Virus record (IMG/VR): IMGVR_UViG_3300027985_001217
Location: 1-39,634 of that record
Origin: a virus
Direction: 5' to 3' (one strand)
Length of the DNA stretch: 39,634 bases
In this document: positions 1 to 39,634 of the stretch, one piece after another
How positions within the stretch are numbered: the stretch's first letter is position 1
Layout: every line of letters starts with the position of its first letter
The notes under the pieces: model-generated
Databases searched by the model: none
What the model was told of the DNA's origin: nothing
What the model saw: the letters and a program-made list of their open reading frames with translations, nothing else
Translations under genes and position numbers: made by a program

Positions 1-78
1 TGTTTGTCGCAATATAACTATTATCGTTCATATTTTCAATCACATTCAGCCAAGAGTAATAAAAAATCAATCAAATCC

Positions 79-110
79 TTGCAAATCGTAAAAATTAAAC
101 ACTATATTTG
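79..110 (+). promoter_or_regulatory. Promoter of the tRNA-Met gene
   Basis: TTG at 79-81 and TATATTTG at 103-110 are separated by 21 bp. This matches the Bacteroidota housekeeping promoter (-33 TTG, -7 TAnnTTTG). The predicted start lies near 117. A short inverted repeat, GACAAT (128-133) and ATTGTC (138-143), follows in the leader. No gene is visible in 1-181. Confidence 0.75.
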
Positions 111-181
111 CACCGCAATTTCGGAAAGACAATAACGATTGTCGAGTGTTAAAAACAATACGAAAAAGCAAATAAAATTAT

Positions 182-255
182 GGCGAGGTAGCTCAGCTGG
201 TTAGAGCGCATGATTCATAATCATGAGGTCGGCGGATCATGCCCGCCTCTCGCTA
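182..255 (+). tRNA. tRNA-Met (anticodon CAT), probable integration site
   Basis: A full cloverleaf can be drawn. The acceptor stem is 182-188 with 248-254 (two G-U pairs), the D stem is GCTC/GAGC, the anticodon stem is CATGA/TCATG with loop TTCATAA (CAT at 216-218), and the T stem is GGCGG/CCGCC. The discriminator is A255. CCA is not encoded (the next bases are CAA). Position 54 of the T loop is A rather than the usual T (loop ATCATGC at 236-242). The integrase gene follows directly, so the 3' half of this gene is the likely attachment core; the second att copy would lie beyond the window. CAT could also be a lysidine-modified tRNA-Ile2, but the body resembles elongator Met. Confidence 0.93.
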
Positions 256-275
256 CAACGGGAAGAAGCGAAAAC

Positions 276-307
276 AAAGGCCTTTCGAGAGATCGAGGGG
301 CCTTTTT
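276..307 (+). terminator. Terminator-like hairpin after tRNA-Met
   Basis: AAAGGCC (276-282) pairs with GGCCTTT (299-305), and the T run extends to 307. An alternative inner hairpin, 281-288 with 293-300 and a GAGA loop, is also possible. Its position right after the tRNA fits an intrinsic terminator. Confidence 0.6.
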
Positions 308-334
308 CATTTTCCAAATATTACCGAAATTAGC

Positions 335-342
335 TATATTTG
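335..342 (+). promoter_or_regulatory. Candidate -7 box for the integrase
   Basis: TATATTTG at 335-342 fits TAnnTTTG and lies 35 bp before the chosen integrase ATG. No good TTG -33 box is seen at the expected distance, so the call is weak. A second near match (CATATTTG) follows at 345-352. Confidence 0.35.
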
Positions 343-376
343 TTCATATTTGTGTTACGATATTGTCACGAAGAAT

Positions 377-1726
377 ATGGCCACTTTCAAAATTTGCGTT
401 TTCAGTCATCAAAAAAGACAGGATGGAAAGTACCCTGTTTCAATTCGGGTTTACTGGAAAAGAAAGTACGGCTACATCGGTACGGAACACTACGTCACAG
501 ACAAACAGCTTCAAAAAAAATCAAAACAGGTTAAAAATAAAGAGACCGGATTGCTTGAATCAAAACAATCCGTGGAATTAAAGGATATTTATATCATCGA
601 CCAGCTCAATAAGCGTATACTTGGATACGAAAGCCTGAAGTCAAAGCAGCTGGGCGAAAATATCCACCTGTACACTGCCCAGGAACTGGCAAAGTATTTT
701 GAGAAGGAAACATCCACCGGATCAGATCCGGAAATTGATTTCATAAGATTCGCCCGGAAACATTGTGAAAAGTTAGTCAGACAGGATCGGGAACAAACCG
801 CGAAGATCCTCACCCGGACAATAAATGCCCTAATCGATTTTGCCGGTGAAAGAATACCTGTATCCTCTATCACCTCGAAATTCCTTGACCACTTTGAAGC
901 GTTCCTGAAGGGCGAGCGTGTGCTCAAGCGGAAGAACCAATTCGGAAAGATTGTCACGACAAAGAAGAGCGGGATTTCAGATGTCAGCCTGGTAGACTAC
1001 ATGACCGATGTGCGGACTCTGTTCAATGCAGCAGTTAAAGAATTCAACGACGAAGATAAAGGCGACATTAAGATTGCCCACTACCCTTTCAAAAAATACA
1101 AAATTGAAAAGACACCCAAGTCAAAAAATCTAAACCTCTCGGTCGACCAGATCCGGGCCATCGCAGAAGTGGATGAAAAAGGATTACTCCTTCCCAGGAC
1201 AATTATTGCAAGAGATGTTTTCATGCTCTCATTCTACCTCGCGGGCACCAATTTAATCGATTTATATGAAACCAGAGCCGGAGGGTTTAAAGATGGTCGC
1301 TTCTCCTACGAACGCCACAAGACCGCCAGACGCAGGAAAGATAACGCCTACATCTCCGTCCAAGTGCAACCTGAGGCGTTGCCATTGTTTGAAAAGTACA
1401 AAGACCCAACCGGCGAGAGAGTATTTGATTTTTACCGGAGATACTCAACCTCTCACATCTTCAGTTCGAATATTAATAAGGGGCTCAAAAAAGTGGCCGA
1501 AATTTGTGGTATAGATGAACCCCTCACGACCTACTATGCCCGTCACAGTATCGCAACGATTGCGCGAAATGACTGCAACGTATCAAAGGATGATATAAAC
1601 CTGTTATTAAATCACGTTGATGAAGACATGAGGGTAACGGATATTTACCTGGCCGTTGACTGGTCCAAACTGGATAATGCTGTGAGGAAGGTTTTGGATC
1701 TGGTAGGTTTTGGAGATCTACTTTAG
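377..1726 (+). CDS. int: Tyrosine recombinase / phage integrase
   Basis: A 449-residue site-specific recombinase expected to integrate and excise the element at the adjacent tRNA-Met. It has an N-terminal arm-binding part (1-95), a SAM-like core-binding domain (about 110-225) and a C-terminal catalytic domain (about 250-449). Visible catalytic residues are K315 (RHKT), R389 and H390 (YYARH), H413 and the nucleophile Y424 (TDIYLAVDW). The usual first arginine in the SFYLxG box reads alanine (A289), and the HxxR histidine is tyrosine (Y386), as in some Bacteroidota integrases. I chose ATG 377 because upstream in-frame codons run back through the terminator hairpin and the tRNA. Its length and its place beside a tRNA are typical of a prophage integrase. 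Confidence 0.93.
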   Translation: MATFKICVFSHQKRQDGKYPVSIRVYWKRKYGYIGTEHYVTDKQLQKKSKQVKNKETGLLESKQSVELKDIYIIDQLNKRILGYESLKSKQLGENIHLYTAQELAKYFEKETSTGSDPEIDFIRFARKHCEKLVRQDREQTAKILTRTINALIDFAGERIPVSSITSKFLDHFEAFLKGERVLKRKNQFGKIVTTKKSGISDVSLVDYMTDVRTLFNAAVKEFNDEDKGDIKIAHYPFKKYKIEKTPKSKNLNLSVDQIRAIAEVDEKGLLLPRTIIARDVFMLSFYLAGTNLIDLYETRAGGFKDGRFSYERHKTARRRKDNAYISVQVQPEALPLFEKYKDPTGERVFDFYRRYSTSHIFSSNINKGLKKVAEICGIDEPLTTYYARHSIATIARNDCNVSKDDINLLLNHVDEDMRVTDIYLAVDWSKLDNAVRKVLDLVGFGDLL

Positions 1727-1835
1727 ACCAATTTTAAACTAAACAAAAAAGCTTTTGCTCTTGTTACAGTGGGTGCAAATATTTTGTAACTTTCAAAAGA
1801 AAGCATACTTTCACCGTCCAATTTCGAAACCATCA

Positions 1836-2048
1836 ATGCAACGATTACGCAAAATATTGTCACAAATTGCCGTTGGGGTACTTGTGTTTTGCTTACTTTT
1901 CTGGTTTCAAGATCTAATCTTCGGAGGGATAAAAGGTTTCAGCCAGATCATTATTTTACACAAATTCTTATTAAAGGAATTGATTTTCGTAATGTCATCG
2001 TTAATTGCATCAGTATTTATTGTCAAACGATATCATTACCTCCCCTAA
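1836..2048 (+). CDS. Small membrane protein, unknown function
   Basis: A 70-residue ORF from ATG 1836. A basic start (MQRLRK) is followed by a hydrophobic segment at about 11-32 and a second at about 50-65, which predicts two membrane spans. It lies after the integrase on the same strand and overlaps the 3' end of the convergent 2023-3171 gene by 26 bp. The frame stays open upstream to a TTG at 1755, but that would add an unlikely leader. I recognise no family. It could be a chance ORF; the membrane pattern and the position in an otherwise empty gap are the only support. Confidence 0.4.
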   Translation: MQRLRKILSQIAVGVLVFCLLFWFQDLIFGGIKGFSQIIILHKFLLKELIFVMSSLIASVFIVKRYHYLP

Positions 2049-3171
2049 GTGCAGCTTGTCCGTCTTTTGTTTGATTTTCAATCAACTTTAAAGCAATACC
2101 TTCGCAATCCTTAAGTAGTTCCGGATTTAACTCCAACAACGTCAATATGGCCTCTTGATTACGTCTATTTTGCTGCTGATTTTTCGAAAACTCATCCAGC
2201 TCTTTCTTTTGTTTTAGGGCTTCCAGAATTCTCCCCCAAACCCCTTTACTACCAAACTTGAAACCTGCTTCTTTACTATGGGAAAGCCCACCACCCACGA
2301 TAGCTATGACCACAAGAGCCACGCATACAGCATAAGGAAGGTAGGAAGAGATCGACACCCACTCGCCTGGAGACTGTACTCTCGCCTTTATCTCTGCGGG
2401 TTCAATATCCACGTCTGCATCAATTCGAATAAGCTCTTCAGCGCAATCCAGAATTCTAAAAAAGGCTTTATAGTGACGAGCTGTTACTTCGATATTTTGA
2501 GTCACCCTAAGAACAAAATGACTACTTCCATCTAAAACAAAATCATTACTTACCGTTGTTTCTATGAAGTATCTATAATCTGATATATTTGTAATGGTAC
2601 TTTGGACCCTTACAAACTTCCAGTAATTGGGGTCCAACTTATGGCGTGGTAGATCCTTAATAATCCACTTTACTCGTTTACGTTTAACCAGATCACAAAC
2701 TGTGGTTGATCTTTCAAATGAATCAGCAAGATAAATACTTGATTCCAAGACTTCACCGAACGAATAAAAATCTGAATTTTCACTTGGGATCAAGACAATA
2801 TCACCTTTCTTAATTTCACGGACAAAGGTCTCGATCTGATGAATAGCCTTCACTGCGCTCATCATCCGGCTTTTTTCACTTGCAAAATCTTTCTCGTCCG
2901 AAAATTCAATTTTAGCCGCTAACTCATCTAACATTAAACGCCTGGTTAGCTTAAACCTCTTCAGTTCATCTTTTTTCAACCCAGCCCCCTGTTCTTCTGG
3001 AGGCAACTTCTTAAGATCAGAGTATTTAATCTCATTCCAACCTACACCAATGAAGTCATTAGCCTTAAACCCTTCATAGTCTTCTCCCGACGAAGTACGA
3101 ACAAGCCAGTAGTTCTTTGATAAATCCTTCTTGAGTTTCTTTTCTATGAGACTCGCTAATGTTTCTTCCAT
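2023..3171 (-). CDS. PUA/EVE-like domain protein with a membrane segment
   Basis: A 382-residue protein at the distal end of the leftward lysogeny block. Residues 20-50 (YWLVRTSSGEDYEGF, then FIGVGW) and 115-175 (EIKKGDIVLIPSENSDFYSFGEV) resemble the N-terminal PUA/EVE-like module found before restriction endonuclease domains, where it is thought to sense modified DNA. No nuclease motif is visible. Instead there is one membrane segment at about 276-296 (YAVCVALVVIAIV, then GGG), followed by a charged helical tail. A prophage-encoded defence or superinfection-exclusion role is plausible by position and domain content but is inference. It is separated from its neighbours by 82 bp and has its own candidate -7 box. 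Confidence 0.75.
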   Translation of the reverse strand: MEETLASLIEKKLKKDLSKNYWLVRTSSGEDYEGFKANDFIGVGWNEIKYSDLKKLPPEEQGAGLKKDELKRFKLTRRLMLDELAAKIEFSDEKDFASEKSRMMSAVKAIHQIETFVREIKKGDIVLIPSENSDFYSFGEVLESSIYLADSFERSTTVCDLVKRKRVKWIIKDLPRHKLDPNYWKFVRVQSTITNISDYRYFIETTVSNDFVLDGSSHFVLRVTQNIEVTARHYKAFFRILDCAEELIRIDADVDIEPAEIKARVQSPGEWVSISSYLPYAVCVALVVIAIVGGGLSHSKEAGFKFGSKGVWGRILEALKQKKELDEFSKNQQQNRRNQEAILTLLELNPELLKDCEGIALKLIENQTKDGQAALRGGNDIV

Positions 3172-3215
3172 GGAGTTGATTTTTGGGTTGGTAAATTAGT
3201 TAAATCAAAAATACA

Positions 3216-3223
3216 CAAATATA
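3216..3223 (-). promoter_or_regulatory. Candidate -7 box for the PUA/EVE-like gene
   Basis: Read on the minus strand this is TATATTTG, a perfect TAnnTTTG, 45 bp before the ATG at 3171. A clear TTG -33 element is not seen at 20-21 bp. It suggests the gene can be transcribed on its own. Confidence 0.4.
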
Positions 3224-3253
3224 CGACAAGAGATATATTTAATATAAAACTTT

Positions 3254-3538
3254 CTAAACAAACATTTCGCCTCTGCCAGTCAACAGCCACTCCGCACAAA
3301 TGTTGTACTCTTTCACAAGATAAACCAGAGCATCTATATCGATAAATTTATAACGGGCATTGTGTTCCGGATTTCGTAAAGCGGATCTCAAGTTCGAGTA
3401 TTTAGCCCGGTGCAGACCGTGATCATCGCAAAAGGTTTGAAGGCCGGCCAACTTTCCCGCAGCAATCAACAAATCAATCGCTTCAAAAAACCTTCGTTGC
3501 ACATCCTGCGTCTGCTTACTTACTGTTTTTGCTTCCAT
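3254..3538 (-). CDS. Small phage regulator with HTH-like fold
   Basis: A 94-residue basic protein. The pattern (a helical N-terminus, LAGLQTFCDDHGLHRAKYSNLRSALRNP in two pieces around residues 30-57, then a C-terminal LVYLVKEYNICAEWLLTGRGEMF) matches small Bacteroidota phage regulators that end in a sequence like that of CI/XRE repressors (WLLTGRG). The central part can form a helix-turn-helix. It lies in the leftward block behind the S24 repressor, 33 bp from the 3571-4005 gene. Its likely role is control of lysogenic genes. Exact targets cannot be told from sequence. Confidence 0.65.
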   Translation of the reverse strand: MEAKTVSKQTQDVQRRFFEAIDLLIAAGKLAGLQTFCDDHGLHRAKYSNLRSALRNPEHNARYKFIDIDALVYLVKEYNICAEWLLTGRGEMFV

Positions 3539-3570
3539 GTTAGTCTGATATATTTTCGATTACAAAAAAA

Positions 3571-4005
3571 TCAAAGAGCGCTCCTTTTATTTTGGCCTTT
3601 GATCAACACAAACGAATCAATCAAAAAATTGATCTCATCCTCCGGCATACAATCAATCCCTATTTCATTTATACTTAATTCGCCGGTATACAGTTTATCC
3701 AGGTGCCCGAGCCGGTTGGCTGTATTTGCTATCAATCGCTTGTGCGCCTCCTGGATGGAATAGAATAACCTGGTCTTATCCTTATGTGAGTAATAACACA
3801 TTCCGTCATATTCCAGGGTTGTGTGCTTCCAATCAACCACGGTCCAAAAAAGCAGGTTGAAACTCTCCCACTTTTCAAAGATCTCTTTTAGGGAGACACT
3901 CACCTCTGCCCCATCCAGATCTGAGAAATCCTTAAATTCGGATGCCAGCCGGAGGGCTTTCCCGTAGAACTTCGACTTGCTTTCTTGAAAGGTTAATCTC
4001 AGCAT
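3571..4005 (-). CDS. Hypothetical protein in the lysogeny block
   Basis: A 144-residue soluble protein with no signal or membrane segment. It is predicted mostly helical, with a conserved-looking C-terminal patch (GIDCMPEDEINFLIDSFVLIKG). I do not recognise the family. Its start lies 1 bp after the stop of the 4007-4264 gene on the same strand, so the two are probably translated together. The next upstream genes are membrane proteins, and the S24 repressor heads the block, so it is likely expressed in the lysogen. Confidence 0.65.
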   Translation of the reverse strand: MLRLTFQESKSKFYGKALRLASEFKDFSDLDGAEVSVSLKEIFEKWESFNLLFWTVVDWKHTTLEYDGMCYYSHKDKTRLFYSIQEAHKRLIANTANRLGHLDKLYTGELSINEIGIDCMPEDEINFLIDSFVLIKGQNKRSAL

Positions 4006-4006
4006 A

Positions 4007-4264
4007 TCATTCCAGTATATTGAGTTCCTTTGATTTCAGCAGGTACAACCGCTGAATGTTCCGGTTAATACTTGCCAAGTTCACACAGAATCCGTACAAA
4101 ATAGCGCAAACTATCAGCAGTCCGGCCCCATAAAACACGTAATCATACATTTTTGCTTCGACACCAGCATAGATCATCCCTACGGCGGCCAAAGCCCCCA
4201 AGCCCATGATCAAAATGCCCAATCTTCTGAGGAACTCAGCCCCTTCTGCTTTGTCATCTTTCAT
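4007..4264 (-). CDS. Small membrane protein with two spans
   Basis: An 85-residue protein. Segment 1 (about 14-32, LGILIMGLGALAAVGMIYAG) and segment 2 (about 42-62, YVFYGAGLLIVCAILYGFC) are strongly hydrophobic. The N-terminus is charged (MKDDKAEGAEF) and the C-terminus is a short basic helix. It overlaps the 3' end of the 4254-4757 gene by 11 bp. Paired small membrane proteins in lysogeny blocks often affect superinfection or host physiology, but nothing here identifies the function. Confidence 0.65.
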   Translation of the reverse strand: MKDDKAEGAEFLRRLGILIMGLGALAAVGMIYAGVEAKMYDYVFYGAGLLIVCAILYGFCVNLASINRNIQRLYLLKSKELNILE

Positions 4265-4757
4265 ATCTATTTAGTTGATTTTTGAATTGCACCGGGTATT
4301 CTATTTTATTTCTATCACAGAACTCAATAAAATCTCTCAAAAACTGTTCTTCCTTCTCGTTTTTGGTCTTTCTATAAAGTATCCTAAGTCTTGTCGGCGA
4401 ATGCCAGGCTACACGATCCATGTACCCCTTACCATAATTTTCGTATATATGCTCCAAGCACTTCTCATACTCCGTAATCGCCTTTTCAATCTCTCCGGTT
4501 TTTTCCAAGGCGATACCTTTATTGCTATAATCACCAACCGGGGCATTAACCTCCGACCACTTTCGATTAGACTCCTTGAGTTTTTTGTATTCTTCCCGAG
4601 AAGGTCTGTCTAACTCATCAAGCTTATTTTCGAAGTCCGTAAGCCAAGGATCTTCTAAATATTTGGTTTGAGGGCTTGAACTTCCCGCGCTCCGTTTTGA
4701 ATAAGAGAAACCCCAGAATGCTGCGATTACGAGTATTGCAAAAATGATGAATCCCAT
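4254..4757 (-). CDS. Membrane-anchored protein with a TPR-like helical domain
   Basis: A 167-residue protein. Residues 2-19 (GFIIFAILVIAAFWGFSY) form an N-terminal membrane anchor or uncleaved signal, followed by a Ser-rich linker and a soluble helical domain. The stretch NKGIALEKTGEIEKAITEYEK (residues about 83-103, in two overlapping helices) fits one tetratricopeptide-like unit. A short helical domain with basic residues follows. It lies 14 bp downstream of the repressor gene and overlaps the next gene, so all are probably cotranscribed. Partner and function are unknown; TPR units usually mediate protein contacts. Confidence 0.65.
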   Translation of the reverse strand: MGFIIFAILVIAAFWGFSYSKRSAGSSSPQTKYLEDPWLTDFENKLDELDRPSREEYKKLKESNRKWSEVNAPVGDYSNKGIALEKTGEIEKAITEYEKCLEHIYENYGKGYMDRVAWHSPTRLRILYRKTKNEKEEQFLRDFIEFCDRNKIEYPVQFKNQLNRYER

Positions 4758-4771
4758 AAGTTTTTAGGCGT

Positions 4772-5638
4772 TTATCTGTTCCTCCTCTTGCTTCTTCCCG
4801 ATCGTCTAACCTCCACCACGTTATATAAATATGCGACTTCCCGAAGATTCAATTTGAAATCCGGGTGTTCTTCTGTGTTTATCGAGTGACAAGTGATCTC
4901 ACCTGTCTGGACATCGTGATCAACGATCTCCTTCAGCATAATGCCCTTCGTGCCATGGGCGATCACAAAGTCCCAATCTTTGATATGCAGCTTATACTGC
5001 CACAGATCGCGTTTGACCTCCCGGCAAATCACAACATCCCCTTTTAGGTATTCCGGCTCCATACTATCTCCGTCAACTTCAAAAGCCAGGTATTTGCCTT
5101 TATACTCCTGGTCAGCCTCTATCAAAACCGTAGGCAGGTCCTCCAGATACTCGTCCGAATAATAGGCCCCCGCAAATCCAGCCCTTGCGCTCGTTGATAC
5201 CAATTTTACCGGAATATAGGATTCGTATTCCTTTGCTTTTAATTCATCGATCGTTTTCAAAACGGATTCTGTTTTCCCCGGTCCTTGAACATGTTGTATT
5301 GTTCCAATCTGCTTGTCTGAATCGATATTGACTTTTAACTCCCCTGTTTCGGTCAATAGTATATGCCTAATTGTTTCCAAAACCTTATTGGCCGAAAATT
5401 CTCCCGCCTCTTTATTTATGGTGTGTGCTCTTACCTTCTCCGTATCATTTTTTTGATACACAGTAAAATCGATTGTCGGATATAGCGCTGATAATTTATC
5501 AAGCATAGACTCTGGCATCTGGTTTTTACCATTCTCTATTTGCGAAATAAATGACTGAGCAACGTCAAGCGCCTCGGCCAGATCCTTCTGACTGATCTTA
5601 TGCTCCTTCCTAAACCTTTTTAAATCAAACATATACAA
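4772..5638 (-). CDS. CI-like phage repressor (XRE HTH plus S24/LexA-type peptidase)
   Basis: A 288-residue repressor that should hold the lytic promoter off by binding the operators at 5643-5699. The N-terminal HTH is at about 13-52 (ISQKDLAEALDVAQSFISQIENGK). The C-terminal LexA/S24 domain covers about 145-275 with the catalytic serine S192 (VDGDSMEP), a likely lysine K236 (IMLKEI) and a likely cleavage site at A153-G154 (SARAGFAG). This predicts RecA-stimulated self-cleavage and prophage induction on DNA damage. Start codons at M1 and M3 are equally possible. It heads the leftward block and is divergent from the Cro-like gene at 5786. Confidence 0.93.
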   Translation of the reverse strand: MYMFDLKRFRKEHKISQKDLAEALDVAQSFISQIENGKNQMPESMLDKLSALYPTIDFTVYQKNDTEKVRAHTINKEAGEFSANKVLETIRHILLTETGELKVNIDSDKQIGTIQHVQGPGKTESVLKTIDELKAKEYESYIPVKLVSTSARAGFAGAYYSDEYLEDLPTVLIEADQEYKGKYLAFEVDGDSMEPEYLKGDVVICREVKRDLWQYKLHIKDWDFVIAHGTKGIMLKEIVDHDVQTGEITCHSINTEEHPDFKLNLREVAYLYNVVEVRRSGRSKRRNR

Positions 5639-5642
5639 CAGG

Positions 5643-5699
5643 TGTGAAATATTATCACAAAATATCAGTGATATTTCTTGTTTTATAACTGATATATCA
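5643..5699. promoter_or_regulatory. Operator cluster in the immunity region
   Basis: Three palindromic sites lie between the divergent regulators: an imperfect one at 5643-5659 (TGTGA, 7 bp, TCACA), a perfect 15-mer AATATCAGTGATATT at 5661-5675, and TGATATATCA at 5690-5699. All are built from TGATA/TATCA half-sites. The third sits between the -33 and -7 boxes of the rightward promoter, so its occupation would block early transcription. This is the expected target of the S24 repressor and the Cro-like protein. Confidence 0.7.
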
Positions 5700-5709
5700 C
5701 TTATATTTG
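5678..5709 (+). promoter_or_regulatory. Rightward early (PR-like) promoter
   Basis: TTG at 5678-5680 and TATATTTG at 5702-5709 with 21 bp between them fit the Bacteroidota promoter model exactly. It points to the Cro-like gene, with predicted start near 5716 and a leader of about 70 bases. The operator TGATATATCA lies inside the spacer. Confidence 0.75.
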
Positions 5710-5785
5710 TATCATATTAATTCGATGACAACACAAAGTTATCGAGATGTAAACAGAAAGTAAAGATAAATATTAACCCAAAACA

Positions 5786-6025
5786 ATGGACAAGGAAACA
5801 CTACAAAAAGTTAAGTCCCTGCTTAAAAGGGGCGATCAGGCCGAAATAGCCAGACAGACGGGCTTGCACAAAGTTACTGTGAACCGGTTTTTTAGCGGTG
5901 AAGAAGAAGTGTCTGATGACACAGCCGAGAAGATTATCTCCGCAGCTGCCAAGGTGATCAATAGCCACGAAAAAAAGAAAGCTAAGAACAGCCAGACTCT
6001 TAAATCGATAATCAACAAATCTTAA
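5786..6025 (+). CDS. Cro-like helix-turn-helix DNA-binding protein
   Basis: A 79-residue basic protein, first gene of the rightward operon. A HTH is clear at about 16-36 (DQAEIARQTGLHKVTVNRFFSG), followed by a helix (DDTAEKIISAAAKVI) and a lysine-rich tail. Position opposite the S24 repressor, size and fold fit a Cro-like repressor that competes at the same operators and favours lytic growth. Only 4 bp separate it from the next gene. Confidence 0.8.
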   Translation: MDKETLQKVKSLLKRGDQAEIARQTGLHKVTVNRFFSGEEEVSDDTAEKIISAAAKVINSHEKKKAKNSQTLKSIINKS

Positions 6026-6029
6026 AAAC

Positions 6030-6590
6030 ATGGACTTACCAGCAGGAATATTGCCGGAAGATTGCAACATCGAGCTGTTTGCAAACCCCGCTGAATTCGG
6101 GAAATGCTTATTCATCCAGTACGGTCAATCTAAACCGTTTCACGAACTACCGGCTCAAGTTGTTGCAGGGCTCTATCAAGAGTGTTTTTCGGACAAAGAA
6201 GCGATAGCGGGTTTGAAAGACATGGGGATTCCGGATAATGCGAAAGTTGAGTTCTACAACTTCTGTAATCGAGGGGCCCTTAATTCTGAACCGGACATTA
6301 ACGAAGCTGGTAAGCGTACGACAGAGTATTTCAATTGCGGCCGACGCGGTAAATGCATTGGTGAAGGGCGGGTCTGCAAACTGACCGTTAAAGGGACAAG
6401 GTTCACGCCGAGAGAACTTGAGTGCATTCGACTGAACAACCAAGGGAACGACTATGCCCAAATTCAGAAAGAAATGGGTTTCAAAAGCAAGACGGCGGTC
6501 AACTCACTGATGTCGCGATGCCGCACCAAGCTGGACGCCAAAGACCGCACGGAATTACTCATCAAATCGCAACAATTGGGAATCAGTTAA
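6030..6590 (+). CDS. LuxR/GerE-type HTH regulator with a four-cysteine motif
   Basis: A 186-residue protein. The C-terminal part, about 123-180, is a LuxR-type HTH (RFTPRELECIRL, then DYAQIQKEMGFKSKTAVNSL and a final amphipathic helix). Four cysteines, C79, C103, C109 and C116 (NCGRRGKC, then EGRVC), could bind a metal. This arrangement is known in regulators of Bacteroidota phages and mobile elements. Lacking a receiver domain, it is probably a direct activator of middle or late phage genes, though its target is inferred only. Confidence 0.75.
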   Translation: MDLPAGILPEDCNIELFANPAEFGKCLFIQYGQSKPFHELPAQVVAGLYQECFSDKEAIAGLKDMGIPDNAKVEFYNFCNRGALNSEPDINEAGKRTTEYFNCGRRGKCIGEGRVCKLTVKGTRFTPRELECIRLNNQGNDYAQIQKEMGFKSKTAVNSLMSRCRTKLDAKDRTELLIKSQQLGIS

Positions 6591-6601
6591 TTAACCACAC
6601 C

Positions 6602-6793
6602 ATGAAGAAAGAGAACGTTTTAAAAATTTACGCAGCCTTGAGTTTTGTGATGCTGTTTGGACAACCTGACACGCCGTCGCTATTGCTGCTAACAGGCTAT
6701 TATGCCTTTGTCCTTGCAAACTTGGCCAACGCAGCCCGGTTAAGTAGAAAAATAAAACCCCAGGAGCCATGCCCCAGAATGACAGAGAACTAA
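6602..6793 (+). CDS. Small membrane protein
   Basis: A 63-residue protein from ATG 6602, 11 bp after the previous stop. Two hydrophobic segments are visible, about 7-19 (LKIYAALSFVMLF) and 25-44 (PSLLLLTGYYAFVLANLANA), followed by a basic tail. The frame extends upstream inside the regulator gene, but ATG 6602 gives the natural operon start. No family is recognised. Confidence 0.55.
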   Translation: MKKENVLKIYAALSFVMLFGQPDTPSLLLLTGYYAFVLANLANAARLSRKIKPQEPCPRMTEN

Positions 6794-6936
6794 TCAGGAA
6801 GGCTTTTTTTACAAACGACTGGGGCGTGGTAGCAGGGCTGAAAGAAAAAGCAAAAACAACCGAAGCAAAGGAAATCCTGCACGACCGGATGATCCACTTG
6901 TACCGAAAAGAGGAATGGTTTGCAGAACAATTATAA
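6769..6936 (+). CDS. Short hypothetical protein
   Basis: A 55-residue ORF starting at ATG 6769, overlapping the previous gene by 25 bp and preceded by CAGGAG, one of few Shine-Dalgarno-like sequences here. The product is charged and helical (ELIRKAFFTNDWGVVAGLKEK, ending YRKEEWFAEQL). It fills an otherwise empty gap in the operon, and the next gene begins 9 bp after its stop. Function unknown. Confidence 0.55.
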   Translation: MPQNDRELIRKAFFTNDWGVVAGLKEKAKTTEAKEILHDRMIHLYRKEEWFAEQL

Positions 6937-6945
6937 GAAGAGAGT

Positions 6946-7269
6946 ATGGACAATATAAAACTACCGGCAACACGCGCCGAATACATAAGGGCTTTACAGG
7001 ATGTGGCCGAAATCGGAGCCCAAAAAGCATTGGAGAAAGCCGGACTGCTGAAACCCTATCTCAAACTAAGGGAAGCAAAAAGAATGTACGGTCCGGCAAT
7101 CGTGGAAAGGTGGGTAAGAGAGGGATTGGTAGATAAGATCAAGGATGGTGACAACTCAGCAAACGTGAGGATTAACAGAGCTCAAATTGAGGCTGTTGCC
7201 AAATCATCCAACCGATCAACTTACATGACACTGGAAGAAATGCAAGAGGACAATAAACGACAAAAATGA
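6946..7269 (+). CDS. Probable excisionase/MerR-like HTH protein
   Basis: A 107-residue basic protein. The segment about 38-88 (KLREAKRMYGPAIVERWVREG, then VDKIKDGDNSANVRINRAQIEAVA) has the helix-turn-helix plus wing layout of small excisionase-like DNA-binding proteins, with a proposed wing around the NSANVRI strand. It could direct excision with the integrase or act as an early regulator. It overlaps the next ORF by 4 bp (ATGA). Confidence 0.55.
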   Translation: MDNIKLPATRAEYIRALQDVAEIGAQKALEKAGLLKPYLKLREAKRMYGPAIVERWVREGLVDKIKDGDNSANVRINRAQIEAVAKSSNRSTYMTLEEMQEDNKRQK

Positions 7270-7421
7270 CTAAAAGCATGGACAAACAACAATTCCCGCC
7301 CGAGGTGGATGCAGACCTACGGGAATACATGGAAAAGGGGCCGAAGACCGCCCGTATGATCGGAGGACTAACAATCGCATTACTAATAATCTTGCTTGAA
7401 GCAATTTCAATTTTATTATAA
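7266..7421 (+). CDS. Tiny membrane-anchored protein
   Basis: A 51-residue ORF whose ATG overlaps the previous stop (ATGA at 7266-7269); an alternative ATG is at 7278. A polar N-terminus is followed by one C-terminal hydrophobic segment (GGLTIALLIILLEAISILL, about 33-51), suggesting a tail-anchored protein. The tight coupling supports a real gene. Function unknown. Confidence 0.5.
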   Translation: MTKSMDKQQFPPEVDADLREYMEKGPKTARMIGGLTIALLIILLEAISILL

Positions 7422-7437
7422 ACCAAATTTTCTGACA

Positions 7438-7860
7438 ATGATGAATTTCACTATCGATGTGAGGCTAACGGCTTCACCAGAATTGCTCAGCGCAATTCAG
7501 AACCTAACAAACGCTTTCACCGGACAAACGCCAGCGGCGAAACAAACGCCAAAGGCCTTAGAAAAACAGGTGCAGGCGGTTGAGAAAACGACCCAAAAAG
7601 CCGAAGCGGCAAAAGAGGCAGCAAAGGTGGAAGGACCAAAAGAGGAAGTACCGGCATCAGCTGAGACCGCATCGGAATCTACTACTGAGGACACTGTGGC
7701 TTTCACTATTGAACAAGTCCGTGCCGCCGTTAAGGAGAAATCGACCAGCGGTAAAAAAGACCAGGTAAAAGCGTTGCTGGCTGAGTTCGACACGAACAGT
7801 GTAACCAATATGGATGCAAAGCATTATGCAGCATTCATGGCTAAAGTGGAGGCACTGTAA
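7438..7860 (+). CDS. Hypothetical protein with Ala/Lys/Glu-rich linker
   Basis: A 140-residue protein from ATG 7438 (7441 is equally possible). A short N-terminal domain (FTIDVRLTASPELLSAIQNL) is joined by an Ala/Lys/Glu/Pro-rich linker (about 25-85) to a compact C-terminal domain (FTIEQVRAAVKEKS, then KDQVKALLAEF) of a kind common in phage replication operons. Its stop overlaps the ATG of the DUF2800 nuclease by 1 bp, so the two are translationally coupled. A role alongside the nuclease and the ssDNA-binding protein is likely but unproven. Confidence 0.7.
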   Translation: MMNFTIDVRLTASPELLSAIQNLTNAFTGQTPAAKQTPKALEKQVQAVEKTTQKAEAAKEAAKVEGPKEEVPASAETASESTTEDTVAFTIEQVRAAVKEKSTSGKKDQVKALLAEFDTNSVTNMDAKHYAAFMAKVEAL

Positions 7861-9041
7861 TGGGCTCACCAGACAACAACGGGCACGCCCTTCTTGGGCC
7901 ATCAGGTGCAAGTCGCTGGATGGCTTGCACCCCATCGGCCCGACTGGAGGAAAAGTTCCCCGACAAAACCAGCGAAGCGGCTGAGGAAGGGACTACCGCT
8001 CACGAACTCGGTGAGATCCTGCTCCGAACTTTCACTAAAGAGTACACGAAACGCAGATCCAACTCTCTGCTGAAAAAGCTGAAAGAGTCGAAGTACTACA
8101 ACAATGAAATGCAGGATGCGATTGACAACTATGCCGCCTTTATCGTTGAACGCTTTGAAGCCGCTAAAGAACGGACTCCGGATGCGGTATTGCTGATCGA
8201 ACAGAAGCTGGATCTGACAGAGTACATTCCTGAAAGCTTCGGTACTGGTGACTGCGTAATCATTGCAGACGGGACACTGGACATCATTGACCTGAAATAC
8301 GGTAAAGGCGTGATGGTTTCCTGCGAGAACAACAAACAGATGCGTCTGTACGGTTTGGGTGCCCTGCGTGAATTCGATTTCATGTACGACATAGACACTG
8401 TCCGCATGACGATCTACCAACCAAGACTGGACAATATCTCATCTTCTGAGATATCGGTGGCAGAGTTGGAAGAGTGGGCACGCGAGGAACTGACACCAAA
8501 AGCGCAGCTGGCCTGGGAAGGAAAAGGCGAATTCGTACCGGGCGACCATTGCGGGTTCTGCAAAGCCCGGGTGCAATGCCGCGCACTGGCTGAATTCAAT
8601 CTTGAATTGGCGAAACATGAGTTTGCAGATCCGGAATTACTCTCCGATGAAGAGATTGCCGAGATCCTTGATAAAGCAGCTCAGTTCAAAAAATGGATTG
8701 GTTCGATCGAGACCTACGCCCTCACCGAGGCTGTCGATAACGGGAAGCAGTGGCCAGGCTATAAACTGGTTGAAGGCAGAAGCAACAGGGTTTACTCCGA
8801 TCAGGATGCTGTTGCACAGGCATTGACTGACGCCGGTATCGAAGAGACGATCATTTACACACGCAGTCTGCTTGGCATTACCGCAATGGAGAAAGCAATC
8901 ACCAAGAAGACCTTTGAAACCATCCTCGGTGATCTGGTCATCAAACCTCAGGGTAAACCAACCCTTGTTCCGGCATCGGACAAACGACCAGCTTGGAACA
9001 GCTACGAAAGTGCAGTTAACGATTTTTCAAACATTCAATAA
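7860..9041 (+). CDS. DUF2800 RecB/Cas4-like nuclease
   Basis: A 393-residue protein of the DUF2800 family, a PD-(D/E)XK nuclease group. The N-terminus (LLGPSGASRWMACTPSARLE) is diagnostic. The catalytic region is near residues 115-155 (LIEQKLDLTEYIPE, GTGDCVII, then DIIDLKYGKG with the DxK motif). C23, C231, C234 and C240 are arranged like the Fe-S cluster cysteines of Cas4/AddB nucleases. It is followed 9 bp later by a DUF2815 ssDNA-binding protein, a standard phage pair thought to act in replication-linked recombination. Confidence 0.9.
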   Translation: MGSPDNNGHALLGPSGASRWMACTPSARLEEKFPDKTSEAAEEGTTAHELGEILLRTFTKEYTKRRSNSLLKKLKESKYYNNEMQDAIDNYAAFIVERFEAAKERTPDAVLLIEQKLDLTEYIPESFGTGDCVIIADGTLDIIDLKYGKGVMVSCENNKQMRLYGLGALREFDFMYDIDTVRMTIYQPRLDNISSSEISVAELEEWAREELTPKAQLAWEGKGEFVPGDHCGFCKARVQCRALAEFNLELAKHEFADPELLSDEEIAEILDKAAQFKKWIGSIETYALTEAVDNGKQWPGYKLVEGRSNRVYSDQDAVAQALTDAGIEETIIYTRSLLGITAMEKAITKKTFETILGDLVIKPQGKPTLVPASDKRPAWNSYESAVNDFSNIQ

Positions 9042-9050
9042 TTAAGTGTT

Positions 9051-9614
9051 ATGGCAACAAATGATTTTACAGCTACAAAAGTGATCACAGGTGAAGTACG
9101 TTTCAGTTACTTACACGTATTTGAGCCTTCAGCCGTTGGAGAAGGTCAAGACAAGAAATACTCTGTCTCGTTGATCATCTCTAAGTCGGACAAGAAGACC
9201 CTGGCCGCAATCAACAAAGCAATTGAGGCGTCGAAGGAAGCAGGAAAAGCAAAATTCGGCGGCAAAGTGCCGGCAGTTTTGAAAACCCCTCTTCGTGATG
9301 GTGATTTGGAACGCCCAGAGGACGAGGCTTACGCCGATTCGTACTTTCTGAATGCGAATTGTTCAGCCAAACCGGGAGTGGTTGACAAAAACCTTAAGCC
9401 AATCATGGACCAGGAAGAACTCTATTCCGGATGCTACGGTCGCGCTTCAATCTCTTTCTATGCTTTCAATACGAGTGGCAACAAGGGTATCGCGTGTGGT
9501 TTGAATAACCTAATGAAGACCAAAGACGGCGAAAGCCTGGGCGGTCGTGTATCAGCTGAAACAGACTTCGCGGACTTTGCCGGAGCCTCTTCGGAAGAAG
9601 ATGATATGCTTTAA
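9051..9614 (+). CDS. DUF2815 ssDNA-binding protein (phage SSB-like)
   Basis: A 187-residue protein of the DUF2815 family, which adopts an OB fold like the T7 gp2.5-type ssDNA-binding proteins. Family features are visible: VITGEVRFSYLHVFEP near the N-terminus, KKYSVSLIISKSD at about 35-47, YADSYFLNANC around 94-104, and an acidic C-terminal tail (SSEEDDML) of the kind used to recruit replication partners. It probably coats single strands made by the helicases encoded downstream. Confidence 0.9.
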   Translation: MATNDFTATKVITGEVRFSYLHVFEPSAVGEGQDKKYSVSLIISKSDKKTLAAINKAIEASKEAGKAKFGGKVPAVLKTPLRDGDLERPEDEAYADSYFLNANCSAKPGVVDKNLKPIMDQEELYSGCYGRASISFYAFNTSGNKGIACGLNNLMKTKDGESLGGRVSAETDFADFAGASSEEDDML

Positions 9615-9632
9615 CCTTCAAACTGATCAACT

Positions 9633-10103
9633 ATGCAAACTTGGTTTGAAGTAAAAGTAAAATACGTGAAAATCGATCAGGACGGTCGTGAACGTAAAGT
9701 GAGTGAATCCTTCCTGGTTGATGCGGTGTCCTTCACTGATGCTGAAAGCCGGATGACCAGCGAAATGCAGCAAATCATTCGTGGGGAGTTCCAAATCGAC
9801 GCAATCAAGAAGTCAAATATCATCGAGATTTTCCCCGCTGAAGCTGGTCAATTCTGGTTCAAAGCGAAGATCACGCTCGTAACGATCGACGAGAAAGCAG
9901 GAAAAGAACAAAAAGTGAACAACTACTTCCTGGTTGCAGCCGATGATCTGGAAGAAGCCCGGATAAGACTTCAGGAAGGGCTTTCCTATATCCTTGTTCC
10001 GTTCGCGGCTATCTCAATCGCTTTAAGTCCGATTGTGGATGTGTTCCCGTACTTCAAGGAAGACTCTGAAAAGCCTGAGTTTTTGGCCCAGGAAGCAAAC
10101 TAA
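9633..10103 (+). CDS. DUF4494 protein with internal duplication
   Basis: A 156-residue protein typical of Bacteroidota phages. It contains two related units, about 3-40 (WFEVKVKYVKIDQDGRERKV, then FLVDAVSFTDAESRM) and about 78-115 (WFKAKITLVTIDEKAGKEQKV, then FLVAADDLEEARIRL). DUF4494 members have no settled function; the constant position beside replication genes suggests an accessory replication or regulatory role. It ends 8 bp before the phage tRNA. Confidence 0.8.
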   Translation: MQTWFEVKVKYVKIDQDGRERKVSESFLVDAVSFTDAESRMTSEMQQIIRGEFQIDAIKKSNIIEIFPAEAGQFWFKAKITLVTIDEKAGKEQKVNNYFLVAADDLEEARIRLQEGLSYILVPFAAISIALSPIVDVFPYFKEDSEKPEFLAQEAN

Positions 10104-10111
10104 TGAAGAAA

Positions 10112-10185
10112 GCCGGATTAGCTCAGTGGCAGAGCGTGGCGAAGTCCATTCGCCAAGGTCGGGAGTTCGAACCTCCCATTCGGCC
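10112..10185 (+). tRNA. Phage tRNA with enlarged anticodon loop (isotype uncertain)
   Basis: The acceptor stem (10112-10118 with 10178-10184), the D arm (GCTC/GAGC), the variable loop AGGTC and the T arm (GGGAG, TTCGAAC, CTCCC) are all canonical. The anticodon arm 10137-10155 is not: a 5-bp stem leaves a 9-base loop AAGTCCATT, and full pairing gives 7 bp with a 5-base loop GTCCA. The anticodon is therefore ambiguous: TCC (Gly) if centred, CCA (Trp) if placed after the only loop T with a plausible U33 position. The discriminator base is C, and CCA is not encoded. It lies inside the replication operon. Confidence 0.8.
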
Positions 10186-10216
10186 CTAAAAAAATTTACC
10201 CTTAAAACATATCACT

Positions 10217-10408
10217 ATGATACGTACTGTCAAAGAAAAACCGAAAGTTGGGCGACTAATACAGGTCTTCCCAAGTGGAAATTTCACCGTGCTTGCCTCA
10301 AACAAGCCGTTTTCCCAATTGCAGGAAATCAAGAAAGCCTATGTACAACGAGGCTACAAAAAAGAATCGCTCAAAGTAACATATCTGGAAAAAGACAAAA
10401 AACAATGA
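10217..10408 (+). CDS. Small hypothetical protein after the tRNA
   Basis: A 63-residue basic protein. Hydrophobic and charged residues alternate (VGRLIQVFPSGNFTVLASNK), suggesting a small beta sheet, then a helix and a lysine-rich end. Its start lies within the palindrome TATCACTATGATA (10210-10222), and its stop overlaps the next ATG (ATGA at 10405-10408). Function unknown. Confidence 0.65.
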   Translation: MIRTVKEKPKVGRLIQVFPSGNFTVLASNKPFSQLQEIKKAYVQRGYKKESLKVTYLEKDKKQ

Positions 10409-10971
10409 GGGTGCCTTACGAAACGCTATATGACAAGGTCATAGACGACAACTGTAAACTGCCTCTTCTGAAGGGGGTCCTCTTTTTCGGAGAACTGGCC
10501 GTTGCTTCTGACAACTATACCCTTGTGGCAGTTAAGTCAGATTTCCCCGAGACCTTTAAGGGACGGGTTATATCCAAACAGGGAGACTACCTCTATGGGG
10601 TTTACCCTGCCACGTTAGATACTTTCAAATTCGACCCCAAAGAATTAAACCTTTGCGCTTATGCTGCCCAATTGAAAGAAGCCTGTGAAGCCGTGCCAAA
10701 CTGGGACGATTCAGAAGGATTAAGAATGGGTATCGAGGTAGACAAATTAGTATTTAATCCGGCACGGATACTTAAGGTCTTACCAATTTTTGAGGAGGCC
10801 TCTGAAAAGCCGGAGGCTTTTACGCGTTGCGCCAAAGGTGTAATCTTAAGTCCTACTTTAATACTTCGCTCTCCGAACGTTACCGCGCTGATTGCCGCTA
10901 CAAACATACCTCCGGGCACAAAACAAAGCCTCACTATACCTGAAGCCTTAGAAATAGGAGAATTACTATGA
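10405..10971 (+). CDS. Hypothetical protein, possibly sliding-clamp-like
   Basis: A 188-residue protein from ATG 10405; the frame is open further upstream but would run through the tRNA, so that extension is rejected. LLKGVLFFGELAVASDNYTLVAV (around 20-42) and the C-terminal LRSPNVTALIAATN loosely recall beta-clamp subdomains (the LVATDGHRLA-type strand pair). It sits between replication genes just before the DNA polymerase. A processivity-factor role is a guess; no clamp signature is complete, and one subdomain is all that would fit in this length. Confidence 0.6.
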   Translation: MRVPYETLYDKVIDDNCKLPLLKGVLFFGELAVASDNYTLVAVKSDFPETFKGRVISKQGDYLYGVYPATLDTFKFDPKELNLCAYAAQLKEACEAVPNWDDSEGLRMGIEVDKLVFNPARILKVLPIFEEASEKPEAFTRCAKGVILSPTLILRSPNVTALIAATNIPPGTKQSLTIPEALEIGELL

Positions 10972-11462
10972 AAAAAAATAAAAAACCAGTAAAACCGGAG
11001 AAGGTAACTTTTGAAACAGTTGCCCACTTCCTGCCAGAGGGATACTTCGAACAGTACGACAATCCGGAATTGAATGAAGAGCTGCGCGAAGAATTTGAAA
11101 AAAGGATCCGAAAAGCGAACCGCCCGGTTGGTGTAAAGACCGCCGCTGTTCTCGACAGGCGGTCAAAATCTTTCCAGGAGCTGTACGTCAAATTAAAAGG
11201 TCTGACAGAGTTCCAAGCTCAGCAGTTCGAAAACCTTTGTGAGGAAATTGCAAAGGCAAAGGTTATCATCGGCAGCCATAGCCGGCAAAACCAGTACGCA
11301 AAGATAGCGGACACTTACCTCGATTTTATACACATGAAGATCCTGCTCGCTTATGTAGGCACTACAGGGAAAGTGTACGAGTGTGAAGTGCCAGGCATGT
11401 CCTTCGCCCTGGACATGGTTAGAAGCCTGAAGTCTTACTATTCTTATGCCGAATTGCTATGA
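10968..11462 (+). CDS. Hypothetical protein coupled to DNA polymerase
   Basis: A 164-residue helical protein that overlaps both neighbours by 4 bp (ATGA at each end), so it is translated with the clamp-like protein and the polymerase. The N-terminus is lysine-rich. The middle (RRSKSFQELYVKLKGL, then QQFENLCEEIAKAKVIIGSH) is predicted as long helices. Phage operons often have such a small protein before DNA polymerase; I do not recognise its family. Confidence 0.65.
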   Translation: MKKNKKPVKPEKVTFETVAHFLPEGYFEQYDNPELNEELREEFEKRIRKANRPVGVKTAAVLDRRSKSFQELYVKLKGLTEFQAQQFENLCEEIAKAKVIIGSHSRQNQYAKIADTYLDFIHMKILLAYVGTTGKVYECEVPGMSFALDMVRSLKSYYSYAELL

Positions 11463-13405
11463 GAACACTCGGAATAGATATAGAAACTTACAGTCCGGTT
11501 GACTTGCTAAAATCAGGTGTTTACCCATACGTTGAACATCCGGATTTCGAAATCCTCTTGTTTGCTTATGCCTTCGACAATGAGCCGGTTCGAGTTATCG
11601 ACCTTGCCAGTGGCGAGAAATTACCGGAGGAGGTATTTGCGGCGCTGGAAGATCCGGAAGTTTTGAAGACTGCCCACAATGCAGCATTCGAACGCACTTG
11701 TATTGATCAGCATTTCGGTCTCTGGCTGGACGTGGGCCAATGGGAATGTACTATGATAAAATCGGCCATGCTTGGACTGCCGTTGTCACTGGCTGCCGTT
11801 GCAAAGGTTCTCGGAATTAAAGAACAGAAAATGACCGCTGGTAAAGCGCTGATCAAATATTTCTCTGTCCCATGTAAACCGACCAAAGTGAATGGCGGAA
11901 GAACACGGAACCTACCGCACCACGATCCGGACAAATGGGCTCTGTTCATCGAGTATTGCGCCCAGGATGTGGAGACCGAACGCGGGATCAGAAATAAGAT
12001 CGGGTTCTTCCAGGTACCGGAATTCGAAAAGCGATTGTACTGTATCGATCAGGACATCAACGATCGGGGTGTTCAGCTGGACATGCAGCTTGTACACAAC
12101 GCAATCAGGATGGATGCGGAAGTGAAGGAAAAACTGACATCCGAAGCAGTTGACTTGACCGGATTGGATAATCCAAATAGTCCGGTCCAGTTGAAAGACT
12201 GGCTCGGAAATGAAATCGGTCAGCCGGTCGAGAGCCTAACAAAGACAGCCATGCCGGAATTGATGGAAGCTGCAGAAGGAGACGCTCAGCGTATGCTTGA
12301 GATCCGGAAGGAAATGGCCAAAACATCCGTGAAGAAATACGAAGCGATGACAAAAGCAGTTTGCGCTGATGGTCGCGTTCGGGGATTGCTCCAGTTCTAC
12401 GGAGCCAACCGGACAGGACGTTGGGCCGGTCGCTTGGTCCAGGTTCAGAACTTACCGCAAAACAAGCTGGAAGACCTTGACCTTGCGCGTGAAGTTGTCA
12501 GAAGCGGAGATCTTGAACTGACTGAAATACTATTCGGAAACGTGCCGGACACGCTCTCTCAGTTAATCAGAACCGCATTCGTGGCAAAAGAGGGGCACAC
12601 CTTTCTGGTTGCTGACTTCTCAGCCATCGAAGCCCGGGTGATAGCGTGGCTGGCGGACGAGAAGTGGCGGCTGGACGTATTTGCCAAAGGTGGTGACATC
12701 TATTGCGCTTCTGCCTCGCAGATGTTCAAAGTGCCGGTAGTGAAACACGGTGAAAACGGACACCTGAGACAAAAAGGAAAGATCGCGGAATTGGCACTCG
12801 GGTACCAGGGAGGAAAAGGAGCACTCGAAACAATGGGCGCTCTTAGGATGGGAATCGACGAAAGCGAATTACAACCGATCGTTGACGCGTGGAGGGAGGC
12901 CAACCCGGCGATTGTGCAGTTATGGAAAGATGTTGGTAATTCCGCTATGTGGGGGGTGGAGAAAAGCAGAAACCGGGCAGCGAAAGGTCGACTCACTTTC
13001 GAAACAGCCAACAACATCCTTTACATCACGCTCCCATCCGGAAGGAAACTGTGCTACCTGCGCCCCCGCATCGGTGAAAACCGTTTTGGTGGGAAATCGC
13101 TGATCTACGAAGGAATGGACCAAACAACCAAGCAGTGGAGAAAGCAGGAAACCTACGGTGGAAAATTGGTGGAGAATATTGTCCAGGCCATTGCCCGTGA
13201 CTGTCTCGCTGTCGCTATGGATCGCGTCGTTAAGGCCGGATTCAACATTGTCATGCACATCCATGATGAGCTCGTGGTTGAAGCTCCAGCGGAAAATGAC
13301 GACTTGGATCTGCTTTGTCAGATCATGGGGCAGCCGATCGATTGGGCGAAAGGTTTGCCCTTGAACGCTGACGGATACGTGACTAAATACTATAAAAAGG
13401 ATTAA
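11459..13405 (+). CDS. Phage DNA polymerase, family A, with 3'-5' exonuclease
   Basis: A 648-residue replicative polymerase. The exonuclease motif I is at the N-terminus (GIDIETYSP, D7 and E9), and a second exonuclease acidic site is likely near EYCAQDVETE. Polymerase motif A is FLVADFSAIEARV with D386 and E391, motif B is the RQKGKIAELALGYQGG segment, and motif C is HIHDELV with D603. The arrangement matches the phage-type PolA family, which lacks the 5'-3' exonuclease. Lying between the DUF2800/DUF2815 pair and the primase-helicase, it should copy the phage genome. Confidence 0.95.
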   Translation: MRTLGIDIETYSPVDLLKSGVYPYVEHPDFEILLFAYAFDNEPVRVIDLASGEKLPEEVFAALEDPEVLKTAHNAAFERTCIDQHFGLWLDVGQWECTMIKSAMLGLPLSLAAVAKVLGIKEQKMTAGKALIKYFSVPCKPTKVNGGRTRNLPHHDPDKWALFIEYCAQDVETERGIRNKIGFFQVPEFEKRLYCIDQDINDRGVQLDMQLVHNAIRMDAEVKEKLTSEAVDLTGLDNPNSPVQLKDWLGNEIGQPVESLTKTAMPELMEAAEGDAQRMLEIRKEMAKTSVKKYEAMTKAVCADGRVRGLLQFYGANRTGRWAGRLVQVQNLPQNKLEDLDLAREVVRSGDLELTEILFGNVPDTLSQLIRTAFVAKEGHTFLVADFSAIEARVIAWLADEKWRLDVFAKGGDIYCASASQMFKVPVVKHGENGHLRQKGKIAELALGYQGGKGALETMGALRMGIDESELQPIVDAWREANPAIVQLWKDVGNSAMWGVEKSRNRAAKGRLTFETANNILYITLPSGRKLCYLRPRIGENRFGGKSLIYEGMDQTTKQWRKQETYGGKLVENIVQAIARDCLAVAMDRVVKAGFNIVMHIHDELVVEAPAENDDLDLLCQIMGQPIDWAKGLPLNADGYVTKYYKKD

Positions 13406-13462
13406 TAGACCTATCAATCTATAAAACTGAATTATAAAGCAAACAATCTAAAAACACGCAAT

Positions 13463-13717
13463 ATGAAAGCAATCGAATTCCCAGAAGTCAACGTCCGCAT
13501 TGCGGAGAATCAACCAGAGTATGAGACCCTGCCAGTACATGTAAAGACGAATAAAGATTTCGGTATGTATCAGGTCACGGCCTGTTTCGAACTCAGCGAA
13601 GAGGAGAAAAAGCAAATTGCTGAGACCGGTCAGCTCTGGTTTACAGTGATTCAACCGGTCGGTACCAAATTTCACCCGATCTCAATGTCAACCTTAAAGC
13701 CGGACTTGGCTGAATAA
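13463..13717 (+). CDS. Small hypothetical protein
   Basis: An 84-residue acidic protein after a 57-bp gap. Beta-rich pattern (YETLPVHVKTNKDFGMYQV, then TGQLWFTVIQPVGTKFHPIS). No recognised family. The gap before it holds only AT-rich sequence. It belongs to the replication operon by position. Confidence 0.65.
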   Translation: MKAIEFPEVNVRIAENQPEYETLPVHVKTNKDFGMYQVTACFELSEEEKKQIAETGQLWFTVIQPVGTKFHPISMSTLKPDLAE

Positions 13718-13727
13718 ACCTGAAGCT

Positions 13728-13895
13728 ATGGAAGAAAAGATAATTGAAATCCTGAAAGGGTACCAGCAGTTTAACCCGCAAGAAGGGCAAATAGTTTCCG
13801 CGGATTGGTTCCCGGATATCGCTGAAGATATCCAACAGCTCTTTGACCCAAAAACAAACAACAAAGAAAGCCTCTCAACATGCCTGAAACATTGA
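13728..13895 (+). CDS. Short acidic hypothetical protein
   Basis: A 55-residue ORF from ATG 13728, 10 bp after the previous stop and overlapping the start of the primase-helicase gene by 16 bp. The product begins EEKIIEILKGYQQF and has an acidic middle (SADWFPDIAEDIQQLF). It fills the gap exactly and is probably translated with its neighbours. Function unknown. Confidence 0.55.
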   Translation: MEEKIIEILKGYQQFNPQEGQIVSADWFPDIAEDIQQLFDPKTNNKESLSTCLKH

Positions 13896-16378
13896 AATAT
13901 GACGGCACCTTCGATATAGCTACCGGAAAGAGCCGAAAAGAAACACACTGGCGGAACAGGGAAACAACCTGGTCCGCTTTTCTTACCAAAGTTAAAGAAA
14001 CGCACCGGACAGCTGAGAAATACTCGGAGTACATGTCCTCCAAGAAATCACGCCAAGACGAGATCAAAGACGTGGGCGGCTTCGTGGGAGGGTATGTAAA
14101 CAACGGGAGACGAAAGGCTGAGAATATCCTGCACCGCCAACTGGTCACGCTTGACATTGACTTTGGCAGCATGGAGCTGTGGGATGATTTCTGTATGCTG
14201 TACGGTAATGCCGCTTGCGTGTACTCAACTCACAAGCACAGCTCCGATCATCAACGTTTGCGCCTGATCATCCCGCTTGACAGGCCTGTTGGCTCGGATG
14301 AATACGTGGCAATCTCCCGCCGTATTGCTGGTGAATTGGATATCAACAATTTCGATGATACGACCTACGAGCCAAGCCGGCTGATGTACTGGCCAAGTAC
14401 TGCTAAAGACGGAGAGTACGTGTTCGAGTACCAGGACGGACCTTGGATCTCAGCAGATGAGATCCTGGCGACTTACCGGAATTGGAAGGACGCCAGTGAG
14501 TGGCCAATCAGTGACCGGATGGACAAAGCCATTTTTCGTGAAATTAAAAAGCAGGGAGATCCGCTTGATAAACCGGGTATCATTGGAGCCTTCTGCCGGA
14601 CTTACACGATCCATGAAGCGATTGACTTGTTTCTGGCGGATGAGTACGAGGCGTGTGACATAGAGAACAGGTATACCTACAAAGAAGGATCGACAGCCGC
14701 CGGCTTGGTGGTCTATGATGACAAGTATGCCTATTCCCACCACGGGACAGACCCGACAAGCGGAAAGCTTTGCAACGCTTTTGACCTTGTTCGCCTTCAC
14801 TTGTACGGGCTACAGGACGAGGATGCCAAAGAGGGAACCCCCGGCAACCGGTTGCCGTCCTTCAAAGCGATGCAGGAATTCGCAGCCAAAGATCCGAAGA
14901 CCCGCAAACAGTTGGGGGTTGAACGCCTGGAGGAGATGAAATCTGAGTTCGGGGGCACTTGGGAAGCAACCGAAGACGAAGAAGAGCCGGACACCAGCTG
15001 GTTGGAAAAGATGGATGTTGACGGGAAAGGAAACTACCGGTCCACGATCAATAACGTGAAACTCATTCTCGATAATGACCCAAACCTAAAGGGGCGGTTT
15101 GCGCTGAACAAGTTCGAAAACCGGGAGGTGGCATTGAAGGATTTACCATGGAGAGAAGTTGACCCGAAATTACCTTACCTGACCGATAAAGATGACTCCG
15201 GAGTACGGCATTACATGGAGAGCGTCTATGATATTACCGGAGTGCAGAAGATCACCGATGCCTTTTCATTGACCTTGGAAAATAACTCATTTCACCCGAT
15301 CCGAGATTATCTGAAAGGGCTGGAATGGGATGGACAAGAAAGACTCGATTCGCTTTTCATTGATTACCTGGGGGCAGAGGATTGCAAATACACCCGTGCA
15401 GTCACGAGAAAGGCGATAGTTGCCGCTGTTGCACGGGTATTCGTCCCGGGTATCAAATTCGACAACGTTATTTGTTTCTCCGGTAAACAGGGCGAGGGTA
15501 AAAGTACGCTGATTCGGAAGCTTGGCAGAGGTTGGTATTCGGACAGCTTCGGAACAGTGCAAGGAAAGGAAGCCTATGAACAGATACAGGGGGTTTGGCT
15601 TGTTGAGATTGCAGAACTCGCCGGTTTGAAAAAAGCAGAAGCGGAAGCGATCAAACACTTTATGTCCAAACAGGTTGACCGGTTTCGAGTCGCTTACGGT
15701 AAGCGGGTGGAGAACTTTCCGAGGCAGTGCATTTTCTTCGCCACAACCAATGACTGGGACTTTCTGAACGACCCGACAGGAAACCGGCGCTTTTGGCCGG
15801 TAGCGACAAAGCAACAGGCCCCGACGAAGATAGTTTTTGATGACGGAGACCTGGATGATTACGAGATTGACCAGATTTGGGCGGAAGCAGTCGCCCTGTT
15901 CCGAGGCGGAGAAAGGCTATTTCTCAGCGCGGAAATGGAGAAAGAGGCTTTGTCCAGACAGAAAGAGCACTCGGTTATTGACGAACGAACAGGTGTTGTA
16001 CAGGAGTTCCTGGATACACTCTTACCGGAAGATTGGGAATCCCGGGACATTTATACAAGAAGAATCTTCTGGAGTAGTAGAGGCGAGGAACTTGGAGAGG
16101 TCGGGACCGTGGACCGAACACGTGTTTGCGTGGCAGAAATTTGGTGCGAATTGTTCGGTCAGAAGCAGTCTGACATGACCCGATATAACACGAAAGACAT
16201 TCACAACATTATGCGAAATATGCCCGGTTGGGAGCCGCAAAAAAGCACGTCCAGAATACCGGTTTATGGCAGTCAAAGAGTGTACAAACGTGTCGAAAAT
16301 TTGCAAAAACCAAGCATACACGAAGCCGAAAATCAGCATACACAGCATACAAGTAGAATGATTCTAAATAACGCCTAA
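13880..16378 (+). CDS. Primase-helicase (BT4734-like N-terminus, VirE-type ATPase)
   Basis: An 832-residue replication protein. The N-terminal half has primase-like features (RQLVTLDIDFG with DxD at about residues 92-94, then STHKHSSDHQRLRLIIPLDRP), fitting the BT4734/primase-polymerase group. The C-terminal half is a VirE-like SF3-type ATPase: Walker A GKQGEGKS at 535-542, Walker B-like WLVEIAEL at 573-580, then RQCIFFATTNDWDFL and NRRFWPV. It probably opens the origin, unwinds DNA and makes primers. The iteron array starts inside its 3' end (16313) and continues downstream, which is typical of an initiator and its origin. Confidence 0.9.
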   Translation: MPETLKYDGTFDIATGKSRKETHWRNRETTWSAFLTKVKETHRTAEKYSEYMSSKKSRQDEIKDVGGFVGGYVNNGRRKAENILHRQLVTLDIDFGSMELWDDFCMLYGNAACVYSTHKHSSDHQRLRLIIPLDRPVGSDEYVAISRRIAGELDINNFDDTTYEPSRLMYWPSTAKDGEYVFEYQDGPWISADEILATYRNWKDASEWPISDRMDKAIFREIKKQGDPLDKPGIIGAFCRTYTIHEAIDLFLADEYEACDIENRYTYKEGSTAAGLVVYDDKYAYSHHGTDPTSGKLCNAFDLVRLHLYGLQDEDAKEGTPGNRLPSFKAMQEFAAKDPKTRKQLGVERLEEMKSEFGGTWEATEDEEEPDTSWLEKMDVDGKGNYRSTINNVKLILDNDPNLKGRFALNKFENREVALKDLPWREVDPKLPYLTDKDDSGVRHYMESVYDITGVQKITDAFSLTLENNSFHPIRDYLKGLEWDGQERLDSLFIDYLGAEDCKYTRAVTRKAIVAAVARVFVPGIKFDNVICFSGKQGEGKSTLIRKLGRGWYSDSFGTVQGKEAYEQIQGVWLVEIAELAGLKKAEAEAIKHFMSKQVDRFRVAYGKRVENFPRQCIFFATTNDWDFLNDPTGNRRFWPVATKQQAPTKIVFDDGDLDDYEIDQIWAEAVALFRGGERLFLSAEMEKEALSRQKEHSVIDERTGVVQEFLDTLLPEDWESRDIYTRRIFWSSRGEELGEVGTVDRTRVCVAEIWCELFGQKQSDMTRYNTKDIHNIMRNMPGWEPQKSTSRIPVYGSQRVYKRVENLQKPSIHEAENQHTQHTSRMILNNA

Positions 16379-16597
16379 GCATACACAGCATACAGGCAGC
16401 ATACACAAAAATTAAAGCCTGTATGCTTCTGAAATGGTAGAAAAATAAGGGCTTTCAAGCTATTAGCATACACAGCATACACTAAAAAGTAAAAAACTAT
16501 GAAAGATATAAATAGAGAGAAAAATAAAGGAAAAATATTCTCTAATCCCTCAAATGCGTACCCCTCCTCGCGCGTACGCGCGTGTTTCGTGTATGCT
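16313..16597. repeat. Iteron array, probable phage replication origin
   Basis: Ten copies of AGCATACA (usually AGCATACAC): on + at 16313, 16335, 16344, 16378, 16387, 16398, 16465 and 16474; on - at 16419-16427 and 16589-16597. Three pairs are exact 9-bp tandems (16335/16344, 16378/16387, 16465/16474). AGCATACAGGC (16387-16397) and GCCTGTATGCT (16417-16427) form a perfect inverted repeat. An AT-rich stretch (16483-16555) and a GC palindrome (16569-16582) follow. Iterons, AT-rich DNA and an adjacent primase-helicase gene are the standard signs of an origin. Confidence 0.75.
16569..16582. repeat. Perfect 14-bp palindrome CGCGCGTACGCGCG
   Basis: An uninterrupted palindrome in the iteron region, much richer in GC than its surroundings, 6 bp before the last inverted iteron and 40 bp before the VRR-NUC start codon. 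It could be a protein-binding or cruciform site at the origin. Confidence 0.6.
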
Positions 16598-16621
16598 AAC
16601 CCACTTTAAACATAAAAAATC

Positions 16622-16903
16622 ATGACTGAAAAATTACTTGAAAAGAAACTTCGTGAGGAGGTAAAAAAGCTGGGAGGTTTGGCCTTGAAATTTTTCTCAG
16701 CAAGCTTCACCGGGATGCCGGACCGGATCATCCTGATGCCGGGAGCCAGAGTTGCCTTCGCCGAAATAAAAACAACCGGAAAAACCCAAAGCCCAAGACA
16801 GCGAATCGTCGCAAGAATGTTAAGAAAATTAGGGTTCAGAGTTGATGTGATCGACACATTGGAGTTATTAACTGATTTCTTGAATTACCTAAAAACTTTT
16901 TAA
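16622..16903 (+). CDS. VRR-NUC nuclease
   Basis: A 93-residue single-domain VRR-NUC protein of the PD-(D/E)XK superfamily. The catalytic core is visible: GMPDRIILMPG with D34, AFAEIKTTGK with E48 and K50, and Q60 in SPRQ. Single-domain members are common in phages, next to an SNF2/SF2 helicase as here (2 bp apart), and cut branched DNA such as Holliday junctions or replication forks. The pair probably processes recombination or replication intermediates. Confidence 0.92.
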   Translation: MTEKLLEKKLREEVKKLGGLALKFFSASFTGMPDRIILMPGARVAFAEIKTTGKTQSPRQRIVARMLRKLGFRVDVIDTLELLTDFLNYLKTF

Positions 16904-16904
16904 G

Positions 16905-18302
16905 ATGGAATTTAAACCTTGGGAATATCAAGACCACGCGATTGATCACATCATCGAAAACCCGTTTGCCGGTTTATTCCTCGACATGGGACTTGGCAAG
17001 ACGGTATCAACCCTAACCGCAGTCAATCGCTTGATGTACGAAGACCTTGAGATTGACAAGGTATTGGTGATCGCCCCGAAACGAGTGGCAGAAGATACCT
17101 GGACAACTGAAGTGGATAAATGGAACCATCTGAAACACCTCCGTGTGTCAGTGGTCCTTGGGACGGAGCGTCAACGTAAAGAAGCCTTGAAAGCAAAAGC
17201 CGACATCTATGTGATCAACCGGGAAAACGTTCCTTGGTTGGTTGGTTTTTACCAAAGCGCGTGGCCGTTTGACATGGTCGTGATCGATGAGCTGTCCAGT
17301 TTCAAATCTGCAAAAGCAATCCGGTTTAAAGCTCTTCGCATGGTGCGGCCGATGATCAAACGTGTAGTTGGCCTGACAGGTACACCGGCCCCCAACGGAC
17401 TAATCGATCTTTGGCCACAGGTTTATCTGCTTGATCAGGGTGAACGTCTTGGGAAGTCGATCACCCGGTACCGGGAAACCTACTTCACCCCGGGCAGACG
17501 AAACGGACATGTAGTTTTCAACTACAACCTGAGATCGGACGGAGAACAACGGATCTACGAAAAGATTTCAGATATCTGCATCAGTATGAAGGCGAAGGAT
17601 TATCTCCAGCTACCGGAGCGGATTAACCGGACAGTAGAGATCACTCTTCCGGACAAACTGAAAGCAAAGTATGACGAGTTTGAGCGGGAGCAGATCCTTG
17701 CACTGGAAGACTCAGACGAGATTTCAGCAGTTAATGCCGCTGCGCTGTCCGGTAAGCTTTTACAGTTTGCCAACGGAGCGGTTTACGATGCTGAGAAAAA
17801 CTGGCATGAGGTTCATAAGGCCAAACTGGAAGCACTTGACGAGATCATTGACACGGCCAACGGCCAGCCGGTTTTGGTGTTTTATTCCTTCAAACACGAT
17901 TTGGCCCGCATCCAGGAAGCATTGAAAAAGTACAAACCCAAAACGCTGGACGACAAAGAGGATATCCGTGCCTGGAACCAGGGAAACATTCAACTACTTC
18001 TCGCCCACCCCGCCAGTGCAGGACATGGATTGAATCTACAGGCCGGTGGAAACATCATTGTTTGGTTTGGACTCACCTGGTCATTGGAGTTGTATCAGCA
18101 GGCCAATGCCCGGCTTGACCGACAGGGACAGACAAAACCGGTTATTGTACACCATCTGGCCGTACGAGGGACAATGGATGAGGACGTGATGCTGTCGATT
18201 GACCGCAAGGCAACCGGACAAGACGCCTTGATGGATGCTGTCCGGGTTCGAATTCTGAAATATCAAAAACCAAATACCAAATCCAAAAACGCAGTAGCAT
18301 GA
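16905..18302 (+). CDS. SF2 DNA helicase (SNF2-like)
   Basis: A 465-residue superfamily 2 ATPase. Walker A is DMGLGKT (about 27-33), motif II is VIDELSSF (DELS at 128-131), motif III is GLTGTPAPNG, and the second RecA domain has VLVFYSFKHDL, AGHGLNLQAGG and the arginine finger region QQANARLDRQGQT. This is the usual phage DEAD/SNF2-like helicase that follows VRR-NUC. It may remodel forks or displace proteins from DNA. Its last codon overlaps the next start by 4 bp. Confidence 0.93.
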   Translation: MEFKPWEYQDHAIDHIIENPFAGLFLDMGLGKTVSTLTAVNRLMYEDLEIDKVLVIAPKRVAEDTWTTEVDKWNHLKHLRVSVVLGTERQRKEALKAKADIYVINRENVPWLVGFYQSAWPFDMVVIDELSSFKSAKAIRFKALRMVRPMIKRVVGLTGTPAPNGLIDLWPQVYLLDQGERLGKSITRYRETYFTPGRRNGHVVFNYNLRSDGEQRIYEKISDICISMKAKDYLQLPERINRTVEITLPDKLKAKYDEFEREQILALEDSDEISAVNAAALSGKLLQFANGAVYDAEKNWHEVHKAKLEALDEIIDTANGQPVLVFYSFKHDLARIQEALKKYKPKTLDDKEDIRAWNQGNIQLLLAHPASAGHGLNLQAGGNIIVWFGLTWSLELYQQANARLDRQGQTKPVIVHHLAVRGTMDEDVMLSIDRKATGQDALMDAVRVRILKYQKPNTKSKNAVA

Positions 18303-18958
18303 AAGTTTACATCTCTGGAAAAATAACAGGATTACCCGCGAACCAGGTTCGTGCAAAATTCAGTAGTGCCGAGAAACATCTGACAAGTATCGGCTATGAA
18401 ACAGTCAACCCCTTAGACAACGGATTAACACCTGAACATACATGGGCAGAACACATGATTGCTGATATCCGTTTGCTTTTTGAGTGCGATGCGATCTACC
18501 TTTTATCCGACTGGCTTGATAGCCGCGGGGCATTGATCGAAAAGCACATTGCCGAAATTCTTGGGCTGAAGATTATTTCCCAAACCCAGGATACTTCTGA
18601 AGCTGAAAATCAAGCCAAGCAGGAAATGGTGCTGTACAAGGTCGAATTAGCTATTCAGGACGTGACCGGATTAACCCGCGAACATTACGTTGTCAAATCC
18701 AGAGACCAGGACATGTATTTCCTTCGGATGATCTATGCCTACCATGGCTTTAACAACGGGGTGACCAATCGAAATCACATTGGTAGAAGGGTTTGCCGGG
18801 ATCATGCAACAGTTTACCGGATGCTGAATCTTTATTCGAATGAATTTAAAGTGAATTCGACTTTCAGAGCGCTTGCTTCAAAGATCAACACCCGCATTGA
18901 GGCAGCACTTAACCCAAACCGAATAAAGGTTGAACCAATCGCGGAAAAAGTGTACTGA
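18299..18958 (+). CDS. DUF4406 fused to a DnaA domain IV-like DNA-binding module
   Basis: A 219-residue two-domain protein. Residues 1-95 (MKVYISGKITGLP, ECDAIYLLSDWLDSRGALIE, then HIAEILGLKII) match DUF4406, a nucleoside 2-deoxyribosyltransferase-like fold. Residues about 116-182 resemble the C-terminal domain of DnaA: a helix region VTGLTREHYVVKSRDQDMYF, then NHIGRRVCRDHATVYRMLNLY, where RDHATV corresponds to the DnaA signature RDHxTV. It is the last gene before the operon terminator. A role in origin recognition or nucleotide metabolism is possible; the enzyme activity of DUF4406 is unproven. Confidence 0.85.
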   Translation: MKVYISGKITGLPANQVRAKFSSAEKHLTSIGYETVNPLDNGLTPEHTWAEHMIADIRLLFECDAIYLLSDWLDSRGALIEKHIAEILGLKIISQTQDTSEAENQAKQEMVLYKVELAIQDVTGLTREHYVVKSRDQDMYFLRMIYAYHGFNNGVTNRNHIGRRVCRDHATVYRMLNLYSNEFKVNSTFRALASKINTRIEAALNPNRIKVEPIAEKVY

Positions 18959-18984
18959 TTATAAAAGTTTCATAAAAATTTTAC

Positions 18985-19015
18985 AAAAAGACGTATTAGT
19001 GTGATACGTCTTTTT
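18985..19015 (+). terminator. Intrinsic terminator of the early operon
   Basis: AAAAAGACGTAT (18985-18996) pairs perfectly with ATACGTCTTTTT (19004-19015), leaving a 7-base loop TAGTGTG and ending in a T run. Both arms carry A/T ends, so it may work in both directions. It separates the replication operon from the terminase genes. Confidence 0.88.
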
Positions 19016-19049
19016 ATTTTGTAGTACTTTTTATCGCGAATCTCAAGAT

Positions 19050-19571
19050 ATGGCAGCCAAGAAAGGAAACAAATACCACACAGCACGAAAAACAAACGGA
19101 CGAAAAACGCTTTACAAAGCGGAGTTTGCAGAGCAAGCTTATAAGCTCACTTTGCTTGGCGCGACCGACGCTGAATTGGCTGACTTCTTTGGGGTTTCAG
19201 AGCAATCAGTTAATGCTTGGAAGAAAAGGCATAAAGATTTTCTTGAGTCCATAAAAAAGGGAAAACGTTTGGCAGACGCTGACGTGGCAGACAGACTGTA
19301 TCAGCGAGCAATGGGATTCGAGCATGATTCGGTTGAGATTAAGGTTGTTGACGGAGGCATAGTTGAAGTTCCAGTCCGTAAAGTTTATCCGCCGGATGCG
19401 ACTTCTGCTATCTTCTGGCTTAAAAACAGACAACCGGACAAATGGAGAGACAAAACGACGACTGAACTCACAGGAAGGGATGGAAAAGACCTGTTCGCAA
19501 AGCTTACAGACGATGAACTGGATGCGAAGATAACCGAGATGGAAACTAAACTTAAAAAACTCAAGGATTAG
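19050..19571 (+). CDS. terS: Terminase small subunit
   Basis: A 173-residue DNA-recognition subunit of the packaging motor. The N-terminal HTH is at about 33-58 (LLGATDAELADFFGVSEQSVNAWKKRH). Then come the oligomerisation region (LADADVADRLYQRAMGFEHD), the conserved PPDATSAIFWLKNRQPDKWRD box at about 112-132 and a charged C-terminal helix. It ends 2 bp before the large subunit gene, as expected. It should bind a pac or cos site, which may lie near this gene but was not identified. Confidence 0.92.
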   Translation: MAAKKGNKYHTARKTNGRKTLYKAEFAEQAYKLTLLGATDAELADFFGVSEQSVNAWKKRHKDFLESIKKGKRLADADVADRLYQRAMGFEHDSVEIKVVDGGIVEVPVRKVYPPDATSAIFWLKNRQPDKWRDKTTTELTGRDGKDLFAKLTDDELDAKITEMETKLKKLKD

Positions 19572-19573
19572 GA

Positions 19574-21034
19574 ATGGCAACCAGGGAAATGAAGACGGAC
19601 TATTTTGCAACGATGGAGCAGAAGCTTCTACGGCAAGCCAGAAACACCCTTCTGGCTTTTACGGTTGCGACCATGCCAACCTTCGCCCCTGTAGACTTCC
19701 ACAAACGATACTACGGCGTACTGAATGAATTTGCGGACGGTCACATCAAAAAGCTGATGGTATTCATGCCTCCGCAGCACGGTAAGTCGGAAGGATCTAC
19801 GCGCCGACTTCCGGCCTATGTTTTGGGTAAAAATCCTGACAAGAAGCTCGCTATTGTTTCCTACAATGCTCCGAAAGCCCGAAAGTTCAACCGTGAAATC
19901 CAACGGGTGATTGATACTCCGGAATACGGCGAGATCTTCCCGGATACCAAATTGAACTCATCGAACGTCACCACTATTGCCGGATCCTGGCTTCGTAATG
20001 CCGATGAGTGCGAGATCGTAGGCCGCCGTGGCGGATTTAAAACAGTTGGAGTTGGCGGGCCATTGACCGGAGAGCCGGTTGATATGCTGATCATGGATGA
20101 CATCTACAAGGATGCTAAATCGGCCTGGTCGAAAGTTGTCAGGGAAAGCATTGACGACTGGTATGATACGGTAGCAGATACGCGTTTGCACAACGACAGT
20201 CAACAGCTGATCGTTTTCACTCGTTGGCATGAAGATGACCTCGCAGGACGCCTATTGAGGCAACAGGGTGTCTATTCCGAAGAAAATCCAGATGGTTGGA
20301 TTGTAGTGATCTATCCGGCTATCAAGATCGGGAAACCGACCGAATATGATCCGCGGGAAGAAGGTGAACCTCTTTGGCCCGAACGCCACAGCCTGGCTAA
20401 ATTGAAGCTGGCCAGATCGCGGAACCCGCACGTATTTGATTCGCTCTATCAACAAGATCCTAAACCCGCCGAAGGGCTGATGTACGAACAGGGCTTCCGG
20501 GAATATGATGTGATCCCATACAACCGGAGCATGATCCGGAAAAACTATACAGACACGGCTGACACAGGAGAGGACTACCTGTGTTCGATCAATTACGTGG
20601 AGACCGAAACAGCCAACTTCGTCACGGATGTTCTCTACACTCAAAAACCAATGGAGTATACGGAGCCAAAGACCGCTGAGATGGTTACGAGAGACGAAAT
20701 CCGACAGGTTGTGATTGAATCCAACAACGGCGGACGCGGCTTTGCGAGGAACGTTGAATCTCAGTGCCGGATTATGGGCAATAATTCAACTCGGTTCAGA
20801 TGGTTTCACCAGAGTGACAACAAAGCGGTTCGGATTTTCTCCAAATCGGCTGAAGTACAAAACCTGACCTATTTCCCGCGCGGATGGGAAAAGAGGTGGC
20901 CTGACTTCCATAAAGCAGTAACAAGCTACATGAAAGTAGGCGGCAACGACCACGATGATGCACCGGACGTTCTGACAGGTATGGTTGAACAGCGCGGAAA
21001 ACACACAAACAAGAACCTAAGCGGACTATTTTGA
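19574..21034 (+). CDS. terL: Terminase large subunit
   Basis: A 486-residue packaging ATPase and nuclease. Walker A is MPPQHGKSE (65-73), Walker B is DMLIMDDIYKD (D175, D176), the coupling motif is near LIVFTRWHEDD, and the C-terminal RNase H-like nuclease has VVIESNNGGRGF and DHDDAPDVLTG as its acidic motifs. The order small subunit, large subunit, portal is standard for tailed phages. It drives DNA into the prohead and cuts concatemers. Confidence 0.95.
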   Translation: MATREMKTDYFATMEQKLLRQARNTLLAFTVATMPTFAPVDFHKRYYGVLNEFADGHIKKLMVFMPPQHGKSEGSTRRLPAYVLGKNPDKKLAIVSYNAPKARKFNREIQRVIDTPEYGEIFPDTKLNSSNVTTIAGSWLRNADECEIVGRRGGFKTVGVGGPLTGEPVDMLIMDDIYKDAKSAWSKVVRESIDDWYDTVADTRLHNDSQQLIVFTRWHEDDLAGRLLRQQGVYSEENPDGWIVVIYPAIKIGKPTEYDPREEGEPLWPERHSLAKLKLARSRNPHVFDSLYQQDPKPAEGLMYEQGFREYDVIPYNRSMIRKNYTDTADTGEDYLCSINYVETETANFVTDVLYTQKPMEYTEPKTAEMVTRDEIRQVVIESNNGGRGFARNVESQCRIMGNNSTRFRWFHQSDNKAVRIFSKSAEVQNLTYFPRGWEKRWPDFHKAVTSYMKVGGNDHDDAPDVLTGMVEQRGKHTNKNLSGLF

Positions 21035-21064
21035 TCAAAAACATATCACACTAATACTCACACC

Positions 21065-22507
21065 ATGAAAGTCGCAGAAATCACCGCAAAAACCCTTCCC
21101 ACCGAGATCATAGCCGACCTCAAGACCGGCCGTGACTCCGATGCACCCGATATCGCGAAAGCAGAGAAAGGGCTCGATCCGTTAAAGCACGACGTTTTTG
21201 ACTACACGAAACGACCGGACAAGATTGTCAAGGTTGACGTAGAGGACGGCGGAACAAAGGTGATCACCACTGATGATCCGGAGACATCGACCCGCCGGGA
21301 GCCAGTTGCAAGGATTGCCATATCGATCCAAAAGCTAATCGTCAAACGCGCGGTATCCTTCCTGTTCGGGAATGAAGTAGCGCTGGATGCAGAGGCAGAA
21401 AACGATAATCAAAAGCTCGTTTTGAAGGCTATGAAGCGAATCCTTTACGATGTGAAATCCAAATCGCTTAATCGCCGTTTAGCCCGTACCGTGTTTAGCT
21501 CGACCGAAGCCGCAGAACTTTGGTATCCTGTTGAAAAACTTCACAAGGACTACGGTTTTAGCAGCAAATTCAAACTACGTGCAACAATCTTCTCTCCGCT
21601 AAAAGGAGATGAGCTTTACCCGTATTTCGATGATTCCGGCGACATGGTTGCTTTCTCCAGGGCCTTTAAGCAGACTAAAAACGGTGTGACAAAACGATTC
21701 TTCGAGACTTACACAGATGAGGAGCATTGGCTGTGGGAATATGCTTCTGAGGGGGTGATCGTGGTGGAAGGGTACCCGAAACAAATTGCAATTGGCAAGA
21801 TCCCGGTAATCTACGCCCGTCAGCCTCAATTGGAGTGGGAAGATGTCCAGGTGCTGATTGATCGTTTGGAGAAATTGCTATCCAATTTCGCCGACACGAA
21901 CGACTATCACGCCTCTCCGAAGATCTTTGTAAAAGGCCATATCGAAGGGTTCAGCAAAAAAGGTGAAGCCGGGGCGATCCTGGAGGGAGATGAGAACTCA
22001 GAAGCGCAATACCTGGCCTGGCAGAATGCCCCTGAGTCCGTGAAGCTGGAGATCGAAACTTTGTTAAACCTGATCTACACACTCACTCAAACGCCGGATA
22101 TCTCCTTTGAGAACGTGAAAGGGATTGGGGCCGTATCCGGTGTGGCTTTGAAGCTGTTGTTCATGGATGCACATTTGAAGGCCGAGGATAAGAAAGAAGT
22201 TTTCGATGAGTTCATGCAACGCCGGATCAACGTGATTAAAGCCTTTATCGGAAAATTCGATACGGGGCTTGCAAACGACTGCGACACCCTGATGATAGAG
22301 CCGGAGATTACACCTTACATGATCGATGATGATAGAGCCAACATTGACCTGATCGTTGCAGCGAATGGCGGCAAACCGATCATCTCTCAGAAAAAGTCAG
22401 TCGGGCTGTCGGGCCTGGTGAATGACGCAGAGGCGGAGTTCGAACAGATCCAGGAAGAGGCCAAACAGGAACAATCATTCATCCTGGGTGAACCCACCGT
22501 TGCATAA
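21065..22507 (+). CDS. Portal protein, SPP1 gp6-like
   Basis: A 480-residue portal, the dodecameric ring through which DNA enters and leaves the capsid. The family is shown by the N-terminal RREPVARIAISIQKLIVKRAVSFLFGNEV (residues about 79-105, seen as two adjacent blocks), the central IGKIPVIYARQPQLEWEDVQ, and the helical stem around SGVALKLLFMDAHLKAEDK. The start follows AAAACATATCAC and a TATCACACTAATA motif at 21044-21056. Its stop overlaps the MuF gene start by 1 bp. Confidence 0.92.
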   Translation: MKVAEITAKTLPTEIIADLKTGRDSDAPDIAKAEKGLDPLKHDVFDYTKRPDKIVKVDVEDGGTKVITTDDPETSTRREPVARIAISIQKLIVKRAVSFLFGNEVALDAEAENDNQKLVLKAMKRILYDVKSKSLNRRLARTVFSSTEAAELWYPVEKLHKDYGFSSKFKLRATIFSPLKGDELYPYFDDSGDMVAFSRAFKQTKNGVTKRFFETYTDEEHWLWEYASEGVIVVEGYPKQIAIGKIPVIYARQPQLEWEDVQVLIDRLEKLLSNFADTNDYHASPKIFVKGHIEGFSKKGEAGAILEGDENSEAQYLAWQNAPESVKLEIETLLNLIYTLTQTPDISFENVKGIGAVSGVALKLLFMDAHLKAEDKKEVFDEFMQRRINVIKAFIGKFDTGLANDCDTLMIEPEITPYMIDDDRANIDLIVAANGGKPIISQKKSVGLSGLVNDAEAEFEQIQEEAKQEQSFILGEPTVA

Positions 22508-25047
22508 TGGCAAAAGGCTTTTCACAAAAGGATTGGGAAAACGGGCATCTCCACAATGTGGAGAGTTGCGTGGGAGCAGTTGACCGGCTATATAGCAAGG
22601 CAATTGCAGATATTTCACGTCTTGCCAAACGGGTAAAAATTAACCCGGAAAAGCCTTTTAGTTTTGACGATTACCCAACAGCCAAGGCAGCAGCGGCTAA
22701 GATCGTGAAGGGGTTCAACACTGGCCTAAACCAAATCATCACCAACGGATCTCGGGAGCAGTGGCTTTACGCAAACAGGAAATCGGATGCTTTCCTTCAG
22801 TCCATTATGGACACAACAAAGATCCGCAAACCGGTGCTTGACAAGATGCAGGACCGCAACCTGGACGCCTTGAAAACCTTTCAATCCCGAAAAGTGAACG
22901 GCCTAAACCTTTCGCAGCGGATCTGGCAGTATTCCGGGCAGTTTAAAGAAGCTATGGAAATGGGGATTGACGTCGGTATTGGTGCCGGGAAATCAGCCCA
23001 ACAATTGTCCAAGGATTTGAGAGGGTTTCTCCTGGAGCCAGATAACCTGTTCAGACGTGTACGGGACAAACGGGGCAACCTGGTACTGTCGAAAGCAGCG
23101 AAATCCTTCCATCCGGGGCAGGGTGTTTACCGGTCAAGCTATAAAAATGCCATGCGGCTTACACGATCTGAGATCAACATGTCATACCGGACAGCCGATG
23201 ACCTCCGGTGGAACCAGATGGGCTTTGTCGCAGGATTCGAGATCAAGCTATCCAACAACCACACCTTGAACGGGAAACCATTTAAGGACATTTGCGACGA
23301 ACTGGCCGGAAAATACCCAAAGCAATTCCGATTCGTTGGCTGGCATCCCCAATGCCGGTGTTACAAAACCCCCATCCTGCAAGATCCGGATGAGTTCAAT
23401 GATGATGAATTGAACGAATTGAAGGCCGCGATCAACGGAACCGAGTACAAAAGGTATGTGCCAAAAAATACTGTTTCAGACGTTCCGGGCAATTTTAAAG
23501 ACTGGATTGCAAACAACCAGGTAAAGATTGATGGCTATAAATCTACCCCATACTTTATCAAGGATAATTTTAACAACGGGAAGATAGCAGACGGGCTCAG
23601 TATTGCAACAAAACGTATGAAGCCAATAAAATCCCAAGCCCAAAAAGAAGTCATCCAGAGGGCTTGGAATTCACGTCAAACAAGCAGAAAGTATAACGAC
23701 GAAGTCAGCGAAATAGCTGACCAGTACAAAGAGGTTGATTCCATCATAAATTATGCAGGCAAAATACAGAGTGAGATAAAGAAAGGATCTTCAGTTGAGA
23801 AAATTGACACGATGGTCCAAAAGCTGAGAAACAAAGTCTCTGTCAAAGACGCCTGGGAAGTTCGCAGAGAAGAAAATCAGCTCGGTGCGATACTGGCAGA
23901 TGTCAAAGGATTAAAGGCGAAATACGATAAATCGACAATTCAGAATCTGTATAATGCGGTTGACGCCAAGTTGAAGGGTTGGGAAAATCTGTCCCTGACG
24001 GATCAAAAGAAAAAGCTGCTTTTTGAAGTTAACTGGGTTGAGCAAAACAAGAAGTACGATACCTGGAAAGCCGCTCAGGACGCATACAAGAAGCGTCTTT
24101 CAAAGGTTGAATACTTGATTGAGAAGGAGTCAGTCAAATCCAGTATATCAAAGGCTCTTGATTTTGCGAAAAGTACGAAATCAACGATCCTAAAGCAGCA
24201 AGTAAAGGAATTACAGCTACTTCTTGATAATAACGCCTCTATTTCTACCCTGAAAGAAAAAGCGGTTCAGCTCAATAGCAAGGTAGATAAATTAATCAGC
24301 GACAGAGCGGCAAAAGAGGCTAAGAAGAAGCTACCCGATCTGACCGGTCTGGATAAGTTTTCGAAAGCAAGAAAAGATAAGGCCCTTTGGGCTAAGACTG
24401 CAAATATTGCAGATGACAAATTCCGGCCTAATACGCAGAATGTATGGAATGCTTCTTCATTAGAAGAGAAACAAGCGGCGTTTGAATATACGAGAGGTAG
24501 CGGGGGCTTTAACAGGCCCTTACGCGGGTATCAAGGCTCTTGGAGTGAGTTTGATTACAAAGGAGTAGGCAAAGCTGACCTTAACTATGAAGGAAGGGGC
24601 AAACAAATAGAGGGACTTACAAAAATGATTGACAAAAGCTCCTATGATTTTGACGTTTGGTTGCAACGTGGGGTTGAAAGTACTGGTACTGCGAAGTTTT
24701 TAGGTGTGGATTATGCAAAGCTGCTTAATATGTCAGCCAGTGAACTTCAATCCCTTGTCGGTAAAATTGTGAATGAGCCAGCTTTCACCTCCTGTGGATC
24801 CGCAAAAGGTAAAGGTTTCCCGGGTCATATCTTCAACATCTATTGCCCTGCTGGTACAAAAATGGTTTATGCTGAACCGTTCTCTCATTATGGGGGGAGC
24901 TACGGAACTATTTGGAACGGGGTTAATAAAAATACCCTAAGAGGTGAGCTTGAGACGATTATTCAAAGAAATACCACCTTCCGAATAACAAAGGTCGAAC
25001 GGACAGGCGGTAGATTATACATTGATATGGATGTCGTGGCTCAATAA
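22507..25047 (+). CDS. MuF-type head protein with C-terminal ADP-ribosyltransferase domain
   Basis: An 846-residue minor head protein. The N-terminal third (to about residue 295) is a phage Mu F-like head morphogenesis domain ending in the cysteine pair GWHPQCRCYKTPI. A helical spacer with coiled coils (about 320-640) follows. The C-terminal domain, about 665-846, has an arginine-serine-glutamate ADP-ribosyltransferase layout: R721 in VWLQRGV, the STS-like strand FTSCGSAKGKGF at 760-771 (S762), and E814-x-E816 in LRGELETI. ExE is typical of arginine-modifying enzymes. MuF proteins sit near the portal and may be ejected with DNA, so the domain could modify host proteins. Length is far above that of plain MuF proteins (about 300-500). 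Confidence 0.88.
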   Translation: MAKGFSQKDWENGHLHNVESCVGAVDRLYSKAIADISRLAKRVKINPEKPFSFDDYPTAKAAAAKIVKGFNTGLNQIITNGSREQWLYANRKSDAFLQSIMDTTKIRKPVLDKMQDRNLDALKTFQSRKVNGLNLSQRIWQYSGQFKEAMEMGIDVGIGAGKSAQQLSKDLRGFLLEPDNLFRRVRDKRGNLVLSKAAKSFHPGQGVYRSSYKNAMRLTRSEINMSYRTADDLRWNQMGFVAGFEIKLSNNHTLNGKPFKDICDELAGKYPKQFRFVGWHPQCRCYKTPILQDPDEFNDDELNELKAAINGTEYKRYVPKNTVSDVPGNFKDWIANNQVKIDGYKSTPYFIKDNFNNGKIADGLSIATKRMKPIKSQAQKEVIQRAWNSRQTSRKYNDEVSEIADQYKEVDSIINYAGKIQSEIKKGSSVEKIDTMVQKLRNKVSVKDAWEVRREENQLGAILADVKGLKAKYDKSTIQNLYNAVDAKLKGWENLSLTDQKKKLLFEVNWVEQNKKYDTWKAAQDAYKKRLSKVEYLIEKESVKSSISKALDFAKSTKSTILKQQVKELQLLLDNNASISTLKEKAVQLNSKVDKLISDRAAKEAKKKLPDLTGLDKFSKARKDKALWAKTANIADDKFRPNTQNVWNASSLEEKQAAFEYTRGSGGFNRPLRGYQGSWSEFDYKGVGKADLNYEGRGKQIEGLTKMIDKSSYDFDVWLQRGVESTGTAKFLGVDYAKLLNMSASELQSLVGKIVNEPAFTSCGSAKGKGFPGHIFNIYCPAGTKMVYAEPFSHYGGSYGTIWNGVNKNTLRGELETIIQRNTTFRITKVERTGGRLYIDMDVVAQ

Positions 25048-25271
25048 AGATTTAGAAAATAATCACTTTCTGATTCATACTTATCGGGAAGGCGATTCAT
25101 GAGAAGGTCATACATGTACACTTCGAACTGTTTCTCTTTCTTCTGCAGGTCTTTCAGGTTCGCGTGATTACTTTCAAACAATTTCTCGTATTCCCAGAAC
25201 TGTGAGGCTGCCCAGTTTTCTTCCGGGTCAAACGGGTTTTTAGTTTCTCCTTTATAGTACTTGTATTTCAT
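25041..25271 (-). CDS. Small acidic protein in the ADP-ribosylglycohydrolase operon
   Basis: A 76-residue protein rich in aromatic and charged residues (MKYKYYKGETKNPFDPEENW, ending SESDYFLNLY). Its start overlaps the 3' end of the glycohydrolase gene by 20 bp, and its stop overlaps the stop of the convergent MuF-ART gene by 7 bp. I do not recognise the family. Position alone makes it a candidate second immunity or partner protein for the ART domain. Confidence 0.65.
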   Translation of the reverse strand: MKYKYYKGETKNPFDPEENWAASQFWEYEKLFESNHANLKDLQKKEKQFEVYMYDLLMNRLPDKYESESDYFLNLY

Positions 25272-26031
25272 TTTTATGCTTTTTGAATTTGGATATTATT
25301 TTTTTCACGTCGTTCGGCATAAATGCCAAAGCCTTTTCTTCCATCCAGGCAGGAATTCCGTAATAGGCTTCAGCTAAAGATCCGGTAATCGCAGCAATCG
25401 TATCAGAATCGCCTCCAATTGACACGGCTAACCTAATAGCGCTCTCGAAATCCGAACTTTCAAGAAAGCAGACTATTGCCTGAGGAACGGTAACTTGGCA
25501 AGTCTCATCAAACCAATTCACCGGTCTGATTTCATCGCAGGTGAAGTCTATATTATATCGAAATTTGAATTTTATGCTTTTGCGTAATTCATCCAACGTT
25601 GCCCCTTGACTCAACATATAAATGCTAAGGGCTATGCATTGCGCGCCACGTACTCCTTCAGGATGATTGTGGGTTATATTCGCCGACTCCTTTGCCAATT
25701 TCAAGGCATCGTCATGACTGCCCGCTAACCAACCAACAGGCGAAACCCGCATTGCAGAACCATTACCAAAACTATTGTAGGGCCCCATACTTTTGTCATG
25801 AACCCATCGACCAAACATCCCACCATAAGAGCTGGGATACTTCCGGCACCAGTTTCTCATGGTCTCTGGCAGATTACTGTTAGGGTGTAATAGCCAATCG
25901 GCAACTGCGACAGAACAGATGGTATCATCCGTAAACATGCAATCCGGGTGGAAGAATTCGAAGTCAGTCCCCCGATAGTTATTAAATTCAAACCGGGATC
26001 CGACTACATCTCCTATAATTGCTCCTATCAT
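25252..26031 (-). CDS. ADP-ribosylglycohydrolase (DraG/ARH family)
   Basis: A 259-residue enzyme that removes ADP-ribose from proteins (typically from arginine) or related substrates. Family motifs are clear: IGAIIGDVVGSRFE at the N-terminus, the metal-binding FTDDT (T34, D35, D36), GNGSAMRVSPVGW at 90-101, THNHPEGVRGA at 120-130, and SIGGDSDTIAAI with GGDSDT at 206-211, supplying the second metal site. It is full length. It sits on the opposite strand to the MuF-ART gene, separated from it only by the 76-residue gene. Protection of the lysogen from ADP-ribosylation is the obvious hypothesis; reversal of a host defence is another. Confidence 0.93.
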   Translation of the reverse strand: MIGAIIGDVVGSRFEFNNYRGTDFEFFHPDCMFTDDTICSVAVADWLLHPNSNLPETMRNWCRKYPSSYGGMFGRWVHDKSMGPYNSFGNGSAMRVSPVGWLAGSHDDALKLAKESANITHNHPEGVRGAQCIALSIYMLSQGATLDELRKSIKFKFRYNIDFTCDEIRPVNWFDETCQVTVPQAIVCFLESSDFESAIRLAVSIGGDSDTIAAITGSLAEAYYGIPAWMEEKALAFMPNDVKKIISKFKKHKNEIQVL

Positions 26032-26274
26032 CTAATCTATATTTGGATTTTTCCGGTTTCCTCGTTTTCGCTTGATTGCGCCCTCGTAGATCTTACAAGT
26101 CTTGTTCTCGTAAGGGTTATCCGGGCTTAATCCGTAATCGTACAGGCCTTGCTGCGATATTCCGATAGTTCCGGCGTCGAAAGTATCAAAGATAGCAGCA
26201 ACAGACCCGAAGTAGTGCTGTGATCCGGTTTTGAATTCAACGTGGATCACTTTGTTTCCTGGTGTTTTATTCAT
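26032..26274 (-). CDS. Hypothetical protein of a Bacteroidota phage family
   Basis: An 80-residue basic protein. The pattern HVEFKTGSQHYFGSVAAIFD followed by a conserved-looking KTCKIYEGAIKRKRGN recalls a small family seen in Bacteroidota phages, function unknown. It overlaps the upstream gene by 4 bp and abuts the glycohydrolase start, so it is in the same operon. Confidence 0.65.
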   Translation of the reverse strand: MNKTPGNKVIHVEFKTGSQHYFGSVAAIFDTFDAGTIGISQQGLYDYGLSPDNPYENKTCKIYEGAIKRKRGNRKNPNID

Positions 26275-26738
26275 TTTTTCAGTGCTGAGATATCAAGTTT
26301 TACTTTGGCCTCATCTTCAAATATGGCTTGCAGTTCATTAACCGACGACGCAAAGATGTTGAACGGATTTCCCTCTGTTGTAAGAGTTACATAACGGCCC
26401 CTATGAATTTTTTTATAGACTCCGTAAACACCGGGTGAATCAGACTCTTTAAAATACAGGTCTGTTTTAGCATACAACCCTTGGTCGTTTGAGAAACCTA
26501 ATCGGTCAAATACAGTTGAGTCTAACGGAATTGGAGATATTTCCTCGATGTCTGTTAGGTTGATATAGTTCTCCAATTGCACCATCTTATCGATCGGAGC
26601 ATTAGGATCTGGGGTCTCTCCTTCAACCAAAGACCCCGTAGATTTTGAAAATTCAACTATCTCTGGATCCTTTACCACTGCTGGCCTTTCGTTGTGGTAA
26701 ACAAGGCTTCCTTTTCTTAAACTTTTTGTGTCAATCAT
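26271..26738 (-). CDS. Hypothetical protein, first gene of the glycohydrolase operon
   Basis: A 155-residue protein. It begins KSLRKGSLVYHNERPAVV, has a central SPIPLDSTVFDRLGF and ends with a VNELQAIFED-type helix. The same order of blocks is found in the 29981-30364 product, so the two are distant paralogs of a family common in Bacteroidota phages. No function is known. A promoter candidate lies directly upstream (26786-26818), and the gene overlaps the next by 4 bp. Confidence 0.65.
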   Translation of the reverse strand: MIDTKSLRKGSLVYHNERPAVVKDPEIVEFSKSTGSLVEGETPDPNAPIDKMVQLENYINLTDIEEISPIPLDSTVFDRLGFSNDQGLYAKTDLYFKESDSPGVYGVYKKIHRGRYVTLTTEGNPFNIFASSVNELQAIFEDEAKVKLDISALKK

Positions 26739-26785
26739 GAGTTTGTCAATTTTTTTGTTTCGTGTAATTTACGATATTTATTCAA

Positions 26786-26818
26786 TAAAGTTAGTTTTCA
26801 TGTGTAACTAATCTCAAA
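26786..26818 (-). promoter_or_regulatory. Promoter of the glycohydrolase operon
   Basis: On the minus strand TTTG (26815-26818) and TAACTTTA (26786-26793) are 21 bp apart. The -7 box matches TAnnTTTG in seven of eight positions. It lies 47 bp before the ATG at 26738 and would transcribe the four genes down to 25041. Confidence 0.55.
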
Positions 26819-26875
26819 TTTTTTCCGTACTCGCTAACGATGTGCAAATGCTATTAAAACGCGCACTTGCACCCA

Positions 26876-26958
26876 TGTTACCGTGCATTTTGCAGAAACG
26901 AATCCAGTTATTAAGCAAAACTTAACTACTGCAAAACGTCCCCTTCGGCACGGTAACA
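26876..26958. repeat. Nested inverted-repeat element, possible structured RNA or DNA hairpin
   Basis: TGTTACCGTGC (26876-26886) pairs perfectly with GCACGGTAACA (26948-26958). Inside it TTTTGCAG (26888-26895) pairs with CTGCAAAA (26929-26936), and TTAAG (26911-26915) with CTTAA (26921-26925) around a CAAAA loop. Three concentric perfect stems in 83 bases between genes are unlikely by chance. It matches no RNA family I recognise. Confidence 0.55.
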
Positions 26959-27062
26959 ATGTACATAGGGCATTTATCGCAGCATTTAATAAACGGGCTG
27001 CAAACTTTGAGGAATAAAAAGAAAACCCCTCCGCACGTAGGCTTTTATCAAAGCCTTTTGAA

Positions 27063-27249
27063 TTAGCGTACATCAATCCTGATAAGTTTAAATTCATCGT
27101 GTTCATACGGTTGTTTTTTTCGGCTCAAATAAGTGTTTATATTTTCCCTGTACTTTTCGTAATCTGGGTATGCTTCAAAAAAAGGTAAAAGGTCTAAGGC
27201 TCGTATAAGCCTCAAACCTATCTTCAAAAACTGCAAGTATTATTCTCAT
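27063..27249 (-). pseudogene. Frameshifted small gene (homopolymer run)
   Basis: On the minus strand, ATG at 27249 opens a frame MRIILAVFEDRFEAY and then TSLRPFTFF, which stops at once after a run of seven T (plus-strand A run 27177-27183). With one T fewer the frame continues with FEAYPDYEKYRENINTYLSR and a basic end to a TAA at 27063-27065, giving 61 residues of coherent protein. It is a broken gene, a sequencing indel or, less likely, a programmed slip. Function unknown. Confidence 0.6.
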
Positions 27250-27366
27250 ATTTTCGTTAGTTGATTTAATCGACAAACCCAAAAATTCACGGTAAAACCA
27301 AGTATGTAGTGCCATTTTTTAAGTCCAAACAAAAAAGCCAAAGCAATAGCAATTCTGCATTCAATT

Positions 27367-27579
27367 TTATTTAACAGGATCGTACTCATTGAAATATTTT
27401 TTAGCATCTGATTTGCGTTTAAAAACTTCGATTGAAAGCCTGATAACCATAATTGGATTGCCTTTAAAAAAATCAAAGTATTTGTATCTTCTATCTCTAA
27501 TACTTTCCGGGTCTATCTTTTCAACGACAGTAATTTGACCATTAACCTCTGTGTAATATTCGTTTTTTCGTAGTGCCAT
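27367..27579 (-). CDS. Small basic hypothetical protein
   Basis: A 70-residue protein from the ATG at 27579. The longer frame to 27636 would start inside the -33/-7 promoter region, so the internal start was chosen. The sequence (KNEYYTEVNGQITVVEKIDP, then FFKGNPIMVIRLSIEVFKRK) is charged with alternating strands and helices. No family recognised. It has its own promoter at 27603-27633. Confidence 0.6.
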   Translation of the reverse strand: MALRKNEYYTEVNGQITVVEKIDPESIRDRRYKYFDFFKGNPIMVIRLSIEVFKRKSDAKKYFNEYDPVK

Positions 27580-27602
27580 TGTATTAATTTTAATGTTCTC
27601 TA

Positions 27603-27633
27603 CAAATATATATAGATTATTTGTAATAATCAA
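27603..27633 (-). promoter_or_regulatory. Promoter of the 70-residue protein gene
   Basis: On the minus strand TTG (27631-27633) and TATATTTG (27603-27610) are 20 bp apart, a full match to the Bacteroidota promoter model. The start would be near 27596, about 17 bp before the ATG at 27579. Confidence 0.7.
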
Positions 27634-27667
27634 CACTTTTATACAATTATTATAATATTGTTTGTAT

Positions 27668-27760
27668 TTATTTTTCCTTCCCTTCTGTTTTCTTTTTATT
27701 TGCGCTCCGAATCAACGGCAGTTTTAAACGCCCCATGTACTCACCGTTAGCGAGAATCAA
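27668..27760 (-). CDS. Possible very small gene or gene remnant
   Basis: After the ParB-like gene a different frame reads LILANGEYMGRLKLPLIRS and a lysine-rich end, stopping at 27668-27670. The open frame continues upstream inside the ParB-like gene to about 27805. A TTG at 27758-27760 overlaps the ParB-like stop (TTGA); an ATG at 27736 gives only 22 residues. The composition is protein-like, so it may be a coupled mini-gene or the tail of a replaced gene. Confidence 0.3.
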   Translation of the reverse strand: MILANGEYMGRLKLPLIRSANKKKTEGKEK

Positions 27761-28503
27761 TAAATAACCTGTCTGACTGAGTTCCGGTAATTGTACAGGG
27801 TTTCAATCTGCTTGAGGTATTCCTTATACGAATCCTGTTTCTCAATCTTCAGCTCGTGCTTTTCCAGCTTGGCGATGATCTTATCATGTTCATACTTTTC
27901 GTTTTTGCTTAATCGTTCAATCGCCTGCAGGAATGAACGTGACCGGTACTCTGCCCCGAACGGTTGATAGTCTTTTGCAAGATACATGATCCTCATTGCC
28001 TCATCCAGGTGATTCACTTTGAAGTCACCATCTTTGAAAGCTTCTGTTTTACCTCCACCGGATACCTTTCCGTACATTAGTAGGTTTATAGCAAGCGAGA
28101 TACTGACTTTGTGAGCTGCGATGAAGTCAGACAATGCCTGATAGTCCTCCCTGTTCACTCCCGCATCAATATAGCAGTTCATGTAATCCCTGGCTTTCCA
28201 GCGGCTCTGATTGTTGTTGATCTCTGCCACCTGGCGAAGCTCCACATTTGGAACGACCACGTAGTAAACCGGTAATTTCAGTTTTTTGCACACGAAGAAC
28301 CGATGTTGACCATCGATGATAAAATTATCTTCATTGACCATGACCGGGTTGTACTTGAAGAAATTCAGCCCGGACTCAACGCTTTTGATGATCTTCTTTA
28401 TCTTGGACTCGTTCAGGTCCCGGTTGCCACTCAGGAAACGAAACATCCCGTATTCGTTTGTGTAGTAAATTTTAGTGTTGCTCTCGTTCATGCTCTCGTT
28501 CAT
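27757..28503 (-). CDS. ParB/Srx-fold protein, partner of the DNA methyltransferase
   Basis: A 248-residue protein with the ParB N-terminal/sulfiredoxin-like fold. The signature NFIIDGQHRFFVCKKLKLPV is at about 63-82, preceded by a strand FFKYNPVMVN and followed by YYVV. The C-terminal part is helical. Phages often pair such proteins with DNA methyltransferases, here 10 bp upstream on the same strand; roles proposed for the fold include nuclease, nucleotide hydrolysis and DNA binding. The gene starts with a 12-bp tandem duplication (plus strand 28481-28504), giving MNESMNES and two alternative ATGs. Confidence 0.85.
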   Translation of the reverse strand: MNESMNESNTKIYYTNEYGMFRFLSGNRDLNESKIKKIIKSVESGLNFFKYNPVMVNEDNFIIDGQHRFFVCKKLKLPVYYVVVPNVELRQVAEINNNQSRWKARDYMNCYIDAGVNREDYQALSDFIAAHKVSISLAINLLMYGKVSGGGKTEAFKDGDFKVNHLDEAMRIMYLAKDYQPFGAEYRSRSFLQAIERLSKNEKYEHDKIIAKLEKHELKIEKQDSYKEYLKQIETLYNYRNSVRQVIY

Positions 28504-28513
28504 GTTATGGTTT

Positions 28514-29389
28514 TTAATTGAAATACTTCAAGGCTTCTCTCCCAACCCACTCAGCCATTTGAACAGCCACACCATTGCCGATTTGCTGAAATTGCTGATT
28601 CTCGGTACCGGCAAACTTGAAGCTGTCCGGTACTCCCATCAAACGGGCGTATTCCAACACGGTGTAAGGCCTGATCTTATTCGGGTGTGACTTATCGACC
28701 ACAAGGCGGGTGCTGCGATCTTTGGCATAGTGGGCCACGCACGTAGGCGCGTAACTGGATGGATCAGCCGGATCGGATATGATAGGCAGATCCCGGTATT
28801 TTCCACTCAGCCGATTAATCACCGATTTCGGGATTGCCACATGTGGAGCGCTTTCGATAATTTCAGACAACTGGACCCGACGTTGTTGCTTTGGTGGCGA
28901 AATAGAGATCCGCCTTTTCGTTCCAATCAGGATGAGTCGTTCACGTTTCTGGGGTAGCCAGTTCAAAGCATCTACCGGGCAGAAGATATTCAGATAGTAG
29001 TCTGGCAGTTTGGTCATTGCTTCCATGACAACCGGGAATTTTCGCATACCTGGCACATTCTCCACGATGTACATTTCCGGTCGTTTGATTGCCAACATCC
29101 GGAAAAAATGCAGGAACAAGTCATCTCCGGTCCTGGCCCCGTGGATATCGGCAATCGTGCTGTATTTCGTACAAGGGTAAGTCCCGACAATGATGTCAGA
29201 GTCGTTCTGATCACCTACCAGAGCGTCACGGATGTCTGCCTGGATGACGCTGTGTCCGAAATTGGCTCTCAATGTTTCCGCACAAACCGGATCGATCTCC
29301 AACGATTGTTGGATGTCTACTCCGGCCATGGTGAGTCCCAGATCCATGAGGCCTCCGCCGGAAAAGTATGAGTTTGCTGTTGGTGTCAT
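28514..29389 (-). CDS. Orphan DNA cytosine-5 methyltransferase
   Basis: A 291-residue C5-methyltransferase. Motif I is SYFSGGGLMDLGLTMAG (7-23), motif IV with the catalytic cysteine is GTYPCTKYS (94-102), motif VI is IVENVPGM, motif VIII is PQKRERLILIG, and motif X is QQIGNGVAVQMAEW near the end. The target-recognition region (about 185-230) is short. No cognate restriction enzyme is visible, so it probably protects phage DNA from host restriction or marks it. It overlaps the upstream gene by 4 bp. Confidence 0.93.
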   Translation of the reverse strand: MTPTANSYFSGGGLMDLGLTMAGVDIQQSLEIDPVCAETLRANFGHSVIQADIRDALVGDQNDSDIIVGTYPCTKYSTIADIHGARTGDDLFLHFFRMLAIKRPEMYIVENVPGMRKFPVVMEAMTKLPDYYLNIFCPVDALNWLPQKRERLILIGTKRRISISPPKQQRRVQLSEIIESAPHVAIPKSVINRLSGKYRDLPIISDPADPSSYAPTCVAHYAKDRSTRLVVDKSHPNKIRPYTVLEYARLMGVPDSFKFAGTENQQFQQIGNGVAVQMAEWVGREALKYFN

Positions 29390-29673
29390 AGATCCTGTAT
29401 TTCGAAGGGTGTGTATTTCACGGTTAGCAGGTGCCTGTCAACCTCTCCGGTAGGGGATAGGTGGTACAGCTCTGCCTCACCCGATGTGATTTGCAGCTTG
29501 TAGGCATGTTCTGCCCGTATGTGGTTCCCACTGGGTATCTGCTTAATGTTGGCGTCAAAGACGCGTGTTAGGTCTTCCAGGGTATCCCACACCAGACAAG
29601 CCCGTACGACAAGATTGCATACTTTGCGATCCAGGTCGCTCTTTCGTGATTTTTGGTATTCTGTTTTAAGCAT
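29386..29673 (-). CDS. Hypothetical protein coupled to the methyltransferase
   Basis: A 95-residue protein. The N-terminus is basic (KTEYQKSRKSDLDRKVCNLV), then come helices and a beta-rich end (AYKLQITSGEAELYHLSP, then LLTVKYTPFEIQDL). Its stop overlaps the methyltransferase start (ATGA), so the two are made together. No family recognised; an accessory or regulatory role is possible. Confidence 0.6.
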   Translation of the reverse strand: MLKTEYQKSRKSDLDRKVCNLVVRACLVWDTLEDLTRVFDANIKQIPSGNHIRAEHAYKLQITSGEAELYHLSPTGEVDRHLLTVKYTPFEIQDL

Positions 29674-29734
29674 AGCGTTTTAGTATTTGCTTATTTGCTT
29701 TTTCTATCTGTGGTTTTAAGTCTTTCCAGTTCAT
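29666..29734 (-). CDS. Possible 22-residue leader peptide
   Basis: ATG at 29734 opens MNWKDLKPQIEKANKQILKR plus two residues, ending at 29666-29668, and the next gene's ATG (29671-29673) overlaps its end. The amphipathic lysine-rich helix looks protein-like, but the length allows chance. It may couple translation to the methyltransferase operon. Confidence 0.25.
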   Translation of the reverse strand: MNWKDLKPQIEKANKQILKRYA

Positions 29735-29741
29735 AAAATTT

Positions 29742-29966
29742 TTATTTAACGGTAGTTCTATGTGAAGAAGAAGACATCACATCGGCATTTAGAAAATAAT
29801 CACAAAGCCCGTTCTTTTCATGCCCTTTAAATGTAGTTGTCGAATAAATCGACCTATCTTCTTTTGTTCTGTCAATCTGTATTTGTTTAAATCTTGCACA
29901 AAAAGCATTAGTTGGGCATTTGTAATTATCGCATCTCGAAATATCGCTATGTATTAAATCTTTCAT
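29742..29966 (-). CDS. Small cysteine-motif protein
   Basis: A 74-residue protein. The N-terminal half has CDNYKCPTNAFCARF and a later GLCDYF, giving four cysteines (C12, C17, C23, C55) that could hold a zinc ion or Fe-S cluster. Similar short proteins are common in Bacteroidota phages, with no assigned function. It lies 14 bp downstream of the 29981-30364 gene in the leftward operon. Confidence 0.6.
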   Translation of the reverse strand: MKDLIHSDISRCDNYKCPTNAFCARFKQIQIDRTKEDRSIYSTTTFKGHEKNGLCDYFLNADVMSSSSHRTTVK

Positions 29967-29980
29967 TTTATGATATGTTA

Positions 29981-30364
29981 TTATTTAAATGATTGTACAA
30001 GTCCTTTCACTTCAAGCTCTTTACCCGTAAGTGCAAAAAATAAATTCTGCAATTCGTGCACATATTTACGCTTACCAAATTCCCAGCTGCCGGAAATTCT
30101 AATGCAATTATCATCAAGGTCATAAGCTAACCAGTCTTCCATAAACCAACGGTAATTCGTTTCCTCATCTTTAGTAAAACCTAAATCGGTCAGCCATTTT
30201 TCGTCTATTTCGATTGGCAAATAAGAGTTTTCCCAGTAATCGCCCTCTAAACTACGTCCACCAACGTAATTCATATTTAAAGAGCATCCGATTTGGCGAA
30301 CTACTGAAACGCCATTTACTTTACTTCTGACTATATTTCCCAGCCTTAAATTTTTTGCTTCCAT
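29981..30364 (-). CDS. Hypothetical protein, paralog of the 26271-26738 product
   Basis: A 127-residue protein from the ATG at 30364; the longer frame to 30406 would add an unlikely hydrophobic leader. It has the block order KNLRLGNIV, LPIEIDEKWLTDLGF and VHELQNLFFALTG, as in the 26271-26738 product. This is a widespread Bacteroidota phage family of unknown function. Two divergent copies within 4 kb suggest separate acquisition rather than recent duplication. Confidence 0.65.
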   Translation of the reverse strand: MEAKNLRLGNIVRSKVNGVSVVRQIGCSLNMNYVGGRSLEGDYWENSYLPIEIDEKWLTDLGFTKDEETNYRWFMEDWLAYDLDDNCIRISGSWEFGKRKYVHELQNLFFALTGKELEVKGLVQSFK

Positions 30365-30405
30365 TTCGGTTCTAATTAGAATTATTAATAAACAGCCCGT
30401 GGGCA

Positions 30406-30612
30406 TTATAAAGAGGCATCATAGGTTTCGTCGACTATTTCCCACATTCTGTCAATTTGAGCTGTGCTTAATGCGTATTTACCGCACATAAACCTATCGT
30501 AGTCATACATAACATCGAGGTCTTTATCAGATAAAAAAGCCCTTCGCAGCTGCATGTATCTGTTGATTTCGAGGTTGTTTAAGAATTTAGTCAATTCTGT
30601 TTGTCTCACCAT
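30406..30612 (-). CDS. Small hypothetical protein
   Basis: A 68-residue helical protein (TELTKFLNNLEINRYMQLRR, then MWEIVDETYDASL at the end). No motif recognised. It lies 32 bp after the 30645 gene and 41 bp before the next, in a leftward run of small genes that shares one promoter at 31173-31204. Confidence 0.6.
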   Translation of the reverse strand: MVRQTELTKFLNNLEINRYMQLRRAFLSDKDLDVMYDYDRFMCGKYALSTAQIDRMWEIVDETYDASL

Positions 30613-30644
30613 TCATTGTTATTCTTCTCTTCTGTGTAAAGGGT

Positions 30645-31157
30645 CTAATCTGCTCCTTGCTCGTCAAATTTCTCGATAGCCCTATATACAGCCCCTTGAG
30701 AGCAGCAATCCTTTAGGAATTTTCTGTAGTGGTGTCCTTTCCTATCAGATAGAGGGCGATTGTCGATCTCTCGCATCACAATAAACAGCTCCACGTATGT
30801 CGTCGGGCCATTATAGTCGACAACCTTTGCGACAAACTTCTGAAACATACCGCGATAGAGAAACTCCCCCAAAGCTGTCTTCCTAAAGCCTAACTCACGT
30901 AATGTAATTTCGTTTTGCATCTCAAAAAGGTTCAGAGAGAGAGAGTTGCATTCAGCATACGAAGACAGTTGTTCTCCAGGCATAGAGGTGTCGATTCTTA
31001 GTGAATTGTAGTCTGAATCTTCGACCAGGCACAAGACTACCAGTCCCGACATTGCGGGTTCGGTCTTTTGGTTCCTTTTCATCTGGGATATTAGATGCTC
31101 CATTTCCTTCATAGAAACGGTGAGTTTTAAATTAGTTTGTTTTTTCATTGTTTGCAT
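30645..31157 (-). CDS. Hypothetical protein heading the leftward operon
   Basis: A protein of 170 residues from ATG 31157 (or 167 from ATG 31148). A longer frame starting at 31175 overlaps the promoter -7 box and cannot be the start. The C-terminal part (GPTTYVELFIVMREIDNRPL, KGHHYRKFLKDCC and GAVYRAIEKFDEQGAD) may be a small helical DNA-binding domain, but no family is recognised. Position as the first gene next to the late region suggests a regulator. Confidence 0.6.
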   Translation of the reverse strand: MQTMKKQTNLKLTVSMKEMEHLISQMKRNQKTEPAMSGLVVLCLVEDSDYNSLRIDTSMPGEQLSSYAECNSLSLNLFEMQNEITLRELGFRKTALGEFLYRGMFQKFVAKVVDYNGPTTYVELFIVMREIDNRPLSDRKGHHYRKFLKDCCSQGAVYRAIEKFDEQGAD

Positions 31158-31172
31158 GTTACAGTGATACGC

Positions 31173-31204
31173 CAAAGATAAACTAATTCTATTGAATAAA
31201 TCAA
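31173..31204 (-). promoter_or_regulatory. Promoter of the leftward cargo operon
   Basis: On the minus strand TTG (31202-31204) and TATCTTTG (31173-31180) are 21 bp apart, a full match to the model. The start would be near 31166, with the first ATG at 31157 or 31148. A GTATCACTGT half-site (31161-31170) overlaps the start point. Confidence 0.7.
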
Positions 31205-31257
31205 GTATTTCAAAAACTTCTTACAGCTTTTGCACTTCTTTTTCTCGAAAAATCAAC

Positions 31258-31272
31258 ATATCAGTGTGATAT
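31258..31272. promoter_or_regulatory. Operator-like palindrome before the scaffold gene
   Basis: ATATCA and TGATAT flank GTG in the gap between the leftward cargo promoter and the rightward scaffold gene. Half-sites match those of the immunity-region operators, with a 3-bp rather than 1-bp centre. It may let a phage regulator control either direction. No good rightward promoter was found in 31176-31320. Confidence 0.45.
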
Positions 31273-31320
31273 ATTCTATTTTTTCGCTTTGAAAGAATGT
31301 AAAACCAATTTTTTGAACGC

Positions 31321-32001
31321 ATGAAGGAAAAAATTCTCGCACTACTGCTGGCCAAATTTGCAGGCGTGCGAAAAGATGGACTGGCACGATTGGCAGAAGC
31401 TCTATCGTTACAGGCCGATACCGAAGAAGAAGCGGGCGCTCTGGTTGAGAAGCTCACTGCTGATAAAGTAGGCGAGTTCACAACGAACTACCGCAAAGAT
31501 GTGGACAAGGAAGTGTCCGACTCTAACAAGACTTTTGAAACGAATCTCAAAAAGAAGTTTGACTTCACAGAGAAGAAGGCCGAATCCGGCAAAACTGATC
31601 CTCCAGGAGGTGACGACACTCCGGCTTGGGCAAAATCTCTGATTGAGACCAATCAAAAGTTGACTGACCGATTGGCGAACCTTGAAGCAGGCCGCACAAC
31701 CGAGTCAAGGCTTCAAACCCTTGAAGGCAAACTCACCAACATGCCTGAAAACTTCAAATCCAAAGTGATTAAAGATTTCAAACGCATGTCATTTGATGAC
31801 GATACGGCCTTCAACGAATACTTGACTGAGACTGAATCGGACATTGCTGCATTCAATCAGGAATTGGCTGACAAGGGCCTGTCCCAGCAAAGCAAACCAC
31901 TTTTTGGCAAACAAACCCAGGAAGGTGTTTCCAAAGGGGTGCAGGACTTCATTGACAGCAAAACGAAGCCAGAGAGTTCTCTTGGCGGGAAGGAAGTTTA
32001 A
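31321..32001 (+). CDS. Probable scaffolding protein
   Basis: A 226-residue acidic, lysine-rich protein. Residues 38-75 and 110-140 are predicted coiled coil (TEEEAGALVEKL, then TNQKLTDRLANLEAG). A proline-glycine segment is near 92-102. This matches the size, composition and place (just before decoration and capsid genes) of phage scaffolding proteins, which guide prohead assembly and are then removed. Direct family identity is not certain. Confidence 0.65.
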   Translation: MKEKILALLLAKFAGVRKDGLARLAEALSLQADTEEEAGALVEKLTADKVGEFTTNYRKDVDKEVSDSNKTFETNLKKKFDFTEKKAESGKTDPPGGDDTPAWAKSLIETNQKLTDRLANLEAGRTTESRLQTLEGKLTNMPENFKSKVIKDFKRMSFDDDTAFNEYLTETESDIAAFNQELADKGLSQQSKPLFGKQTQEGVSKGVQDFIDSKTKPESSLGGKEV

Positions 32002-32020
32002 ATCTTAAAATCTTAAACAC

Positions 32021-32602
32021 ATGGGACTAAAAATTGATCGCTCAAGCGACACAAGGGTCAACAAATCGATCCTTCACCGTGTGGCTGATATTCCCGGGGG
32101 CGTTACGATTAAAACCGCTTCTCTCGGAGGTTCTGCGCTGTACGAAGGTACTCCAGTAGGACCGTTGGGAGACGGTTCCGGCATGTATGGTGTTGCCAAG
32201 ACTGCCAAACTCGTAACCCAAGCTGCGAACGATGCAACAACTTATGAAGTTGCCAAAGGGCACCACTTCAAAGTTGGTGATTATTTCGCAACCGGTTCAA
32301 CCAACGGTAAGCAGATTACTGCTATCGACAAAACCACTAACTCCGATAAGGATGTTATCACTCTCTCTGCAACCCTTGGGGTTGTTGTTGCAATCGGCGC
32401 CGTGATGTTTCAATCAACTGGGGGTAACACGACTCTTGCCGTGACTCCGAACGCGGTTGTTGGATCTAACCTTGACGTGGAAGACGCCGACAACCTATTT
32501 GTTGATGCCTGGTTGATCGCTGTGGTGAAAGACACTGTTGCGCCCGCTGCGACAACTGCTATTAAATCAGCTTTGAAAGGTATCCATTATTTAACCGTTT
32601 AA
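32021..32602 (+). CDS. Probable head decoration or fiber protein
   Basis: A 193-residue protein, rich in Gly, Ala, Thr and Val, with beta-strand patterns (HFKVGDYFATGSTNGKQITA, then KDVITLSATLGVV). The gene lies between scaffold and major capsid genes, where many tailed phages encode a capsid-stabilising or head-fiber protein. The call rests on position, size and composition. Confidence 0.55.
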   Translation: MGLKIDRSSDTRVNKSILHRVADIPGGVTIKTASLGGSALYEGTPVGPLGDGSGMYGVAKTAKLVTQAANDATTYEVAKGHHFKVGDYFATGSTNGKQITAIDKTTNSDKDVITLSATLGVVVAIGAVMFQSTGGNTTLAVTPNAVVGSNLDVEDADNLFVDAWLIAVVKDTVAPAATTAIKSALKGIHYLTV

Positions 32603-32614
32603 TCCTTTTGAATT

Positions 32615-33715
32615 ATGCAAAAATCATTGATGGTTGGGTTGAATGAAAAGGACATGCAGGCGGTTATTAATACCTATGACCTGAAGCCTTTCTACTACCC
32701 GACATTGTTTCCTTTGAAGGAAAACAACACATTATCCTGGAAGACCCTTGAGGCCGTTGCAGGAATGAAAATTGCCGCCGACTTAGTAAGCCGCGGGGCA
32801 ACAATCCCGAAAAAGACCAGACAGGCTATCTCCAAGATTCAAGGAGATATCCCGAAACTGGCTATCTCTCGCGAAATGCTTGAAGACGAATTGACCGACT
32901 ACGATATTTATATCGCAATGGCCGGAAACAATTCGGATCTGAAATCCCTGGTGGAATTCTGGGCGAATGATACCCAGTATTGCTGGACGGGTATCGCTGC
33001 ACGTATCGAGTGGATTGCGTTGCAGCAAATCTCTCTGGGGCAAGTGAAATTCAGCAACTCGAACAACGCTGCTGTTGTGACTGAGTATGACGTGAACTAC
33101 CAACTGGCCGCTGGTCAGAAAAAAGGTGTAGACACTTCATGGTCTGCCGGTACTTCGGGTAAACCACTGACAAAAGACTTCCCCGCAGCCTTGGCAGCCG
33201 GGAAGACGTTGTTTGGCGCTACCTATAGGTATGCCTTCATGAACAGTAACACCTTGGCCAAATTCGTTGCTCAGGAAGAAGTGATCAAGGCCTGTGCAAG
33301 CTACCTGACCAACGCTGTCGGTATCGCCCAGGAGCCGGATCTGGATGCGGTGAACACCATGTTGAAACGCAAAGTCAAATTCAAAGGACTTCAGATCATT
33401 GAGATCGATCAGGACATCACCATCGAAAAAGCTGACGGCACCCAAGTTACCGGCAACCCATTCGAGGACGATGTTGTGCTGTTCTCTGAAAGCAAGGTGC
33501 TTGGAAACTCCTTCTGGAAAAAACCAATTGACCTGAAATTGGAAGGATCTTCTGCAATGAAGGCCATGAATGGCCCGACTTTGATTAAGAAGTATTCGGA
33601 AGAATCTCCGGTCAAAGAGGTCACTGAAGGTATTGCAAACATCTTCCCTGCGTGGAACTTGGCTGGACGTTCAGTACTGATGCAAACCAGTGCCACATCC
33701 TGGACTAAGAACTAA
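32615..33715 (+). CDS. Major capsid protein (HK97-fold expected)
   Basis: A 366-residue protein. Size, position after the scaffold and decoration genes and before connector genes, and the helical N-terminus followed by a beta-rich body (KLAISREMLEDELTDYDIYI, then KPIDLKLEGSSAMKAM) agree with a major capsid protein of the Bacteroidota siphophage type. The N-terminal region shows LFPLKENNTLSWKTLE, resembling the major capsid protein E group. No protease gene is visible nearby, so cleavage is not implied. Confidence 0.85.
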   Translation: MQKSLMVGLNEKDMQAVINTYDLKPFYYPTLFPLKENNTLSWKTLEAVAGMKIAADLVSRGATIPKKTRQAISKIQGDIPKLAISREMLEDELTDYDIYIAMAGNNSDLKSLVEFWANDTQYCWTGIAARIEWIALQQISLGQVKFSNSNNAAVVTEYDVNYQLAAGQKKGVDTSWSAGTSGKPLTKDFPAALAAGKTLFGATYRYAFMNSNTLAKFVAQEEVIKACASYLTNAVGIAQEPDLDAVNTMLKRKVKFKGLQIIEIDQDITIEKADGTQVTGNPFEDDVVLFSESKVLGNSFWKKPIDLKLEGSSAMKAMNGPTLIKKYSEESPVKEVTEGIANIFPAWNLAGRSVLMQTSATSWTKN

Positions 33716-33758
33716 TTAACGGGCGGGCGTTAACTCGTCCGCCTTAATACTTTCAGCA

Positions 33759-34070
33759 ATGGCAATAGCAACGAACAAAGACTACCTGGTAGCGGCCCTA
33801 TCCAAATTCAACGTATCTGAGGCAGATATCGATTTGATGCTGATTGATTCCGATCTTGATCCGGACGAGGCACCAGATCCACGAGCGTGCAAATTGGCAA
33901 TCTATAATTCCATGTCTGCCATCCTGCCTCTGGCCAACGTGTCAGAAAGCGGATACTCAGTGAGCTGGAATATGGATGGGTTGAAGCTCTGGTACCAATC
34001 TCTCTGTTCGGAGCTTGGCAAACCGAATGTGATCAAGCCTAAAATCCGTAATCGTTCGAACCTATGGTGA
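33759..34070 (+). CDS. Head-tail connector protein (DUF6706-like)
   Basis: A 103-residue helical protein directly after the capsid gene. Its layout (DYLVAALSKFNVSEADIDLML, then LAIYNSMSAILPLANVSESG) matches small adaptor proteins that join the portal to the neck. It overlaps the next gene by 7 bp. The family name is from memory and the role from position. Confidence 0.65.
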   Translation: MAIATNKDYLVAALSKFNVSEADIDLMLIDSDLDPDEAPDPRACKLAIYNSMSAILPLANVSESGYSVSWNMDGLKLWYQSLCSELGKPNVIKPKIRNRSNLW

Positions 34071-34399
34071 AGCAATACCCGCATTTTCTTTACAAGCTCA
34101 CAGCCGGGAGCTATGCTGCCCAAAATGAGGAAGGGAATTGGGTGTCCGCAGATCCTACCTGGGAGTTTCATTCTGCTTGCAGAGAAGAGACAAACGGGAA
34201 AGGCAGCTTAGTTCAAGGGCCTGATGGAAAATCAATCGTGTTCTCTTCTTTGGTTTTGCTTCCGAAAGGAGCGGCAAAGTTGACCGAGGGGACAACGGTC
34301 CGGGTCGTGAACTCGGAAGATCCTGCAAGCGAATTGCGGATTGAGCGACCGGTTCTGAAGTGTGATATTTCACAAATGCACGGACGACTATGGCTTTAA
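34064..34399 (+). CDS. Probable head-closure (stopper) protein
   Basis: A 111-residue beta-rich protein (PHFLYKLTAGSYAAQNEEGN, then VFSSLVLLPKGAAKLTEGTT). It occurs between the adaptor and the gp10-like protein, the usual slot of the head-closure or stopper protein of siphophages (SPP1 gp16 or HK97-type). It overlaps both neighbours (7 and 10 bp). Confidence 0.55.
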   Translation: MVKQYPHFLYKLTAGSYAAQNEEGNWVSADPTWEFHSACREETNGKGSLVQGPDGKSIVFSSLVLLPKGAAKLTEGTTVRVVNSEDPASELRIERPVLKCDISQMHGRLWL

Positions 34400-34845
34400 A
34401 GGCAAAATTCAAACCGGACATGGTTCGGCAGCGGCTGGAGAACGTTCTTCGAGTTATTGAGAAACGGCAAATAGAAAGGCTGCAATACTTGGGAGAGCTG
34501 TGCGTGAAACAGGCGAGAGAGAACGGGAGCTACACGGATCAGACGGGAAACCTGAGGTCGTCTATCGGGTACGCGATATTCCAGGACGGAAAAGCGGTAG
34601 TCGAGAATTATCAACGGGTGCTGTCCGGAGCTAACGGAATGCAAGAAGGCAGGAAACTGGCCAATGAAGTAGCAAGCGGCTATAAAGAGGGCATTCTCCT
34701 GGTCGTCACCGCCGGAATGAACTACGCCTTGAAAGTCGAATCGAAAGGACGTGACGTGCTCACATCCGCTGAACTACTGGCAGAAAAGGAATTGCCAAAA
34801 ATGCTGGAGCAATTAGTTGACAATATTAATAAAGCTTTCCAATGA
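34390..34845 (+). CDS. HK97 gp10-like neck/tail completion protein
   Basis: A 151-residue protein. Helical start (QRLENVLRVIEKRQIERLQY), the YTDQTGNLRSSIGYAIFQDG box at about 53-72 and MNYALKVESKGRDVLTSAE near 117-135 are typical of the HK97 gp10 family, which joins head and tail. Its stop overlaps the next start by 4 bp (ATGA). Confidence 0.8.
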   Translation: MALKAKFKPDMVRQRLENVLRVIEKRQIERLQYLGELCVKQARENGSYTDQTGNLRSSIGYAIFQDGKAVVENYQRVLSGANGMQEGRKLANEVASGYKEGILLVVTAGMNYALKVESKGRDVLTSAELLAEKELPKMLEQLVDNINKAFQ

Positions 34846-35249
34846 AGCTGACTTACGACATAGACTCTATTCTCTACGGTGTATTGAAAGGATCAGCTCC
34901 TTTAGTTGCCGCTATCTCTGGCGGTATCTATTCAGGGGACCGTCCGGACAGTTCCGAAAAAGAGGATATCACGGTAAATACGATTGTGCTGACGCAGGAT
35001 TACAAACCGCAACGCGGAACATCGAACGTCAACATTCACGTGCCGGATTTGAGCCTGAATATCGGGGGGATGCCGCAACGGAAAGCCGATACGGTGAGAT
35101 TGAAAACAGTCGCCAACTTGGTGCTCGACACACTCAGGGCGGCAAAAGTTGACGGGCTTGGATTTGTCATTGAAAACCAAACAACCGTGCGGGAGGAAGC
35201 GACAAACCAGCATTACGTCAATATTCGGATTAGTTGGAGTATTCACTAA
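34842..35249 (+). CDS. Tail terminator/completion protein (DUF3168-like)
   Basis: A 135-residue protein. It begins with the DIDSILYGVLKGSAPLVAAI helix followed by GGIYSGDRP, and has NQHYVNIRISWSIH at the end. It has the size, order and pattern of tail terminator proteins that cap the tail tube next to gp10-like proteins. Identity within the family is inferred. Confidence 0.7.
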   Translation: MKLTYDIDSILYGVLKGSAPLVAAISGGIYSGDRPDSSEKEDITVNTIVLTQDYKPQRGTSNVNIHVPDLSLNIGGMPQRKADTVRLKTVANLVLDTLRAAKVDGLGFVIENQTTVREEATNQHYVNIRISWSIH

Positions 35250-35264
35250 AAACAACAATGTATT

Positions 35265-35765
35265 ATGAGTTCTGTAGTAACCTTGGGATTAGCTCAAATC
35301 ATGGTTGGTACCGCCGCACCTGGCGGAACAATGCCAGATTCGGGCTCCCTGACCAAAATAGGTAAAACCTATCAAGACACCTGTAAGTTGGCGCAGGAGA
35401 AAGCCGATGTCACGGAACATTACGAGGAGGGCAAGGCCGCCCCGCTCGTCCGTAACAAGAAAAAGAAAATGCCGGTACTGACATTCTCAATCATGGACCC
35501 CGATGCACAGCTCCTTGCTGACTACATCGGAGGAACAGTAGATGGTACATCCGGGGCATGGGGTTTCAATGGGGATGAAGCCGTTGCCAACAAGGCCGTT
35601 CAGGTACAATCTGAGCAAGGTCTCTGGGTTGACATTCCTAACGCGGACATTGAGGCTGTGATCAACGCGGACATGTCTGAGAAGGGGTTGTTCATGGTCG
35701 ACTTTACGGTGACCCCACTGGCCGTATCTGCCGGAAAAGCAATCTCTGCCTACGAACCGGCATAA
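35265..35765 (+). CDS. Major tail tube protein
   Basis: A 166-residue protein. Beta-rich with a KKKKMPVLTFSIMDPDAQLL segment near residues 65-84 and a C-terminal LFMVDFTVTPLAVS strand pair. Position after the terminator protein and before the tail chaperone is the usual place of the siphophage tail tube. A strong hairpin terminator follows 17 bp after the stop, consistent with high, separate expression. Confidence 0.75.
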   Translation: MSSVVTLGLAQIMVGTAAPGGTMPDSGSLTKIGKTYQDTCKLAQEKADVTEHYEEGKAAPLVRNKKKKMPVLTFSIMDPDAQLLADYIGGTVDGTSGAWGFNGDEAVANKAVQVQSEQGLWVDIPNADIEAVINADMSEKGLFMVDFTVTPLAVSAGKAISAYEPA

Positions 35766-35782
35766 TTTGAAATTCATCATTG

Positions 35783-35811
35783 AAAAGAGCCTTTTGCGGA
35801 AGGCTCTTTTT
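35783..35811 (+). terminator. Intrinsic terminator after the tail tube gene
   Basis: AAAAGAGCCTT (35783-35793) pairs perfectly with AAGGCTCTTTT (35800-35810), with loop TTGCGG and a T run. It probably lowers expression of the tail chaperone and tape measure genes relative to the tube protein. Confidence 0.85.
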
Positions 35812-35830
35812 CTAACAAAAGAATACCCCG

Positions 35831-36370
35831 ATGCCTGAATTCAATAAAAACCAAGCCGAACGGAAAGAAATTGACCTGTTGATACAAAAAGGTCTCCGGT
35901 TCAAGCTCGAACGCACCCTGCATGTCTGGACCCTGTATGGGCGCAAACCGGTCAACGAAGAACTGGAATTCACCATTCACGAGCCCACTCTTGCCGTGCT
36001 TGACCGCTTATCGGCTGAACAAATCGGATTCGATCTATCGGAAACCGATTTGAACGGACCTGAAGGAATAAGTGAAGCCCGGCGTTTGACACACGCGCAC
36101 ACAAAGCGATTGGCAAGAATAGTGGCAATCGCCACCTTGGGGGAAGGGCTTTTCAAAGCGGAAAGGATAGGCGGGCGGACCATGTACCGCGAAGATGCAT
36201 CGAAATTAAAGGAGTTGACAGCTCTGTTTATCACGCACATTAAACCCTCGAAGCTCTTAAAGCTTGTGCAGATGATAAACGCGATGTCGAACATGGGGGA
36301 TTTTTGCAACTCTATTCGATTGATGTCGATCAGGACAACAATGCCGGATCGAATAGAGCAGCAGGGATGA
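35831..36370 (+). CDS. Tail assembly chaperone (G-like)
   Basis: A 179-residue helical protein between the tail tube and tape measure genes, the position of the siphophage tail assembly chaperone (lambda G-like). Segments such as PTLAVLDRLSAEQIGF and the helical HTKRLARIVAIATLGEG and KPSKLLKLVQMINAMSNMG fit. A slippery-looking run GGGGGATTTTTG (36295-36306) lies near its end, and a -1 frame continues to 36570. That would give a G-T fusion of about 246 residues, the usual mode in long-tailed phages. Confidence 0.7.
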   Translation: MPEFNKNQAERKEIDLLIQKGLRFKLERTLHVWTLYGRKPVNEELEFTIHEPTLAVLDRLSAEQIGFDLSETDLNGPEGISEARRLTHAHTKRLARIVAIATLGEGLFKAERIGGRTMYREDASKLKELTALFITHIKPSKLLKLVQMINAMSNMGDFCNSIRLMSIRTTMPDRIEQQG

Positions 36371-36570
36371 ACAGTATCTACGGCCGAAGGGGGTTCATTT
36401 GCTCTCACTTTGGCTGGACCTGGGACTATCTGCACCACGGCATTGGGTGGCCAACCGTTCATCGGATGTTGGCGGACGGGCCAAAATATAACTCGGGAAG
36501 CAAGGACAGTACCAAGCTGACAAAGAACAATGTAAAAGGAATCGCCTCACGGATAAACAGCATGATATGA
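36298..36570 (+). CDS. Tail chaperone C-terminal extension (T-like), -1 frame
   Basis: The -1 frame, open from the GGGGGATTTTTG run, encodes about 90 residues with RRGFICSHFGWTWDYLHHG and RMLADGPKYNSGS, similar in type to lambda GT extensions. An in-frame ATG at 36367 overlaps the first gene's stop (ATGA), so independent translation by coupling is also possible. Its stop overlaps the tape measure start. The choice between frameshift and coupling cannot be made here. Confidence 0.65.
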   Translation, partial: GFLQLYSIDVDQDNNAGSNRAAGMNSIYGRRGFICSHFGWTWDYLHHGIGWPTVHRMLADGPKYNSGSKDSTKLTKNNVKGIASRINSMI

Positions 36571-39500
36571 ACGAAAACAACGGAGCCCTCGAATTTGAAT
36601 CCCTGCTGAAAAATGATCGGTTTTTGGCTGCGGTCTCGCAAAACGAACGAGCCGTCAGAGGTATGTCGGATCATGTGGTGAAGGAAGGAAAGCGGATGGA
36701 TTCCATGTACAAAGGAATGGGCGACATGGTGACCGGACTCATCGGACCAGTGAGTGCTCTGGCAGCAGCCTACAAGCTCAAACAGCTGGCCACGGAAGCT
36801 TACGAGTTTGAGCGTGAATTCGGCATGGCTATGCGCGAAGTCCAGACCATTTCGAAGGCCGTGGAGGACGATTTTGACGGGATATCGGAGAAGCTCGTGC
36901 AAATGGCAGCCAACGGGCCCGACAGCGCAATTAAACTGGCAAAAGCCTTTTATCAAATCGTTTCGGCCGGGTACGATGGCGCGGAAGGGTTAAAGCTGCT
37001 TGATATCTCCTCAAAAGCTGCCACTGCCGGGATCACAGACACCACCACTGCGGCTGATGGGTTGACAACCGTTCTCAACGCCTGGGGGCTTTCGGTTGGG
37101 GATACGGAGAAAGTAGCGGATGTCATGTTCAAGACCGTCGAACGTGGAAAAACGACATTTGGGGAGCTGGCTTCAACAATTGCCCAGGTTGCACCGCTCG
37201 CAGCCTCGAACAATATTGCCTTCGAAGAGATCTTTGCCGCCATACAAACCATCACAAAACAAGGTACTCCCACGGCCCAAGCCATGACCCAGATCCGCTC
37301 CTCTATCATCAACCTGAATAAAGTGCTCGGGGACGGATGGTCGGATACGATGACTTACCAGGAGGGGCTTAACAAGGTTGCTGAGATGGCCGGGGGCAGT
37401 CAGAATAAACTAAAGGGATTAATCCCGGATGTGGAAGGGGTGAATGCGGTGCTGGCATTAACTGGGGAAAAAGCAAAAGGGGCGGCCGAGGATTTGAACG
37501 AAACAGCAACAGCTGCGGGGGCGATGGAAAAGGCTTACGGCACGATGATGCAGGAAGCCGACAACAAATGGTCTGTCGTTCACAACAAGTGGACACGTGA
37601 ACTTCGGGAGCTTGGAAAAGCCTTGAAAGAAGAATCCGGATCCGTAGCAGGTTTCTTTGATGCTATACTTTCCCAGGGGGAAGATATCGATACGGACATG
37701 TCGATTTACGGGATTGCAGACAAGATCAAGGCGCTTCGGATCATGGGGGGTTCTTTTCTCGGATCGTGGATTATGGGGGGTTTAACCCCTGAAAGTTCAG
37801 TCAGAGAACAATACGCAGAATTCGTGAAACAGATAAGAGATTATGCGTCTCAAGGTCTCGCGGATCAGCAGTTAAAGCTGGACGACATCCTGAAAATAGA
37901 AGATAAAGACACCAGATTAGAATCCCTCACGGAGTTTCTCAAAAATATGAAGGATGCTGAATCTGATTTGGGGGAGACACAATTCCGAAACGACGAGCAG
38001 CAAAGGGCGGCGCTTACACTAAGGGCCGAACTCTGGGGAGAGGTATCGGAAAAAGCGCAAGCGGCCATTACCGCTATCAAAGAAGGCGGCTCAGAAACAG
38101 CCATCAGAAATCTGAAAAAGATAAAGGAGGAGATTGACGCGGCGAAGGAAAAACAGGATTCGGCGACCTCAAACGCGGAGTATAATTCTATACAGAAGAC
38201 AATAGACAAACTTGAGGAAGAGGCAGCAACCATCACCGGTGCTGGTTCTGAAATGGAGAAGATGCAGACCAAATTGCAGAAACTCAATAGTGAAATACAG
38301 GAAGAATTGCAGAAACTCAACAGTGAAATACAGTCTATTTCAGAAGAAGACAGGAAGATTATTGATGAACGGATCAAGGAATTGGAAAAGGAGAAGAAGC
38401 TTATTGCTGAACGGATCGTCTTTTTGGAAAAAGAGAAGAAGCTTAGAGAGGAGATTGCCAGTCAGGCTCTCAAGGTTGTTGAGAATAAAACAATCAAGCC
38501 CAAACAGGTATCTGCGGATTCAATTAAAGGAAAAATTACTGGGTCAGATGGGAAGACTCTCTTTATCGGCAAAGGAGAGTATAAGAACATCCAGAAAGTT
38601 GAGCTTGAGTTCAAGAAGCTCAATAAACGCATTAAAGAAACGAAGGACCTGAACGACGACCAGATGAATAATCTGCTTGACACCTCCAATCAAGTGCTTG
38701 GTGTTATTAACCAGATTACGCAGAAATATGCCGAACAACTTGGGCTAAACGAAGAACAGGCGAAAGTGTTGGAGTCTGGCTTGCAAGCTATGTCTGGAAT
38801 TGCCGATATCGCTTCCGGGAATGTTATAGGCGGAGCTGCAAAGCTTCTCGATTCTGCTATGAGCATGTTTCTGAAAACACCAGAAACTCTTGCAGATAAA
38901 TTCGGACCTGTTCTTGAACAGACGCAAAAGATAATAAGCTCTATCAATATTGCAAGCGAAGCTCTATCAAAACTTCATATAGATAGCTCGTCGCTTCAGA
39001 TTTTTAAGATTGAACGGAAATTGACAGATTTAGCTCAAACTGCAAAACATTTAAACGATGAATTCCCAGAAAATTATAGTTATGGCCCCCGTCGGTCAGT
39101 TTACGGGAATATTATCGAGGAGAAAGCAAATTTAGAAGAAGAAATTGCTGAATTGTCGAGAATGCTAATTAGTACTGGATTGTCAGATGACGACCGAGTA
39201 GCTATTGAAGCAGTTGTTGAGAGTTATAATTCCCTTGTTACTGAACTGAATTCAGTAATAGAAGATATAATTGGTGTTTCGATCGATGGTCTTGGTGATT
39301 CGTTAGCTGATGCATTTTTTCAGGCGGAAGATGCAGCTCAAGCATTCGGAGATACTGTTACAGATATAATCGAAAACGTTATCAAGAAGCAATTAACTGC
39401 CACCTACCTAACAGCACCAATCGAAAATGCAGTCAAAAAGTTGATTGTTGATATTAACGACGGAGAGATCATCGGTGGTCGAGGGGCTAATGCCCAAGAG

Positions 39501-39634: not shown

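Follow-up and report, generated by a model that had tools for sequence, protein, structure and literature searches.

What is the function of the short repeats that run across the 3' end of the primase-helicase gene in this phage genome, and which protein reads them? The window, by which we mean the whole 39,634-nucleotide (39.6 kb) stretch of DNA analysed, encodes an integrase, a repressor, a terminase large subunit, a portal protein, and head morphogenesis and major head proteins, and because of these genes it probably represents a temperate phage. Its host probably lies in the Bacteroidota, since the nearest VapE relatives found among genomes (L077 at 68% and L078 at 62%) belong to that group. 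Upstream of the primase-helicase gene, at 7860–13405, is a replication module with a DUF2800 protein with a PD-(D/E)XK nuclease, an Enc34-type ssDNA-binding protein, a DUF4494 protein and DNA polymerase A. The elements of the locus, in window coordinates, are:

13880–16378, plus strand: vapE-type primase-helicase gene, 832 aa, the proposed initiator (PF05272, E=6.5e-81; phrog_256 DNA helicase, E=0)
16229–16291, plus strand: codons of the predicted C-terminal wing hairpin, aa 784–804 (AF2 model and association with the iteron word)
16247–16249, 16253–16255, 16271–16273 and 16277–16279, plus strand: wing residues T790, R792, S798 and R800, respectively
16292–16375, plus strand: extra 28-aa VapE tail reading through iterons 1–3 (from comparison with the tails of relatives)
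16313–16320, plus strand: iteron 1 (exact AGCATACA match)
16335–16351, plus strand: iterons 2 and 3, 9-bp tandem pair (exact AGCATACA matches)
16378–16394, plus strand: iterons 4 and 5, 9-bp tandem pair (family peaks at -95 and -86 from the inner site)
16398–16405, plus strand: iteron 6 (family peak at about -75)
16420–16427, minus strand: iteron 7 (family peak at -53 to -55)
16465–16481, plus strand: iterons 8 and 9, inner tandem pair facing the core (exact matches and layout)
16482–16560, no strand: A/T-rich stretch, the proposed unwinding element (76% AT versus 55% for the whole window)
16569–16585, no strand: alternating purine-pyrimidine tract CGCGCGTACGCGCGTGT (17-base run)
16590–16597, minus strand: iteron 10, which closes the core (family range +101 to +120)
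16622–16903, plus strand: VRR-NUC endonuclease gene following the array (PF08774, E=2.3e-5; phrog_93)

The initial annotation had described ten sites, eight on the plus strand and two on the minus strand, and exact matching confirms this count at a density far above chance: 12 exact AGCATACA matches occur in the window where 0.61 are expected (maximum of three across 100 shuffles), and ten of the 12 fall within 16313–16597. A window-wide scan of 480-base segments gave a score of 9.8 at the array and no more than 4.0 away from it. The three exact 9-bp tandem pairs that had been noted are present, with starts at 16335/16344, 16378/16387 and 16465/16474, as are the A/T-rich stretch and the 11-bp inverted repeat (16387–16397/16417–16427), which is formed by iterons 5 and 7. 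The array does cover the 3' end of the gene and the gap after it, with the VRR-NUC gene next; iterons 1–3 lie inside the last vapE codons, and iteron 4 (16378–16385) starts on the last base of the stop codon. The further suggestion that selection at this coding end acts on the DNA rather than on the protein is supported by comparison with relatives, whose homology to the window VapE stops at about aa 804: past that column they have a median of four residues, versus 28 in the window VapE, and these 28 span three iterons. Cumulative GC skew, an uninformative measure here, showed no inflection at the array.

We considered how widely this arrangement is shared. Among 398 sampled genomes from a single phylum, 29 carry a VapE-type primase-helicase, and 666 phage records contain relatives. 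The 285 distinct vapE loci compared here come from three sources, IMG/VR, GTDB genomes and GenBank phages; each was scored for recurring 8-mers with no word specified beforehand. A significant array was present within 480 bases around and after the vapE end in 221 loci (78%), compared with 6/285 shuffled sequences, 4/285 segments inside vapE, 4/273 upstream and 10/278 at 0.9–1.4 kb downstream (1–4%). The most common spacing between same-strand neighbours is 9 bp, and opposite-strand neighbours peak at about 20, 44–47 and 101 bp. Measured from the inner site, the family layout has plus-strand peaks at -139, -128, -95, -86, -75, -9 and 0 and minus-strand peaks at -53 to -55 and +101 to +120; the window sites, relative to 16474, lie at -161, -139, -130, -96, -87, -76, -9 and 0 (plus) and at -54 and +116 (minus), and so coincide with these peaks in a layout that is constant to within a few bases. 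Thus, the array proceeds from 9-bp tandem pairs through the reverse site at -54 and the inner pair to an A/T-rich core of about 100 bp with an alternating tract, and then to the reverse sites. Over 136 loci, the core, bounded by the inner pair on one side and the reverse sites on the other, averages 98 bases and 71% AT, and its alternating purine-pyrimidine run has a mean length of 14.9 versus 6.8 in shuffles; 61% of loci have a run of 12 or more, versus 2% of shuffles. Runs of this type readily undergo strand opening or adopt Z-DNA, and a role for the tract in melting is plausible, if only inferred. A loosely conserved box near CTAGTNATANCAAGGGTTT, independent of the iteron word, lies at about 16440–16460 in the window and also upstream of the inner pair in relatives (e.g. 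L037, L050 and L059); in the relatives, the hexamers CAAGGG and GGGTTT are enriched about eightfold in the region upstream of the inner pair.

While the layout stays, the word itself turns over quickly. There are 121 words among 170 non-redundant loci, and pairs of loci at 80–90% identity share the same word in only 28% of cases; GGATACA, GTCAACA, GGAAACA, GGCAACA and CGGACAGC all occupy the same arrangement in the gap of relatives. A frame, T-G-N-N-N-N-C-A, is conserved among the words (6.1–6.4 bits versus 3.5–4.2 in shuffled words). Absence of the repeat from close relatives had been named as grounds for rejecting the original interpretation, and here the outcome is divided: the exact word is absent beside every other vapE found, and the array is present with a different word. 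An exact search of IMG/VR for AGCATACA returned ten contigs, mostly with one pair each; these are probably chance matches, because none encodes VapE in the sequence examined. A strict search of 391 genomes for a double-pair origin with TGTCAACA found none. Because the word changes rapidly within a stable layout, each phage would carry a nearly private origin, if origin activity is correctly inferred. The same observations bear on the idea that the array is merely a functionless, expanding simple-repeat element. Copies in a fast-evolving gap that run on into a coding end are what such an element would leave, but it would not keep strand order and spacing fixed as the word changes, nor would it be concentrated at the vapE end (78%) over control regions (1–4%), and we give this idea almost no credence.

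The array is not tied to a single position. In 67 of the 285 loci no array follows vapE, and in many of these the next gene directly adjoins; an automatic scan of the 67 found a repeat cluster elsewhere in only 17, some of which are probably unrelated. Arrays with the same arrangement have been relocated to about 2.1–2.7 kb downstream in six loci (L028–L031, L040 and L071) and to about 0.7–1.4 kb downstream in five (L138, L142, L186, L311 and L323). Croceibacter phage P2559Y (L632) has no gap after vapE, and two TGTAAACA arrays with a core are found in two of its intergenic regions. These two copies, at 23621–23850 and from 42857 to about 200 across the record start, are similar and both far from vapE, so that the phage possibly has two origins. 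This genome also has about eleven head-to-tail 15-bp repeats at 5080–5240, at the end of an annotated capsid gene. The nearest viral relative of the window (L004) has no array after vapE and none in the DNA scanned, and none was found in the 10–45 kb of BF503P2.

Which protein might read a word that changes so readily? The structure PDB 7pds (PriRep1) matches aa 387–729 of the window VapE (E=5.4e-78), and the AF2 fold of the VapE C-terminal domain matches this DNA-bound SaPI PriRep1 with a TM score of 0.79. In the AF2 model (pLDDT 91.7), hairpin strands lie at about 784–793 and 797–804, and residues 790, 792, 798 and 800 are predicted with high confidence to lie on both strands of this one C-terminal hairpin, the wing of a winged helix. 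We aligned the words to the frame T G N N N N C A, with frames and directions assigned computationally; the layout rather than the protein decided the direction. In 136 non-redundant loci, with about 630 columns of the whole-VapE alignment in competition, the column most strongly associated with word position 1 was 792, with position 3 was 798, with positions 4 and 6 was 790, and with position 7 was 800. The same columns ranked first when words were permuted only within clades (z of 7.5 to 10.5; about 540–640 columns).

The first direction rule mis-oriented some loci. After a Staphylococcus aureus phage array proved to have been read backwards, all loci were re-oriented with a layout template, which changed 12, and we regard the rerun as a sensitivity analysis; the same columns again came first (z of 13.4, 11.2, 9.1, 7.1 and 10.4). 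In the corrected direction the S. aureus phage word, TGTTGCAT, fits its K790 and V798, a post hoc agreement. In the re-oriented set, G3 accompanies K or R798 in 21/39 loci versus 2/133 otherwise (p=2.6e-14), R792 accompanies T1 in 91 of the 95 determined cases and K792 accompanies G1 in 17 of 23, and K790 is found with T4 in 37 and with C6 in 47 of 51. The wings of L048 and L050 are identical over residues 790–804 except for Q798R, and their words are TGTAAACA and TGTCAACA. A sister-pair test was confounded by the lower identity of pairs with different words. Iterons that overlap codons 790–800 were considered as a source of spurious association and dismissed, as the overlap occurs in only 9/316 loci.

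Not every analysis recovered these residues. A first scan of 52 sequences gave noise, with only a hint at column 798, and no wing residue led a single-column Mantel test (T790 ranked third and S798 eighth); by 15-aa windows, the same test ranked 786–800 first. For the validation, rules were written before new loci were fetched. In 34 independent loci, none with a VapE that reached 90% identity to one used in training, three of four rule groups held: G3 with K/R798 (4/4 versus 2/30, p=3e-4), G1 with K792 (5/6 versus 0/17, p=2e-4), and T4 with K790 (13/16 versus 3/18, p=4e-4), with p=0.03 for the two C6/A6 rules. The pre-registered R4 rule (K800 with T7) failed in these loci, and a whole-VapE column ranking of the 34 alone, which has no power, did not put the wing residues on top. 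A distant SaPI-type PriRep locus (L634), a single case read by eye, has R at 790, 792 and 798 in its wing SRHRFGEGIGRQYG and a TGGGACA array in 9-bp pairs just 3' of the gene, as the rules suggest.

The association bears on a second alternative, in which the binder is a different protein of the phage (the repressor, the HTH proteins or the DUF4406 protein) or host DnaA. The window does encode repressor-like and HTH proteins, and host DnaA commonly helps at plasmid origins. A conserved host protein, however, leaves 121 words in 170 loci unexplained, and the word covaries with VapE wing residues even within clades; although other phage proteins were not compared, we consider a different binder improbable. 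The association lends support to the initiator being specific for its own iterons but, with no binding assay, does not establish it. The window's own word is atypical, having A1 and C3 with R792 and S798, which the rules predict poorly; the proposal that the window VapE reads the window word, for which there are no binding data, rests on family evidence. One double-stranded word is used in opposite directions, as TGGTAACA with K798 (L045 and L064) and as TGTTACCA with V or L798 (L046 and L078), which suggests that the direction of reading matters.

In iteron plasmids such as RK2, P1 and pSC101, too, an initiator binds short repeats arranged in tandem next to an A/T-rich region that unwinds. 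The iterons there measure about 17–22 bp and work together with DnaA boxes and the DnaB helicase of the host, in contrast to the 8-bp words here, which are set 9 bp apart on both strands and accompany a phage-encoded helicase. Closer parallels come from mobile elements. In SaPIs and PICIs, rep plus downstream repeats (ori) drive autonomous replication (PMC6092414). In their pri-rep origins, which follow immediately on the 3' side of the gene for the helicase-initiator, iteron sets flank an AT-rich region and are recognised by the C-terminal domain of the initiator (PMC6092414; Ubeda 2007 as cited in PMC7581432). The array here is likewise immediately 3' of the initiator gene, in the window as in the 221 loci, and this initiator is a helicase with a C-terminal winged helix, as indicated by PF05272 and by the sequence and fold matches to 7pds; an array of 9-bp pairs of this kind is also present at the SaPI-type L634. 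Flanking sets are present in the window as pairs before and a reverse site after the 76% AT stretch, the distal set being one site only. The window is not a satellite, having its own terminase, portal and head genes, and the loci here lie in Bacillota and Bacteroidota phages that are complete and temperate. Further differences are a module of PolA, VRR-NUC and SNF2 helicase, the 832-aa length of VapE, the alternating tract and the exact layout. In SCCmec, the Cch2 helicase, with a putative origin, also uses its C-terminal domain to bind short direct repeats that follow its own gene; Cch2 differs in having three 5-nt repeats and no primase domain, its repeat region is highly similar among elements, and no word-residue association is described (PMC7581432).

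These parallels carry weight because the association alone cannot separate an origin from a control site. The array might be a VapE-bound regulatory site for autorepression, copy control or incompatibility and not a replication start: the word-residue association shows who reads the sites and not what follows, plasmid iterons also act in copy control, and the array precedes the VRR-NUC gene. On the other hand, the array can sit kilobases from vapE, and opposed sites that enclose an A/T-rich core and alternating tract, in a position 3' of the gene for the initiator, are features of SaPI/PICI origins (PMC6092414), so that we view a purely regulatory site as unlikely. The structure of an iteron-controlled origin, as originally proposed, is supported by the conserved position and layout, the A/T-rich core, relocation as a unit, the word-wing association and the SaPI PriRep parallel, with replication itself untested. 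We conclude, with a probability of roughly 0.8 and without binding, replication or marker-frequency data, that the array is the phage replication origin and VapE its initiator. The best reading is a SaPI/PICI-like origin, read by the VapE wing and widespread in temperate phages, for which binding and replication have not been shown.

We suggest that the wing hairpin of the VapE C-terminal winged helix would read the 8-bp iteron by direct binding, and that the 9-bp-spaced tandem pairs on either side of the approximately 100-bp core would seed one VapE assembly on each side, the two facing one another with the A/T-rich stretch and the alternating tract between them. The core might then melt, the SF3-type helicase load on itself, and the primase part prime; melting and helicase loading, like origin activity, are inferred.

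The organisation is already known from SaPI/PICI origins; what is placed here is an origin-like array of this kind beside vapE in most loci, in more than 200 phage and prophage loci, and thus in ordinary phages. No description of origins of VapE-type primase-helicases was found in the open-access literature searched, and, as far as we searched, the same holds for the constancy of the layout under a rapidly changing word, for the alternating tract, for relocation and for the wing-word association, some of which may be known for SaPIs. The data suggest which residues read which bases, so that origin specificity may be partly readable from sequence, and specificity, cross-replication and satellite hijack become testable; a naturally occurring system of DNA recognition through a wing hairpin would also be gained. 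A bolder idea, for which we hold the odds to be somewhat short of even, is that VapE-type phages carry a diversifying origin-recognition system in which the 8-bp word is determined for the most part by four residues of the wing. Words would then outpace the rest of the replication module because a shared word is costly, through cross-initiation by a resident prophage, hijack by a satellite or titration by other origins, and compatibility between phage and satellite origins would be predictable from sequence.

Elsewhere in the window, a head-morphogenesis protein (22507–25047, plus strand) matches the ADP-ribosyltransferase family phrog_16625, and its gene adjoins an ADP-ribosylglycohydrolase gene on the opposite strand (25252–26031, minus strand; phrog_6572). 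The two may form a modifier/eraser pair.

Follow-up and report, generated by a model that had tools for sequence, protein, structure and literature searches.

A phage gene that joins a DUF4406 domain to a DnaA-type domain IV

The fusion gene and its two domains

The window, by which we mean the whole 39,634-nucleotide stretch analysed here (IMG/VR virus record IMGVR_UViG_3300027985_001217), carries genes in the order polymerase, helicase-primase, endonuclease, helicase, fusion, terminase. The helicase-primase gene (phrog_256) occupies positions 13880–16378 of the + strand, and a cluster of 10 iterons, copies of AGCATACA on either strand, lies at 16313–16597, upstream of the fusion gene by the 1.7 kb that an earlier, sequence-only reading of this DNA had given. 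A DNA helicase gene (phrog_62, 16905–18302, +) sits directly upstream of the fusion gene (18299–18958, +; 219 aa), whose ATG overlaps the helicase stop by 4 bases. The fusion gene is the final gene of the early operon, a replication-type setting as that reading had it; after it come a terminator-like hairpin with a 14-bp stem (18985–19015, +; RNA fold z −3.8) and the terminase genes, including the small subunit (phrog_309, 19050–19571, +). Elsewhere in the window, an ADP-ribosylglycohydrolase (PF03747, 134.9 bits) is encoded on the opposite strand (25252–26031, −), just after an 846-aa gene without a Pfam match whose C-terminus looks by eye like an ADP-ribosyltransferase.

The fusion ORF, which holds GRRVCRDHATVYR as read directly from the sequence, matches PHROG 5781 over residues 1–207 (E 6e-31), a family listed as of unknown function. 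Pfam, profile searches, a structural model and structure comparison all bear out what had been claimed for it, a fusion of an NDT-like DUF4406 domain with a module of the DnaA domain IV kind, and show the latter to be a genuine domain IV. The extents first proposed, residues 1–95 and 116–182, captured both domains but fell somewhat short of their true bounds (about 1–96 and 110–205).

The N-terminal domain is matched by Pfam DUF4406 over residues 1–93 (18299–18577, +) at 73.2 bits against a cut-off of 22, and all 24 family members match as well. In the model, residues 1–106 resemble structures of NDT, DNPH1 and CMP N-glycosidase such as MilB, with Z of about 9–12 and low identity, about 12–23%; the domain also matches MazG-like and deoxyribosyltransferase PHROGs. 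The catalytic triad of DNPH1, according to PMC10603095, is Y24, D80 and E104. From spacing and profile alignment, we infer that Tyr4, Asp56 and Glu81 are the equivalent Tyr-Asp-Glu triad in the window protein; these positions are kept in 24, 23 and 24 of the 24 members, respectively. The domain is predicted to have a nucleotide N-glycosidase fold and is probably active.

A long helix (residues 99–123; 18593–18667, +) joins the two domains and is at the same time the first helix of domain IV by DSSP; in structure comparison, the alignments of 1l8q and 2hcb to the model begin at residue 97. Domain IV itself spans residues 110–205 (18626–18913, +), as delimited by structure and profile comparisons. 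The window protein matches Pfam Bac_DnaA_C over residues 118–173 at 17.4 bits (E 0.0045), below the cut-off of 31.5. We take this weak match as real because the Pfam profile reaches E ≤ 0.01 in 22 of the 24 aligned members of the family (best 1.6e-12) and because an hhalign comparison of the C-domains of 11 members with the domain IVs of 8 host DnaA proteins gives a probability of 99.05 (E 2e-18, 94 columns). Forward fusions from prophages score 47.5, 46.9 and 42.4 bits, above the same cut-off, and 29 and 28.8 bits, below it. A profile made solely from Bacteroidales chromosomal DnaA gives the window C-terminus 27.1 bits, a score reached by none of 2,000 shuffles (best 11.4); member L054 obtains just 8.5 bits from this profile.

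The structure prediction that the sequence-only reading had proposed as a check returned a DnaA-type fold. The AlphaFold model has a pLDDT of 88.5 and a pTM of 0.52, a value at which the relative placing of the two domains is not fixed by the model. Residues 110–205 superpose on two DnaA–DNA complexes, 3pvp (M. tuberculosis DnaA-DBD; 96 of 96 residues, rmsd 1.9, VIA Z 14.4) and 1j1v (93 of 94 residues, rmsd 1.9, Z 13.6). Plain Foldseek E-values are modest, the best being 1.1e-3. An eight-member family profile finds the solved DnaA chains of T. maritima (2e-6), Aquifex (9e-5) and B. subtilis (7e-4), with those of M. tuberculosis (0.03) and E. coli (0.64) weaker; its list is topped by designed helical proteins, matched through weak repeated stretches, and includes CMP N-glycosidase at 0.13. 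The 24-member profile has some match in 234 of 295 genomes from the order of an Alistipes genome, and among the matches listed most span profile positions ~80–195 in frames of 460–520 aa, the size of chromosomal DnaA. Nine genomes searched whole with Pfam Bac_DnaA_C each contain exactly two matches, one in the chromosomal DnaA and one in the phage gene. The window ORF has no AAA+ domain III and so is not a DnaA initiator; as had been claimed, DUF4406 alone precedes domain IV.

Recurrence of the domain pair

The order seen in PHROG 5781, DUF4406 followed by domain IV, is kept in more than 25 relatives. In a search with the C-domain alone, all 23 loci returned encode DUF4406 in front; this search started from the forward family, favours close kin and is blind to remote domain-IV proteins. 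The survey of domain fusions that had been suggested for this protein revealed further arrangements. Among 393 genomes of the Bacteroidales order, 36 list 42 DUF4406 sites, of which 41 were analysed, a fragment in G112 being left out. These comprise 5 forward fusions, 2 reverse fusions with domain IV first, and 2 pairs of neighbouring genes, one overlapping and the other 0.36 kb apart; the remaining 32 of the 41 sites have no clear neighbouring domain IV. The pairs exclude domain-IV matches at L217, L218, L233, L239 and L248 that were weak or lay at some distance (about 0.4 to 5.6 kb). The domain-IV profile used for this survey includes both reverse and both adjacent sequences, whose scores are therefore non-independent, and the Pfam scores are independent. 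DUF4406 and domain IV are thus also fused in reverse order and placed side by side in Bacteroidales prophages, arrangements that are new. Profile search of the viral-contig loci without the fusion found no separate domain-IV gene near a separate DUF4406 gene, full-length fusions among named phage records are confined to two Porphyromonas phage records, and no full-length fusion was found in plasmids.

The reverse fusion L232 looks independent of the forward family. In trees that are both built on few columns, its domain IV falls among the domain IVs of host DnaA and of standalone proteins (95/91), and its DUF4406 clusters with the standalone copies of gut phages (99); this placement favours a separate fusion event. 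The DUF4406 tree leaves out the other reverse fusion, L255, whose placing is unsure; odd-numbered viral loci without the fusion were thinned from it, and L052 is labelled solo there although it lies on the same contig as fusion L146. Two other domain-IV rows are set among the forward fusions, and monophyly of the forward fusions is not rejected (AU p 0.158). Genes matching AAA_22 and DUF3164 accompany the reverse and adjacent pairs (L225, L227, L232, L255), and we take the elements to be Mu-like; a large protein of L232 has no Pfam match. In a separate locus (L258, 9791–10357, −), a 189-aa frame carries a domain IV of the forward-family type behind a cysteine-containing N-terminus that replaces DUF4406.

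A one-off fusion is ruled out by the recurrence in relatives and genomes. That the two domains keep being found together, fused either way round or encoded side by side, is the strongest argument available for a joint function, and the parts probably work together.

DNA-reading residues, candidate sites and gene neighbourhoods

The window protein carries RDHATV at residues 167–172 (18797–18814, +), which we align with RDHTTV (432–437) of E. coli DnaA, and Arg135 (18701–18703, +) is the counterpart of E. coli Arg399. The base readers of DnaA named in PMC7561715 are R399, P423, D433, H434, T435 and H439. The E. coli numbering used here comes from a C-terminal sequence checked solely against the residue numbers in that source; on this numbering, the window has R135, N159, D168, H169, A170 and R174 at these positions and keeps 3 of 6, the T435 position being A or S in host DnaA too. 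Among the 24 members, counterparts are kept for R399 in 22, R407 in 24, D433 in 19, H434 in 16 and H439 in 17, but not for P423. Host DnaA in the nine genomes has KDH or RDH in 9/9, with nearly constant box-reading residues, whereas the phage copies in the same genomes keep the DH pair in 5/9 and miss one turn residue in 9/9. This drift against a near-constant host suggests that the phage reader, although DnaA-like, probably reads a site that has moved.

These residues bear on two alternatives. The protein could compete with host DnaA, as the earlier reading had allowed, by occupying host DnaA boxes (TTATCCACA-type) and blocking host initiation or DnaA-controlled promoters. The retention of the R399-, D433- and H434-equivalents in most members fits such a role, as do phage loci that are not box-rich, leaving the host as a conceivable target, and the presence of some pairs in Mu-like-looking elements, where no DnaA-type origin is expected. 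The variation of the phage residues and the turn residue missing from every one of the nine copies speak against it, and we consider it unsupported and quite improbable. Alternatively, the pairing might reflect neutral accretion, with a domain IV that has lost its DNA binding in many members. The recognition helix does drift in some clades, but the R399- and R407-equivalents stay conserved and the pairing recurs in both orders, which makes this very improbable.

No site for the protein stands out in the fusion loci. DnaA boxes are neither enriched nor depleted across 30 of them, with 38 found against 45.3 expected on a two-base-memory background, where 17 of 40 permuted patterns score lower than the DnaA box. 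An apparent depletion on a one-base-memory background (38 against 68 expected) vanished under the two-base-memory background and the permuted patterns. No repeat tied to the fusion gene was found in these loci. Seven loci (L143, L145, L146, L151, L002, L055 and L231) have GCATTGCA/CAATGCAA/AATGCAAA-type words in four copies, about 1.2–2.6 kb upstream of the fusion; the words sit at the initiator gene, like origins inside initiator genes. Porphyromonas phage005b (L041) has 16 copies of CGTTGCAC clustered from about 12349, ~1.1 kb after the fusion start.

The iterons of the window accompany the helicase-primase rather than the fusion gene. At the corresponding position, seven of nine relatives of the helicase-primase carry iterons of other sequence (TGGATACA, TGTCAACA, CGGATACA and others), and none of the nine has DUF4406 or domain IV in the sequence examined. 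The iterons that follow the helicase-primase are likely a type of origin with fast-changing repeats. As they occur with this gene in phages whose examined sequence has no fusion gene, we reject them as the target of the fusion protein, which does not co-occur with iterons in the manner of an iteron-binding initiator. The suggestion that the protein, lying close to the iterons, could recognise the phage or host origin was right about the distance, but the iterons accompany the helicase-primase (7/9, against 0/9 for the gene); origin or iteron recognition is possible but unsupported.

A DnaC-like AAA+ loader (named from the annotation in PP754928) lies 1–4 genes upstream in 19/30 fusion loci, mostly after a Lin1244_N initiator; of the remaining 11 loci, 5 or more are cut off within two genes upstream. 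This proximity would suit an origin-binding accessory of the initiator, whose domain IV reads the phage origin and aids initiator and loader, as would the genes for domain IV alone that other phages carry close to their replication genes. Such an accessory is nevertheless decidedly improbable: the iterons of the window are tied to the helicase-primase, also in phages lacking the fusion gene, the repeats that recur in other fusion loci are located at the initiator gene itself, and the same domain pair occurs in Mu-like-looking elements.

On the other flanks, a Rha/KilAC gene directly precedes the fusion in 14/30 loci, and a gene read as a cytosine methylase follows it directly in 12/30 and lies 1–7 genes downstream in 14/30; a gene cluster read as MazG-type lies 1–7 genes downstream in 10/30. 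Such downstream genes are among the points in favour of a DNA-tethered nucleotide sanitiser, in which DUF4406 would hydrolyse a deoxynucleotide, such as a damaged or methylated dNMP, and the role of domain IV would just be to hold the enzyme at replicating phage DNA. The conserved triad, the closeness of the fold to NDT, CMP N-glycosidase and DNPH1, and the MazG-like and deoxyribosyltransferase PHROG matches are consistent with it as well. A pool enzyme, however, could do without a DNA reader, and such a domain is missing from most DUF4406 proteins surveyed; we regard this role as unlikely.

In the window, the gene sits between helicase and terminase genes, as do late regulators of the ArpU/DUF1492 type, whereas most fusion relatives do not and are followed by methylase, exonuclease, MazG-type or SSB genes, unlike the early/late boundary of the window. 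The helicase–terminase slot is readable in 8/9 helicase-primase relatives and holds 7 distinct proteins judged by eye to be HTH-type; for 5/7, Pfam gives a match to an HTH or to sigma region 4, over the cut-off in 1, and two have no match. Their link to domain IV is weak (hhalign probability 39.6% over 23 columns), and Pfam finds neither DUF1492 nor sigma region 4, the mark of an ArpU/DUF1492-type late regulator, in the window protein. With HTH-type proteins in this slot, a regulator of the late switch becomes an appealing reading of the window gene, though most other fusion loci are arranged differently.

Proposed function and relation to known systems

We tentatively favour a phage regulator of replication or of the early operon, with DnaA-type DNA binding at sites of its own and a DUF4406 domain that uses or senses a nucleotide. 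The C-terminal domain IV would bind a DnaA-box-like, phage-specific sequence. The N-terminal domain, for which an N-glycosidase/deoxyribosyltransferase fold and an intact triad are computed, may be active and form dimers, as its relatives suggest. Nucleotide binding or hydrolysis there would determine how two DNA-reading domains pair or act, and phage replication or the early-to-late switch would thereby answer to the nucleotide pool. This regulator is preferred because both domains are real, the triad and the R399/R407 counterparts are kept, the pairing is recurrent and the context is that of a loader and initiator. Against it count the lack of DnaA-box enrichment, the absence of repeats tied to the gene, and the early/late boundary position, which holds for the window but rarely for relatives. 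A bolder version, in which a phage has rebuilt the logic of DnaA, with an N-glycosidase-fold engine replacing the AAA+ ATPase behind a similar connecting helix and nucleotide binding or turnover switching box binding, and in which the two parts came together more than once, is unlikely. The fusion offers a testable function for a DUF and for PHROG 5781, shows the DNA-reading domain of DnaA to be a portable unit that, in Bacteroidales phages, is repeatedly paired with a nucleotide-handling domain, and provides a simple system for asking whether nucleotide pools feed directly into phage replication or gene control.

The open-access literature searched yielded no paper on a DUF4406–domain IV fusion, and the listing of PHROG 5781, the same family over residues 1–207, names no domain IV. 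With DnaA domain IV (Bac_DnaA_C; 1j1v, 3pvp), the window protein shares the whole-domain fold, the R399/R407 counterparts and the RDHxTV helix. It differs from DnaA in having no domains I–II or III, in a turn one residue shorter than that of the host, and in N and R at the P423 and H439 positions. With DUF4406/NDT, DNPH1 and the CMP N-glycosidases MilB and BcmB, it shares the fold and the Tyr-Asp-Glu pattern, to which the fusion adds a DNA-binding domain.

A domain IV without the AAA+ part is not as unusual as first claimed: it is not rare in phages, several of which have annotated standalone proteins of about 140–190 aa, and it also occurs in REP-type transposases, some of which have Bac_DnaA_C as a known C-terminal domain (PMC6006769). 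The REP-associated tyrosine transposases of subclass 2.1.2 described there resemble the fusion in carrying a Bac_DnaA_C-like DNA-binding tail within a mobile element and in having flanking repeats that, as at the fusion loci, are not DnaA boxes; they differ in having a Y1 HuH nuclease where the fusion has DUF4406. In the Polaribacter phages Freya and Danklef (L287, 4911–5768; L291, 3411–4268), an NTP-PPase gene comes immediately after a separate gene for domain IV; here too, a DnaA reader and a nucleotide enzyme are neighbours. The standalone domain-IV proteins of Polaribacter phage Freya, Tenacibaculum phage Gundel and Rhizobium phage RHph_N28_2 likewise lack AAA+ and lie near replication genes, and differ from the fusion in that no DUF4406 is attached.
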